This document shows positions 1 to 64,000 of a DNA stretch of 64,000 nt, in pieces. Source of the DNA: Burkholderiales bacterium (GTDB taxonomy: Bacteria; Pseudomonadota; Gammaproteobacteria; Burkholderiales; Burkholderiaceae_C); contig JACPOK010000031.1 in assembly GCA_016191525.1 (NCBI GenBank), forward strand, positions 1-64,000, in the 5' to 3' direction. The notes under the pieces are model-generated. The model saw nothing but the letters and a program-made list of their open reading frames with translations, was not told the origin of the DNA and made no database searches. The position numbers and the translations under genes were made by a program. Position 1 is the first letter of the stretch. Each line of letters opens with the position of its first letter.

Positions 1-91
1 TCCCGGCCGCCGCAGAGATCGGCTCTGCCGGATACCGCCTGCCGCGCCAGCCAGCGTGGGTGGCGTTCGTCGGCGCGCCAACACCATTGCT

Positions 92-331
92 GCAAAGGTG
101 GGGCCGGGCAGGCCGCGGCGCTTCATTTCGCGAGGCGCCTGGGTTTGTCCGTTGTTGCGGCCGCGCGCAGCGCTTCGTGATCTGACTCGTCGCGGCTGTC
201 TGAGCGAAGGGGCCTTCGGGCCCGCAGCGAGTTTCGCGACGGGCCGCAAGAACGGACAAACCCAGGGGGAGTCAGCGCAAAGCGCTGACCGCCTCGTGGA
301 TGCGGCGCGGCCTGCCCGGCCCCGCCTTTGC
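92..331. repeat. Large nested imperfect inverted repeat (outer arms ~92-121/302-331, inner arms ~138-166/~238-266, extra small hairpin 271-289)
   Basis: Inner 16-bp arms are perfect: cctgggtttgtccgtt (138-153) vs aacggacaaacccagg (251-266). Outer arms gcaaaggtggggccgggcaggccgcggcgc vs reverse complement gcaaaggcggggccgggcaggccgcgccgc (2 mismatches). gtcagcgc-aaa-gcgctgac at 271-289. Confidence 0.8.
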
Positions 332-351
332 CGCGAGGTCTGGCGCCCTTT

Positions 352-1791
352 TCAGGCGCCGCTCCAGCTGCCGTGCAGCGGCCGGGGAATGTGGTGGTCG
401 AACCAGGCGCGCGCCACCGCGCCGCGGCCCAGGTCACGCGCATTCATCACCGCGATGAAGCTGCGGTCCACTTCACCGTCGTAGGCCATGGCCAGCAGGT
501 AACCGTCATCCTCGTTGGCCGCATCGGCGCGGGGAACGAACACCGCTTCGCCGGGAAAGCGGTTTGCGCCCAGGCCCGTGGTCTCCACCTGGCCGGTCTC
601 GAAGTCGACCTTGGCCACCGCGGTCTGGGGCTGGCCTTCCTTCGCCGTCAGCACGTAGCCGAAGCGCTGGCTGGCGGCCTGGATGCGCGGCGCCACCTGC
701 GGGAACTCGCAGGGCTGGTCCCAGCGCTGCTCCATCCGCACGGTGCCCTGCTGCGGCTGTACCACGGCACGGTACAGGCGCCCCAGGGTCGCAGCGTTGC
801 CACCGCGCTCTTCCTTGTTGTGGCTGTTGAAGGCGGTTTCGAAATCCATCACCCGGATGAAGTCCACCACGATCTCGCCGCCCTGCTCATGCGCGTTCAT
901 GAAGTGGTACTGGAAGAACGGCTCCACCTCGAAGCGTTTGTAGTCCTGCGGCGCGTCGATCGGCACCACGATGACGGTCGTGCCCTCCTGGGCGCCGCGC
1001 CATTGCATGGCCTGCAGCGGCGCCTTCGTGCCCAGCAGCATGGGCATGAGGTTGAAGCGGATCGGCGGCACGAAGAACACCAGGTGGTTCGCGGTGACGA
1101 TGAAGTCGTGGATCATGGCCGAGCTCTTGGGCAGCGGCACCGAGCCCATGCGCCGCATCGCGCCGCCGGCCGGCATCTCGTACAGGTGCAGCATGTTCTG
1201 GCGGCCGCGCTGGATGCTGAAGTTGTAGAACGCGCGGCGGCTGGGCACTTCATGGAAATGCGCGCAGAAAAAGCCCTTGACCAGGCCGCCCTCATCGGTC
1301 TCGCCCAGCGTCTCCAGCGTGGCGGGGTCCATCTCGGTCGGCAGCGCAGCCTCGTACAGCGCGAACAGGCGCTCGTTCCAGAGCAGGGGCTTGGTGTTGG
1401 CCACGTTCTTCATGCGCACACCGAGCCGCCTGTGCCATTGCGGCGCCAGCGTGGAGCCCGAGGTGTAGAGCTGGCGGCCCGCCGCGCGCTCCTGCTTCAG
1501 CTGGCGGCTTTGCACCAGCCGCACCGCGCCCGACACCTGGCCGCCGAACTTCACGGCGGTCATGGCGCCATCGCCGTCAAACCAGTGCTGGTAGGGCCTG
1601 CCGAACAGCGAGAACAGCCCGGGCCCGTTCAGGTACAGCGTGCCCTGCAGGTCGCGCGGCATATCGCCGTCCACGGCCAGCGGCTCGAAGCCGTGTTCGC
1701 GGGGCAGGTCGCGCAGGCCCCGCTGGTAGGCCGTGACGATTTCGGCGGTGGATTGCAGCGCCTGGTGTTCGGTGGAGGTTGCGGTGTTCAT
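352..1791 (-). CDS. Carotenoid oxygenase / RPE65-family dioxygenase
   Basis: Translation has family-like segments (GTLYLNGPGLFSLFGRPYQHWFDGDGAMTAVKF, FDHHIPRPLHGSW). ATG at 1791 preferred over GTG at 1821. Confidence 0.85.
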   Translation of the reverse strand: MNTATSTEHQALQSTAEIVTAYQRGLRDLPREHGFEPLAVDGDMPRDLQGTLYLNGPGLFSLFGRPYQHWFDGDGAMTAVKFGGQVSGAVRLVQSRQLKQERAAGRQLYTSGSTLAPQWHRRLGVRMKNVANTKPLLWNERLFALYEAALPTEMDPATLETLGETDEGGLVKGFFCAHFHEVPSRRAFYNFSIQRGRQNMLHLYEMPAGGAMRRMGSVPLPKSSAMIHDFIVTANHLVFFVPPIRFNLMPMLLGTKAPLQAMQWRGAQEGTTVIVVPIDAPQDYKRFEVEPFFQYHFMNAHEQGGEIVVDFIRVMDFETAFNSHNKEERGGNAATLGRLYRAVVQPQQGTVRMEQRWDQPCEFPQVAPRIQAASQRFGYVLTAKEGQPQTAVAKVDFETGQVETTGLGANRFPGEAVFVPRADAANEDDGYLLAMAYDGEVDRSFIAVMNARDLGRGAVARAWFDHHIPRPLHGSWSGA

Positions 1792-1943
1792 GTAAATGAC
1801 TGTGGCGGGTGGACATGGCACGGGCCAGCCCCGTGCGACGAAACGCTCCCATTGTGGCGTGAAGCGCGCTCAATAGCCCCCACGCTCACTTCGTTCGCTG
1901 CCCCCCGAGGGGGCGTAGCCGCTTTGAGGCGGCTCGGCACCGG

Positions 1944-2531
1944 CTAGCGCTTCGCCAGCTTCATCAGCCGCTCCAGCGTGCGGTCGGGGATGTTGAGCCG
2001 CTTGAGTTCTTCCAGCGTGCGGTGCGCATAGTCAAGCGTGGTGCCGTAGATGCCGGTGGCTTCGGAGAAGATGCGCCGGTATTCGTCCTCGCTCAACACG
2101 CCGGTGTGGTTGGGGCTCTTGCGCGAGAGGGTGAAGGCCAGCGCTGTTACGGGCCCGTGCGTGGTGTGGCAGGTAAGCCAGCGGGGGTCGTACACCGCCA
2201 TGGCCATCTCGCGCGTCCATAGCCGCTCCAGCGTTTCGCGGCCGTCCTGCCGGGCCACGCGGAACACCATGCCGTGGCAGCTGCCGCCCGAAAGCATGCC
2301 GAACACCAGGCCCGGGCGCTCGGGCGTGCCGCGGTTGATGCGGCTCCACATCTTCAGGGCGCGGTGCCAGCCGTGCACCTTGGCCGGCCGCCGTTCGGCG
2401 AACTCGAAATCGGGTTTCCAGATCAGCGAGGCGTAGCCGAAGATCCACAGGTCTTCGTGGCCGCCCCATTCGCGCAGCGTCTTGTCCAGCAGGAGCGCCG
2501 GGTCGCGCAGCGGCTTGAGCACTTCATTCAT
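1944..2531 (-). CDS. Gamma-glutamylcyclotransferase, ChaC-like
   Basis: LWIFGYASLIWKPDFEFAERRPAKVHGWHR is typical of ChaC proteins. Confidence 0.85.
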   Translation of the reverse strand: MNEVLKPLRDPALLLDKTLREWGGHEDLWIFGYASLIWKPDFEFAERRPAKVHGWHRALKMWSRINRGTPERPGLVFGMLSGGSCHGMVFRVARQDGRETLERLWTREMAMAVYDPRWLTCHTTHGPVTALAFTLSRKSPNHTGVLSEDEYRRIFSEATGIYGTTLDYAHRTLEELKRLNIPDRTLERLMKLAKR

Positions 2532-2573
2532 GAACCGCTACTTTAGCGCGCCCGCCCCGGCCGCGCGCGCCGC

Positions 2574-3605
2574 TCAGGTGCTGCCGCGCACCACCAGCGA
2601 ATAGCCCACGTCCACAGTGGCCCGGTCCACCGGCTGGCCGCGCATCAGCGCCAGCAGCATGCCCGCGGCGGCACTGCCGATCTCGGCGCGCGGTGTGCGC
2701 ACCGTGGTCAGGGGCGGCTGCATCTGGTCGCTGCCCGTCAGGTCGTTGAAGCCGGCTACCGCGATGCGCTGCGGCACGGGAATCTGCAGCCGCAGCGCGG
2801 CCAGCAGCGCGCCCTGGGCCAGGTCGTCGTTGCAGAAGAACACGGCGTCGATGGCCGGGGTCTGGCCGATGATCTGCTCGAACATGCGCCCGCCCAGCGC
2901 CAGCGAGGAGGGCGCCGGGTTCAGCCACTCCAGGGTGGGGTCGTACAGGCCCGCTTCGCCCAGGGCGGCGCGCCAGCCTTCCAGCCGCTGCAGCGTGCGC
3001 GGGTCCAGCTGGGCGGCGGCGAAGGCGATGCGCCTGCGGCCGCGGGAGATCAGGTGGCGCGTCATGGCGGCGCCCGCATCGGCCTGCGACAGGCCCACGC
3101 TATAGACGCCGGGCGTGCCGCTGGTTTCCATCAGGTGAACGCAGGGCACGCCGCTTTGCGCGATCAGCGCGCGGGTGGGCTCGCTGCGCTCCATACCGGT
3201 CACCAGCATGCCGGCGGGGCGGTGCAGCAACTGCTCGCGCAGCAGCGCTTCTTCCTCGATGGGGTCGTAGTGCGTGATGCCTATCAGCGCCTGGTAGCCG
3301 GCCGGGCGCAGCGTGCGCTGCACCGCCTCCAGCAGTTCCACGAACAGCGCGTTCGACAGCATCGGGATCAGCACGGCGACATGGCTGCTGTAGCTGGAAG
3401 CCAGGGCGCGGGCGGCTGGGTCGGGCACGTAGCCCAGCTTGGCGGCCGCTGCCTGCACGCGCGCCACCAGCTCCGGATCGACCGCGCGTTCGCCGCGCAG
3501 CGCGCGCGACACGGTGATGGGGCTGACCCCGGCGGCTTGCGCCACGTCGGCCAGTGTGACTCGGCCGGTGGCACGGGAGCGGGAGGCGGGGACCTGGACG
3601 GGCAT
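2574..3605 (-). CDS. LacI-family transcriptional regulator (likely gluconate regulator)
   Basis: N-terminal LacI HTH VTLADVAQAAGVSPITVSRALRGE plus periplasmic-binding-like domain; divergent from gluconokinase. Confidence 0.9.
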   Translation of the reverse strand: MPVQVPASRSRATGRVTLADVAQAAGVSPITVSRALRGERAVDPELVARVQAAAAKLGYVPDPAARALASSYSSHVAVLIPMLSNALFVELLEAVQRTLRPAGYQALIGITHYDPIEEEALLREQLLHRPAGMLVTGMERSEPTRALIAQSGVPCVHLMETSGTPGVYSVGLSQADAGAAMTRHLISRGRRRIAFAAAQLDPRTLQRLEGWRAALGEAGLYDPTLEWLNPAPSSLALGGRMFEQIIGQTPAIDAVFFCNDDLAQGALLAALRLQIPVPQRIAVAGFNDLTGSDQMQPPLTTVRTPRAEIGSAAAGMLLALMRGQPVDRATVDVGYSLVVRGST

Positions 3606-3643
3606 AGGGTATGTACGGAGTTATCCGAGCTGATTTTCGACTA

Positions 3644-3657
3644 GGATAGCGCTATCC
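3644..3657. promoter_or_regulatory. Candidate LacI-type operator O1
   Basis: Perfect 14-bp palindrome ggatagc|gctatcc between divergent genes. Confidence 0.7.
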
Positions 3658-3752
3658 GAAAGCAAATGCTACAAGCATTCAAAGCTTGGGAATGGTTGCC
3701 ATTTCGTTGGTGAAATCACCAGCGCAGTGTAGCCAATTTTTTTAAAGTCGTG

Positions 3753-3766
3753 GGATAGCGCTGTCC
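3753..3766. promoter_or_regulatory. Candidate LacI-type operator O2
   Basis: ggatagc|gctgtcc, one mismatch to O1, 2 bp upstream of the gluconokinase ATG. Confidence 0.65.
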
Positions 3767-3768
3767 TT

Positions 3769-4275
3769 ATGAGAACGTCGTTGGTGATGATGGGCGTGGC
3801 CGGTTGCGGCAAGTCCAGCCTGGGGCTGGCGGTGGCGCAGGCCGAGGGCCTGCCCGTGGTCGAGGGTGATGATTTCCATGGCGAAGCCAGCCGCGACAAG
3901 ATGAGCCGCGGCATCCCGCTGACGGACGCCGACCGCGACGGCTGGCTGCAGTTGCTGGGCCAGCAGCTGCGCGATCACCGCGACGGCCTGGTGCTGACGT
4001 GCTCCGCGCTCAAGCGCGCCTACCGCGAGCGGCTGCGCACCGACAGCCCCGGCCTGCGCTTCGTGTTCCTCGAAATCGCCCGCGAGCACGCCCAGGCGCG
4101 CGTTTCGGCGCGCGGGGAAAAGCATTTCTTCGCCGCCAGCCTGGTGGACAGCCAGTTCGCCACCCTGGAAGAGCCCAGCGCCGAAGCCGGCGTCCTGCGG
4201 GTGGACGCGCTCGCCCCCCTTTCACAACTTCAGCGCCAGGTCAGCGACTGGCTGCATTCATCGGAGAAGACATGA
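3769..4275 (+). CDS. gntK: Gluconokinase
   Basis: MGVAGCGKSSLGLAVA P-loop, EGDDFHG, and CSALKRAYRERLR are gluconokinase signatures. Confidence 0.9.
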   Translation: MRTSLVMMGVAGCGKSSLGLAVAQAEGLPVVEGDDFHGEASRDKMSRGIPLTDADRDGWLQLLGQQLRDHRDGLVLTCSALKRAYRERLRTDSPGLRFVFLEIAREHAQARVSARGEKHFFAASLVDSQFATLEEPSAEAGVLRVDALAPLSQLQRQVSDWLHSSEKT

Positions 4276-4778
4276 GTACCGAAATCCCGGTTGCCGTCGG
4301 CCGCGCACAGCGCGCCGCCCAGATCGCCATGGCCGCCTGCCTGGGCGTGATGGCGGTGTCGGTGTTTATCAATGTGGTCCTGCGTTACGGCTTCGGCAAC
4401 GGCATCGCCGCCAGCGAGGAGCTGTCGCGCCTGCTGTTTGTCTGGATGGTCTTCATCGGCGCCACCGCCGCCTACCCGGCCGGCGAGCACATGGCGTTCA
4501 CCAGCCTGTTGGCGCTGCTGCAAAAAAGGCCGCTGGCGCTGGCCGCGATGACGGTGCTGATCCGCCTGCTGGTGCTGTCGGCCTGCGTGATGGTGGCCTG
4601 GGGCGCCTGGCAGCAGGTGGTGGTGGGCATGGGGAGCCGCTCGGTGGTGCTGGAGTACCCGGCCGCGCTGCTGCCGCTGCCGGTCTTCCTGTGCGCCGTG
4701 GCCATCGGCGTGATGGCATTTATTGAATTGTTGAAGCGCAGCCCGCTGGACCTTGGCCACGGCGTGGACGTGGAATAA
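4272..4778 (+). CDS. TRAP transporter small permease (DctQ-like)
   Basis: ~169 aa hydrophobic protein with NVVLRYGFGNGIAASEELSRLLFVWMVFIGA; ATGA overlap with gntK. Confidence 0.9.
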   Translation: MSTEIPVAVGRAQRAAQIAMAACLGVMAVSVFINVVLRYGFGNGIAASEELSRLLFVWMVFIGATAAYPAGEHMAFTSLLALLQKRPLALAAMTVLIRLLVLSACVMVAWGAWQQVVVGMGSRSVVLEYPAALLPLPVFLCAVAIGVMAFIELLKRSPLDLGHGVDVE

Positions 4779-4781
4779 AAA

Positions 4782-6074
4782 ATGACCAACGAAGCTCTCG
4801 CATTCATCGTCTTCTCGGGCGGCATGCTGGTCCTGATGGGCATCGGCATGAACATGGCGCTGGCCCTGGTACTCACCGGCGCCGGCATGGCCTGGGTGCT
4901 GAATTTCTGGGACACGCAGCTACTGGCCCAGAACCTGGTGGCCGGCGTGGACAGCTTCCCGCTGCTCGCCGTGCCCTTCTTCATCCTGGCCGGCGAGCTG
5001 ATGAATTCCGGCGGCATCAGCCGCCGCATCATCGACATGGCGCAGGCCTGGGTGGGCCACATCCGCGGCGGCCTGGGCTACGTGGCGATCGGCGCGGCCG
5101 TGCTGATGGCCAGCATGAGCGGCTCGGCACTCGCCGACACCGCGGCGCTGGCCACCATCCTGTTGCCCATGATGCGGCAGCAGGGCTACCCCATGCACAC
5201 CTCGGCGGGGCTGATTGCCTCGGGCGGCATCATCGCGCCCATCATCCCGCCGTCGATGCCGTTCGTGATCTACGGCGTCACCACCAACACCTCGATCTCG
5301 GCGCTGTTCATCTCGGGCATCGTCCCCGGCCTGATCATGGGGGCGGGCCTGATCGTGGCCTGGAAGCTGGTGCTGCGCAAGATCGAGCTGCCGCGTGGCG
5401 AGCCGCTGCCCATGCGCGAGCGGCTGCGCGCCACCGTCAAGGCTTTCTGGGCCCTGCTGATGCCCCTCATCATCATCGGCGGCATGAAGACAGGCGTGTT
5501 CACGCCGACCGAGGCCGCCGTGGTGGCCGCCTTCTACGCGCTGGTGGTGGCGCTGTACGTGCACCGCGAGATGAAGCTGCCCGAAATCGAGGGCGTGCTG
5601 GTGCGCGCCGCCAAGACCACCGCCATCGTGATGTTCCTGTGCGCCGGTGCCCAGGTGGCCAGCTACATGATCACGCTGGCCGACCTGCCGGGCACGCTCA
5701 CGGGCTGGCTGGGCCCGCTGGTGCAGAGCCCGCGCCTCTTGATGGCCGTGATGATGGTGGTGCTGGTGGTCATCGGCACGGCGCTGGACCTGACGCCCAC
5801 CATCCTCATCTTCGCGCCGGTGATGCTGCCCATCGCCGTCAAGGCCGGCATCGACCCGGTGTACTTCGGCCTGATGTTCATCCTGAACGGCGCCATCGGC
5901 CTGATCACGCCGCCGGTGGGCACCGTTCTGAACGTGGTGGCCGGCGTCGGCCGCATCTCGATGCACCAGGTGGTGAAAGGGGTCAACCCCTTCCTCATCA
6001 CCTACCTGCTGATCCTCGCGCTGTTCGTCATCTTCCCGCAGATCGTCATCGCGCCGGTGCACTGGATGCGCTGA
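4782..6074 (+). CDS. TRAP transporter large permease (DctM-like)
   Basis: MSGSALADTAALATILLPMM and GGIIAPIIPPSMPFVIYG motifs. Confidence 0.95.
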   Translation: MTNEALAFIVFSGGMLVLMGIGMNMALALVLTGAGMAWVLNFWDTQLLAQNLVAGVDSFPLLAVPFFILAGELMNSGGISRRIIDMAQAWVGHIRGGLGYVAIGAAVLMASMSGSALADTAALATILLPMMRQQGYPMHTSAGLIASGGIIAPIIPPSMPFVIYGVTTNTSISALFISGIVPGLIMGAGLIVAWKLVLRKIELPRGEPLPMRERLRATVKAFWALLMPLIIIGGMKTGVFTPTEAAVVAAFYALVVALYVHREMKLPEIEGVLVRAAKTTAIVMFLCAGAQVASYMITLADLPGTLTGWLGPLVQSPRLLMAVMMVVLVVIGTALDLTPTILIFAPVMLPIAVKAGIDPVYFGLMFILNGAIGLITPPVGTVLNVVAGVGRISMHQVVKGVNPFLITYLLILALFVIFPQIVIAPVHWMR

Positions 6075-6128
6075 CAGGCACAGCCAATTTCCCCCCCGCC
6101 CCGCAAAACCAACCAGGAGACCTCCCCC

Positions 6129-7148
6129 ATGAAACTGCTACGCCGCACCCTTGTCGCCGCTGCCGCGGCGGCCACCCTCACGATGTCGTTCGCCGCGCTG
6201 GCGCAGGACATCAAGCCGCGCCTGATCCGCTTCGGCTATGGCCTCAATGAACAGAGCAACCAGGGCCGCGCCTCCAAGGTGTTCGCCGACGCCGTGGAAA
6301 AAGCTTCCGGCGGCAAGATGAAGATCCGCGTGGTCGGCGCTTCCGCGCTGGGCTCCGACGTGCAGATGCAGCAGGCCCTGATGGGCGGCGCGCAGGAAAT
6401 GATGGTGGGCTCCACCGCCACGCTGGTGGGCATCACCAAGGAGATGGCGCTGTGGGACACGCCGTTCCTCATCTCCAACGCCAAGGAAGCCGACATCCTG
6501 CTGGACGGCCCCATCGGCGAGAAGATCAAGTCCAAGCTGGAAGAGAAGGGCCTGGTCGGGCTGGTGTACTGGGAGAACGGTTTCCGCAACCTCACCAACA
6601 GCAAGCGCCCCGTCACCAAGATGGAAGACCTGGACGGCGTGAAGCTGCGCGTGATGCAGAACAACATCTACCTGGACAGCTTCAAGATGCTGGGCGCCAA
6701 CGCCGTGCCCATGGCGTTTTCCGAACTTTTCAGCGCGCTGGAAACCAACACAGTGGACGGCCAGGAGAACCCCTACAACACCATCCTGTCCAGCAAGTTC
6801 TACGAAGTGCAGAAGTACCTCACCGTCACCAACCACGTGTACAGCCCGTGGATCATGATGGTCAGCAAGAAGTACTGGGACCAGCTCTCCAAGGACGAGC
6901 AGAAGGTGCTGATGGACGCCGCCAGGATCAGCCGCGACTACGAGCGCAAGGACACGCGCGACGAAGCATCCCGTGCCATCGCCGACCTTCGCGCCAAGGG
7001 CATGCAGGTCAATGAACTCGGCGTGGGCGAAGCCTCGCGCATGCGCAACAAGCTCACCCGCGTGTACGCGCAGATCGGCGCCAACGTGGGCATGGACCTG
7101 TGGATCCAGACCCAGAACGAACTGATGAGGATCCGCGGCCAGAAATGA
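6129..7148 (+). CDS. TRAP transporter substrate-binding protein (DctP-like)
   Basis: Signal peptide; MEDLDGVKLRVMQNNIYLDSFKMLGANAVPMAFSELFSALE typical of DctP. Confidence 0.95.
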   Translation: MKLLRRTLVAAAAAATLTMSFAALAQDIKPRLIRFGYGLNEQSNQGRASKVFADAVEKASGGKMKIRVVGASALGSDVQMQQALMGGAQEMMVGSTATLVGITKEMALWDTPFLISNAKEADILLDGPIGEKIKSKLEEKGLVGLVYWENGFRNLTNSKRPVTKMEDLDGVKLRVMQNNIYLDSFKMLGANAVPMAFSELFSALETNTVDGQENPYNTILSSKFYEVQKYLTVTNHVYSPWIMMVSKKYWDQLSKDEQKVLMDAARISRDYERKDTRDEASRAIADLRAKGMQVNELGVGEASRMRNKLTRVYAQIGANVGMDLWIQTQNELMRIRGQK

Positions 7149-7215
7149 GGCGCGGGGCGAAGTTCGGAACCGGTTTGTTACTGCGGCGGGCACCTGTTCG
7201 GGGTACCATGGAGCA

Positions 7216-7230
7216 CGTAATTTAGTTACA
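7216..7230. promoter_or_regulatory. Candidate HexR box upstream of edd
   Basis: CGTAATTTAGTTACA, close to the HexR consensus TGTAATTAAATTACA as I recall it (12 of 15 match); 7 bp before the edd ATG. Confidence 0.6.
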
Positions 7231-7237
7231 GGAATTC

Positions 7238-9045
<1,808 letters not shown>

Positions 9046-9055
<10 letters not shown>

Positions 9056-9690
9056 ACGACACGAAGCGGTTCACCGCACTGCAGGTGATGGCCGACGCGC
9101 CGGTGATCCCGGTGATCGTGCTGTCCGACGTGGCCCACGCCGTGCCGCTGGCGCGTGCGCTGGTGGCCGGCGGCATTCGCATGCTGGAAGTCACGCTGCG
9201 CACGCCTGTGGCGCTGGCCTGCATCGAGAAGATCGCGCGCGACGTGCCCGAAGCCGTGGTCGGCGCGGGCACGGTCCGCAGCGCCGCCGACGCGCAAGCG
9301 GCGGCACTGGCCGGCGCGCGCTTCGCGGTGAGCCCCGGCTACACCCACAGCGTGGGCCAGGCCTGCCACGACCTGGGCTTGCCGCTGCTGCCCGGCGTTG
9401 CCACCGGCGCCGAGATCATGGCGGCGCAGGAAGACGGCTACACCCAGCTGAAGTTCTTTCCCGCCATGCAGGCCGGCGGGCCGGCCATGCTCAAGGCCTG
9501 GCAGGGCCCCTTCGGTGACGTGAAGTTCTGCCCGACCGGCGGCGTCACCGCGGCCAACGCGCGCGAACTGCTGGCGCTGGACAACGTGGTCTGCGTGGGC
9601 GGCTCGTGGCTGACACCGGCCGACGCCGTCGCCCAGGGCGACTGGGCGCGCATCACCCAGCTGGCGCTGCAGGCCAAAAATCTCCAATAG
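9046..9690 (+). CDS. eda: 2-dehydro-3-deoxy-phosphogluconate (KDPG) aldolase
   Basis: VVGAGTVRS..., [19 protein letters not shown]; start overlaps edd stop by 10 bp. Confidence 0.95.
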
Positions 9691-9702
9691 AATCTGCCGC
9701 TA

Positions 9703-9746
9703 GAGCGCACGGGACGTGCGAGGAGTGCTATCAAATGAATAGCGTT
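9703..9746 (+). repeat. Interspersed palindromic repeat, copy E
   Basis: gcgcacgggacgtgcgaggagtgctatcaaatgaatagc; same two-hairpin layout as copies A-C; contains the ATG at 9735. Confidence 0.5.
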
Positions 9747-10598
9747 TCGGTGGCGGTGAAGATCATGGCGCGCGGGGCGGCCGCGGGGCTGGCGTTGCTG
9801 CTTGCCTGCTCCGCCGTTGCCGGCGAGGGCACCTTGCCCGCCGGCGCGCGTGTGCTGCACGACCTCGCCTACGGTGCCGATCCGCTGCAGCGTTTTGATG
9901 TCTACCTGCCGGCGCGCACGGCGCAGGCGCCGGTGCTGTTCATGGTGCATGGCGGTGCCTGGGCCTTTGGCGACAAGGCCGGCCGTGGCGTGGTGCAGAA
10001 CAAGGCGGCGCACTGGCTGGCGCTGGGCTATGCATTCATCTCCGTCAACTACCGCATGCTGCCGCAGGCGCAGCCGCTGGAGCAGGCTGCCGACGTGGCG
10101 CGCGCCCTGGCCGCGGCGCAGCAGCAGGCGCCGTCCTGGGGAGCGGACCCGCAGCGCTTTGTGCTGATGGGGCACTCGGCCGGGGCGCACCTGGTGGCGC
10201 TGCTCAACGCCGCGCCGGCGCTGGCGCAGCAGCAGGGCGCCAGGCCCTGGCTTGGCGCCGTCAGCCTCGACAGCGCCGCGCTGGACGTCACCAAAATAAT
10301 GCAGGAGCGCCACGTGCGCGTGTATGACCGCGCCTTCGGCACCGACGCTGCCTACTGGCAGGCCGTCTCGCCCTTGCACGTGCTTACCCGCGACGCGAAG
10401 CCGTGGCTCTCCATCTGCTCCACCCAGCGCAGCGACTCCTGCCCGCAGTCGGTGGCGATGGAGCGCAAGGCGTCCTCGCTGGGGTTGCGCGCGGCCGTCC
10501 TGGAGCAGGACCTGTCCCATGCCGACATCAGCCGGCGGCTGGGCGAACCGGGCCCTTACACCGACGCGGTGACGCGCTGGATCGCCGCGCTGCCCTAA
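9735..10598 (+). CDS. Alpha/beta hydrolase (esterase/lipase-like), exported
   Basis: Signal peptide; FMVHGGAWAFGDKA, GHSAGAHLVAL nucleophile elbow. Confidence 0.85.
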   Translation: MNSVSVAVKIMARGAAAGLALLLACSAVAGEGTLPAGARVLHDLAYGADPLQRFDVYLPARTAQAPVLFMVHGGAWAFGDKAGRGVVQNKAAHWLALGYAFISVNYRMLPQAQPLEQAADVARALAAAQQQAPSWGADPQRFVLMGHSAGAHLVALLNAAPALAQQQGARPWLGAVSLDSAALDVTKIMQERHVRVYDRAFGTDAAYWQAVSPLHVLTRDAKPWLSICSTQRSDSCPQSVAMERKASSLGLRAAVLEQDLSHADISRRLGEPGPYTDAVTRWIAALP

Positions 10599-11428
10599 GG
10601 CCGCGGGCGCAGCCGCAGCGCGAAAAATTCCAGGATTTCGTCGCGCGCCGCCAGCGTCGGCTGGCCCGCCTCGTCGATCAGGTGCGCCGTCACCACGCTG
10701 TGCGGGCTGGCCACCACGTCGCGGAAAAACGGCGGCGTGTCGCGGCTGGCCGCGCTGTCGGGCAGCACCCGCGCGATGAAGCGCGGGCCCAGCGCGTTGG
10801 CGAAGGCAGCGAAGCGCTCGGCCCGGCACCATTTGTCGCCCTCGAACCGGTAAGCCAGCACGGTGAGGTCTTCGCGCTCCAGCCGCTCTTTCACCGCGGC
10901 AAGGTCACCGGCGGCAATGCCCGTCGCGGCCGGGTGCTCCAGCGGCAGGGTGGGCTGCGACAGCACGGGCGCCAATACCGCAGCCTCCAGCATCATGCTG
11001 AGCGCGAAGTTGCCGGTGAAGCACATGCCGATCGCGCCCACGCCGGGGCCGCCGCATTCGCCGTGCGCCAGCCGCGCCAGCGAACGCAGCCACTGCGTGA
11101 CGGGGCTGGCCTCGTCCGCGGCGAAAGCGCGGAACTCGGCGCTGGCGCAGGCGCGCCGGAACACGGCCACGCCTTCCTCCACCTGCGGCACTGCGCCGTC
11201 GCGGCCGAACAGCGAAGGCATGTACACCGTGAACCCGGCGTCGCGCACCCAGCGGCTGAACCGTGCGACGTGCGGGCTGATGCCCGGCATCTCAGTCATC
11301 ACGATGACGGCCGGGCCGGTGCCCGCCACGTGAACCACCCTGGTGACACCGTCCAGCGCCATCTGGCGGGGCTGGAAGTCCTGGAGCGGGTCGTCCGTGT
11401 TGAGGCTGTGTTGTGTCATGGCGGCCAT
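10595..11428 (-). CDS. Dienelactone hydrolase family protein
   Basis: VIVMTEMPGISPHVARFSRWVRDAGFTVYMPSLFG, GAIGMCFTGNFAL. Confidence 0.85.
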   Translation of the reverse strand: MAAMTQHSLNTDDPLQDFQPRQMALDGVTRVVHVAGTGPAVIVMTEMPGISPHVARFSRWVRDAGFTVYMPSLFGRDGAVPQVEEGVAVFRRACASAEFRAFAADEASPVTQWLRSLARLAHGECGGPGVGAIGMCFTGNFALSMMLEAAVLAPVLSQPTLPLEHPAATGIAAGDLAAVKERLEREDLTVLAYRFEGDKWCRAERFAAFANALGPRFIARVLPDSAASRDTPPFFRDVVASPHSVVTAHLIDEAGQPTLAARDEILEFFALRLRPRP

Positions 11429-11469
11429 TGGGCCCCGGGATGCGCTAGAGTGGCAGTGTCATTTTCGAC

Positions 11470-12468
11470 TTGTTTCAGGCGTTTTCAGCCATGCACGATT
11501 TCACCGTCCTGGTGCTGCCCGGTGCGTTCGCGACCAGCGTGGCCGCCACGCTCGACATGCTGGGTGCGGCCGCGTCGCTGGCGCCGCGCCTGAAGCTGGC
11601 AGCGCCGGCGTGGCGGGTGGTGTCGGCCGCGGGCGGCGCCGTGCCCCTGGGCAACGGCATGAGCGTGCAGGCCACGGCGCTGCCGGCGCGGCGGCGCGCT
11701 GACAGGTCCACCTGGATCATTCCCGGCCTGGGCACGGAAAGCGTCAAGGCCATCGCAGCGCGTCTGGCGCAGCCGGATTCGGCGCGCGCGGCCGCCGCCG
11801 TGAAGGCGCACCTTGCCGCGGGCGGCGCGGTGGCGGCGTCCTGCTCGGCGGTGTTCCTGCTGCAGGCCTGCGGCGCGCTGGCGGGCCGGCGCGTCACCAC
11901 CTCGTGGTGGCTGGCCGCGGAACTGCAGCGCCTGGAACCGGGCTGCGTGGTGGCGGCCGACCGCATGGTCTGCGTCGATGGGCCGGTTACCACCGCGGGC
12001 GCCGCCTTTGCGCAGGTGGACCTGATGCTGGCCCTGCTGCAGTCGCGCTTCGGCGTGCCGCTGGCGGACCTGGTCCGCCGGGTGCTGCTGGCCGATGCGC
12101 GCCAGGCCCAGACGCCCTACACGGTGCCCGCCATGATGTCCAGCGGCAACGCGCTGGTCGCGCGGTTGACCGCACATCTGGAATCGGCGCTGCCGCACCC
12201 GCCCAGCGTGGCCGCGCTGGCTAAAAAGTTCGCCATGTCCGAGCGCACGCTGGCGCGCCACGTACGCGCCGCCACCGGCATGACGCCGCTGGCCCTGCTG
12301 CAGGGCGTGCGGCTCAACCGTGCGCGCATGCTGATCGAAACCACGCGCCTGAACATCGAGCAGGTCGCCGCGCAGGTGGGCTATGAAGACGCCACCGCGC
12401 TGCGCCGCCTGATGCGAAGGCTGGCCGGCGCCAACCCCGGCAGGTTCCGGGCCCAGGTGGCCGCGTGA
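11470..12468 (+). CDS. GlxA-family (DJ-1/PfpI + AraC HTH) transcriptional regulator
   Basis: N-terminal amidotransferase-like domain, C-terminal AraC HTH (MSERTLARHVRAATGMTPLALLQGVRLNRARMLIE). Confidence 0.9.
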   Translation: MFQAFSAMHDFTVLVLPGAFATSVAATLDMLGAAASLAPRLKLAAPAWRVVSAAGGAVPLGNGMSVQATALPARRRADRSTWIIPGLGTESVKAIAARLAQPDSARAAAAVKAHLAAGGAVAASCSAVFLLQACGALAGRRVTTSWWLAAELQRLEPGCVVAADRMVCVDGPVTTAGAAFAQVDLMLALLQSRFGVPLADLVRRVLLADARQAQTPYTVPAMMSSGNALVARLTAHLESALPHPPSVAALAKKFAMSERTLARHVRAATGMTPLALLQGVRLNRARMLIETTRLNIEQVAAQVGYEDATALRRLMRRLAGANPGRFRAQVAA

Positions 12469-12553
12469 GGGCGGCTGGCGTCTGTCCCGATTGACGCCGC
12501 GCGGGCACGGCCTGTACGCTCGCAGCGCCGTATCCCCCAAGCCAGGAGACAAC

Positions 12554-13525
12554 ATGCGTTCGCTGTACAAATTCACCCTGGGCCTCGCCGTGCTCTGCAG
12601 CATGCTTGCCATGCCCGCGGCCGCCCAGTCCGACTACCCGAACCGGCCCATCAAGTGGGTGGTGGGCTACCCGCCGGGGGGCACCACCGACCTGCTGGCG
12701 CGCCTGATGGGGCAGTGGCTGTCACAGCGCCTCGGCCAGCAGGTGCTGATCGAGAACCGCGCGGGCGGCGGCAACAACATCGGCACCGAGTTTGCCATCC
12801 GCTCCGCGCCCGACGGCTACACCATGTACCTGGTGAACCCGGCCAACGCCATCAACGCCACCCTGTATCCCAAGCTGAACTTCAACTTCCTGGACGACAT
12901 GGCGCCCGTGGCGGGCATCGTGCGGGTGCCCAACGTGATGACCGTGACGAAGAACTTTCCCGCGAAAACCGTGGCGGAATTCATCGACTACGGCAAGAAG
13001 AACCCCGACAAGATCAACATGGCGTCGTCAGGCTCGGGCACTTCGGTGCACCTCTCGGGCGAGCTGTTCAAGGCCATGAGCGGCGTGAACATGCGCCACG
13101 TGCCTTACCGCGGCGCGGGCCCCGCCACCACCGACCTGATCGGCGGCCAGGTGGACGTGATCTTCGACAACATGCCTTCCATGATCGCGCACATCCGTGG
13201 CGGCACGGTGCGCGCGCTGGGCGTCACCAGCGCGCAGCGCTCGCCGGCGCTGCCCGATGTGCCCACGGTGGCTGAAACGGTGCCCGGCTACGAGGCCAGC
13301 GCCTGGTTCGGCGCCGGCATGCCCAAGGGCTCACCGGCCGCCGCCATCGCCAGGATCAATCGCGAAATCAACGCCGCGCTGGCCGACCCCGCCATGAGGG
13401 CCAAGCTGGCCGACCTGGGCGGCGTGCCCATTCCCGGCACGCCCGAGCAGTTCTGGGAACTGCACCGCATGGAAACCGAGAAGTGGGCGAAGATCGTCCA
13501 GTCATCGGGGGCGAAGGCGGAGTGA
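12554..13525 (+). CDS. Tripartite tricarboxylate transporter (Bug/TctC) substrate-binding protein
   Basis: YPNRPIKWVVGYPPGGTTDLLARLM...VIENRAGGGNNIG signature. Confidence 0.93.
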   Translation: MRSLYKFTLGLAVLCSMLAMPAAAQSDYPNRPIKWVVGYPPGGTTDLLARLMGQWLSQRLGQQVLIENRAGGGNNIGTEFAIRSAPDGYTMYLVNPANAINATLYPKLNFNFLDDMAPVAGIVRVPNVMTVTKNFPAKTVAEFIDYGKKNPDKINMASSGSGTSVHLSGELFKAMSGVNMRHVPYRGAGPATTDLIGGQVDVIFDNMPSMIAHIRGGTVRALGVTSAQRSPALPDVPTVAETVPGYEASAWFGAGMPKGSPAAAIARINREINAALADPAMRAKLADLGGVPIPGTPEQFWELHRMETEKWAKIVQSSGAKAE

Positions 13526-13529
13526 GGCG

Positions 13530-13925
13530 TCAGGCCGGTTCGTTTGGCCGCTGGATCAGCTCGATCTTGTAGCCGTCCGGGTCGGTGACGAAGGCGATCA
13601 CCGTGTCGCCGCCCTTGACCGGCCCGGCTTCACGTGTGACGTTGCCGCCGCCCGCGCGGATGCGGTCGCAGGCGCCGTACACGTCGGGCACACCCAGGGC
13701 GATGTGGCCGTAGGCCGTGCCCAGTTCGTACTTGTCCACGCCGTGGTTGTAGGTGAGCTCGATCTCCGCGTGGCCCGGGTTGGTGCCGTAGCCCACGAAG
13801 GCCAGCGAGTACTTCTGCTCGGGCCGCTCGGTGGTGCGCAACAGCGTCATGCCCAGGATGCGGGTATAGAAATCGATGGACCGCTGCAGGTCACCGACGC
13901 GAAGCATGGTGTGGAGAAGTCTCAT
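13530..13925 (-). CDS. gloA: Lactoylglutathione lyase (glyoxalase I)
   Basis: [47 protein letters not shown]. Confidence 0.95.
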
Positions 13926-13969
13926 GGCGCGATTATCACCATAATGCCAAATCATTTCAGGAGCCGCGC

Positions 13970-14611
13970 ATGTACCGCCTTCACTGCTTCGCCCAGTCCG
14001 GAAACAGCTACAAGGTCGCCTTCCTGCTGCGCGCGCTGGACCAGCCCTTCGAGATGGTGTTCGTGGATTTCATGAACGGCGCCACGCGCGAAGCGCCCTG
14101 GCGCGAAGCCGTCAACGAAATGGGCGAGGCACCCGTGCTGGAGGCCGACGGCAAGCGCATGACGCAGTCGGGCGCCATCATGACTTACCTGGCGCGCAAG
14201 CACGGAGCCTTTGGCGGCGCCACGCCAGACGAGCAGCAGGAAGTGCTGCGCTGGCTGCTGTTCGACAACCACAAGTTCACCAGCTTCTTTGCCAGCTACC
14301 GCTTCAATCGCTCATTCGGCCCGGCTGCACCAGACCCTGCGGTGATGGCGTGGCTCAAGGGCCGCATCGATGCGGCCTGGTCGATTGCCGACAAGCACCT
14401 GGCGGCCAGCCCCTTCATGGCGGGCAACGCCCCGACCATCGCCGACATCTCCCTGTCCGGCTACCTGTTCTACCCGATGGAGGAGAGCGGCTACGACATC
14501 CCGGCCAACTTCCCGCACATCGCCGCCTGGCTGGAACGGGTGAAAGCCATTCCCGGCTGGGTGGCGCCGTACGACCTGCTGCCGGGCGAACGCATCGCGC
14601 CTCGCTGGTAG
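13970..14611 (+). CDS. Glutathione S-transferase family protein
   Basis: N-terminal thioredoxin-like GST fold ([24 protein letters not shown]), C-terminal [14 protein letters not shown]. Confidence 0.9.
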
Positions 14612-14624
14612 AACAGCACCTGCG

Positions 14625-15701
14625 ATGGCCGCCCCTCCAATCCAGTCCGACGCGCTGTTCCGTGCGGCCGCCGACCAGGCTCCGCAAGTGATGTGGATCG
14701 TCAACACCAAGGGCGCGGTGACCTATCTCAACCAGGCCTGGTACGACCTCGTCGGCGGGGAGCCGCCGAAGTGGTACGGGCATGAGTGGACCGGGACGGT
14801 GCTTGAGGAGGATGTGGCCGAGATGCGCGCGCGCTGGCGGATGGCCAGCCAAAGCGGCGGCGTTTTCGAGGGAACGCGCCGCGTCAGGGCCGCCGATGGA
14901 AGCTTGCATGTGTTGTCTTACCGGGCCACGCCCGTGCGACAGCCGGATGGCGAGGTGACCTGCTGGGTGGGCATGGATGCCGACATCACCCAGCTGATGG
15001 CCACCGAAGCGGCACTGCGGTTCGCAAACCAGGAACTGGAGTCGTTTTCGTCATCCGTTTCGCACGACCTGCGCTCGCCCCTGGTCACGGTGCAGGGCTT
15101 CAGTGCCACGCTGCGTAAACACCTGGCGGGGAGCAAGGACACCAAGGTAAGGCACTATGTGGAGCGGATCAGCGATGGCGTCACGCACCTCGGGCGCCTG
15201 GTGGACGGGCTGCTGGTCCTCAGCCATCTGGCGCGTGCGAGGCTCGAAGCCGGAACGATCGACTTGAGCCGCGTCGCTGTCGACATCCTGGAGATGCACC
15301 GGCGCCAGGAACCCGCGCGCAACGTCGTGACCCATGTACAGCCGGGCCTGGAAGCCAACGCCGACGCCCGCCTGCTGGCGCTGCTGATGGAGAACCTGAT
15401 CGGCAACGCCTGGAAGTTCAGCGCGCAGACGGACCCGGCCCACATATGGCTCGAACTGGCCAGCGAGACCGCGGACGAGAAGGTCTTCGCCGTGCGCGAC
15501 AACGGGGCAGGCTTCGACATGGCGCTCGCCGGCCAGCTGTTCAGCCCTTTCTGCCGGTTTCACACCGCCGAGCAGTTTCCCGGCACCGGCATCGGCCTGG
15601 CCACTGTGCACCGCATCATCGCGCGCCATGGCGGGCGGACCTGGGCGCAGTCCGTGCCGGGCCAGGGCACCAGCATTTTCTTTTCGCTGCCGCGGCGTTA
15701 G
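14625..15701 (+). CDS. PAS-domain sensor histidine kinase
   Basis: PAS/PAC region, H-box FSSSVSHDLRSPLVTVQGFSATL, HATPase N and G boxes. Confidence 0.93.
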   Translation: MAAPPIQSDALFRAAADQAPQVMWIVNTKGAVTYLNQAWYDLVGGEPPKWYGHEWTGTVLEEDVAEMRARWRMASQSGGVFEGTRRVRAADGSLHVLSYRATPVRQPDGEVTCWVGMDADITQLMATEAALRFANQELESFSSSVSHDLRSPLVTVQGFSATLRKHLAGSKDTKVRHYVERISDGVTHLGRLVDGLLVLSHLARARLEAGTIDLSRVAVDILEMHRRQEPARNVVTHVQPGLEANADARLLALLMENLIGNAWKFSAQTDPAHIWLELASETADEKVFAVRDNGAGFDMALAGQLFSPFCRFHTAEQFPGTGIGLATVHRIIARHGGRTWAQSVPGQGTSIFFSLPRR

Positions 15702-15710
15702 GCAAGGCCC

Positions 15711-16604
15711 ATGGACCACAAATGGCTGGAAGACTTCATCGCGCTGGCGCGCGAGCGCAGCTTCTCGCGCGCGGCCGAAGCACGCCACGTGACGCAGCCG
15801 CAGTTCTCGCGCCGCATCCGCGCGCTGGAGCTGTGGGCCGGCGCCGACCTGGTGAACCGCGCCGTCGTCCCGCTGGCGCTCACGGCGGCGGGTGACGAAT
15901 TCCTGCCCGTGGCGCGGCGCGCCGTCGCCAGCCTGGGCGACGTGCGCTCGCGCATCGGCCAGTCGCCCGGCGGCATGGACTGGGTCACGCTGGCCACCGG
16001 CCGCACCCTGTCGCGCACCGCGGTGCCCGGCTGGCTGGCGCAGGTGAAGCAGGCGGCGGGCCCGTTCCGCCTGCGCATCGTCACCGGCTCGATCCACGAA
16101 GCGGCCACGGCGCTGGAGCAGGGCGGGGCCGACTTCATGCTCACGTTCACCCACCCGCGCCTGCCCATGCTGCTGGACGAGCAGCTGTTTGAAGGCGCCA
16201 CGCTGGGCACCGACGAACTTGTCTGTGTCAGCGCGCCGCGCCCGGGCGGCAAGCCGCAGCACGCGCTGCCCGGTTCATTGAAGAAACCGGTTCCCGTCCT
16301 CAGCTACTCGCCGGCGCTCGCGCTCAGCCAGATCCTGCTGGACGGCCTGGGCCGCAGCCCGCGCGAACTGCACCTGCACACGGTGACCGAATCGGACTTT
16401 GCCGAATCGCTGCACGAGCAGGCGCTGCGCGGCGTGGGCGCGGCGTGGCTGCCGCGCGGCCTGGTCGCCGCGGACCTCAAGGCCGGCCGGCTGGTGCCGG
16501 CGGGAGCGGATGGCGGCATCCGCTTCGAGATCCGCCTGTACCGCCCGCGCAGCCAGCGCAACGAGCTGGTGCGGCGCATCTGGGCGGCCAGCGCGCAAAC
16601 CTGA
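15711..16604 (+). CDS. LysR-family transcriptional regulator
   Basis: WLEDFIALARERSFSRAAEARHVTQPQFSRRIRALE HTH. Confidence 0.95.
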   Translation: MDHKWLEDFIALARERSFSRAAEARHVTQPQFSRRIRALELWAGADLVNRAVVPLALTAAGDEFLPVARRAVASLGDVRSRIGQSPGGMDWVTLATGRTLSRTAVPGWLAQVKQAAGPFRLRIVTGSIHEAATALEQGGADFMLTFTHPRLPMLLDEQLFEGATLGTDELVCVSAPRPGGKPQHALPGSLKKPVPVLSYSPALALSQILLDGLGRSPRELHLHTVTESDFAESLHEQALRGVGAAWLPRGLVAADLKAGRLVPAGADGGIRFEIRLYRPRSQRNELVRRIWAASAQT

Positions 16605-16691
16605 AACCGGCAGTCGCATGCGCCCATGCGTGATGCGCATGGCCCGCGTGGAGCGCGTTCCTAGACTGGCACAACCAACCAGGAGCGCACC

Positions 16692-17699
16692 ATGTCTGAA
16701 TCGCCGGATACCCGCCGCCGCCTCGCGGCCCGCCTCATTTGCGCCGCCGCCGCGTCGCTGCTGCCGCTGTCCGCGGCATTCGCCCAGGCCTGGCCCGCCC
16801 TCAAGCCGATTTCGCTGGTGGTGGGTTACCCCGCCGGCGGCAGCGTCGACCTGGTGGCGCGCATCATCGCCGAGCCGCTGGCCAGGCGCCTGGGCACGCC
16901 GGTGATCGTGGAGAACGTGGGCGGCGCCGGCGGCACCATCGGCGCGCAGAAGGTGGTCAACGCCGCGCCCGACGGCTACACGCTGCTGCTCGGCTCGGGC
17001 AGCGAGGTGTCCATCGCGCGGCTGTTCAACAGCGCCGTCAAGTACAACGGCGAAACCGACCTGGCGCCCCTGGGCATGATCGGCACCACGCCGATGGTGT
17101 TCGTCGCCGGGCCGAAGATCGGCGTGAAAACCATCGAGGAGGCGCTGGCCAAATCCAGGCGCGAACCCAACCGCCTGAGCTTTGCTTCTTCCGGCGTGGG
17201 CACCCCGCTGCACGTGTCGGGTGAACTGATCAACCTGCTGTCCGGCACCACCTTCCGCCATGTGCCGTACCGCGGTGCCGCCCAGATGGTGCAGGACGTG
17301 CTGGGCAGCAACATCGAGTTCGGCGTGTTCGTGCTGTCGTCGGCGCTGCCGCACATCGAGGCCGGCAAGATGGTGGCCTTGGGTGTCACCACGCCCGCGC
17401 GCAACCGCGCGGCGCCCGACATTCCCGCGCTGGGCGAAAACCCGCGCCTGAAAGGCTACGACATGAATGTCTGGTTCGCCCTGTTCGCCCCGGCAAAACT
17501 GCCGGCGCCGATGGCGGCGCGCCTGAACCGGGAACTGAATGAGGTTCTGCGCGACAAGGAGGTCTGGCAGAAGCTGCAGAAGGCCGGCATCAGCAACGAA
17601 GGCGGCACGCCGCAGGCGCTCACCGCCTTCATCAAGGGCGAAACCCAGCGCGTGCGCAGCGTGGTGAACAAGGCCGTGGCCACGGGCTCCGCTTCGTGA
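16692..17699 (+). CDS. Bug/TctC-family substrate-binding protein
   Basis: LKPISLVVGYPAGGSVDLVARIIAEPLARRLGTPVIVENVGGAGGTIG. Confidence 0.93.
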   Translation: MSESPDTRRRLAARLICAAAASLLPLSAAFAQAWPALKPISLVVGYPAGGSVDLVARIIAEPLARRLGTPVIVENVGGAGGTIGAQKVVNAAPDGYTLLLGSGSEVSIARLFNSAVKYNGETDLAPLGMIGTTPMVFVAGPKIGVKTIEEALAKSRREPNRLSFASSGVGTPLHVSGELINLLSGTTFRHVPYRGAAQMVQDVLGSNIEFGVFVLSSALPHIEAGKMVALGVTTPARNRAAPDIPALGENPRLKGYDMNVWFALFAPAKLPAPMAARLNRELNEVLRDKEVWQKLQKAGISNEGGTPQALTAFIKGETQRVRSVVNKAVATGSAS

Positions 17700-18667
17700 G
17701 CGTGGCGGCGCCGCACCCGGTACAGATCGCGCCGCCCGGCTTGTCCCGCTGGGCGCACTCCGCAACCGGCGTGGACCATGTGCAGGAACGCGCCGGCGCG
17801 CAGCCGGGTCCCGAAGTGCTGGTCACCGCGCTGGTCCATGGCAACGAATACTCCGGCGCAATGGCGCTGGACGCCTTCCTGCGCACAGGCCTGGTTCCGC
17901 GGCGCGGCCGCATCACCGCCGCGTTCTGCAACACCGCCGCCTTTGCGCGGTTTGATTCCGGCCAACCCGATGCATCGCGCTTTGTGGACGAGGATTTCAA
18001 CAGGGTGTGGTCGGCGCGCTCGCTGGATAGTGAGCGGGCCAGCCAGGAATTGCTGCGGGCCCGCGAGCTCAGGCCCTTCGTCGACCGCGCCACTCACCTG
18101 CTCGACCTGCATTCCATGCACGAGCCTTGCGCGCCACTATTTGTCACCGGCATGCTGCCGCGCAATATCGCGTTCGCGCAGGCCCTGGGCACTCCGGTGC
18201 AGGCCGTGGTGGACGAGGGCCACGCCGATGGCGTGCGCATGCGCGACTACGGCCCGTTCGGCGAACCTGCGGGCTCGCGCATTGCGTTGCTGCTGGAGGC
18301 GGGCCAGCACTGGGAGCTGTCTTCGCTGCACGCCGCGCGGAACGTGCTGATGCGTTTCCTGGTGCAGGCCGGCGCGCTGGACCGGGCCGACGTTCCAACA
18401 GGTTGGCTTCTGCCGGACGCTCTGCCGCCGCCACCCATCCATGTGACACATCGTGTTGTCGCGCGCTCCATGGATTTCGAGTTCAGCCAGGACTTCCGTG
18501 GGGGCGAGACGATCCGGCGCAGCGGCACCGCCATAGCCAGCGATGCGGGTCAGCCCGTGGTCACCCCTTATGACGACTGCGTGCTGGTAATGCCTTCGGT
18601 GCGGCAGCTGCGCCCGGGCGTGACCACCGTGCGGCTGGGGCGCAGGCAGGGGCGCGTGTTGGGATAG
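17696..18667 (+). CDS. Succinylglutamate desuccinylase/aspartoacylase (M14-like) family protein
   Basis: VTALVHGNEYSGAMALDAFL zinc-site region, THLLDLHSMHEPC; GTG start overlaps the Bug stop. Confidence 0.8.
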   Translation: MSVAAPHPVQIAPPGLSRWAHSATGVDHVQERAGAQPGPEVLVTALVHGNEYSGAMALDAFLRTGLVPRRGRITAAFCNTAAFARFDSGQPDASRFVDEDFNRVWSARSLDSERASQELLRARELRPFVDRATHLLDLHSMHEPCAPLFVTGMLPRNIAFAQALGTPVQAVVDEGHADGVRMRDYGPFGEPAGSRIALLLEAGQHWELSSLHAARNVLMRFLVQAGALDRADVPTGWLLPDALPPPPIHVTHRVVARSMDFEFSQDFRGGETIRRSGTAIASDAGQPVVTPYDDCVLVMPSVRQLRPGVTTVRLGRRQGRVLG

Positions 18668-18699
18668 AGTCCGGCTAACACCCCTTGCCGGAGCTTCCC

Positions 18700-19161
18700 T
18701 TGACCGATACGCTTTCCGTACGCCCCATCGAGCAGCAGGATTTCGCGGCCTGGAAGCCGCTCTGGGACGGCTACAACGCCTTCTACGGCCGCTCGGGCGA
18801 CACCGCGCTGCCGGATGAAATTACCCAGGTCACCTGGAAGCGCTTTTTCGATCCGCAGGAGCCGGTGCACGCACTGGTGGCGGTGCAGGGCGGCGAAGTG
18901 CTGGGCATCACGCACTACCTGTATCACCGCAGCACCATCAATATCGAGAAGGTGATCTACCTGCAGGACCTGTTCACCGTGGAGGCCGCGCGCGGCAAGG
19001 GCGTGGGCCGCGCATTGATCCACGCGGTCTACAAGGAGGCCGCGGCGGCCGGCGCGCCGCGCGTCTACTGGAACACCTACAACACCAACCACACGGCGAT
19101 GCGCCTGTATGACAGCGTGGCCGAGAAGACCGGCATCGTGGTCTACCGCAAGATGTTCTGA
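18700..19161 (+). CDS. GNAT-family N-acetyltransferase
   Basis: YLQDLFTVEAARGKGVGRALIHAVYKEAAAAGAPRVYWNT acetyl-CoA site. Confidence 0.88.
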   Translation: MTDTLSVRPIEQQDFAAWKPLWDGYNAFYGRSGDTALPDEITQVTWKRFFDPQEPVHALVAVQGGEVLGITHYLYHRSTINIEKVIYLQDLFTVEAARGKGVGRALIHAVYKEAAAAGAPRVYWNTYNTNHTAMRLYDSVAEKTGIVVYRKMF

Positions 19162-19164
19162 GCC

Positions 19165-20094
19165 ATGGAAATCCGTCAGTTCCGCTACTTCGTGCGCATC
19201 GCGGACCTGGGCAGCTTCTCGCGCGCGGCGCAGGCCCTGCACATCGCGCAGCCGGCGCTGAGCCAGCAGGTCGCGCAGCTGGAAGAAGAACTCGGCCAGG
19301 CCCTGCTGACGCGCCTGCCGGGCGGCGTGAAGCTGACCGAGGCCGGGAGCGTGTTCTACCGCCACGCGCAGCGTCTGCTGCAGCAACTTGCCGAGGTGGA
19401 AGGTGCCGTCGCCCATGTGGCCGCCAACCCCAGCGGCAGCGTGCGCGTGGGCTTGCCGCAAAGCACGGCGTCGCACTACGCCTTGCCGCTGCTGGCCCAC
19501 CTGCGCGAGCACTTCCCCGGCATCGAGGTGGAGTTTTTCGACGAGCTCAGCGGCCACCTGCTGCACGGGCTGAACACCGGCCGGCTCGACATCGCCGTGC
19601 TGGTGAGCGACGACGACGCGGCGCTGCTGAACGCCGTGCCGCTGATGGACGAATCGCTGTTCCTGGTGTCACGCGCCGGCATGGCGCCGCCCGGCAAGAG
19701 CGTTTCGCTTAAACGCCTTGCCGCCTTGCCGCTGGCATTGCCGGGGCAGCAGCATGGCGTGCGCGCCATCATCGAGCACGCCGTTCATTCGCAGGGGCTG
19801 CGCCTGGCCAATGTGACGGTACTGGCCAACTCCATGAGCATCATGCGCGAGGCCATGCTGCAGGGCCTGGCGCATTGCGTCATGCCCTGGGCCGCCGTCG
19901 ATGGCGGGCTGGCGCGCGGCGAACTGGTGGCGCAGCCTTTCACGCCGGCGCTCAGGCGCCGCGTGCACGTCTGCACCGCACGTGACGCGCAACTGTCGCT
20001 GGCCGGGCAGGCCGTGTTCGAGTCGCTGCTGGCGCAGACCCGCATGCGCGTCAAGGCCGGGCAGTGGCAGGGTGTCGTGCTGCTGCCGCCATAA
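19165..20094 (+). CDS. LysR-family transcriptional regulator (Nac/Cbl-like)
   Basis: MEIRQFRYFVRIADLGSFSRAAQALHIAQPALSQQVAQLEEELG. Confidence 0.95.
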   Translation: MEIRQFRYFVRIADLGSFSRAAQALHIAQPALSQQVAQLEEELGQALLTRLPGGVKLTEAGSVFYRHAQRLLQQLAEVEGAVAHVAANPSGSVRVGLPQSTASHYALPLLAHLREHFPGIEVEFFDELSGHLLHGLNTGRLDIAVLVSDDDAALLNAVPLMDESLFLVSRAGMAPPGKSVSLKRLAALPLALPGQQHGVRAIIEHAVHSQGLRLANVTVLANSMSIMREAMLQGLAHCVMPWAAVDGGLARGELVAQPFTPALRRRVHVCTARDAQLSLAGQAVFESLLAQTRMRVKAGQWQGVVLLPP

Positions 20095-20187
20095 GCCGGC
20101 GCGATAGCGGCAGACGAATTCCGTATTTCCCGGCCGCCGCGCCGCTGCCTAGACTCCGCCGCATTACTACGTCGGCAGGAGACCGCA

Positions 20188-21621
20188 GTGAACCAGGAAG
20201 TCATGGAACGCCCCCAACTCACCGGGGCGGCGCGCCGCGTGCCGCCCGCCGCGCTGCTAGAGGCCCTGGCCGGGCTGCTGGGCGAGCGCTGCAGCACCAG
20301 CCAGGCGGTGTGTCTGCAGCACGGAAGCGACGAGTCCCATTACGCGCCGGTGCCGCCGGATGCGGTGGTGTGGCCGCTCACAACGCTGGAGGTGGCGCAG
20401 GTGGTGAAGCTGTGCGCGGCCCACAGAACGCCTGTCATCGCTTTCGGTGTGGGCTCGTCGATTGAGGGGCATCTGCTCGCGGTGCAAGGCGGCGTCAGCC
20501 TTGATCTGTCGCGGATGGACAAGGTGCTGGCCGTGCAGCCGGAAGACCTCACCGCCACGGTGCAGGCGGGCGTGACGCGCGAGCAGCTCAACACCGATCT
20601 GGCGCAGACCGGCTTCTTCTTCTCCATCGACCCCGGCGCCAACGCCTCCGTGGGCGGCATGGTCGCGACGGCGGCTTCGGGCACCAACAGTGTCCGCTAC
20701 GGCACGATGCGCGACAACGTGCTGTCGCTGGTGGTGGTCACCGCCGAGGGCAAGGTCATACGAACCGCGCGCCGCGCCAGGAAGACGTCGGCGGGCTATT
20801 GCCTGACGCAGCTGTTCACCGGTTCGGAAGGCACGCTGGGCATCATCACCGAGGTCACGGTGAAGCTGCATCCGCAGCCCGAAGCGGTGGCTGCCGCGGT
20901 GGTGAACTTCCCACAGCTGCAGGGCGCCGTGAAGACGGTGATCGAGGCGGTGCAGATGGGTGTGCCGCTCGCGCGGGCCGAGCTGCTTGATGCGCTGTCC
21001 ATCCGCGCCATCAATGCGCACGACAAGCTGTCGCTGAACCCGGTGCCCACGTTGTTCCTGGAGTTCTGCGGGTCGCAAGCCACGGTCAACGAGCAGGCCG
21101 ATGTAGTGGCGGCGATCGCCGCCTCGCATGGCGGCGGAGATTTTCAGTGGGCACTGCGGCCCGAAGAGCGAAGCCGGCTGTGGACACCGCGCCACCACGC
21201 CTACTTCGCCGCGCTGCAGCTCAAGCCCGGCAGCCGCTCGTTTACCACCGACGCCTGTGTGCCGATGTCGGCGCTGGCCGAGTGCCTGGCCGAGACCCTG
21301 GCCGACATCGAGACCACCGGCCTGCCGGTTCCGGTGTTCGGCCACGTGGGCGACGGCAATTTTCACTGCCTGGTGCTGGTGGACCCCGCCAGGGCGGACG
21401 AAGTCGCCGCCGCCGAAGCCTTCAGCCTGCGGCTGATGCGCCGCGCTATCCGCCACGACGGAACGTGCAGCGGCGAGCACGGCGTGGGCCTGCACAAGAT
21501 GCCGTGGCTGGAGCAGGAACTGGGCGCCGACACGGTGGACGTGATGCGCCGCATCAAGCGCGCGCTGGACCCCGACAACATCCTCAACCCGGGCAAGGTG
21601 GTTTCTTTTTACAGGGAGTAG
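20188..21621 (+). CDS. FAD-binding oxidase (GlcD / D-lactate dehydrogenase-like)
   Basis: FAD PCMH motif DPGANASVGGMVATAASGTNSVRYG; C-terminal HDGTCSGEHGVGLHK...DPDNILNPGKV. Confidence 0.92.
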   Translation: MNQEVMERPQLTGAARRVPPAALLEALAGLLGERCSTSQAVCLQHGSDESHYAPVPPDAVVWPLTTLEVAQVVKLCAAHRTPVIAFGVGSSIEGHLLAVQGGVSLDLSRMDKVLAVQPEDLTATVQAGVTREQLNTDLAQTGFFFSIDPGANASVGGMVATAASGTNSVRYGTMRDNVLSLVVVTAEGKVIRTARRARKTSAGYCLTQLFTGSEGTLGIITEVTVKLHPQPEAVAAAVVNFPQLQGAVKTVIEAVQMGVPLARAELLDALSIRAINAHDKLSLNPVPTLFLEFCGSQATVNEQADVVAAIAASHGGGDFQWALRPEERSRLWTPRHHAYFAALQLKPGSRSFTTDACVPMSALAECLAETLADIETTGLPVPVFGHVGDGNFHCLVLVDPARADEVAAAEAFSLRLMRRAIRHDGTCSGEHGVGLHKMPWLEQELGADTVDVMRRIKRALDPDNILNPGKVVSFYRE

Positions 21622-21623
21622 TC

Positions 21624-22763
21624 ATGAAACGGCGTCAATTCCTCGTGGCGGGCTCGGGCCTGGTGGCCTCCCATGCTTTTTCGGCCGAAACCCCCGGCGT
21701 GAACCGCGGCGAGATCCTCCTGGGGCAAACGGCGGACTTCTCCGCCAGCCGGTCCGTCATCACCAAGGCCTACGCCGAGGGCGCGCACCTGTACTTCGAC
21801 CGGCTCAACAAGCAGGGCGGCATCTATGGGCGCAAGCTGCGGTTGCTGCAGCTTGATGACGCCTACCAGGCGGGCAAGGCGATGGACAACGCCAGGAAGC
21901 TGGTCGAGGGCGAGCAGGTGTTCGCCCTCATGCATTCGGTGGGCACGGCGATCGTGGAAAAGCTCATTCCGTATGTCGAAGCACAAGCGGTGCCGCACCT
22001 GCACCCGCTGACGGGGGCGGACCAGGTTCGCGCGCCGCAGTTGCCCAGCCGCCAGACTTTTTTCCTGCGGGCCAGTTACCGCCGCGAAGTGGAAAAGATG
22101 GTGTTGCAGGTCAAGACGCTGGGCATCTCCAGCATCGCGCTGGTGCACGAGGACGAGCCTTTCGGCCAGGGCATCCGCGCGCTGGTGCAGGAGGCGGTGC
22201 AGGCGCACGGGCTGAAGCTGGCCGCCACCGGCGTGCTGCCGTTCAACAAGCCGGCCGAGGTGGCCCGGGCGGTGGCCGCGGTGGCGCGGGCACAGCCGAC
22301 GGCGGTGATCATGGGCAGCGCCGGCCCCAGCGTGGAGAACTTCATGGCGGCCTATCACCGCCAGGGCGGCCGCGCGCAGTACTACTGCCTGTCGGTCAGC
22401 AATGTGGAGCGGCTGTTCAAGGCCCTGGGCCGCCAGAGCGAGGGCATCGTGGTGAGCCAGGTGATGCCGGCCGCGCAGGCCAGCAACCTGCCCGTGGCCC
22501 GCGACTACCGCCAGGCCGCCGCCGCGGAGGACGCCAGCCCGGGCAGCTTCGGGCTGGAAGGTTTTGTCTCGGCGCGCATCATCGCCGACGCGCTGCAGGC
22601 GGCCGGCCCGGGCCTCACGCGCGAGCGCTTCATCACCGCGCTGGAACGGCCGGCCGTGACCCAGGTGGGCGGCTTCCCCCTCAGCTACCGCGGAGACGTG
22701 CGCAGCGGCTCGCCGTTTGTGGAGCTGGCGATGATAGGCAGCGGCGGCAGGCTGCTGCAATAG
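21624..22763 (+). CDS. Branched-chain-amino-acid-type ABC substrate-binding protein (LivJ-like, orphan)
   Basis: ILLGQTADFSASRSVITKAYAEGAHLYFDRLNKQGGIYGRKLRLLQLDD; no permease or ATPase nearby. Confidence 0.9.
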   Translation: MKRRQFLVAGSGLVASHAFSAETPGVNRGEILLGQTADFSASRSVITKAYAEGAHLYFDRLNKQGGIYGRKLRLLQLDDAYQAGKAMDNARKLVEGEQVFALMHSVGTAIVEKLIPYVEAQAVPHLHPLTGADQVRAPQLPSRQTFFLRASYRREVEKMVLQVKTLGISSIALVHEDEPFGQGIRALVQEAVQAHGLKLAATGVLPFNKPAEVARAVAAVARAQPTAVIMGSAGPSVENFMAAYHRQGGRAQYYCLSVSNVERLFKALGRQSEGIVVSQVMPAAQASNLPVARDYRQAAAAEDASPGSFGLEGFVSARIIADALQAAGPGLTRERFITALERPAVTQVGGFPLSYRGDVRSGSPFVELAMIGSGGRLLQ

Positions 22764-22769
22764 GCCGCG

Positions 22770-23300
22770 TCAGGCCTTCAGCTCAAACACCAGGCAGGTC
22801 GTCGTGGCATGCGCATAAAGCGTGCCGTCGGGCCCGAACAGGCGCGCTTCGGCGGTGGCGAGCTGGCGGCCGCAGTGGATGACCTTGCCTTCGGCGCGCA
22901 CGCGGCTCACGTTCCTGCCGATGGCCTTGACCAGGTTCACGCCCAGTTCGGCCGTGGTGTAGCCGCGGCCCACCGGCATCAGGGTGTGCACGGAGCAGCC
23001 CAGGGCTGAATCGAGCAGCGTGGCGTACCAGCCGCCGTGAATGCCGCCCATGGGGTTCAGGTGCGCCGGGCCGGGGATGCCCTGGAACAGCGCGCGGCCT
23101 TCGCCCACTTCCAGCAGCTGGAAATCCAGTGTCTTTGCTATGGGCGGAAAAGGCAGTTCGCCGCGCAGCATGGCCTGCATCATTTCCATGCCGGTCTTGC
23201 CCGCGACGTGTTCGGGCCGGGCCACGCCGGCTCCCACGCCGGCCTCGATGCGGGCCACCACTTCGCGTTCCTGGGCCAGCCAGGCTTCCAGTTGATTCAT
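22770..23300 (-). CDS. PaaI-like hotdog-fold thioesterase
   Basis: HLNPMGGIHGGWYATLLDSALGCSVHTLMPVGRGYTTAELGVNLVKAI. Confidence 0.9.
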   Translation of the reverse strand: MNQLEAWLAQEREVVARIEAGVGAGVARPEHVAGKTGMEMMQAMLRGELPFPPIAKTLDFQLLEVGEGRALFQGIPGPAHLNPMGGIHGGWYATLLDSALGCSVHTLMPVGRGYTTAELGVNLVKAIGRNVSRVRAEGKVIHCGRQLATAEARLFGPDGTLYAHATTTCLVFELKA

Positions 23301-23342
23301 CTGGGTCACTGCCTTCTCCTTTGGGTCTTTGCAATTAAACAA

Positions 23343-23354
23343 TTGCATATGCAA
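23343..23354. promoter_or_regulatory. Candidate MarR operator
   Basis: Perfect palindrome ttgcatatgcaa flanked by two caattg motifs, in the thioesterase/marR divergent intergenic region. Confidence 0.6.
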
Positions 23355-23377
23355 CAATTGCAGCTACAATAATCGCC

Positions 23378-23833
23378 ATGGACACCGCTGTCAAGCCCCA
23401 GGGCTGCACCAACATCAAGCTGCGCCAGCTGATGCGTCGTGTGGCGCAGCACTACGACGCCGAGGTCGGCAAGACCGGCCTGAAAGGCACGCAGTATTCG
23501 CTGCTCTCGTACGTGTACAAGCTCGGCCCCATCCGCCCCGTGGACCTGGCGCGCGAGATGAAGATCGACCCTTCCACCCTCACGCGCAACCTCAAGCCCA
23601 TGATCGACGCCGGCTGGCTCAGCCTGGATGCCGGTGCCGACGGCCGCAGCCGTCTCGTCAATATTACCGGCGCGGGCCGCGAAAAGCGTCAGGAGGCGCA
23701 GCGCCGCTGGCGCGTGGCGCAGGAGGGCATCAACCAGGTGCTGGGCGCGCACCGCGTGGTCGAGCTGCACGCCCTGCTGGACGACTGCATGAACAGGCTT
23801 TCCCCCATTCCCACCGGAGAAGAAGATGAATAG
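23378..23833 (+). CDS. MarR-family winged-helix regulator
   Basis: VDLAREMKIDPSTLTRNLKPMIDAGWLSLDAGADGRSRLVNITGAGREK. Confidence 0.92.
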   Translation: MDTAVKPQGCTNIKLRQLMRRVAQHYDAEVGKTGLKGTQYSLLSYVYKLGPIRPVDLAREMKIDPSTLTRNLKPMIDAGWLSLDAGADGRSRLVNITGAGREKRQEAQRRWRVAQEGINQVLGAHRVVELHALLDDCMNRLSPIPTGEEDE

Positions 23834-25052
23834 CACGACAACGGGCAAGCCGTCCATGGCGCTGTGGCTGGTGCTGGCCGCGGCCGCCGGCACCTTCGCG
23901 CTGACCATGGGCACGCGCCAGACCATGGGCCTGTTCCTGTCGCCGCTGAACACGGCCACCGGCCTGGGGCTGGGCAGCATCAGCCTGGCCTTCGCCTTCG
24001 GCCAGCTGTGGTGGGGCCTCACGCAGCCGTTCGCCGGCGCGATGGCCGACAAGGTGGGTGCGGGGCGCGTGCTGTTCGCCGGCGCCATCCTGGTGGCGCT
24101 GGGCACCTTCATCACGCCGCTGATGACCACCACCTGGGGCCTCATCCTGGCCATCGGCGTGCTGTCCGCCGGCGGTGCGGGCATGGCCGGCCCGGCCGTG
24201 CTGATGGCCGCCACCACGCGGCTGGTGCCTGCCGATAAGCGCGGCCTGGCCACCGGCGTGGTCAACGCGGGCGGCTCGTTCGGCCAGTTCGTGATGGCGC
24301 CGATCGCCGCCGCGCTGATGGTCGGCGTGGGCTGGGCCAGCGCGATGCAGGTGATGGGCCTGATCGTCCTGCTGTGCCTGCCCGCCGCCTTCCTGCTCAA
24401 GGGCAATTCGCTGCAGGGCGCGCCCGCCGGCCAGAAGGTGGTGGGCACGCGCGAAGCCATCCGCACCGCGCTGCGCAACCCCAGCTACCTGATGCTGGGC
24501 GCGGGCTTTTTCGTCTGCGGCTTCCACGTGGCGTTTCTCGCCACGCACCTGCCGGGCGTGATCGCCTCCTGCGGCCTGCCCACGCAATGGGCCGGCTGGT
24601 CGCTGGCGATGATCGGCCTGTTCAACATCATCGGCAGTGTCGCCATGGGCTGGGCCGTGGGCCGCTGGCGCATGAAGTCGCTGCTGTCGCTGGTGTACGC
24701 GTCTCGCGCGATAGCCGTGATCATTTTCCTGATGGCACCCAAGACCGGGCCGGTGATGCTGGTGTTCGCAGCGGTGATGGGCCTCACTTTCCTTTCCACC
24801 GTGCCGCCCACGGCGGGCCTGGTGGCCAAGTTCTTCGGCCCGGCCAACATGGCCACGCTGTTCGGCATCGTCATGCTCACCCACCAGATGGGCGGCTTCC
24901 TGGGCGCGTGGCTGGGCGGCAAGGTGTTTGAAGCGACGGGCAACTACGACTGGATCTGGTACATCGACATCGTGCTGGCCGTCGGCGCGGCGCTGATCCA
25001 TTTGCCGATCAACGAAGCGCGGCCCGTGCGCGCGGTGCCGGCGGCCGCGTGA
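23826..25052 (+). CDS. MFS transporter
   Basis: 12-TM-like hydrophobic protein with ADKVGAGRVLFAGAILVALG; overlaps marR. Confidence 0.92.
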   Translation: MNSTTTGKPSMALWLVLAAAAGTFALTMGTRQTMGLFLSPLNTATGLGLGSISLAFAFGQLWWGLTQPFAGAMADKVGAGRVLFAGAILVALGTFITPLMTTTWGLILAIGVLSAGGAGMAGPAVLMAATTRLVPADKRGLATGVVNAGGSFGQFVMAPIAAALMVGVGWASAMQVMGLIVLLCLPAAFLLKGNSLQGAPAGQKVVGTREAIRTALRNPSYLMLGAGFFVCGFHVAFLATHLPGVIASCGLPTQWAGWSLAMIGLFNIIGSVAMGWAVGRWRMKSLLSLVYASRAIAVIIFLMAPKTGPVMLVFAAVMGLTFLSTVPPTAGLVAKFFGPANMATLFGIVMLTHQMGGFLGAWLGGKVFEATGNYDWIWYIDIVLAVGAALIHLPINEARPVRAVPAAA

Positions 25053-26440
25053 GCGAGATCGACGCCCGCACCCGGGCGCTGCTGGAGGCGCCCATCGCGC
25101 CCACGCTGCTGCGCCTGGCCGTACCCAACATGGCGGTGATGCTGGCGCAGGCCTCGGCCGGCATGATCGAGACCTGGTTCGTCGGCAAGCTGGGAGTTGA
25201 CGCGCTGGCCGGCATGGCGCTGGTGTTCCCGGTGGTGATGCTGATGCAGATGATGTCGGCCGGCGCCATGGGCGGCGGCATTGCTTCTTCCATCGCGCGG
25301 GCGCTGGGCGCGCGCAGGCGCGATGACGCCAATGCACTGGTCGTGCATGCCATCGCGCTGGCCCTGTTGTTCGGCGTGGCCTTCAGCGCGGCCCTGATGC
25401 TGTGGGGCCCGGCGCTCTACCGCCGGATGGGTGGCACCGGCGCCTCGCTGGAAGCGGCACTGGTGTATTCCAACTGCGTGTTCGCCGGCGCCGTTCTGGT
25501 GTGGCTGGCCAATTCGCTGGCCGCCGCAGTGCGCGGCACGGGCAACATGAACGTGCCGGCCATCGTCAACATCGCCGGGCTGGCGGTGCTGATCCCGCTG
25601 TCGCCGCTGCTGATCTTTGGCTGGGGCCCGGTGCCCGCGCTGGGCATCGCGGGCGGCGCGCTGGCGCTGCTGGTCTATTACGCCGGCAGCTGCGCGGCCA
25701 TGGCCTGGTACCTGTGGTCGCCGCGCAGCCTGCTGCGCCCTTCGTTCCTGCACCTGAAGTTCCGGCGCGAACTGTTCATGGACATCCTGCGCGTGGGCGT
25801 GGTGGCGGCCATCTCCACCATCGCCACCAATGTCTGCATCGCCATCACCACCGCACTGGCCGGCTCCTTCGGGCCGGAGGCCATCGCCGGCTACGGCACG
25901 GCGGCTCGGCTTGAATACCTGCTGGTGCCGCTGGTGTTCGGCCTGGGCGGGCCGATGGTGGCCATGGTCGGCACCTGCATAGGCGCGGGCCAGCGCGAAC
26001 GCGCGCTGCGCGTCACCTGGACGGGCGCCATCATCGCGGCGGTGCTTACCGAAGCCATCGGACTGGCGGCGGCGGTCTTTCCCGAAGTCTGGCTGCGCCT
26101 GTTCGGCAGCGACCCGGCGATGATCGACGCTGGCACGCGCTACCTGCATGCGGTGGGCCCGGCCTATGGCTTCTTCGGCCTGGGCCTGGCGCTGTACTTC
26201 GCGTCGCAGGGCGCAGGGCGGCTGTTTTGGCCGGTGATGGGCAACGTGGCCCGGCTGGCCGCCGGCGGCCTGGGCGGCTGGTGGGCGCTGCAGCTGGGCG
26301 GCGGGCTGCTGGCCATCTTCGCCGCGCAGGGCGTGGCACTGGTGCTCTATGGCCTGGTCAATGCCGCGGCGGTGGCGGGCGGCGCCTGGTTCGGGCGCAT
26401 CGGCTGGCCGCGCGGGCCCTCGGCCTGGCGCACTGCCTGA
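25049..26440 (+). CDS. MATE-family efflux transporter
   Basis: PTLLRLAVPNMAVMLAQASAGMIETWFVGKLGVDALAGMALVFPVVMLMQMMSAGAMGGG. Confidence 0.93.
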   Translation: MSEIDARTRALLEAPIAPTLLRLAVPNMAVMLAQASAGMIETWFVGKLGVDALAGMALVFPVVMLMQMMSAGAMGGGIASSIARALGARRRDDANALVVHAIALALLFGVAFSAALMLWGPALYRRMGGTGASLEAALVYSNCVFAGAVLVWLANSLAAAVRGTGNMNVPAIVNIAGLAVLIPLSPLLIFGWGPVPALGIAGGALALLVYYAGSCAAMAWYLWSPRSLLRPSFLHLKFRRELFMDILRVGVVAAISTIATNVCIAITTALAGSFGPEAIAGYGTAARLEYLLVPLVFGLGGPMVAMVGTCIGAGQRERALRVTWTGAIIAAVLTEAIGLAAAVFPEVWLRLFGSDPAMIDAGTRYLHAVGPAYGFFGLGLALYFASQGAGRLFWPVMGNVARLAAGGLGGWWALQLGGGLLAIFAAQGVALVLYGLVNAAAVAGGAWFGRIGWPRGPSAWRTA

Positions 26441-26462
26441 GCCTGTTTCTCCGGAGGAAAAA

Positions 26463-26515
26463 CGGCTGCAAGGCGCATGCAGCCTGCGTAGGCAGCTATT
26501 GATTTAGTAGCAAAC
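26463..26515 (+). repeat. Interspersed palindromic repeat, copy A
   Basis: gcgcatgcagcctgcgtaggcagctattgatttagtagcaaa; strongly similar to copy B. Confidence 0.65.
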
Positions 26516-26537
26516 CCATTGCGTCTAGACTGGACCC

Positions 26538-26756
26538 ATGAAGATGACCAGGAAGTCCCGGTTCGTCTGGATGTCCATCCTGGCCGCCGCGGCGAGCATC
26601 GCGATATGGGTGGCGGTGCTTGGGCTGCAGATCGTGCAGATGCTGTTCGGCGATTCAGCCCTCAGCCGCTGGCTGGTGTGGGTGCTGATCATTGCCTCGC
26701 CGCTATGCCTGCTGTTTTTGCTGCACCGCCATGCTGCTGCAGGTAAAGGGGACTAG
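26538..26756 (+). CDS. Small membrane protein (72 aa)
   Basis: Two predicted TM segments; ATG with upstream AG-rich region; no family recognised. Confidence 0.5.
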   Translation: MKMTRKSRFVWMSILAAAASIAIWVAVLGLQIVQMLFGDSALSRWLVWVLIIASPLCLLFLLHRHAAAGKGD

Positions 26757-26815
26757 ATTTGCCCAGCAGTTCCGGCTTACATTTGTAACTTGTTCATACC
26801 CGCCAGGGAGACAAC

Positions 26816-28156
26816 ATGGAACAGCAGGAAAGGCAGCAAATCCAGGCCGTCGTGCACAAGATGCTCGCAGCGATGGTCCAGTTGAAGGGGTCGGACCTGT
26901 TCCTCACGGCCGGCTTCCCGCCCGCGATCAAGCTCAACGGAAAACTGACCAAGCTGAACGAGACGGTGCTGACGGCGGAGCAGACGGGCAAGATGGCGCG
27001 CGCCATTGCGTCCGAGAAGCAGTGGCAGGGTTACATCGACACCAAGGGCCAGAATTTCGCGATTGCGGTGGAGGGCACCGGCCGTTTCCGCATCAATGTC
27101 TTCACGCAGCAGCAGCGCTGCGGCATGGTGATCCGCGTGATCACCACCGAAATCCCCGATTTCGACCAGATGAAGCTGCCCCCCATCCTGAAGACGATCG
27201 TGCAGGAAAAGCGGGGACTGATTCTTTTGGTGGGCGGCACCGGCTCGGGCAAGTCCACAACGCTGGCGGCGATGCTGGGGGTGCGCAACAAGGAAACGCA
27301 CGGCCACATCATCACGATCGAGGACCCGGTCGAATACGTGCACCCGCACGGCAACTGCATCGTCACGCACCGTGAAGTCGGCATCGACACGGTGGGCTGG
27401 TTCGACGCACTCAAGGACACGCTGCGCCAGGCGCCCGACGTGATCCTGATCGGCGAGATCCGCGACCACGAAACCATGGAATACGCGCTCAACTTCGCCG
27501 AGACCGGCCATCTGTGCATGGCCACGCTGCACGCGAACAGCGCCAACCAGGCCATCGACCGCATCGTCAATTTCTTCCCCATCGAAAAGCACGAGCAGGT
27601 GCGCAACGACCTGGCGCTGAACATGCGCGCCATCATTTCGCAGCGGCTGGTCCGCAAGATTTCGGGTGGCCGCGCCGCCGCCATCGAGATCCTGCTGAGC
27701 ACTTCGACCTCGCGCGACGCGATCGCCAAGGGAGAAGTCGGCCAGTTGAAGGAGATCATGAAGAAGTCGGTCGAACTGGGCATGAAGACCTTCGACCAGT
27801 GCCTGTACGAGCTGTACGACGCGGGCGACATTTCGCTGCAGGAACTGCAGGTCAATTCGGACGCCAAGAGCGAGCTGATCCTGCGGCTGAAGCTGAACAG
27901 CAAACGCTTTATTCGCGAAGAATTGCCCGGCGGTGGAGGCGGCGACACGGGCGGGCTGTCGCTGCAGGTCGAGGCGGAACCCGAGGAGGAAGAATCAACG
28001 GGTCCGCTCATCGTGAACATCAAGAGGCCGGAGCCGGCGAAACCTGTCGCGCCGATAACAGTGAAGCCCCCGGCGGCGCCCGCGCCCCCCGCCGGGCCGC
28101 AATCGTTGGAGCTGTCGCTGGAGGAAAAGCCCGTACCGCCGCCGCCCAAGGCCTGA
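26816..28156 (+). CDS. PilT/PilU-family type IV pilus retraction ATPase, PilU-like, with Pro-rich C-terminal tail
   Basis: Walker A GGTGSGKSTT, DVILIGEIRDHETMEYALNFAETGHLCMATLHANSANQAIDRI. Confidence 0.93.
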   Translation: MEQQERQQIQAVVHKMLAAMVQLKGSDLFLTAGFPPAIKLNGKLTKLNETVLTAEQTGKMARAIASEKQWQGYIDTKGQNFAIAVEGTGRFRINVFTQQQRCGMVIRVITTEIPDFDQMKLPPILKTIVQEKRGLILLVGGTGSGKSTTLAAMLGVRNKETHGHIITIEDPVEYVHPHGNCIVTHREVGIDTVGWFDALKDTLRQAPDVILIGEIRDHETMEYALNFAETGHLCMATLHANSANQAIDRIVNFFPIEKHEQVRNDLALNMRAIISQRLVRKISGGRAAAIEILLSTSTSRDAIAKGEVGQLKEIMKKSVELGMKTFDQCLYELYDAGDISLQELQVNSDAKSELILRLKLNSKRFIREELPGGGGGDTGGLSLQVEAEPEEEESTGPLIVNIKRPEPAKPVAPITVKPPAAPAPPAGPQSLELSLEEKPVPPPPKA

Positions 28157-28178
28157 ATGTCATCACCGCGGAGGATGC

Positions 28179-28685
28179 ATGAACGAGTTTGACAACATCG
28201 ACGACCACTTTGCCAGCTATGCCAGGCTGTTGACGGAAGATGCGGCAGCCCGGTTCGGGGCGTTGCGCAAGTCTTCTTTTTTCGAGCCGGTTCCGGATGA
28301 ATGGCTGCAGCGCATCTCGGCGATGGCGCAGATCAGGACCTTTCGCGCCGATGTCAGCATCACGTCGCAGGACGACGACATGAAGGCCTTCTATGTGATC
28401 CTGTATGGCGCGGCCGAGGCATTTCGCAACGGCAAGCTGGTCGGCACCATCGAAACCGGCGACTGCTTCGGGGAGGGAATTTTCTTTACCGACGGCACCA
28501 TCACCACGTCCGCGACGGTGATTGCCGATGACAAGATCGTTGCCGCCGAATTCAGCAAGACCGTGATCGAAGCGCTGCAGGCAGACCCCCATGCGATGGT
28601 CAGCATGGACAAGGCGCTGCTGCTGGCGCTGTTCAAGAAACTCAAGGGCGCCAACCAGAAGATCGAGCGGCTGATGCTGGGGTAG
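28179..28685 (+). CDS. Cyclic nucleotide-binding (Crp-like effector) domain protein
   Basis: FYVILYGAAEAFRNGKLVGTIETGDCFGEGIFFTDG cNMP-binding fold; no HTH seen. Confidence 0.85.
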   Translation: MNEFDNIDDHFASYARLLTEDAAARFGALRKSSFFEPVPDEWLQRISAMAQIRTFRADVSITSQDDDMKAFYVILYGAAEAFRNGKLVGTIETGDCFGEGIFFTDGTITTSATVIADDKIVAAEFSKTVIEALQADPHAMVSMDKALLLALFKKLKGANQKIERLMLG

Positions 28686-28769
28686 GTGCCCATCGGAAAG
28701 CGCCGCCGCTGCAAGTCAGCCTTATGATGGACAGATTTTCTGCCCACCCAGCCCTTTGAAAGTTGATTG

Positions 28770-30110
28770 ATGTTCGGACGAAGCCGGTTGGCGATAGGCG
28801 TTGGCGCGGGCCTGACGATCGGCTTTCTGGCGCTGATCGTGATCGTGGGCGCCACCATCTGGCTGGTGGAACGCGGCAACAGCCTGTTTGAGCAATCGGC
28901 CTTGCAGCGCTCCATCCGCATCGTCGCAGTGGATCTGCGCGATCATTTGCGCACCGCGGAGTCGAGCCAGCGCGGATTTCTCCTGACCGGCAACCAGATC
29001 TATCTGGCCCCTTACGACACGGCCAAGACGCGCGCGCGGCAGGAGCTGGAGGACCTGGGCCGGATGATTGCGCCCGATGCCCCGAACCGGGCGATGCTGC
29101 CCCGGTTGTCGGAAGCGTTGGGCGAAAAAATCGCCGAGATGGACAACAGCATTGCGCTGAAAAATGCCGGCCGCGATGCCGACGCCATGGCGTTGGTCCA
29201 GAGCAATCGCGGCAAGACGCTGATGGATGAAATCAATGTTTTTCTCTATGGCGCGCTATTGACCGCCGACGAGAGCGGCACGCAGAGCAGCGCAGAGCAG
29301 CAACGCAATGCATCGCTGCTGCGCTGGATATCGGCGGGCGCCGCCGTGGTCATCGTCCTGGTGGTGTTTGTGGTGGTGTTTACTGTCTATCGCAACGGGC
29401 AGGATCTGAAACTGGCGCGCGACGAAGTGCAGGCAATCAATCTGACGCTGGAAGAACGTGTGAAGACCCGCACGGCCGATCTGGCCATGGCGCGGGAACG
29501 CGCGGAAGTCCTGCTGGCCGAGGTCAATCACCGCGTGGCCAACAGCCTGCAGCTGGTGGCGGTGCTGGTGGGGATGCAAATGCGTTCCGTCACCGATACG
29601 GCGGCCAAGGAGGCCTTGCGCGAAACGCAATCGCGGATCAGTGCAATCTCGCTGATCCACAAGAGCCTTTATACGTCCGGCGATGTGACAAACGTGGCGC
29701 TGAACGACTATCTGGGCGCGATGCTGGGCAATCTGGAAACGGCGATGAGGAAGGACGGCCACACGGCAATCCTGAAATGCTATCTGGAGCCTATTTCGCT
29801 AGGCCCTGACGCCAGCGTCAGCCTGGGCGTGGCCGTACAGGAGCTGGTCACCAACGCCTTCAAATATGCCTATCCCGACGAAAAGCCCGGCGAGGTGCGG
29901 GTGCGGCTGAAGCGATTGGACGACGGCAAGGCCGAACTGACGGTCGAGGATGATGGCGTGGGGATGGCGCCGAACGCCACGCATGCGGGCACGGGGCTGG
30001 GCAGCAAGATCATCCATACGATGGCGTCGGCGCTGAAGACGCATGTGGAATATATCAACCGCGCGCCGGGTACGTTGGCACGGCTGGTGCTGACGACGGC
30101 GATTGCGTAA
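28770..30110 (+). CDS. CHASE3-domain HWE/HisKA_2-type sensor histidine kinase
   Basis: CHASE3-like TAESSQRGFLLTGNQIYLAPYDTAK; EVNHRVANSLQLVAVLVGMQ H-box; HATPase. Confidence 0.88.
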   Translation: MFGRSRLAIGVGAGLTIGFLALIVIVGATIWLVERGNSLFEQSALQRSIRIVAVDLRDHLRTAESSQRGFLLTGNQIYLAPYDTAKTRARQELEDLGRMIAPDAPNRAMLPRLSEALGEKIAEMDNSIALKNAGRDADAMALVQSNRGKTLMDEINVFLYGALLTADESGTQSSAEQQRNASLLRWISAGAAVVIVLVVFVVVFTVYRNGQDLKLARDEVQAINLTLEERVKTRTADLAMARERAEVLLAEVNHRVANSLQLVAVLVGMQMRSVTDTAAKEALRETQSRISAISLIHKSLYTSGDVTNVALNDYLGAMLGNLETAMRKDGHTAILKCYLEPISLGPDASVSLGVAVQELVTNAFKYAYPDEKPGEVRVRLKRLDDGKAELTVEDDGVGMAPNATHAGTGLGSKIIHTMASALKTHVEYINRAPGTLARLVLTTAIA

Positions 30111-30121
30111 TGGGATCTGCG

Positions 30122-31249
30122 ATGAAATTCCGGCTGTCCGCGGTTGCTGCACTTGCTTCACTTTCATTCGTCAGCGGCGCTTCGTTTGCCGCTGGCGGCG
30201 AGGGGTTGACCGTGCCGGTCAAGTTGCCTGCGTACGATGCGGCACGGCCTTCCTGCAGGGCGCCCACTGGATTGCAGAAAAAGCTGGTATTCGTGCAGGA
30301 CAACAGGCGCGAGTTCATGCAAGGCGCGGGACGCGGGCTGGAAGCCGCGGCGCGGGCGCGGGGCCTGGGCTTCAGCGTTGCCTTTGCCAACAATGATCCT
30401 GCGCTGATGATCAAACAGGTTGAGGGCATTGCGGCCGATAAAACGGGCGCGATTGTGGTGGCGCCGATAGATCCGCCATCGCTGGCACCGGCCCTGAAGA
30501 AAGTCATAGTCGCGGGCGCCTATGTGGGTGCCATCGTGCCGCCGCCGGCGACGACGGTGCTGAACGCGCCGCAATATCTGACCGGCAAGGTTCTGGCCGA
30601 AGCGGCGGCAAATTACATCCGCACGCGGCTTGGCGGAAAGGCCAAGGTTGTGCTGCTGACGCATGACAGCCTGCAATTCCTGGCGCCGCGATTCACCGCC
30701 ATGCGCGATACCCTGCGGGCACTGCCGGGCGTGACGATTGTGGCCGACATTTCGCCCGCCACGGTCGACAAGGAGGGCGGATACCGCACGATGAAGACGA
30801 TCCTGCTCGCGCAGCCGAATATCGATGTGGTGCTTGGCGCGGACACGGTGGTGCTGGGGGCGCTGGCGGCATTGCGCGAAACGGGCAAGGCGCGGGCGGA
30901 CCAGTTCCTGGGCGGCATCGACGGCGAGCAGGAAGCGGTCGTCGAAATCAAAAAAGGCGGCAGCCCCTACAAGGCGAGCATCAGCCTTGCTTCATCCATA
31001 TTCGGGTATGCGATGGGCCAGCAGGCCGCGGATTGGCTGGACGGAAAATCCATCCCGCAGGCAATGGATATTCTGCCCAGGGCGCTCACCAGCAGCAACA
31101 TCGCGGACTATGAACGCGATACGGCCGACCCGGGCGCGGTGTATGCCGATCCTTCGCGGCGCGCGACCTATCTGAAGATGTACGGCAACATCTGTTTCGA
31201 TACGCGCGAAAACTATATTAATTTCCCCTGGTCATCAGAAACCAGATAG
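30122..31249 (+). CDS. Sugar-type periplasmic binding protein (Peripla_BP_4-like, orphan)
   Basis: Signal peptide; KLVFVQDNRREFMQGAGRGLEAAARARGLGFSVAFANNDPALMIKQVEGIAADKTGAIVVAPIDPPSL. Confidence 0.87.
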   Translation: MKFRLSAVAALASLSFVSGASFAAGGEGLTVPVKLPAYDAARPSCRAPTGLQKKLVFVQDNRREFMQGAGRGLEAAARARGLGFSVAFANNDPALMIKQVEGIAADKTGAIVVAPIDPPSLAPALKKVIVAGAYVGAIVPPPATTVLNAPQYLTGKVLAEAAANYIRTRLGGKAKVVLLTHDSLQFLAPRFTAMRDTLRALPGVTIVADISPATVDKEGGYRTMKTILLAQPNIDVVLGADTVVLGALAALRETGKARADQFLGGIDGEQEAVVEIKKGGSPYKASISLASSIFGYAMGQQAADWLDGKSIPQAMDILPRALTSSNIADYERDTADPGAVYADPSRRATYLKMYGNICFDTRENYINFPWSSETR

Positions 31250-31251
31250 CG

Positions 31252-31614
31252 ATGACCGCCAACCCTTTCGTCATCCTCTACGTCGAGGACAACGACATGG
31301 TCCGCGAGTCGTTCGCCGAGCTGCTCGCCACTGCCGATCGCCGGGTCGTGTGTGTGGCTGACTGCGCCGGCGCGCGCGCGGCGTTGCGCGAGCAGAACGT
31401 GAACCTGCTGATGACTGACATCAACCTGCCCGACGGCTCGGGCCTCGGCCTGGCGCGCGAGGCGCTTGCGCAGAACCCGGGGCTGCCGGTGATTGTCTGC
31501 TCCGGGCAGGACTTGCGCGACGTCGCCCTGTCGCTCGGCCCTACCGCCCATTCGCTGATGAAGCCCTTCGGGCTGGACGAACTCGAGGCGCTGATCGAGC
31601 GGCTCGCGCAGTGA
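31252..31614 (+). CDS. Receiver-only response regulator
   Basis: ILYVEDNDMVRESFAELLA, LLMTDINLPDGSGL, SLMKPFGLDEL; no output domain. Confidence 0.93.
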   Translation: MTANPFVILYVEDNDMVRESFAELLATADRRVVCVADCAGARAALREQNVNLLMTDINLPDGSGLGLAREALAQNPGLPVIVCSGQDLRDVALSLGPTAHSLMKPFGLDELEALIERLAQ

Positions 31615-31640
31615 GCGACTAGACGGGTCGGCCCGGCGCC

Positions 31641-33146
31641 ATGTTGAAACGACGTACGATCCTCACCCGTTCGGCCCTGGCTGCTTTCGCAACCACCTCG
31701 CTGGCGCTGCCACAGGCTGCTCTGGCTCAGGGGAGGAAAGACACGCTGGTCATGGCCATGGCCCTGGAGCCGACTGGCCTGGACCCGACCGCCAGCGCGG
31801 CATCCGCTATCGCGGAAGTCACCCTGTACAACGTCTACGAAACCCTGACCAAAATCAACTCCGATGGCAGCGTCTCGCCGCTGCTCGCCGAAAGCTGGGA
31901 AGTCTCGCCCGACCTGCGCACCTATACGTTCAAGCTCCGCAAAGGAGTGAGGTTCCAGAATGGCGAGCCCTTCAATGCCCAGGCGGTGAAGTTCTCCTTC
32001 CAGCGCGCAGGCAGCGATAAAAGCACCAACAAGGACAAGCGCACCTTCGCCACCATGGAGAGCGTGACTGCGTTCGATGAGCACACGGTGGTGATCATCA
32101 ACAGGGAACTCGATCCCGACTTCCTGTTCCTGATGGGCCAGGCGACGGCCATCATCGTCGAGCCCAGGAGCGTTGAAGACAACGCCAACAAGCCCGTGGG
32201 CACCGGCCCCTACAAAGTGGACAACTGGAGCAAGGGCTCATCCGTCACGCTGAGCAAGTGGGACGGCTTTCGCAATGCCGCCGGAGTCAGGATCAGGAAG
32301 GTCGTATTCCGCTTCATCCCCGATCCGGCCGCGCAGATCGCCGCGCTGTTGTCGGGTGACGTGGATGCTTTCCCGCGCGTGGCCGCCGGGCGCAGCATGC
32401 CGCGAATTAAAAGCGACCCACGCTTTCAGGTGATCCTGAGTGGATCGCGCGCCAAGACCATCCTGGCGATCAATAACAAGAAGAAGCCGCTGGACGACGT
32501 GCGCGTGCGCCGCGCCATCGCCATGGCCATCGACCGCAAAGCAGTGATCGAAGGCGCGGCTGAAGGTTATGGCACACCCATTGGTGCGCATTACGTGCCC
32601 GGCGCGCCCGGTTATGTGGATGTAACGGCGGTGAACCCTTACAACGTCGAGAAGGCCAGGGCCTTGCTGAAGGAAGCCGGCGTGAGCACGCCGCTTGAGC
32701 TGTCCATGCCGCTGGCCCCGCCGCCTTATGCACGCCAGGGCGGCGAAGTCATCGCGGCCCAGCTCGCCAGGATCGGCATCATCGTCAAAATACAGAATGT
32801 CGAAATGGCGCAGTGGCTCAGCGGCGTCTACGCAAACAAGAACTATGACGTGACGCTTATCTCGCATGCGGAGCCATTCGACATGGGCAATTTCTCCAGG
32901 CCGGGCTATTACTGGAACTACGATTCGCCCAGGTTCGCGGACCTCTACAACAAGTACAAGAACGCGCCGCGCGCGGCCGACCGCATCAAACTGGTGGGAG
33001 ACATTCAGCGCCTTTTGGCGGAAGACTCTGTCCACGCATTCCTGTACCAGCCTCAATGGATTACGGTGGCAAACAAGAATATCAAAGGGCTATGGAAAGA
33101 TATGCCGATCTTCGTCAATGACGTGTCCGCGCTTTCCTGGTCCTGA
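31641..33146 (+). CDS. Peptide/nickel-type ABC substrate-binding protein (SBP_bac_5, orphan)
   Basis: SPLLAESWEVSPDLRTYTFKLRKGVRFQNGEPFNAQAVKFSFQR. Confidence 0.93.
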   Translation: MLKRRTILTRSALAAFATTSLALPQAALAQGRKDTLVMAMALEPTGLDPTASAASAIAEVTLYNVYETLTKINSDGSVSPLLAESWEVSPDLRTYTFKLRKGVRFQNGEPFNAQAVKFSFQRAGSDKSTNKDKRTFATMESVTAFDEHTVVIINRELDPDFLFLMGQATAIIVEPRSVEDNANKPVGTGPYKVDNWSKGSSVTLSKWDGFRNAAGVRIRKVVFRFIPDPAAQIAALLSGDVDAFPRVAAGRSMPRIKSDPRFQVILSGSRAKTILAINNKKKPLDDVRVRRAIAMAIDRKAVIEGAAEGYGTPIGAHYVPGAPGYVDVTAVNPYNVEKARALLKEAGVSTPLELSMPLAPPPYARQGGEVIAAQLARIGIIVKIQNVEMAQWLSGVYANKNYDVTLISHAEPFDMGNFSRPGYYWNYDSPRFADLYNKYKNAPRAADRIKLVGDIQRLLAEDSVHAFLYQPQWITVANKNIKGLWKDMPIFVNDVSALSWS

Positions 33147-33250
33147 CTATTTCAACAAAACTTGAAATATGGAGGGGTGGGGTTGCCCGGGCGGGGGAAA
33201 AAAAGGCTTCCCGGGGCCCATGAGTCGGAAATCCGCAACGCAGCATTGGT

Positions 33251-33284
33251 GCGGCTTGCGGGCAATTTTCGGCCCGCAAGCCGC
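33251..33284. terminator. Strong stem-loop downstream of the peptide-binding protein (no clear U-tract)
   Basis: 13-bp perfect arms gcggcttgcgggc / gcccgcaagccgc, 8-nt loop. Confidence 0.5.
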
Positions 33285-33428
33285 ATGGATAGTGCGTGTG
33301 AGCCCTGCGCCGATTGCCCTTCGCGGGCGCCAAACTGTGGTTTTCCTCACGGCTAGTGTCGCTCTTGCACATCGGCAAGCCTTGCTTTACATCCGGGAAA
33401 CACCCCGCCGCTAGAGTCGTGCGCTCTT

Positions 33429-34610
33429 ATGAGCCGCTACAACTTCCTCGCCGCCGCATTCCTCTCGCTTTTCCTTGCCGCCTGCGGAGGGGGAGGAGCC
33501 AATCCCCCGGTGCCGGTCGTCCCGGTCACGGACGGCAATCCGCCGGGCCCCGGCCAGTTCCTCAGCGCTGTTCTCGTCAAGACGATCAGCGCCGCCCAGG
33601 TCTCCTCCGCGCTCGCGGACGCCGGCGACGCGGCGTTTCTCGCCGCGCCGCGCTATGCGGTCCAGGCCTGGCGCCTGACCTATGTCACGGTGGACGCGGA
33701 CGGCAGGCAGGTCGTCGCTTCGGGCCTGGTCGGCGTTCCGCAAAAGGCCGCGAACGCGGTCAGCCCGGTCCTGAGCTATCAGCACGCCACCATCAAGACG
33801 CAGGCCGATGCGCCGAGCAGCCTCACAAGTCTGGGCGATCCGCCGGTGGTGCTGGCTTCGCTGGGGTACATCGTGGAGGCGGCCGACTACGTCGGGTTCG
33901 GCGTGTCGGCGGGCGTGCCGCATCCGTACCTGATGTCGGCGCCGTCCGCGTCGGCGGTGGTCGACTTCCTCACGGCGTCAAAATACTGGCGGCAGGCACA
34001 GCATGTGGCGGACAACAAGCAGCTGTTCCTCACGGGGTATTCCGAAGGCGGCTATGTCACCGTCGCCGCGCAGCGGGCGCTGCAAGCCGGCACGTCGGCT
34101 CATCGCAGCGAGCTGGTCCGCGTCGTCGCAGGCGACGGCCCGTACGACGTGGGCGCCACCCTGGACCAGCTGCTCGAGATCATGCGGACGGATTATTTTC
34201 CGCTGGGCTACGTGCTCAACCCCGGCTTCCTGAGGTTGCTGGGCAGTGAGGACCGCCGCCACGCGCGTGACATCCTGCTGGCGCTGCTGATCGGCGTCGA
34301 TCCCTCCGTCGTCTACTCGCCGACGGTGATCGACAACTTCCTGAACGACAACCGCGCCGCCATCGACACTCTGAGCAGCGTCTACGACTGGGCGCCGGAG
34401 GTGCCGCTGGACCTGTTCCACGGCCGCGACGACCGCACGGTTCCGTACGTGAGCGCCACCCGCACGCTGCAGGCCATGCAGGCGCGCGGTGCCGGCGGCC
34501 GGGTCACGTTGACGGACTGCGTCGCGCAGCCGGCCGGCCACTCGCAGTGCGTGCTGCCGTACTGGCGGTTTGTGCTGGGGCGGTTCGGCAGCGTGGCGAA
34601 GGATCTGTGA
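33429..34610 (+). CDS. Secretory-lipase-like alpha/beta hydrolase, predicted lipoprotein
   Basis: Lipobox FLAACGGGG; GYSEGGYVTVAAQRAL nucleophile elbow; HGRDDRTVPY. Confidence 0.85.
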   Translation: MSRYNFLAAAFLSLFLAACGGGGANPPVPVVPVTDGNPPGPGQFLSAVLVKTISAAQVSSALADAGDAAFLAAPRYAVQAWRLTYVTVDADGRQVVASGLVGVPQKAANAVSPVLSYQHATIKTQADAPSSLTSLGDPPVVLASLGYIVEAADYVGFGVSAGVPHPYLMSAPSASAVVDFLTASKYWRQAQHVADNKQLFLTGYSEGGYVTVAAQRALQAGTSAHRSELVRVVAGDGPYDVGATLDQLLEIMRTDYFPLGYVLNPGFLRLLGSEDRRHARDILLALLIGVDPSVVYSPTVIDNFLNDNRAAIDTLSSVYDWAPEVPLDLFHGRDDRTVPYVSATRTLQAMQARGAGGRVTLTDCVAQPAGHSQCVLPYWRFVLGRFGSVAKDL

Positions 34611-34630
34611 TTTTCAGCAGGACGCGAGTT

Positions 34631-34658
34631 ACGTCGGCTCCCGGCCAATAGCAGACAT
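34631..34658. repeat. Short imperfect palindrome between convergent genes
   Basis: acgtcggct-N10-agcagacat, arms complementary at 7 of 9 positions. Confidence 0.45.
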
Positions 34659-34686
34659 CCGCGGGGGCTGACTCGACGCTGCGCCC

Positions 34687-35724
34687 CTATCGCGAATCAA
34701 ACAAGTGCCTGCGGAAGAACTCCGCCACGCGCACGTAAGCCTCGACGCGCCGCGCATCATCGACAGCCGCGTTTCTTTCCCCGCCACGCACGCCCGCGGT
34801 CGCCTTCGCGATCGGCTCGGGCCATGGCGCGAGCAGGTCGAGGTGCGAGGCGCCGGGTATCGAGTCGATGCGTACGCAGGCACCGCAGGACTTGAGCACC
34901 TGAGCCGAGTGGTAGACGGGATTGAGCATGCGGTCGGCCTGTGCCTCGACGATCCCGACCGGGATCCGGATCGCGGCCAGGCTTGCCGGCGTGAGGATCG
35001 CGCCGACGGGCACCGCCGCCACGGTGGCCGCGACCCGAGGGTCACGAGCGCGCATCCCCGCCTCCAGGTCTTCAGCGCCTGGCGGCAGCGGCCCCAAATA
35101 CGCGCGCATCAACTGGGCATCAGCTTCCGCCGCAGATGGCCGCCCGCTGAGGCAAAGGCTCGCATCGTCGGTGGCGTGCGCCGCACAATGGCGAAAGACG
35201 GTCGCGAGGTTCCAATCCGCGCCCGCCAGCAGCAGCCCGGTCAACCCGCCCGCGGACATTCCATAGACGCCTACCTTGTCGGTGTTGACCAGCGGTCCAA
35301 AGCGGGCGTCCCGGCTCACCGCGTCGATAGCGCGACTGATTTCCCTCGGTCTGCGCTTCCAGGATTCAGGCCCGGCGTCGCCGGTCTCGTGCCAGTTGTC
35401 GCCCCGATGTTCGGGAATTGCAACCACGAACCCCGCGCCCGCTAGCGTGCTCGCCAATAGAAAATTGGTCATCACCCAGTCGCGCGAGCCATGCGAGATC
35501 ATGACCAGCCGGCCGTTGCCGCGCCGGGCGGGCGCGTCCAGCGCGGCGTCGATCTCGAATGGACCGAGCCGTAGCACGGTCGCCGGCGTTGCGGCCGGGT
35601 AGACGACGGTGATCGGCGCCGTGTCGCCGGGGATCCCCGTGATACCCACCTGGGCGAATGCGCTCCCACATAGCACCAGGCATGTGCACAATCCTGCGAG
35701 CAACGGGAGGCGGAAGTTCGGCAT
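34687..35724 (-). CDS. Alpha/beta hydrolase (dienelactone hydrolase/PAF-AH-like), exported
   Basis: Signal peptide MPNFRLPLLAGLCTCLVLCGSAFAQ; GVYGMSAGGLTGLLL. Confidence 0.82.
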   Translation of the reverse strand: MPNFRLPLLAGLCTCLVLCGSAFAQVGITGIPGDTAPITVVYPAATPATVLRLGPFEIDAALDAPARRGNGRLVMISHGSRDWVMTNFLLASTLAGAGFVVAIPEHRGDNWHETGDAGPESWKRRPREISRAIDAVSRDARFGPLVNTDKVGVYGMSAGGLTGLLLAGADWNLATVFRHCAAHATDDASLCLSGRPSAAEADAQLMRAYLGPLPPGAEDLEAGMRARDPRVAATVAAVPVGAILTPASLAAIRIPVGIVEAQADRMLNPVYHSAQVLKSCGACVRIDSIPGASHLDLLAPWPEPIAKATAGVRGGERNAAVDDARRVEAYVRVAEFFRRHLFDSR

Positions 35725-35912
35725 TGGGTGTAGAAGTGGAGCCACGTTATCACGTCCGTTCTGCGTCGAAGCAGACTTGACGCTGACGCGAGCCACTGCT
35801 GACTTGGCGCTCCATAGACTTCGATACCATCTGGCTCAGCCGGATACCTCCTGCCACCGATATCGCGCCTTTGTGCGCTGCCCCCGCTTGCCTGAGATGC
35901 CAACCTTTCGTC

Positions 35913-36395
35913 ATGGATAAATTCTTGCTGCAACAGCAGGTGGTGAAACGGCTCGCCGAAGACCTGCTGCAAGCCGAACAGGCAGTGCGGGCGGCTCATG
36001 AAACGGCGACCCACGAAGAAAACGTCGCCGAAAACAAATACGACACATTGGGACTTGAAGCCGCCTACCTGGCCACCGGCCAGGTTCGGCGCGCGGAAGC
36101 GATCCGCAAGGCGCTGGCCAATTGGCGCCAGTTCCGCCCGCGTCCCTACGACGCCAGCAAAGGCATACAGCTCGGCGCGCTGGTCTGCCTGATCGATTCC
36201 GGCGACAGGCAGCAACACTTCTTTCTCGGCCCGGATGGGGGCAGCATGAAGTTGGTCATCGGCACCCAGCTCGTTCAGGTCATCAGCAGCGAAGCCCCTT
36301 TGGGAAGCGCCATGCTGGGCAAATGCGAGGGTGATGAGGTGTCGATACAGGTCGCTCCAGTCCGACAGCAGTTTGAGGTGCTGCGGGTTCAGTGA
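35913..36395 (+). CDS. GreA/GreB-family C-terminal domain protein
   Basis: NKYDTLGLEAAYLATGQVRRAEAIRKAL coiled coil; C-terminal LGSAMLGKCEGDEVSIQV. Confidence 0.8.
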   Translation: MDKFLLQQQVVKRLAEDLLQAEQAVRAAHETATHEENVAENKYDTLGLEAAYLATGQVRRAEAIRKALANWRQFRPRPYDASKGIQLGALVCLIDSGDRQQHFFLGPDGGSMKLVIGTQLVQVISSEAPLGSAMLGKCEGDEVSIQVAPVRQQFEVLRVQ

Positions 36396-36455
36396 AAGCT
36401 GCCCCGAAGCGCACCCAGCCTGCGTGAGCCGCTATTGATTTGGTAGCGGCTGCCA
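36396..36455 (+). repeat. Interspersed palindromic repeat, copy B
   Basis: gcgcacccagcctgcgtgagccgctattgatttggtagcggc; overlaps the stop codon (36432-36434) of the RND-OMF gene. Confidence 0.65.
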
Positions 36456-39400
36456 GCTGCCCGCGATGTTCTTGAGCAACTGGTTGGTGGCGGCCAGGCG
36501 GCGGGTGCGGGCATCGAGCAGGCTGCGTTCGGCCGACAGCGCCGTGGTCTGCGCGGCCACCACGTTCAGGTAGCTCACCGTGCCGGCGCGGTACTGGTTG
36601 GTGGTGATCTCCAGCGCGCGCCGCGCTTCCACCAGCGACTCTTCCAGCAGCGCCGTTTCCTGCTGCAGCGTCGCTGCCAGCACCAGGTTGTCTTCCACTT
36701 CCTGCATGGCGGTGAGCACGGTCTGCCGGTAAGTGGCTGCGGCCTGGTCGGTCGCGGCCTGTGCGCTGGCCACGCCGGCGCGGCGGGCGCCGCCGTCGAA
36801 GGCCGCCAGCGCAATCGCCGGGCCGATGGACCAGAACAGGTTGGGCGCGGAAACCAGATTGGCCAATGCGTTGCCGCGGTAGCCTGCGCCGGCCGACAGC
36901 GTGACGGCCGGGAAGAAAGCCGCTTCGGCCGCGCCGACCTGCGCATTGGCTGCAGCCACCCGGCGTTCGGCAGCGGCGATGTCGGGGCGGCGCTCCAGCA
37001 ATTGCGCGGGCAGTTGCACCGGCACCTCGGGCGAAACCGGCAGCCGCGCATTGGCCTCCAGCGTGAACAGCGAGGGCGCCTTGCCCAGCAGCACGGCCAG
37101 CGCATGCTCCAGCTGCGCGCGGCTGCTGCGTGCTTCCACCCACTGCGCCTGCGCCGACTTCAGCTGCGTCTGCGCCTGCGCGATGTCGGCTGCGGAAACG
37201 ATGCCAACGCGGTAGCGGTCCTGCGTCATCACCAGCGAGCGGCTGTAGGCCTGCACGGCGTTGTCCAGCAGCGCGGCCTGCGCTTCGGCGGCGCGCAGCG
37301 AGAAATAGGTTTGCGCCAGCGCCGCCTGCAGCGACAGGCGCACGGCCGCCAGGTCGGCGCTGCTGGCTTCCAGCCGCGCCTGCGCGCTGTCCACCTGCGC
37401 GCCGATGCGGCCCCACAGGTCCAGCTCCCAGCTGGCGTTGCCGCTGAGCGAGACAGTGTTCTCCGGCCCGCCGGGCAGCGATGCGGAGCGGCTGCGCGAA
37501 GCCGCGAGGCCCGCGCCGAAGGTCGGGAACAGCGAGGCGCGGCTGGCGTCCAGCGCGGCGCGCGCACCGCGGTACTGCGCCAAGGCGGACTTGAGATTCT
37601 CGTTGCCCACGACCAGCTGGCCCTGCAGGCCGTTGAGCGTTTCGTCGCCGTACAGGCGCCACCATTCGCCGGGCACCGGCGGGCGCGCGGTGGCGGGCTG
37701 GAACAGCGCCGCTTCCTTGAACGCGGCGGGCACTTCGGTGGCGGGCTTCTGGTAGGGCGGCGTGGCACTGCAGGCGGCAAGCACCGCGGCCGCGCCGATG
37801 ATGGCTGCCGGGCGCCGCAGCCGCAACGCGCGCAGCCGCAGCCGGTCGATGGCCACATACACCACCGGCGTGGTGTACAGCGTGAGAAGTTGGCTGAGGA
37901 TGAGGCCGCCCACCACCGCGATGCCCAGCGGCTGGCGCAGCTCGGCGCCGTCGCCGGTGCCCAGCGCCAGCGGCATGGCGCCGAAGATGGCGGCCACCGT
38001 GGTCATCAGGATGGGCCGCACGCGCAGCTTGGCGGCCTTGTAGATGGCCTGCGCTGAACTCAGGTGGCCGCGGCGCTGCCGCTCGATGGCGAAGTCGATC
38101 ATCATGATGGCGTTTTTCTTGACGATGCCGATCAACAGGATCACCCCGATCAGCGCGATGATGGAAAACTCGGTCTTGAACATCATCAGCGCCAGCAGGG
38201 CGCCGACGCCGGCCGAGGGCAGGGTGGAGAGAATGGTGATGGGGTGGACCAGGCTCTCATACAGGATGCCCAGCACCAGGTAGATCGTCACCAGCGCCGC
38301 CAGGATCAAGAGCGGCTGGCTGTCCAGCGACTGCGCGAAGGCCCGCGCAGTGCCCTGGAAGGTGCCGCGGATGGAGACCGGCACGCCCAGTTCGGCCATG
38401 GCGTTGCGAACCGCGTCGCTGGCCTCCGAAAGCGACACGCCCAGCGGCAGGTTGAAGCTGATGGTGGAGGCCGGCGTGCCCGCCTGGTGCGCCACGGCCA
38501 GCGGCGTGCTGGTGGCTTCCTGCCGCGCGAAGGCCGACAGCGGCACGCGGTTGCCGGTGTTGGAGATGAAGAACAGGTTGCGCAGCGAATCGGGTCCCTG
38601 CAGGTATTGCGGCGCCAGCTCCAGCACCACGCGGTACTGGTTCAGCGGGTTGTAGATCACGCCCACCTGGCGCTGGCCGAAGGCGTTGTTCAGCGTGGCG
38701 TCGATGGTGCGCACCGACAGGCCCATGCGCATGGCGGCATCACGGTCCAGCACCAGCGTGGTCTGCTGGCCGCGGTCCTGCACGTCGCTGTTGACGTCGG
38801 CCAGCTCGGGCAGCTTCATCAGCGCCTGGCGGATGCGGCCTTCCCACAGGCGCAGGTCTTCCAGGTCGTCGGACTGCAGGGTGAACTGGTACTGGGCATT
38901 GGCCTGGCGCCCGCCGATGCGGATGTCCTGCACCGGCACCAGGAACAGGTTGGCGCCCGGCTCCTTGGCCAGCTTGATGCGCAGCCGCGCCACCACCTGG
39001 TCGGCCGTGACGTCGCGCTGCGAAACCGGCTTGAGCGCCATGAACATCTGCGCCGTGTTGCGCGCCGAGCCGCCGGTGAAACCGGTGACGTTCTCCACCG
39101 CCGGGTCGGCCCGCACCACGGCCAGGAACCGGTCCAGCCGCTGCTGCATGGCCTGGAACGAGGTGGCCTGGTCGGCCTGGATGAAGCCCGCGATGCGGCC
39201 CGTGTCCTGCTGCGGGAAGAAGCCCTTGGCGATGGCGCCATACAGGTACACGTTCAGCGCTATCACGCCCGCGAACACCAGCAGCACCAGCGGCTGCCAG
39301 CGCAGCGCGCCCGCCAGCGAGCGCCGGTAGCCGCGCAGGATGGCGCGCTGCACGCGCGCCGCCCAGCGCGCCAGGCGCGAAGGCGCCTTGTTGCGCGCGG

Positions 39401-40877
39401 GCGGCTTGAGCAGCGCCGCGCACATCATGGGCGTGGTGGTGAGCGACACCACCATCGAGACCAGGATGGCAGCCGACAGCACCACGGCGAATTCGCGGAA
39501 CAGGCGCCCCACGATGCCGCCCATCAGCAGGATGGGAATGAACACCGCGATCAGCGACAGGCTGATCGACACCACGGTGAAGCCGATCTCGCGCGCGCCG
39601 TCCAGCGCCGCCTGCAGCGCGGTCTTGCCGCGCTCCATGTGGCGCGAGATGTTTTCCAGCACCACGATGGCGTCGTCCACCACAAAGCCGGTGGCCACGG
39701 TCAGCGCCATCAGCGACAGGTTGTCCAGGCTGTAGCCGCACAGGTACATCACGGCAAAGGTGCCCGCCAGCGACACCGGCACCGCCACGCTGGGCACCAG
39801 GGCGGCGCGCACGTTGCGCAGGAACAGGAACACCACCAGGATCACCAGCGCCACCGAGATCGCCAGCGCCCGCTCCACCTCGCGCAGGGAGGCGCGGATG
39901 GTGGTGGTGCGGTCGGTCACCACTTTCAGGTCGATGGAGGCGGGGATGGAGGCCTGCAACCGCGGCAGCAGCACGCGCACCCGGTCCACCGCCTCGATGA
40001 TGTTGGCGCCGGGCTGCTTGAACAGCAGCAGCAGGATGGAAGGCTTGCCGTCGGCCACGCCGTAGTTGCGCACGTCCTGCACCGAATCGATCACCTCGGC
40101 CACGTCGCGCAGCTGCACCGCGCTGCCGTTGCGGTAGCGCACGATCAGCGGCGCGTATTCGGCGGCGGTGCGGGCCTGGTCGTTGGCGTCGATCTGCCAG
40201 TAGCGGGTGGCGTCTTCCACCGCGCCCTTGGGCCGGTTGCTGTTGGTGGCCACCACCGCCACGCGGATGTCTTCCAGCGAGATGCCGTTGGACGCCAGCT
40301 TGTTGGGGTCGGCCTCGATGCGCACGGCCGGCAGCGCGCCGCCGCCGATCACCACCTGGCCGATGCCGTCCACCTGCGCCAGGCTCTGCGCCAGCACGGT
40401 GGAGGCCGCGTCGTACATCTGGCCGCGCGTGAGAATGTCGGACGTCAGCGAGACGATCATGATCGGCGCCTCGGCCGGGTTCACCTTGCGGTAGCTCGGG
40501 TTGCTGGGCATGCCGGTGGGCAGCAGGGTGCGCGCGGCGTTGATGGCGGCCTGCACCTCGCGCGCCGCGCCGTTGATGTCGCGGTTCAGATCGAACTGCA
40601 GCACGATGCGGGTGTTGCCCAGCGACGAGGAAGAGGTGATCTCGTTGACGCCCGCGATGGCGCCCAGCGCCCGCTCCAGCGGCGTGGCCACCGTGGAGGC
40701 CATGGTGTCGGGGCTTGCGCCCGGCAGCGAGGCCGACACCGAGATGGTGGGAAAGTCCACCTTGGGCAGCGGCGCCACCGGCAGCAGGAAGAAGCTGATG
40801 GCGCCGGCCAGCGCCACGCCGATGGTCACCAGCGTGGTGGCCACCGGCCGGCGGATGAAAGGCTCGCAGAAATTCAC
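36432..40877 (-). CDS. RND efflux permease (MdtC-like) fused in frame to an OprM/NodT-type outer membrane efflux lipoprotein
   Basis: 1481-aa uninterrupted ORF. Residues ~1-1015 are RND permease (ends [14 protein letters not shown]); then [22 protein letters not shown] lipobox (Cys ~1036, codon 37770-37772) and a full OMF region ([17 protein letters not shown]...[11 protein letters not shown]). Confidence 0.93.
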
Positions 40878-40887
40878 GTCGGTGCTT

Positions 40888-43800
40888 TCATGCGGCGGCC
40901 TTCTCGCGGCGGCGCTGCAGGGCCTGCGCCCAGCCGGCGAACTTCAGGTAGATCACAGGCGTGGTGAACAGAGTGAGCACCTGGCTCACGATCAGGCCGC
41001 CCACCATGGTCACGCCCAGCGGGTGGCGCAGCTCGCTGCCCCAGCCGCTGCCCAGCATCAGGGGCAGGGCGCCCAGCAGGGCGGCCAGAGTGGTCATCAG
41101 GATGGGGCGGAAGCGCAGCAGGCTGGCCTGGTGGATGGCCTCGCGCGGCGACAGGCCCTGCTCACGCTCGGCATCCAGCGCGAAGTCGATCATCATGATG
41201 GCGTTTTTCTTGACGATGCCGATCAACAGCACGATGCCGATGATGGCAATGATGTCCAGGTCCAGCCGGCCCAGCAGCAGCGCCAGCAGCGCGCCCAGCC
41301 CGGCCGAGGGCAGGGTGGACAGGATGGTGATGGGGTGGATGTAGCTCTCATACAGCACGCCCAGCACGATGTACATGGTGACCACCGCCGCCAGTATCAG
41401 GAACAGCGTGTTGGACAGGGAAGCCTGGAAGGCCAGCGCCGCGCCCTGGAAGCTGGTCTCTATGCTGGCCGGCATGGGCGGCGAAAGCGCGGCCTGCTCG
41501 GCGCGGATGGCCTTCACCGCGTCGCCCAATGAATAGCCGCTGGCCGCGTTGAAGGAAATCGTGGCCGCCGGGAACTGCCCCACGTGGTTGACTGACAGCG
41601 ACGCAGGCCCCTCCACGATGCGCGCCACGGATGACAGCGGGATCTGCGTGCCGTTGCTGGAAGGCACGAACAGGTTGGCCAGCGCCTCCAGCCCCATCTT
41701 GTGGCGCGGCGCGATCTCCAGCACCACGCGGTACTGGTTGGACTGGGTGAACATGGTGGACACCAGCCGCTGGCCGAAGGCGTTGTACAGCGCGTTGTCG
41801 ATGCCGGCCACGTTCACGCCCAGCCGCCCGGCCGCGCCGCGGTCGATCTCGACATAGGCGCGCAGGCCCTTGTCCTGCAGGTCGCTGGCCACGTCGGCCA
41901 GCTGCGGCAGGGTGCGCAGCCGCTCCAGCAGGCGCTGCGTTCCGTCGCCCAGCGCGGCAGCGTCGGGCGAGGACAGCAGGAACTGGTATTGCGTCTTGGA
42001 AACCCGGTCTTCAATCGTCAGGTCCTGCACCGGCTGCATGAAGAGCTCGATGCCCGGCACGCTGCGGGTGGAGGCGGCGAGGCGCCGGATCACGTCGCTG
42101 GCGCTGCCTTCGCGCTGCTCGCGCGGCTTCAAGTTGATCAACATGCGGCCGGAGTTGAGCGTGGTGTTGCCGCCGTCCACGCCGATGAAGGACGACAGGC
42201 TTTCCACCGCCGGGTCTTTCAGCACCGCCTCGGCCAGCGCCTGCTGGCGCTGCGCCATGGCCTCGAACGAGGTGGCCTGCGAGGCCTCGGTGATGCCCTG
42301 GATCACCCCGGTGTCCTGCACCGGGAAAAAGCCCTTGGGCACGGCGACATACAGGAAGGCGGTGAGCGCCACGGTGATGGCGAACACCAGCAGCGTGAGG
42401 CCGCTGCGGTCCAGCACCCAGTGCAGCATCACGCCGTAGCGGCTGATCATGTTGTCGAACATCCGCCCCGTGGCGCGGTACAGGCGGCCATGGCTTTCTT
42501 CCGGCGTGTGGCGCAGCAGCCGGGCGCACAGCATGGGCGTGAGCGTGAGCGAGACCACGGCGGAGATCAGGATGGAAACGGCCAGCGTGATGGCGAATTC
42601 ATGGAACAGCCGCCCCACCACGTCGCCCATGAACAGCAGCGGGATCAGCACCGCGATCAGCGAGATGGTGAGCGAAATGATGGTGAAGCCGATCTGCTTT
42701 GCCCCTTTCAGCGCCGCCTGCAGCGGCGGCTCGCCCTGCTCCACGTAGCGGGCGATGTTCTCGATCATCACGATGGCGTCGTCCACCACGAAGCCGGTGG
42801 AAATCGTCAGCGCCATCAGCGTGAGGTTGTTGATGGAAAAGCCGGCCAGGTGCATCACCGCGAAGGTGCCGATGAGCGACAGCGGCACCGCCACGCTGGG
42901 AATCAGCGTGGCCGAGGGGCTGCGCAGGAACACAAAGATCACGGCCACCACCAGCAGCACGGCCAGCAGCAGCTCCACCTGCACGTCGTGCACCGAGGCG
43001 CGGATGGTGACGGTGCGGTCGGTGAGGATCTGCACGTCCAGCGAGGCGGGCAGTGTGCCCTGCAGCTGCGGCAGCAGGGCCTTGATGCGGTCCACCGTCT
43101 CGATCACGTTGGCGCCGGACTGGCGTTGCACGTTCAGGATGACCGAGGGCACGGTGTTGGCCCAGGCTGCCAGACGCGTGTTCTCGGCGTCGTCCACCAC
43201 CTCGGCCACTTCGGCCAGCCGCAGCGGGTTGCCGTTGCGGTAAGTGAGGATGAGGTTGCCGTAGTCGGCCGGCGAGCGCAGCTGGTCATTCGCGTCGATG
43301 GTGGAGGCGCGCGCCGCGCCGTCGAAGCTGCCCTTGGCCTGGTTGACGTTGGCGGCGTTGGTGATGACGCGCACGTCCTCCAGCGACAGGCCCGCCGCGG
43401 CCAGCGCGCCGGGGTTGACCTGGATGCGCACGGCGGGCCGGCGGCCGCCGGCGATGGCGACCAGGCCCACGCCCGGCACCTGCGAGAGCTTGGGCGCCAG
43501 CCGGTTTTCCACCAGGTCGTGGATGCGGATCACCTGCAGCGAGGGCGAGCTGATGGCCAGTGTCAGGATGGGCGCGTCCGCCGGGTTGAACTTGCGGTAG
43601 GTTGGCGGCATCGGCAAGTCGGCCGGCAGCAGGTTGCTGCCCGCGTTGATGGCCGCCTGCACCTGCTGCTCGGCCACGTCGAGCGTGATGTCCAGCGAGA
43701 AGCGCAGCGTGATGATGGAAGCGCCGCCGGAGCTGATCGACGACATCTGGTTCAGCCCGGGCATCTGGCCGAACTGGCGTTCCAGCGGCGCGGTGACGGC

Positions 43801-43983
43801 GGAGGTCATCACGTCGGGGCTGGCGCCGGGGTACAGCGTGGTGATCTGGATGGTGGGGTAGTCCACCTCGGGCAGCGCCGACAGCGGCAGCACCCGCCAG
43901 GCGAGCATGCCCGCGATCAGGATGGCCACCATCAGCAGTGACGTGGCCACCGGGCGCAGGATGAAAAGGCGCGACAGGTTCAT
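40888..43983 (-). CDS. RND efflux permease (MdtB-like)
   Basis: 1031 aa; [53 protein letters not shown]. Confidence 0.95.
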
Positions 43984-44008
43984 GGGTGCGGTGCGCGGGC
44001 GGCGCGGT

Positions 44009-45598
44009 TCAACCGCCGCCCGATTCCTGCTGCTGGCGCCGGCGCTCGCGCAGCTTCTCGATGAATTCCTTGCGCTGCTCGGGATTCATCTTCATGAAGC
44101 GCTCCTGCACTTCGGGTGGCAGGCGGTCCAGCCAGGGCGGGCGCTCACCGGGGGGCGTCGCGGCTGCGCCGCCGGGCGCGGCTGCGCCGCCGGGCGCGGG
44201 TTTGGCGGCGGCCGCCGGTTTGGGAGCGCCGCCTTCCGGTGCGGGCGGTGCGGCCGGCGCGGAGCCGGCCTTTTCCTTGTCCTTCTTTTCCCTGGGCGGG
44301 GAGCTGCCCGCCGCGGATGACGGCGCGCGCCGCTGCGGCGCTTCACCGCCCGCACCGGGGGCGCGGGGCGCTGGCAGCGGCGTGATCGTTTCCACCTTGG
44401 CGCCTTCGCGCAGGCGGTCGGCACCGTCGGTCACGACTTTCTCGCCCGGACTCACTTCACCCTGCACACTCATCCAGTCGCCGTCGACCACGCCGGGGCG
44501 CACGCCGCGCACCGTGACGGTGTTGTCTTCCTTCACCACATACACAAAGGCGCCGCGCGCGCCGCGCTGCAGCGCCGTCACCGGCACCGCCACTGAATCG
44601 GCCAGCGTTTCCAGCTGCAGCCTGATGTTGACGAACTGGTTGGGGAACAGGGTGCCTTCGGCGTTGGCGAATTCGGCCTTGAGCTTGATGGTGCCGGTGA
44701 CCGGGTCGATCGCGTTGTCGGTGGTGCTCACCTTGCCCAGCGCCAGCCGGCTGCGCTGCTCGCGGTCCCAGGCCTCCACCGCCAGCGGCTCGCCGGCGCG
44801 CAGGCGCGCGCTGATGCGCGGCAGCAGCGCCTCGGGCACGGCGAACACCACGCTGATCGGCTGCGTCTGCGTGATGCTGACGATGCCGGCCGCGTCGCCG
44901 GCGCGCACCAGGTTGCCCAGGTCGGCCTGCTTCAGCCCCAGCCGCCCGCTGATGGGTGCGGTGACCTTGGTGTACGACAGCATCAGGCGCGCGTTGTCCA
45001 CCGCCGCCTGGTTCACCTGCGCCGTGCCCTGCAGCTGGCGCACCAGCGCTTCCTGCGTGTCCACCTGCTGGCGCGCAATGGAGTCGCGCGAAGCCAGGTC
45101 CTTGTAGCGGTCCAGGTCCAGCTGCGCATTGCGCAGCTGCGCCTGGTCGCGCGCCAGCTGGCCCTGTGCCTGCGCCAGCGCCACTTCAAAGGCACGCGGG
45201 TCGATCTCGGCCAGCAGCTGGCCGGCGCGGACCTGGTCGCCCTCCTTGAAGCGGATGGCGCGCAGCTCGCCGTCGACGCGGGCCCGCACCACGGCGGTGT
45301 TGAGCGCGGCGATGTTGCCGATGGCCGCGTGGATGACGCGGATGTCCTGCTTGCGCACTGTGCCCACGGTGACGGGCTGCACGCGGTTGGCGGCCGCGAA
45401 GCGGCGGCCGGCGGCCGTGCCGCTGGCCGGTAGCGCGGGCGCACTGGCGCCGGCCTGCGGGCCTGCAACGGCATCCGCCGCATCGCGCTGTGTCCACCAC
45501 CAATAGCCGCCCGCGCCCACGGCCAGAAGGCCGGCGCCGGCGGCAAGCCAGGTGCGGCGCGCGAAGGCACGCTGCCCGGGCAGTTGCGGATTCTCCAT
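44009..45598 (-). CDS. RND membrane fusion protein (MdtA-like) with Pro/Ala/Gly-rich C-terminal tail
   Basis: [58 protein letters not shown]. Confidence 0.93.
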
Positions 45599-45716
45599 GG
45601 AGCCCCTCGTTATCTTTTGTTATCAAGGCGATTATTGGCGGGCCGTCGCGCATTTGCACGGCCTGCGGGCAAATTTACCGCCCTTTTACCGGGGCGGACT
45701 TCGCTATCCTGCGGCC

Positions 45717-46457
45717 ATGACCCCAGCCGACATCGAATCCATCGAACGGGCCACGCTGGCCGCCGTATCGCCGCAATCCGTCGAGGAGTTTCCCGGGTGG
45801 CTGCTGCCTTTTGACAGCGGCACCGTGGGCCGCGCGAGGAGTGCTGTTCCGCTGCGCCACGCCGCGCAGGACGCATCGCTGCTGGGGCAAATCGAGTCGC
45901 GCTACCGGGAGCGCGGGCTGCCCGCTGAATTTCGCCTGCCGGCAACGACGGATTTCTCCGCCTGGTGCGTTGAACTGCGGGCACGGGGGTACCAGCGCAC
46001 GCAACCCACCCTGGTGCAGGTCGCCGCCACGCAGGACGTGCGCGGCGTGTCCACCCACGCCCCCGCGCAAGTGGATGAAGCACCCGACGAAGCCTGGGCC
46101 GCGGTGTTCCTGGGCGAAGGCTTTGACCCGGTGGATGGTGCCAGCCGGGTCGCGGCCCTGAGCCGCGCGCCGGGGTCCCTCTTTGCAAGCGTGCGCCAGG
46201 GCGGCAAGGTGCTGGCCGGCGGCGCGGGCGCGTTCGCGCAGGGCTGGGCCAGCGTGCATGGCATGCGCACGGCGCAGTCGCATCGCGGCCAGGGGCTGGC
46301 CGGCCGCGTGCTGGCGGGCCTGGCCGATGCGGCGCTGAAGCGCGGATACACCAGGACTTTCCTGCAGGTCGATGCGCAGAACGCGCCGGCGATCGCGCTG
46401 TACAAGCGCGCAGGTTTCGAAACCGCCTGGACCTACGAATACTGGCGCAAGCCCTGA
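45717..46457 (+). CDS. GNAT-family N-acetyltransferase
   Basis: C-terminal MRTAQSHRGQGLAGRVLAGLADAALKRGYTRTFLQVDAQNAPAIALYKRAGFETAWTYEYW. Confidence 0.88.
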   Translation: MTPADIESIERATLAAVSPQSVEEFPGWLLPFDSGTVGRARSAVPLRHAAQDASLLGQIESRYRERGLPAEFRLPATTDFSAWCVELRARGYQRTQPTLVQVAATQDVRGVSTHAPAQVDEAPDEAWAAVFLGEGFDPVDGASRVAALSRAPGSLFASVRQGGKVLAGGAGAFAQGWASVHGMRTAQSHRGQGLAGRVLAGLADAALKRGYTRTFLQVDAQNAPAIALYKRAGFETAWTYEYWRKP

Positions 46458-46474
46458 GCCGGAAAGGCCAACGG

Positions 46475-47257
46475 CTACACCGGCACCGTGTAGTTCAGCG
46501 TCATCCGCCCGCCGTCCACCACCACGATCTCGCCGGTGATGTAGCTGGCGGCGTCGCTGGCCAGGAAGGCCACGGCGTCGGCGATCTCGTGCGGCTCGCC
46601 CAGACGCTTCATCGGTGTGCGGCTCATGATGCGGGCCTTGGCTTCCTCGCTGGTCAGCACCGCCTTGGCGGCCAGTTCGGTGGCGATGGTGCCCGGCGCC
46701 ACCGCGTTCACGCGGATGCCCTTGTCGGCCAGCGCCAGCGCCATCACGCGCGTGAGCTGGTTGATGCCGCCCTTGCTGACGTTGTAGCTGGCGATGGTGG
46801 GAATGGTGAGCGTGCCATTGACCGAGCTCATGTTGACGATGGAGCCCTTGCCCGCCTTGGCCATTTCGCGGGCAACGGCCTGGCCCACCAGGAATGAACC
46901 CTTGAGGTTGACGCGCAGCACGGCGTCGAAATCGGCCTCGGTGATGTCCAGGAAATCGGAAGCCTTGAAGATGCCGGCGTTGTTGACCAGCACGTCGATG
47001 CGGCCGTAGGCCTGCATGGCCGCGGCCACCAGCGCGTCGGCCTGGGACTTGTCGCCCACGTCGCAGTGCACGTACAGCGCGCCCAGTTCGGTGGCCAGCG
47101 CCTGGCCGCGCGCATCGTCCACGTCGGCGATGACAACTTTCGCGCCCTCGCGTGCGAAGCGGCGGGCGCAGGCCTCGCCGATGCCCTGCGAGCCGCCGGT
47201 GACGATGCAGGTGCGGCCGGCCAGGCCGAAGGAGATGGCTGGATTCGTGTCGCTCAT
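46475..47257 (-). CDS. Short-chain dehydrogenase/reductase (sugar dehydrogenase candidate)
   Basis: TGGSQGIGEACARRFA, NNAGIF, YNVSKGGINQLTR; ATG overlaps the dgoA stop. Confidence 0.93.
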   Translation of the reverse strand: MSDTNPAISFGLAGRTCIVTGGSQGIGEACARRFAREGAKVVIADVDDARGQALATELGALYVHCDVGDKSQADALVAAAMQAYGRIDVLVNNAGIFKASDFLDITEADFDAVLRVNLKGSFLVGQAVAREMAKAGKGSIVNMSSVNGTLTIPTIASYNVSKGGINQLTRVMALALADKGIRVNAVAPGTIATELAAKAVLTSEEAKARIMSRTPMKRLGEPHEIADAVAFLASDAASYITGEIVVVDGGRMTLNYTVPV

Positions 47258-47892
47258 GCCCTCATGGTACCGGCGGCGGCGGCCATGAAGTCAAGCGCGT
47301 TTTGGCCCGCAACAGCGGCATCCATGCCCGGCTTGTACAGCGCCGAGCCGATGCCAAAGCCGCTGGCACCGGCCGCGCGGTAGGCCGCCATGTTGGCGGG
47401 CGTGATGCCGCCCACCGGCAGCAGCAGCGCATCGGCGGGCAGCACGGCGCGCATCGCCTTCACGCCTGCCGGCGGGATCATTTCCGCGGGGAACAGTTTC
47501 AGCCCGGCGGCGCCCTCGGCCAGCGCGGCAAAGGCCTCGCTTGGCGTCATCACGCCGGGCAGGCAGACCAGGCCCAGCCGCACCGCTTCGCGCACCACAC
47601 CAGCATCGAAATTGGGCGAGACGATGAGGCGGCCGCCGACCGCATGCACTTCGCGCACTTGCGTTGCGTTGAGCACCGTGCCGGCGCCGATCAACAGGTG
47701 CGGAAATGCCGCCGCCAGCGCGGCGATGCTCTGCAGCGGCCGGGGCGAATTGAGCGGCACCTCGATCAGCCGGAAACCGCTGGCGGCGAGCGCCTGCACC
47801 ACCGCGGGCGATTCCTCGGGTGTGATGCCGCGCAGGATGGCGACCAGGGGCGCCGCCTTCAGCGCGGCATGGAATTCGTCGATGAGCGTCAT
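47254..47892 (-). CDS. dgoA: 2-dehydro-3-deoxy-6-phosphogalactonate aldolase
   Basis: LVAILRGITPEESPAVVQALAASGFRLIEVPLNSP, LLIGAGTVLN, GLKLFPAEM. Trimmed from the 673-aa ORF. Confidence 0.92.
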   Translation of the reverse strand: MTLIDEFHAALKAAPLVAILRGITPEESPAVVQALAASGFRLIEVPLNSPRPLQSIAALAAAFPHLLIGAGTVLNATQVREVHAVGGRLIVSPNFDAGVVREAVRLGLVCLPGVMTPSEAFAALAEGAAGLKLFPAEMIPPAGVKAMRAVLPADALLLPVGGITPANMAAYRAAGASGFGIGSALYKPGMDAAVAGQNALDFMAAAAGTMRA

Positions 47893-48785
47893 GCCTGTTG
47901 TCCTTGCAGTGTGCGGGCGATGGCCCACAGGCCGCGCCAGGTGGCTTCGGAGCCCACGCGGCGCGAGGTGATGCCGCGCTCGGCCAGCGCCAGTTCGTAG
48001 CGCAGCGTCAATGCGCTGGAGCCGATGATCACCACCTGCCGGCCGGCATCCAGCTGCTGCGAGCGCAGTTCCTCGCCGATCGCCAGGCCCGACAGGTAGC
48101 TGGGCAGCGCGGCTTCGGGCATGCGGCCAAAGAGGGCCAGCGTGCGCGCGCTGAAGGCCGCGTGCAGCAGGTTGGCGCTGCGGCGGGCATGGTCCAGGCC
48201 CTGGCGGAAGGCACCTTCGTGCAGCTCGCCGTCGTCCTGCGGCATGGTGCGGCCCAGGATGGAGTGCTGGCGCAGCAGGGCGTAGAACTCGCCCGTCATG
48301 AAGGTGGAAAAGCGTTCGATGCGCCCGCCCGCGGCGCGCACCCACTTGCTGTGCGTGCCGGGCAGCACGAACAGGCCGCCCTCCAGCCCCAGCAGGTCCA
48401 TCGCGCCGAACACCTGCGTTTCCTCGCCGCGCATGACGTCGGGCACGCCGTGGTCTTCGCAGCTCATGCCGGGCACGATGGCGATGCGATCCAGTTCCAC
48501 CCAGGCCAGTTGCGAGGCGATTTCCGCGAAGCCCGCGGGACAGGGGCAGTAGGGCGCTTCCAGCCAGCCCTGGCGGCTGCCGACCATCCCGCACAAGAGG
48601 TAAAAAGTGCCTGCGGAGCGCATCCACTGTGCGTTGGCAGCTATCAAAAGAGGAGCAAATCCGCCGGGCTCGACGGTCAGGATGCCGCGCGCGGAGGCGT
48701 ATTCCTCGAGCACTTTGCCGTCTTCGCCCAGCAGCGCGGCGCGCAGCGACGAGGTACCCCAGTCCACCGCGACCAGCGGCCTCAC
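47889..48785 (-). CDS. dgoK: 2-dehydro-3-deoxygalactonokinase
   Basis: VAVDWGTSSLRAALL, CGMVGSRQGWLEAPYCPCPA, DVMRGEETQVFGA, LPGTHSKWV. Confidence 0.92.
   Translation of the reverse strand: MRPLVAVDWGTSSLRAALLGEDGKVLEEYASARGILTVEPGGFAPLLIAANAQWMRSAGTFYLLCGMVGSRQGWLEAPYCPCPAGFAEIASQLAWVELDRIAIVPGMSCEDHGVPDVMRGEETQVFGAMDLLGLEGGLFVLPGTHSKWVRAAGGRIERFSTFMTGEFYALLRQHSILGRTMPQDDGELHEGAFRQGLDHARRSANLLHAAFSARTLALFGRMPEAALPSYLSGLAIGEELRSQQLDAGRQVVIIGSSALTLRYELALAERGITSRRVGSEATWRGLWAIARTLQGQQA
48604..48660 (-). repeat. Interspersed palindromic repeat, copy C, inside dgoK and translated in frame
   Basis: Minus strand tttgctcctcttttgatagctgccaacgcacagtggatgcgctccgcaggcacttttt = FAPLLIAANAQWMRSAGTFY. 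Plus strand gcgcatccactgtgcgttggcagctatcaaaagaggagcaaa matches copy A. Confidence 0.6.
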
Positions 48786-49711
48786 AGCAAGGCCCTGACT
48801 TGATCCGGGCGTGGCAGCGGCGCCACCGCGCCGAAGCCCTGCACCGCGAGCGCGGCCGCCGCATTGGCATAGCGCCCGGCGTCGAACACCGAATCTCCCA
48901 AGGCCATGCGCGCCAGCAGGTTGCCGCAGAAGCAGTCACCTGCGCCGGTGGCATCGACCAGCTGAACCCGGTGCGGTGCGATGCGCCGGCGTGTGCCGCC
49001 GTCGCTGGCCAGCGCGCCTTCGCCGCCCAGCTTGAGCACCACGGTCTTCGCGCCGCCGCGGTGCCCCCAGTCCACCACCGCATCGGGATCAGACAGGCCG
49101 GTGAGTGTGGTGATGTCTTCCAGGCTGGGCAGGAAGATGTCGCACAGGGCGATGGCCGCGGCTGTTGCTTCGCGCGCGCTTTCCAGCGTCCAGAGCTTGA
49201 GCCGCAGGTTGGAGTCGAACGACACCAGGGTGCCGGCCTCGCGCGCCAGATGCATGGCCGCCAATGCGGTTTCACATGCAGAAGGCGAGATCGCCAGTGA
49301 AATGCCCGAGACGTGCAGGATGCGCGCGGCGCGGATGGCTTGCGCCGTGCCGCTTTCTTCCAGCCACTGCGGCGTCATGCGGGCGGCCGCGGAGCCGGCG
49401 CGCATGTAGCTGAACTCATGGCCCTGCGGGCCGTGGGTGACGAAATAGATGCCGGTGGGCGCCTGCGCATCGCGCTGCACGGTTTGTGCATGGACGCCTT
49501 CGTGCTCCCACAGGCCCAGCAGTTCGCGGCCGAACCTGTCGTTGCCCACCCGCGTTAGGTAGGCGGCGCGGGCGCCCGCGCGGGAAGCGGCGATCACCGC
49601 GTTGCTGGTGTCGCCGCCAAAGCCCTGCAGGTAGCGCGGCTGGCCCGCTTCAGTCTGGTTGAATTCCAGCATGCCCTCGCCGAGGGCAGCCACATCGAAT
49701 GTCTTGTCCAT
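48782..49711 (-). CDS. kdgK: PfkB-family sugar kinase (2-dehydro-3-deoxygluconokinase-like)
   Basis: ALGEGMLEFNQ, GGDTSNAVIAASRAGA, VDATGAGDCFCGNLLARMALG. Confidence 0.88.
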   Translation of the reverse strand: MDKTFDVAALGEGMLEFNQTEAGQPRYLQGFGGDTSNAVIAASRAGARAAYLTRVGNDRFGRELLGLWEHEGVHAQTVQRDAQAPTGIYFVTHGPQGHEFSYMRAGSAAARMTPQWLEESGTAQAIRAARILHVSGISLAISPSACETALAAMHLAREAGTLVSFDSNLRLKLWTLESAREATAAAIALCDIFLPSLEDITTLTGLSDPDAVVDWGHRGGAKTVVLKLGGEGALASDGGTRRRIAPHRVQLVDATGAGDCFCGNLLARMALGDSVFDAGRYANAAAALAVQGFGAVAPLPRPDQVRALL

Positions 49712-51445
49712 TCAATGATTGTCGCGCGGCACGAAGGAGCCGCGTTTGCCCACCAGGAAGTCCAGGTCCACGCCTTCGTCGGCCTGCAGCACGTGGTCGA
49801 CGTACAGTTTCCAGTAGCCGGATTTCAGCGGCGGTTCGGGCGGCTGCCAGGTCGAGAGGCGGCGCGCGAGTTCTTCGTCGCTGATGTCCAGGTGCAGGCG
49901 GCGCTTGGGCACGTCCAGCTCAATCATGTCGCCGTTCTGCACCACGGCCAGCGGCCCGCCCGCGGCGGCTTCAGGCGCCGTGTGCAGCACGACGGTGCCG
50001 TAAGCCGTGCCGCTCATGCGCGCGTCGCTGATGCGGACCATGTCGGTGATGCCCTTGCGCAGCACCTTGGGCGGCAGCGGCATGTTGCCCACCTCGGCCA
50101 TGCCGGGGTAGCCCTTGGGGCCGCAGTTCTTGAGCACCAGCACGCAGTTCTCGTCCACGTCCAGGTTCTCGTCGTCGATGCGCTTGTGGAAGTCCTCGAT
50201 ATTCTCGAACACCACGGCGCGCCCCTTGTGCACCATCAGCTGCGGCGTGGCGGCGCTGGGCTTGATCACCGCGCCGCGCGGCGCCAGGTTGCCGCGCAGC
50301 ACGGCGATGCCGGCGTTGGGCTTGAACGGCTCGGCGAAAGTCTTGATGACGCGCGGGTCGTAGTTCTGCGCGCCCTCGAAGTTCTCGGCCACCGTCTTGC
50401 CGCTGGCGGTGACGATACCGGTGTGCAGCAGGTGGGCGATTTCCTTCATCACCACCGGCAGGCCGCCGGCGTAGCAGAAGTCTTCCATCAGGTGCTGGCC
50501 CGAGGGCTGCAGGTTCAACAGGCACGGCAGTTCGCTGGCCAGCTTGTCGAAGTCTTCGATGGTCAGCTCCACGCCGATGCGCCGGGCGATGGCGACCAGG
50601 TGGATCACCGCGTTGGTGGAGCCGCCGATGGCGGCCAGCACGCGGATGGCGTTCTCGAAGGCTTCGCGCGTGAGGATGGTGGACAGCTTCTGGTCCGTGT
50701 GCACCATCTCCACGATGCGGCGCCCCGCATTGCGCGCCAGCACGTTGCGCCGGCCATCGACCGCCGGGTAGGCCGCGTTGCCGGGCAGGCCAAGGCCCAG
50801 CGCCTCCACCATGCTGGCCATCGTGGACGCGGTGCCCATGGTCATGCAGTGGCCATGGCTGCGGTGCATGCAGCTTTCGGCCTCGAAGAAATCGGCCAGC
50901 TTGAGCGTGCCGGCGCGCACCTGCTCGCTCATGCTCCATACGCCGGTGCCCGAGCCGAGTTCCTGGCCGCGCCACTTGCCGTTGAGCATGGGCCCGCCGG
51001 AAACACCGATGGTGGGCAGGTCCACGCTGGAAGCGCCCATCACCAGCGAGGGCGTGGTCTTGTCGCAGCCCATCAGCAGCACCACGCCGTCGATGGGATT
51101 GCCCCGGATGCTCTCTTCCACGTCCATCGACGCCAGGTTGCGGTACAGCATGGCGGTGGGCCGCAGCATGGTCTCGCCCAGCGACATGACGGGGAATTCC
51201 AGCGGGAAGCCGCCGGCTTCGTACACGCCGATCTTGACCTGCTCGGCCAGCGTGCGGAAGTGGCTGTTGCAGGGCGTGAGCTCGCTGAAGGTGTTGCAGA
51301 TGCCGATCACGGGGCGGCCGTCGAACTGGTCGTGCGGCACGCCCTTGCCCTTGACCCAGCTGCGGTAGGCGAAGCCGTCGCGGTCCTGGCGGCCGAACCA
51401 CTGCTGGCTGCGGAGTTCTTCGGGTTTCTTGCGGGGAGGGGCCAT
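49712..51445 (-). CDS. IlvD/Edd-family sugar-acid dehydratase (arabonate/galactonate/xylonate dehydratase-like)
   Basis: 577 aa; VIGICNTFSELTPCNSHFR, LLMGCDKTTPSLVMGASSVDLPTI, SDARMSGTAYGTVVLHTAPEAAAGG. Confidence 0.9.
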   Translation of the reverse strand: MAPPRKKPEELRSQQWFGRQDRDGFAYRSWVKGKGVPHDQFDGRPVIGICNTFSELTPCNSHFRTLAEQVKIGVYEAGGFPLEFPVMSLGETMLRPTAMLYRNLASMDVEESIRGNPIDGVVLLMGCDKTTPSLVMGASSVDLPTIGVSGGPMLNGKWRGQELGSGTGVWSMSEQVRAGTLKLADFFEAESCMHRSHGHCMTMGTASTMASMVEALGLGLPGNAAYPAVDGRRNVLARNAGRRIVEMVHTDQKLSTILTREAFENAIRVLAAIGGSTNAVIHLVAIARRIGVELTIEDFDKLASELPCLLNLQPSGQHLMEDFCYAGGLPVVMKEIAHLLHTGIVTASGKTVAENFEGAQNYDPRVIKTFAEPFKPNAGIAVLRGNLAPRGAVIKPSAATPQLMVHKGRAVVFENIEDFHKRIDDENLDVDENCVLVLKNCGPKGYPGMAEVGNMPLPPKVLRKGITDMVRISDARMSGTAYGTVVLHTAPEAAAGGPLAVVQNGDMIELDVPKRRLHLDISDEELARRLSTWQPPEPPLKSGYWKLYVDHVLQADEGVDLDFLVGKRGSFVPRDNH

Positions 51446-51479
51446 CGTTCTGTCTCCTGGGTATTGCTGATTTCAGGCA

Positions 51480-51495
51480 ATAATATTATCGTAAT
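51480..51495. promoter_or_regulatory. AT-rich palindromic region in divergent promoter (ataatattat; atta-tcg-taat)
   Basis: Two overlapping palindromes between the dehydratase and Bug gene. Confidence 0.4.
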
Positions 51496-51507
51496 ATGTT
51501 TGGCGCA

Positions 51508-51532
51508 GCCGGGAAATCCCGGCACTTTTTTT
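51508..51532 (+). terminator. Intrinsic-terminator-like hairpin in the leader of the Bug receptor gene
   Basis: gccggg-aaat-cccggc followed by acttttttt, 18 bp before the ATG at 51550. Confidence 0.6.
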
Positions 51533-51549
51533 CTTCCGGAGACAACACC

Positions 51550-52527
51550 ATGACCCGCATTCCTTCCGTGATCCGCCGCCGCTCGCTGGTGGCGCTCGCG
51601 TCCTCCCTGCTGCTTCCGGCGCTGGCCCGCGCGCAGGCCGGCGGCTATCCCACGCGGCCCATCGAGATCGTGGTGCCGGCCTCTGCCGGCGGCGGTACCG
51701 ACACGCTGGCCCGCGCCTTCGCCGAGGCCATGAAGAAGCACCTGCCGCAGCCCATGACGGTGAACAACAAGCCGGGCGCCAGCGGCGCCATCGGCATGGC
51801 CGACGTGCTCAATTCCAAGGCCGATGGCTACAAGGTCGGCATGGTGATCGTGGAACTCACCACCGTGCCGCACCTGGGCTTGGCCAAGTTCACGTACGAA
51901 GATTTCCAGCCCATCGCGCGGCTGAACTTCGACCCGGCCGCGATCACCGTGCGCACGGAGTCGCCGTGGAACACCGTGGAGGAATTCCTGGCCGCCGCGA
52001 AGCAGAAGCCGGGCGAGATGAAGATGGGCAATTCGGGCAACGGCTCCATCTGGCACCTGGCCGCGGCCGCGGTGGAAGACAAGACCGGCGTGAAGTTCAC
52101 CCACGTTCCCTTCCAGGGCGCGGCGCCCGGCGTGATCGCCCTGCTGGGCGGCCACATCGATGCGGTGGCAGTGAGCCCGGCGGAAGTGTCCGCGCACGTG
52201 GCCGCAGGCAAGCTCAAGATGCTCGCCACCATGTCGGAGCAGCGGCTCAAGGGCTTCGACAAGGTGCCCACGCTCCGCGAGCGAAACGTCGATGTCGCCA
52301 TCGGCGCCTGGCGCGGGCTGGCCGTGGCCAAGGGCACGCCGCCTGACGTGGTGGCGGTGCTGCGGGCGGCGACGAAGAAGGCGGCGGACGAGCCCTCATT
52401 CCGCGAATCGCTGGAAAAGCTCAACCTCGGCTTCGCCTATGCCGACGCGGATGCGTTCCGCGCCGTGATGCAGCGCGACCATGAATACTTCAAGCAGCTG
52501 ATCGCCAAGCTGAACATCAAGGCCTGA
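51550..52527 (+). CDS. Bug/TctC-family substrate-binding protein
   Basis: YPTRPIEIVVPASAGGGTDTLARAFAEAMKKHLPQPMTVNNKPGASGAIG. Confidence 0.93.
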   Translation: MTRIPSVIRRRSLVALASSLLLPALARAQAGGYPTRPIEIVVPASAGGGTDTLARAFAEAMKKHLPQPMTVNNKPGASGAIGMADVLNSKADGYKVGMVIVELTTVPHLGLAKFTYEDFQPIARLNFDPAAITVRTESPWNTVEEFLAAAKQKPGEMKMGNSGNGSIWHLAAAAVEDKTGVKFTHVPFQGAAPGVIALLGGHIDAVAVSPAEVSAHVAAGKLKMLATMSEQRLKGFDKVPTLRERNVDVAIGAWRGLAVAKGTPPDVVAVLRAATKKAADEPSFRESLEKLNLGFAYADADAFRAVMQRDHEYFKQLIAKLNIKA

Positions 52528-52537
52528 GGAGCGCGCA

Positions 52538-53485
52538 TTGTCCAAGCCCGAAATACTGACCGCATCGCCCCTGTCGCCGCTGTACATGGCGCACCTGAAG
52601 GAGGCCTACGTCGTGCACGAGCGGCTGCACGACACCGACCCGGCGGCCTTCGCGCAGGCGGCGCCGCGCATCCGCGCCATCGCGGCCAGCGGCGAATCGA
52701 AAGTCCCGCGCGAGCTGATCGCCAGCTTGCCGGCGCTGGAGATGATCTCCGTCTTCGGCGTGGGCTATGACGGCGTCGACGTGGCCGCGGCGCAGGAGCG
52801 CAAGATCCCCGTCAGCCACACGCCCGACGTGCTCAATGACGAAGTGGCCGACCTCGCCATCGCGCTGATGCTGGCCGTGGCCCGCCGCATCCCGCAGGCG
52901 GACCAGTACGTGCGCGGTGGCCGCTGGCCGGGCGGGCCGATGCCGCTGGCCACGCGCGTGTCGGGCGCGCGGCTGGGCATCGTGGGGCTGGGCCGCATTG
53001 GCCAGGCCATCGCCAAGCGCGCGCAGGCATTCGGCATGGCCATCGCGTACACCTCGCGCACCGAGAAGGCGGCATCGGGGTTGCGCTACTTCCCCAATGC
53101 CGAGGCGCTGGCCGCCGAATCGGATTTCCTGGTGCTGATCACCCCCGGCGGCGCCGGCACGCGCAAGCTGGTGAATGCGCAGGTGCTGAAGGCGCTGGGG
53201 CCGCAGGGCTACCTGGTGAACGTGGCGCGCGGCTCGGTGGTGGACGAAGCCGCGCTGATCGAGGCGCTGCAGGGAGGCATGATTGCCGGCGCGGGGCTCG
53301 ACGTATTCGAGAACGAGCCCAACGTGCCCGAGGCGCTGCGCAACATGGACAACGTGGTTCTCACACCGCACATCGGCAGCGCCACGAAGCAGACGCGGCA
53401 GGCCATGGCCGACCTGGCGGCGGGCAACCTGGCGAACCATTTCGCCGGCAAGCCGCTGCTCAGCCCGGTGCCTGAATGCCGCTAG
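52538..53485 (+). CDS. D-isomer-specific 2-hydroxyacid dehydrogenase (glyoxylate/hydroxypyruvate reductase-like)
   Basis: LGIVGLGRIGQAIAKRAQAFGM, VNVARGSVVDEAALIEAL, AGLDVFENEP; TTG start. Confidence 0.93.
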   Translation: MSKPEILTASPLSPLYMAHLKEAYVVHERLHDTDPAAFAQAAPRIRAIAASGESKVPRELIASLPALEMISVFGVGYDGVDVAAAQERKIPVSHTPDVLNDEVADLAIALMLAVARRIPQADQYVRGGRWPGGPMPLATRVSGARLGIVGLGRIGQAIAKRAQAFGMAIAYTSRTEKAASGLRYFPNAEALAAESDFLVLITPGGAGTRKLVNAQVLKALGPQGYLVNVARGSVVDEAALIEALQGGMIAGAGLDVFENEPNVPEALRNMDNVVLTPHIGSATKQTRQAMADLAAGNLANHFAGKPLLSPVPECR

Positions 53486-53496
53486 CGTGCCGCCAG

Positions 53497-53514
53497 CCCC
53501 GGGTTTTTCCGGGG
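53497..53514 (+). terminator. Hairpin downstream of the 2-hydroxyacid dehydrogenase
   Basis: ccccgg-gttttt-ccgggg, 11 bp after the stop. Confidence 0.4.
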
Positions 53515-53533
53515 TCGGTCCAAAGTGCTAATC

Positions 53534-53543
53534 ATCATATGAT
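53534..53543. promoter_or_regulatory. Candidate GntR/FadR-type operator upstream of the sugar ABC operon
   Basis: Perfect palindrome atcatatgat in an AT-rich spot ~37 bp before the ATG at 53580. Confidence 0.45.
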
Positions 53544-53579
53544 AACAATCGCTTACCCAACCGCAGGAGACAACGCCAA

Positions 53580-54956
53580 ATGAACATCAAGACAATCCTT
53601 TCCAGCGCGATGGTCGCCGCCGGCCTGCTCGCGGGCGGCCAGGCCGTGGCCCAGGAAAAGCTCACCGTCTGGTGGGTCAAGGGCTTCTACAAGGCAGAGG
53701 ACGACGCGCTCTTTGAAGCCATCCGCAAGTACGAAGCATCGCACAAGGGCGTGAAGATCGAGCTGTCGCAGTACCCGGTGCAGGACATGATTCCCAAGAC
53801 CGTGGCCGCGCTCGATTCCGGCAACCCGCCCGATGTTGCCTATGCCGACGTCTATGACTTCCAGGTCACCGGCAAGTGGGCCTACGACGGCAAGCTGGAG
53901 GACATCAGCAGCGTGATCAATCCGATCCGCGCGCGCTTCGCCCCCAACACGGTGGAAACCACGTTCCTGTACAACGACGCGAACAAGACGCGCGCGTACT
54001 ACGCCTTCCCGATCAAGCAGCAGACGATGCACATCGAATACTGGATCGACATGCTCAACGACGCCGGCTTCAAGGAGTCCGACATCCCCACCGACTGGAA
54101 GGGCTACTGGTCGTTCTGGTGCGACAAGGTGCAGCCGGCCCACCGCCAGAAGACAGGGCAGCGCAGCTTCGGCATCGGCCAGCCGCTGGGCGTTGATTCG
54201 AGCGATTCGTTCTATTCGTTCCTGACCTTCATGGACGCCTACAACGTGAAGCTGGTCAACGACAGCGGCAAGCTACTGGTCGACGACCCCGCCGTGCGCG
54301 CCGGCCTGATCGGCGCGCTGACCGACTACACCGCGCCTTACGCCAAGGGCTGCACGCCGCCGTCTTCCACCAGCTGGAAGGACCCGGACAACAACGTCGC
54401 CTTCCACAACAAGACCACGGTGCTGACCCACAACGCGACGATCTCCATTGCCGCCAAGTGGCTGGACGACGCCAACAACGCCGCCCTGAAGCCCGAGGAG
54501 CGCGAAGTCGCCAAGAAGAACTACACCGAGCGCATCCGCACGGCCGGTTTCCCCAACAAGCCCGATGGCGGCAAGATGATCTACCGCACGGCCGTCAAGA
54601 CCGGCGTGGTGTTCAGCCAGGCCAAGAACAAGGCGCGCGCCAAGGAATTTGTCGCCTTCCTGATGCAGGAGGAAAACCTCACGCCGTACGTCGAGGGTTC
54701 GCTGGGCCGCTGGTTCCCGGTGATGAAGACAGCGCAGCAACGCCCGTTCTGGCAGGCCGACGCGCACCGCAAGTCGGTGTACAACCAGTACGCCAACGGC
54801 ACGGTGAGCTTCGAATTCGCCAAGAACTACAAGTTCACCATCCTGAACAACGAGAACGTGTGGGCCAAGGCGGCCAACCGCGTGATCAACGAGAAGATAC
54901 CGGTGGACAAGGCGGTTGACGAAATGATCGCCCGCATCAAGACGGTGGCCAACTGA
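53580..54956 (+). CDS. Sugar ABC transporter substrate-binding protein (family 1)
   Basis: LTVWWVKGFYKAEDDALFEAIRKYEASHKGVKIELSQYPVQDMIPKTVAALDSGNPPDVAYAD. Confidence 0.92.
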   Translation: MNIKTILSSAMVAAGLLAGGQAVAQEKLTVWWVKGFYKAEDDALFEAIRKYEASHKGVKIELSQYPVQDMIPKTVAALDSGNPPDVAYADVYDFQVTGKWAYDGKLEDISSVINPIRARFAPNTVETTFLYNDANKTRAYYAFPIKQQTMHIEYWIDMLNDAGFKESDIPTDWKGYWSFWCDKVQPAHRQKTGQRSFGIGQPLGVDSSDSFYSFLTFMDAYNVKLVNDSGKLLVDDPAVRAGLIGALTDYTAPYAKGCTPPSSTSWKDPDNNVAFHNKTTVLTHNATISIAAKWLDDANNAALKPEEREVAKKNYTERIRTAGFPNKPDGGKMIYRTAVKTGVVFSQAKNKARAKEFVAFLMQEENLTPYVEGSLGRWFPVMKTAQQRPFWQADAHRKSVYNQYANGTVSFEFAKNYKFTILNNENVWAKAANRVINEKIPVDKAVDEMIARIKTVAN

Positions 54957-54988
54957 GCACTGCCGCTATCGATGCAGCCGGCGGGGCA

Positions 54989-55825
54989 GTGCGCCCCGCC
55001 CGCAAGGTCATGACGTCGTGGCAGCTGTGGGGGACGATATTTGTCGTCCCCTACCTGCTGATCTTTCTGGTCTTCGTGATCTACCCGGTGGGATACGGCC
55101 TGTGGCTGGCCCGCCACCCGGACAGCTACGAGCGGCTTTTCGCCGACCCCATCTTCTTCCGCACGGTGATCAACACCGTCATCTTCGTGGTGGTCTCGGT
55201 CAACCTGAAGATGATCCTCGCGCTGGGACTCTCCGGCTTTTTCCTGCACACGCGCTGGTGGGTGAAGGTGCTCTCGGTCATCTTCATCCTGCCCTGGGCC
55301 GTGCCCTCGATCCCCACCATCCTGTCGATGCGCTTCATGCTCAACCCGGAGTGGGGCGTGATCAATGCCCTGATCTTCCGCATGACCGGCATGGACGGGC
55401 CCAATTGGCTGAACGACCCCACGCTGGCGCTGTCGTTCTCGATGCTGGCCCACATCTGGAAGTCGCTGCCGTTCTGGACGCTGATCCTGCTGGCCGGCCG
55501 CATGGCCATTCCCGCCGAGCAGTACGAAGCCGCGTCGGTGGACGGCGCCTCGATGTGGCAGAAGTTCCGCTTCATCACCTGGCCGTCGATGCGGTCCCTG
55601 TACCTCACCTCCACCATCCTGTCGATGATCTGGACGCTGGGTGACTTCAACAGCGTGTACCTGCTGACGGGAGGCGGTCCCGCCGACCTCACACACGTGC
55701 TGGCGACGCTGGGCATCCGCTACCTGCGGCTGGACCAGGTCGACCTGTCGCTGGCTTCCATCGTGGTGGCGCTGCCTCTGGTCTTGCCGCTGGTGTACTT
55801 CATGATGAAGAGATTGTCCAAATGA
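54989..55825 (+). CDS. Sugar ABC transporter permease (MalF/UgpA-like)
   Basis: EQYEAASVDGASMWQKFRFITWPSMRSLYLTSTIL EAA loop. Confidence 0.92.
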   Translation: MRPARKVMTSWQLWGTIFVVPYLLIFLVFVIYPVGYGLWLARHPDSYERLFADPIFFRTVINTVIFVVVSVNLKMILALGLSGFFLHTRWWVKVLSVIFILPWAVPSIPTILSMRFMLNPEWGVINALIFRMTGMDGPNWLNDPTLALSFSMLAHIWKSLPFWTLILLAGRMAIPAEQYEAASVDGASMWQKFRFITWPSMRSLYLTSTILSMIWTLGDFNSVYLLTGGGPADLTHVLATLGIRYLRLDQVDLSLASIVVALPLVLPLVYFMMKRLSK

Positions 55826-56673
55826 AGCGCATCACCTTGCGCATGGTGACCACCGAAGCCCGGCTGCTCTTGATCGGCATTCCGGTGTTCCTGTGGACCA
55901 TGATCCCGATCTACCACATGATCCTGTTCTCGATCTCGTCGAAAGACCAGGCGACTTCCGGGCGGCTGTGGCCCAAGGAGCCGACGCTGCGCAACTTCGA
56001 GTTTGTGTTCCAGCAGAAGCACTTCTACCTGGACCACTTCTGGGAACAGCTGGGCAACTCGCTGTTCATTGCCGTGGCGACCGGGGCCCTTACGCTGCTG
56101 GTATCCACCTGCGCGGCCTTCGCCATCAGCCGGCTGAAGGTGCGCGGCGGCCGCACGGTGATGAACATGGCGCTGTTCACCTATTTCATCCCGGCGGCTT
56201 TCCTGGCCGTGCCCATGTACAAGACCATGGGCAACTACGGCCTGCTGAACCACCAGATCTCGCTGATCCTGGCGATGGTCACCATCGCCTCGCCCTATTG
56301 CATCTGGGTGCTCAAGCAGGCCTCCGACAAGCTGCCCTGGGAGCTGGACGAGGCCGCGCGAATGGACGGCGCCACCGCGCTGCAGCTGTTCCGCCTGGTC
56401 TACCTGCCGCTGATGGTGCCTTCGCTGGTGGCGGTGGGCACCTACGCGCTGCTGCTGGCCTGGAACGAATATCTCTATGCCTTCCTGCTGCTTTCCAAGG
56501 ACACCCACGTCACGCTCTCGGTGGCGCTGGGCAACTTCCTGGCGGCCGACGATTCGCCGTGGGAGCTGCTGATGGCCACGGGCCTGATCTACGCGCTGCC
56601 GCCGGCGGCCATCTATTACGCCTTCAAGCGCTACATGGTGTCGGGCCTGACGGCCGGCGCCGTGAAAAGCTGA
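55822..56673 (+). CDS. Sugar ABC transporter permease (MalG/UgpE-like)
   Basis: WELDEAARMDGATALQLFRLVYLPLMVPSLVAVGTYALLLAWNEYLYA EAA loop. Confidence 0.93.
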   Translation: MKRITLRMVTTEARLLLIGIPVFLWTMIPIYHMILFSISSKDQATSGRLWPKEPTLRNFEFVFQQKHFYLDHFWEQLGNSLFIAVATGALTLLVSTCAAFAISRLKVRGGRTVMNMALFTYFIPAAFLAVPMYKTMGNYGLLNHQISLILAMVTIASPYCIWVLKQASDKLPWELDEAARMDGATALQLFRLVYLPLMVPSLVAVGTYALLLAWNEYLYAFLLLSKDTHVTLSVALGNFLAADDSPWELLMATGLIYALPPAAIYYAFKRYMVSGLTAGAVKS

Positions 56674-56697
56674 TCTTCGAGAGAACCGCAGAACAAC

Positions 56698-57768
<1,071 letters not shown>

Positions 57769-58518
57769 ATGGCCCTGATCAAGAACGTCCATGGCAGCAC
57801 GGTCGACCACCTGGGCGAGGCCATCGTGGCCGGCCGCTATGCGGCGGGCGCCTCGATGCCGCCCGAGCCGACGCTGTGCATTCAGCTGGGCGTGAGCCGC
57901 ACGGTCATCCGGGAGGCGGTGAAGTCGCTGGTGGCCAAGGGCCTGGTGACCACCGGCCCCAAGGTGGGCACCCGCGTGCAGCCCGAAGACAACTGGAACT
58001 GGTTCGATCCCGACGTGATGATGTGGCAATCCAAGGCCGGCCTCACACCCGAATTCCTGCGCGACCTGCAGGACCTGCGCCGGGTGGTGGAGCCGGCGGC
58101 CGTGCGGCTGGCGGCGGCCCGCGCCACCGCGGCCGACATCGCGGGCATCGAGGCGGCTTTCGCCGGCATGAAGCAGGCGGTGGAGCTGGGCGGCGACTAC
58201 ATCACCCATGACATGCTGTTCCACCAGGGCCTGCTGCGCGCCTGCCACAACCGCATGCTGATGCAGATGAGCAAGGCGCTGGGCGCGCTGCTGCGCACCA
58301 GTTTCGAGATTTCCACCGCGCGCAAGGACGGCCCGCGCAAATCGCTGCCCCTGCACCGCGCCGTGCTGGACGCAGTGATCGCTCACAACCCGGCCAAGGC
58401 GGAGAAGGCCATCCTGGTGCTGATCGACGGCGCCAGCGGCGACATCGAGGAAGTGCTGGGCTCGCGCCGGCGCCTGCCGCGCCTGTCGGACCCCGCGCGC
58501 CAGCTCAAACCCGCCTGA
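57769..58518 (+). CDS. GntR-family regulator, FadR (FCD) subfamily
   Basis: PPEPTLCIQLGVSRTVIREAVKSLVAKGLVTTGPKVGTRV HTH with C-terminal all-alpha FCD-like domain. Confidence 0.93.
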   Translation: MALIKNVHGSTVDHLGEAIVAGRYAAGASMPPEPTLCIQLGVSRTVIREAVKSLVAKGLVTTGPKVGTRVQPEDNWNWFDPDVMMWQSKAGLTPEFLRDLQDLRRVVEPAAVRLAAARATAADIAGIEAAFAGMKQAVELGGDYITHDMLFHQGLLRACHNRMLMQMSKALGALLRTSFEISTARKDGPRKSLPLHRAVLDAVIAHNPAKAEKAILVLIDGASGDIEEVLGSRRRLPRLSDPARQLKPA

Positions 58519-58673
58519 AACTTTGTAAGGGCGGCGCCGCGGCGGGTGCGAAAAAGAGGCCGGCGGACTACAATTTGTCTATACAAGATCGGTGGGCGGG
58601 AAAAGACACTCCCCTGAACCACCGGCAACCCGCCCGGCGCCGCCTGGTGGGATCGTTGTGTGGGAAATTTCGC

Positions 58674-59459
58674 GTGGATCGACCGACCGTTTTGCCGCCC
58701 GTTGAACAGCGGGCATCGCAGGACGACCCTGGCTTATGGCTGGGGTCGACGCCGTTGCTCGACCTGGGCGACGCCCGGCTGAGCATCCGCGCCCGCGCGC
58801 TCACGCAGCTTTGCAAGACCGAGCGCGAAAAGGCGCTGGCCATCTACGGCTTCGTCAAGCGCATTCCCTTCGCCAAGCCTTTCAAGCTGCGCCTGCACAC
58901 CCCGCGCGAAGTGCTCGACGCGGGCCGCGGCGACGCGGTGGACAAGGTCAGCCTGTTCGTCGCGCTGCTGCGCATCGTGAAAATCCCGGCGCGCGTGCGC
59001 TACATCGAGGTGCGCGGCGAAATGTTCCGCGGCCTGATCTCGGGCATGAGCGAAGTGCCGCGCCTGCTGGCCGAAGTCTGGCTGGACGGCCGCTGGCTGG
59101 CGACCGACACCTATGTGTTCGACGCGGTGTACATGGCGGCCGCCCGCCAGCGCCTGGAAGAGCAGGGCTGGGAGTGCGGCTACGGCATCCACCGCAACGG
59201 CAATTCGATCTGGAACGGCATGGAAAGCGCCTACCTGGGCGGCATCGAGACCGCGAAGGACCCGATGGTGCTGGGCGACCTGGGCGTGTTCAATGATGCG
59301 CTGGAGTTCATGTCCAGCGAAGCCTTCAGCAGCATGCACCCGCTGGTTTCGCGCACGGTGGGCTGGAACCTGATGGCCCCGGCCATGAACAAGGTCGTGC
59401 GCGACCTGCACGAAGAAGGCAGCTCCGGCATGCCGGCGGCGCCGCGCAAGGCCTCTTAA
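58674..59459 (+). CDS. Transglutaminase-like domain protein
   Basis: KALAIYGFVKRIPFAKPF...DAVDKVSLFVALLRIVKIPARVRYIEVRG...AEVWLDGRWLATDTYVFD. Start uncertain (TTG 58575 or GTG 58674). Confidence 0.8.
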   Translation: MDRPTVLPPVEQRASQDDPGLWLGSTPLLDLGDARLSIRARALTQLCKTEREKALAIYGFVKRIPFAKPFKLRLHTPREVLDAGRGDAVDKVSLFVALLRIVKIPARVRYIEVRGEMFRGLISGMSEVPRLLAEVWLDGRWLATDTYVFDAVYMAAARQRLEEQGWECGYGIHRNGNSIWNGMESAYLGGIETAKDPMVLGDLGVFNDALEFMSSEAFSSMHPLVSRTVGWNLMAPAMNKVVRDLHEEGSSGMPAAPRKAS

Positions 59460-60082
59460 GCCTGCTGCATCTCACCCGAGAGCATGACGCGCCGGCCCGT
59501 GCTGGAAGGCACGGCGGCCAGCAGCGAACGGGCCACTTTCGCGGCCTCGATCGAGCGGTAGTTGGCGGGGATCAGCGGCCTGAGCATTTGCGAGACCTTC
59601 AGCGCCAGGCCTTCGCCCGGGCGCACCGGCTGGCCGAGCGCTTCGCGGTTGCCGTTCAGGAATGAAGGCCGCGCGATCACCACCGTGCCGAAGCCCAGCG
59701 TGACCAGCGCATCTTCGAGCTCGCCCTTGACGCGGTTGTAGAAAACCGGCGAGCGCACGGCGGCGCCCATGGCGCTGACTGCTCCTGCTTTTGTAGCGCC
59801 CTGTGCACGCGTGGTGCGGGCTACAGCCAGATTCGCTTCGTAATCCACGGCGCGGAAAGCTTCCTGGCTGCCGGCCACCTTGATGGTGGTTCCCAGCGCC
59901 AGGTAGACCTCATCCACCGCGGGCAGCGGCGGCAAGGCCCTGAAATCGACGACATGCTGCGTGAGCTTGGCGTGCTTCAGGGCAAGTTCGCGGCGGCCCA
60001 GCGTGTGGACTGCCGCGACGGAATCATCGGCCAAAAGTCCTTGAAGGATTTCCCGGCCCACGAGACCCGTAGCCCCCGCCAC
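59456..60082 (-). CDS. NAD(P)-binding Rossmann oxidoreductase (HTATIP2/NmrA-like)
   Basis: [25 protein letters not shown]...[29 protein letters not shown]. Start unclear: GTG 60082 or ATG 60202; either overlaps the helicase end. Confidence 0.8.
59776..59828 (-). repeat. Possible interspersed repeat, copy D, inside the oxidoreductase CDS
   Basis: tgctcctgcttttgtagcgccctgtgcacgcgtggtgcgggctacagcc resembles copy C reverse complement; more degenerate. Confidence 0.35.
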
Positions 60083-61793
60083 CAGAGCGGTTCGGCCCGC
60101 GGCCGCCGCCGCCGCGCCTGCCGCTGCCGGCCATGCTGTCGATGCTGGTTCGCATCGGGTCGGGCTGGCCTCCGTTGTTGTTGGGGGGGACGACGTTTTC
60201 ATTCCTGCGATTGTGCAGGTTTGTGCGCAGCGGGTCGATGTTGCGCGGGATGGCGTCATCGCCGCCGCGGTCGAAGTCGTCATCGCGCGGCGCGAAATTC
60301 TGCTGCTGCGCATCGCGCGGCTGCTGATGCTGCTGGCGCTGCGGCGGGCGTGCCTGCTGGCGCTGCTGGCCCTGGCCCTGGCCCTGGGCCGGGCGCGGCG
60401 CATTGCGCCCGCCACCGTTGCCGTTGCGCTGGCCCTGCGGCTGCGCATTGCGCCCGCCACCGTTGCCGCCACCGTTGCCGCCGCGCCCGCCACCACCGCC
60501 ATTACTGGCCTTGTTGTCGCGCATGCGCTGCATCATCTCGGTGCGCGCCGCCTTGGCCGCGGCGTTCATCACCTCGCGGCTGGGCGGCTTGCCGATGCCG
60601 CCCCAGATGGTCTGGCGGCCCATGGCGATGGGCTCGGCCTGCTCGCCCGGCTCGACGCCGAAGCCTTCGACCACGCGCACTTCGATGTTCTGCTTGGTGA
60701 AGCGCTCGATGTCTTTCATGAAGCCTTCTTCATCCAGGCACACCAGGCTCACGGCCTCGCCGCTGTTGCCCGCGCGGCCGGTGCGGCCGATGCGGTGCAC
60801 ATAGTCTTCGCTGACGTTGGGAATCTCGTAGTTCACCACGTGCGGCAGCTCGTCGATGTCGATGCCGCGGGCAGCGATGTCGGTGGCCACCAGCGCGCGG
60901 ATGTCGCCGCTCTTGAAGCCGGACAGGGCCTGCGTGCGGGCGGCCTGGCTCTTGTTGCCGTGCAGCGCCATCGCCTGGATGCCGTTCTTGGTCAGGAACT
61001 CGGCCACGTTGTTGGCGCCGAACTTGGTGCGGGTGAACACCAGCACCTGGCTCCAGTTGTTCTCGTTGATGATGTGCACCAGCAGCTGCTTTTTCTTGGC
61101 GCGGCTCACCGGCAGGATCTGCTGGGTGATGCGCTGCACCGTGGTGTTGCGCGGCGTCACCTGGATGCTTTGCGGGTTGCGCAGCAGGGTGGCGGCCAGG
61201 TCGCGGATCTCGTCGCTGAAAGTGGCCGAGAACAGCAGGCTCTGCTTTTCCTTGGGCACCAGCGCCAGGATCTTCTTCACGTCGGGCAAAAAGCCCATGT
61301 CCAGCATGCGGTCGGCTTCGTCCAGCACGAGGATTTCGACGGTCGACAGGTCGAGGTTGCCCTGCTGCTGCAGATCGAGCAGGCGGCCCGGCGTGGCCAC
61401 GAGAATATCGACGCCTTTTTTCAACTTGGTGACCTGCGGGTTCATGCCCACGCCGCCGAAGATGACAGTCGAGCTCAGTTGCAGGTACTTGCCATAGGTG
61501 CGGATGGACTCCTCCACCTGCGCGGCAAGTTCGCGCGTGGGCGTGAGCACAAGGGCGGCGACACCGTCCTTGCCGAACTTGTTGGTCCTGCTGGTGCCGG
61601 CGTTCAGCTTGTGCAGCATGGGCAGCACGAAGGCCGCCGTCTTGCCGGTGCCGGTCTGGGCGCCGCCCAGCAGGTCGTGGCCGTCAAGCACGACGGGAAT
61701 CGCCTGGGCCTGGATCGGGGTGGGGGTTTCGTAACCGTGCTCGCGCACGGCTTTGAGAATGGCGGGTGCCAGTTTCAGGTCATCAAAAGTCAT
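60024..61793 (-). CDS. rhlE: DEAD-box RNA helicase, RhlE-like, with long Q/N/G/R-rich tail
   Basis: [55 protein letters not shown]; low-complexity RGG-like tail. Confidence 0.93.
60398..60468. repeat. 45-bp-spaced direct repeat within the helicase tail (15-aa unit)
   Basis: gcgcattgcgcccgccaccgttgccg at 60398-60423 and 60443-60468. Confidence 0.75.
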
Positions 61794-61991
61794 TTAAGGG
61801 TGCGCCATCCGTGGCGCTTGGGAATCGGCCTGTACGGTGCAGGGCACCGAGCCAGTCAAAGGCAGATGAGGTTTTGGGGCGGGAGCCAGGCGGCCGTTGC
61901 GGCCATCCTTCGTCCCCCAGCAGGTTGCTGACGTTGCGGGCAACTGGAGTCCGCAACAGCCGCTATTGTCGCACGCATCGCGCCGGCGTGC

Positions 61992-62017
61992 CGAAAGCCG
62001 CCGCGCGGCGGCTTTCG
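61992..62017. terminator. Perfect 26-bp palindromic terminator-like hairpin
   Basis: cgaaagccgccgc|gcggcggctttcg, 5 bp after the stop of the 62022-62483 gene. Confidence 0.6.
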
Positions 62018-62021
62018 CGGG

Positions 62022-62483
62022 TCAGGCCGCGGCGAGCTGGCGCAGCTTGTTCAGCCGCAGCGACATCAGCGGCGTGTCCTTGTGCTTTTCGGTGAGGTGG
62101 CTGCACAGCAGCGTCACCACATTGCTCAGGTCGGCCACCGTGTTGGCCCGCTCGATCTGCAGCTGCGCCTTGACCCGCGCGGTGAAGCCCAGGTCCATGG
62201 CCAGCGAGGTGGCCAGCTCCACGATGGCGCGGTAGCGGTCGGCCTCGGTCAGCTCGATTTCAACCGGCCTGGCCCGGGCGGCCACGTCGCGCCCGGCCAA
62301 CAGGCCCAGATTCACCAGCCGCTCCAGCGCGGACTTGAGTGTGTCAGGCGGCATCATGGCCAAGAGGTCCTCGGCGTGGCGTTCGCCATCGCAAAGGATC
62401 AGCACCTGCCGCTGCGAGGGCGTCAGCCCGGCAGCGCGCGCCTGCAGTTCAATCTTTCCGGCTTCGGTTTTCGTGTACAGCAT
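62022..62483 (-). CDS. Hypothetical protein, possible winged-helix N-terminal region
   Basis: MLYTKTEAGKIELQARAAGLTPSQRQVLILCDGERHAEDLLAMMP...; coding-like, family not recognised. Confidence 0.65.
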   Translation of the reverse strand: MLYTKTEAGKIELQARAAGLTPSQRQVLILCDGERHAEDLLAMMPPDTLKSALERLVNLGLLAGRDVAARARPVEIELTEADRYRAIVELATSLAMDLGFTARVKAQLQIERANTVADLSNVVTLLCSHLTEKHKDTPLMSLRLNKLRQLAAA

Positions 62484-62610
62484 GATGACCTCCATGCGGG
62501 TTGTGACGTGTCTCCCGTCGCGAAGGATGGTTACCAATACTTACATTTTGTTGACATTTGCTCTTTTCCAAGGGCAAACACTCATAATTCCCCGCAACGC
62601 GCACTCATCC

Positions 62611-64000
62611 ATGGCCAACCTGCTCAAGCTTCGACTCGGCGTTTCCGAACGCGCCCTGCAGCCGACCCTGCACGACTGCCTGGAAGCCATGCTGGGCCAG
62701 GCCGACCTGCTGATGACCGACGTGCTGCAGGGCCTCACCGCCGCCTGCGACCCCTCCAGCCCGCGCCGCGTGGCGGCCTTTCAGAAGGGCAATGTGCGCT
62801 CGGCCGTGCTGGCGCTGGGCGCCGACACCAAGGCGGTGTGCCAGTCTTTCCGCGAAGAACTCACCCGCATCGTCTACGAAGGCGGCGGCAAGGAGCAGGT
62901 GCACACCGAACTGCTTCGCTTTGAAGACCTGCAGCTGTTCGAAGACGCCGAGCTGGACCAGAGCATCGAAGTGGCCCGTGCCCAGCAGGAGGTCTCGCTG
63001 GCGGTTGACGACGTGCTGCCGCTGCTGGATTCGCTGATGAGCACGTTGCTGGGCTGGCGCACCATCCAGCCCGGCCTGAACCCGCTGCGCCCCGATGTGT
63101 ATGTGCGCGCGCTGCAGGCCTGCCTGTCTCAAAAAATGCCCGACACGGCCGTGCGCGAATCATTGATCACGCCCGCCGCGGGCCTCTTGGGCGCCAACCT
63201 GCGCAAGCTGTACCGCGAACTGGCCGACTGGCTGCGCTCGGGCGGCATCGAGCCGGCGGTGCCCATCGGCGGCAAGCTCAACCAGGGCAGCGGCGCCAGC
63301 GGCACCGTGGTCGCCGATTCGGTGGCGAAGACGCTGCTGACGCTGGACCGGCTGCGCAAGCTGCTGTCGGGCGATTTCGACGCGCCGCGCAGCAACGATT
63401 TCCTGCACACCGTGCCGGCCTCCATGGCCATGCTGCAGGACATGAAGCAGGTGGATGCGCTGGTCAGGCGGCTGGAAGAGCGGCCCAAGGCCGACACCGC
63501 GCCCCCGGCTGAAACGCAGCCTGTCGCGGTCGACGACGCCGCCTTGCCACGGCTGGGCCACCAGCTCGGCCAGGAGGTGGTGCGCCTGATGTTCGACAAC
63601 CTGGGCCACGACAGCCGGCTGATGACGGCCTACAAGCAGCAGCTCAAGAAGATGGAGCCGGCCGTGTTCACGCTGGCCCAGCACGACTCGCGGTTTTTCA
63701 GCGACCGCACCCACCCGGCCCGCCAGTTCCTGGACCGCGTGACCCAGCGCAGCTTGGCCTTTTCCAACGAATCCGACGAGGGCTGGAGCCGTTTCCTGGG
63801 CACGCTGGAAGACGCGGCCCGCTGGCTGGACAGCAAGGTGGTGGACGCAGACGTGTTCGGCGAACTGCTGGACCAGCTGCAGGCCCAGTGGACCGAACAT
63901 GACCAGGTGCAGCGCGCCCGCCGCGAAGAGGCGGCCCGGGCGCTCCTGCACGCCGAGCAGCGCAACCTGCTGGCGCAAAAGCTGGCCGCCGATTTCGCGC
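62611..64000 (+). CDS. DUF1631-family protein (partial, runs off window)
   Basis: ATG at 62611 (MANLLKLRLGVSERALQPTLHDCLEAMLGQADLLMTDVLQG...), open through 64000; resembles DUF1631 proteins. Confidence 0.75.
   Translation, partial: MANLLKLRLGVSERALQPTLHDCLEAMLGQADLLMTDVLQGLTAACDPSSPRRVAAFQKGNVRSAVLALGADTKAVCQSFREELTRIVYEGGGKEQVHTELLRFEDLQLFEDAELDQSIEVARAQQEVSLAVDDVLPLLDSLMSTLLGWRTIQPGLNPLRPDVYVRALQACLSQKMPDTAVRESLITPAAGLLGANLRKLYRELADWLRSGGIEPAVPIGGKLNQGSGASGTVVADSVAKTLLTLDRLRKLLSGDFDAPRSNDFLHTVPASMAMLQDMKQVDALVRRLEERPKADTAPPAETQPVAVDDAALPRLGHQLGQEVVRLMFDNLGHDSRLMTAYKQQLKKMEPAVFTLAQHDSRFFSDRTHPARQFLDRVTQRSLAFSNESDEGWSRFLGTLEDAARWLDSKVVDADVFGELLDQLQAQWTEHDQVQRARREEAARALLHAEQRNLLAQKLAADFA

Follow-up and report, generated by a model that had tools for sequence, protein, structure and literature searches.

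The dgoK gene of a Ramlibacter genome (Comamonadaceae; hereafter G000) raises the question of how a dispersed DNA repeat can come to be translated as part of a conserved enzyme without lengthening it. The gene lies in a 64,000-nucleotide stretch, here called the window, and its product is a full DGOK family protein (Pfam PF05035, 331 bits, E 5.6e-99). The initial annotation had proposed that an interspersed palindromic repeat is read in frame inside dgoK at 48604-48660, just before the motif CGMVGSRQGW, and that it matches an intergenic repeat at 26463-26515. Both proposals were borne out: a covariance model (R1) built from 49 other copies, with the dgoK copy left out, recovered the segment in a whole-genome search (66.1 bits, E 6.2e-10), as did a profile HMM derived from further G000 copies, again excluding that of dgoK (E 7.9e-16, within a small search set). 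The copy is slightly wider than proposed, its ends falling within ten bases of those first given, and the intergenic stretch was observed to belong to the same family (Table 1).

Table 1. Position of dgoK and of the repeat copies detected in the window.
Feature	Position	Strand	Evidence
dgoK (2-keto-3-deoxygalactonokinase), repeat host, 298 aa	47889..48785	-	ORF list, Pfam, AlphaFold2
65-bp repeat copy in dgoK, frame +0, read as GFAPLLIAANAQWMRSAGTFYL	48598..48662	-	R1 66.1 bits; HMM 55.1 bits
Intergenic copy (comparison copy of the initial annotation)	26453..26517	-	R1 73.6 bits; HMM 62.2 bits
Copy at gene 3' end, stop codon inside repeat (3p+22)	36389..36453	-	HMM 41.4 bits
Weak repeat-like stretch, in frame within ORF resembling NAD(P)-binding protein	59775..59839	+	HMM 24.9 bits
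Weak copy between genes	9685..9749	-	HMM 25.3 bits

The peptide GFAPLLIAANAQWMRSAGTFYL directly precedes LCGMVGSRQGW in DgoK. In a confident AlphaFold2 model of the protein (mean pLDDT 91) the repeat-encoded residues 42-63 form helices 43-50 and 52-55, a loop and the start of a strand (61-66), and the three residues of the segment that are invariant in the DgoK family, F43, W54 and L63, are retained. Alignment with 29 same-genus orthologs revealed no 22-residue gap at the segment, and the solved DgoK structure 3t69 likewise aligns across it without an insertion of repeat length. Nearly all of these orthologs lack the repeat DNA; relative to the repeat-free ones, the net length change of DgoK is zero, the amino acids at the segment differ, and the score of the site with a position matrix is about -40 to -80 as against +63 in G000. 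The suggestion that the segment fills the length of an ordinary DgoK, and hence represents a repeat that has replaced native sequence or been exapted in an enzyme gene, is supported by these comparisons, a new function of the peptide being conjectural. Two outcomes had been named that would have refuted it, few copies in the genome and repeat-free DgoK proteins with the same amino acids at this place, and neither occurred.

The covariance-model search found at least 150 copies in G000 (all matches among those listed), and 153 distinct copies were examined together with their surrounding DNA. Their consensus, CCGGTTGCTATAAATTTGATAGCTGCCCACGCACAGCTGGTGCGCTCTGCAGGCCTTTTTCCCTC, consists of a core, GCTAY-N7-RTAGC, followed by a GC-rich right part and a run of T. 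This inverted repeat is the only near-universal palindromic part of the family, so that the term "palindromic" used in the initial annotation holds for the core but not for the remainder, which folds weakly: the mean folding z of the copies is -0.8, only weakly above shuffles, and that of the dgoK copy (+0.5) is not unusual. No Rfam RNA family matched at its gathering score within the window. About 106 of the 153 copies lie outside genes, and for the majority of these a gene has its 3' end either in the repeat itself or at most 60 bp from it; in the modal overlaps the stop codon of the host gene is the TGA or TAG of the TTTGATAGC of the repeat. Since many copies at gene 3' ends supply the stop codon in this way, many proteins have a C-terminal tail encoded by the repeat (e.g. 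those at L006, L048, L062 and L098, with the stop within TTTGATAGC). The family is a lineage-specific chromosomal repeat of about 65 bp that normally resides at gene 3' ends. A role as a strong hairpin or terminator was considered and not adopted: in spite of the 3'-end placement it is unproven, because folding barely exceeds that of shuffled sequences.

Within the window, the copy at 9685..9749 is probably decayed, while the stretch at 59775..59839 may be either a decayed copy or a chance resemblance; the ORF around it has a G034 ortholog of similar sequence (G034 being the closest relative of the source genome by DgoK) and no Pfam match at 1e-8. A short stretch at 33236-33270 gave a partial match (16.4 bits) to the repeat's right half.

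DgoK is one of about 40 in-gene cases in this genome. Forty-two of the 153 copies were observed within ORFs that have a coding appearance to either side of the copy and remain open throughout it; as the gene assignment relied on codon usage and Pfam, a few of these may be wrong. A Pfam family was found for 39 of the 40 ORFs scanned, with about 22 copies inside the matched domain. The hosts include murD, truB, miaA, purK, pgi, hemD and an Hsp70, and the families in which the copy often lies inside the domain are IPPT (miaA), PGI, HemD, PurK ATP-grasp, TruB_N, Hsp70, ECH_2, CobU, DctM and aminopeptidase. In-frame copies were also noted within or beside linker regions at L154 and L193, where the host proteins are a 2-oxoacid dehydrogenase E2 and a lipoyl-bearing dihydrolipoamide dehydrogenase.

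The in-gene copies are almost confined to two reading frames (+0 in 22, -0 in 18, others in 2), which encode Ala-rich, helix-like peptides, xIAAHAQLxRSAGxFSS or EGKxAAERTxxAxAAIKxIA. Given that four frames are commonly open in copies outside coding sequences (fractions of 0.79, 0.81, 0.49 and 0.80), the use of just two of them (P about 2e-12) is not explained by the avoidance of stop codons alone. At third codon positions the in-gene copies are no worse a fit to the consensus than non-coding copies, whereas at second positions their fit is poorer, which suggests that the DNA motif is maintained and that the protein pulls some positions back.

How these copies entered their host genes was addressed by comparing 20 further genes with their counterparts in G034 and in two other relatives, G002 and G020, the length statistics being taken from the relatives other than G034. 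The net length change observed was close to zero (median +1 residue, range -6 to +12 in 36 comparisons), and the value expected from a clean insertion, about +22 residues, was never seen in the ortholog comparisons. There was no change at all in dgoK, purK (against its closest relatives), murD, folM, Hsp70 and rlmD, nor in thiL against its two closest relatives; miaA differed by a few residues and truB by +1 to +5. In murD, where G034 is without the repeat, the tract extends from GGTTGC, common to the native sequence, into the native GGCGAATTGAGCCTGTTT with zero length change. With the position matrix, repeat-free orthologs scored -25 to -80 and the G000 sites about +60 to +74. Based on these alignments, it is supported that in-gene copies replace native codons rather than lengthen the protein, although the exchange is not always length-exact, since the pgi and gnat loops exceed those of relatives by 8-12 residues.

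No ortholog set supports a simple insertion. A more elaborate course, in which a small mobile repeat of the RPE, REP or MITE kind inserts in the ordinary way and later deletions bring the gene back to its length, could yield the same outcome as replacement and would be in keeping with a dispersed family bearing small inverted repeats, with the longer loops just mentioned and with the in-frame REP and RPE insertions described for other bacteria. It is nevertheless unlikely, considering that the net change is zero in many rigid proteins (the six listed first above) and never near +22, and that frames are intact even though 65 bp does not correspond to a whole number of codons. No recombinase or transposase tied to the repeat was detected, a point against the favoured model set out below: there is a single Y1_Tnp gene, with no adjoining copy in its 3.3-kb locus, and mobilisation by a RAYT was rejected for this reason. 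This lone Y1_Tnp/RAYT-like gene (L405, G000:C8:211337-211630) stands beside a glutamate synthase-like gene.

A second line of evidence comes from G034, of which 0.8 of 4.5 Mb was sampled. Repeat-like DNA was observed there, in a form of its own, at 16 of the 20 orthologous in-gene sites checked. The G000 covariance model gave only a handful of matches in G034, the best being the copy in dgoK, which is decayed and closer to the G000 type. A profile search seeded by the in-gene copies uncovered a distinct G034 subfamily with 54 full-length copies in 795 kb, whose consensus, CGGGTCGCTACTGATTTGATAGCAACCCAGGCCCATTCGACGGGGGCTACAGGCCGATTTCACTC, differs from CCGGTTGCTATAAATTTGATAGCTGCCCACGCACAGCTGGTGCGCTCTGCAGGCCTTTTTCCCTC. 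At the shared sites the two parts of the repeat behave differently: identity over the left 25 bases is 0.725 between orthologs (16 pairs) and 0.606 between copies within G000, while over the right 40 bases it is 0.569 between orthologs (16 pairs) and 0.658 within G000. As the G034 copies are more varied (0.509 within that genome), the effect shows most plainly in the comparison with G000. Thus the left part follows ancestry and the right part is genome-typical, a pattern that, as far as sequence comparison can tell, is the signature of concerted evolution.

These dialects could also be understood if the motif were not copied in but arose at each site through point mutations favoured by a genome-wide drive, like DNA uptake sequences, a process from which species "dialects" are expected. 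Length-neutral placement, genome-specific forms at shared sites, the conservation of synonymous positions, the presence of copies at gene ends and the partial version at the same codons of Polaromonas dgoK (see below) are all compatible with it. However, known uptake signals are about 10-30 bp, a length that 65 bp far exceeds, and uptake sequences, at about 10-12 bp, are far more numerous than the G000 repeat, the copies of which are in the hundreds and not in the thousands. In addition, repeat-free relatives do not approach the motif more closely than background does, and length did change at some sites. We consider evolution in place quite improbable; both it and insertion followed by deletion remain possible. 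As for a chance resemblance of native GC-rich helix codons to the repeat, the nearness of the repeat peptide to the native one in purK and murD cannot save it, and it is ruled out by the profile and covariance scores (E 6e-10 for dgoK across the whole genome), by the matrix scores that separate repeat-free orthologs from G000 and by the existence of about 40 cases.

The best explanation, held with moderate confidence, is that copies overwrite chromosomal DNA by recombination or template switching and are later homogenised, with selection acting on the protein. According to this model, about 40 copies would have ended inside genes in place of a stretch of roughly their own length, each being written over its target by recombination with another copy, through gene conversion or template switching at short homologies, and the same process would later homogenise the copies within a genome. 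Selection at the protein level would keep only tolerable events and restore key residues (F43 and W54 in DgoK), and the survivors would be those in the two frames whose peptides suit helices and loops. The recombination step and its direction, the homogenisation and the selection are inferred; no event was observed in progress, in the form of two strains of which one has a copy at a given site and the other lacks it. Homology-guided targeting in general found no support, since the native sites of purK and dgoK looked enriched for repeat-likeness but, across 20 genes, native sites in G002 and G020 did not on average exceed other places in this respect (mean rank 0.54, p 0.21). More broadly, it can be put forward as a tentative hypothesis that the family propagates by writing itself over chromosomal DNA, coding sequence included, of the same length as the repeat, that copies are continually homogenised in each genome even in essential enzymes, and that the proteins of sister species consequently carry dialects of the same repeat-encoded peptide.

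Repeats within coding sequences are known as such, and several systems share traits with the one described here. The Rickettsia palindromic elements (RPE), of about 150 bp, have been described as insertions (Ogata 2000/2002, reviewed in PMC10969869). Like them, the G000 repeat is a dispersed family translated as part of many genes that are unrelated to one another and seem to be functional, each such family having its own conserved peptide; in G000 this holds for 42 of 153 copies, which use two frames and are surrounded by Pfam domains. Unlike them, it replaces native codons, with related genomes having different versions at the same sites: the added residues that an RPE leaves as an indel against orthologs are missing (median +1; 0 in dgoK and purK), and the element is not palindromic as a whole beyond GCTAY-N7-RTAGC. 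The GTAG and CGTC families of REPs are palindromes of 20-40 bp, often dimers, and the GTAG types are tied to RAYT transposases (PMC3733652). They resemble the present family as short repeats near gene ends with some copies inside coding regions, and differ from it in that the G000 repeat has a short inverted repeat only, forms no dimers that were seen and has no RAYT gene flanked by copies.

In the same bacterial family, a motif pair of Polaromonas naphthalenivorans CJ2, ATAGCT(N)22CAAAAG, occurs in 125 copies, 18 of them in genes (PMC5217627). ATAGCT is common to both repeats and both are mostly intergenic or near gene ends, whereas the CAAAAG half is not matched in the G000 or the G034 consensus; the frame and ortholog effects of the pair were not studied in that work, and the kinship of the two is at present a lead. 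The beta-proteobacterial repeat element BRE, of about 90 bp and 69% GC in Bordetella, forms tandem arrays with at most 29 copies and, as the G000 repeat, has hosts among the Comamonadaceae and some copies wholly within coding sequences (PMC3110155). Neisseriaceae DNA uptake sequences show genome-specific dialects (PMC3630211), and the G000 repeat agrees with them in having genome-specific versions of a frequent motif, located in genes without a change in length, the differing consensus sequences and the 16 shared in-gene sites of G000 and G034 being the equivalent of such dialects; no link to uptake was shown for it. To our knowledge, length-neutral overwriting with genome dialects at orthologous codons is new, no account of it having been found in a search that did not cover subscription journals, and the shared sites with their own versions hint at a spreading mode undescribed for known gene-invading repeats.

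In-frame selfish repeats have so far come chiefly from Rickettsia and from a small number of genomes rich in REPs, and have been read as tolerated insertions; here, in a betaproteobacterium outside those groups, dozens of conserved enzymes have codons replaced by the repeat with hardly any change in length. Should this be confirmed, exchange between non-allelic 65-bp repeats would be a steady source of protein change and would offer a natural, testable system for the spread of short repeats without the marks of a transposase. The data also carry a warning that peptides common to unrelated proteins can stem from repeats.

Genera besides Ramlibacter were hardly sampled. The core motif was found 64 times in G034, compared with 3 in shuffles, and 20 times in Comamonadaceae loci fetched by DgoK, compared with 0.8; since the near-palindrome is counted on both strands, these 20 matches correspond to about 10 sites. 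In other Ramlibacter stretches sampled, the core motif was absent or at background. At the dgoK codons themselves, a clear copy was identified in the Ramlibacter isolate ACE_PRO44 (L339), and three Polaromonas show part of the motif (TTTGCTACTGTTTTTGAAGCA...GGGCTGCAGGCACTTTTT). L339 is not adjacent to the gene of the window in the DgoK tree, indicating that the site was either hit more than once or lost in between, and the tree cannot tell repeated gain from loss. The Comamonadaceae sites are mostly from Polaromonas and Xenophilus and lie close to the 3' end of the gene that follows dgoK. Seven loci (L326, L327, L330, L336, L367, L375 and L382), which apart from L367 belong to these two genera, have at that 3' end, near position 3000, a copy of the core motif with a right part of its own.
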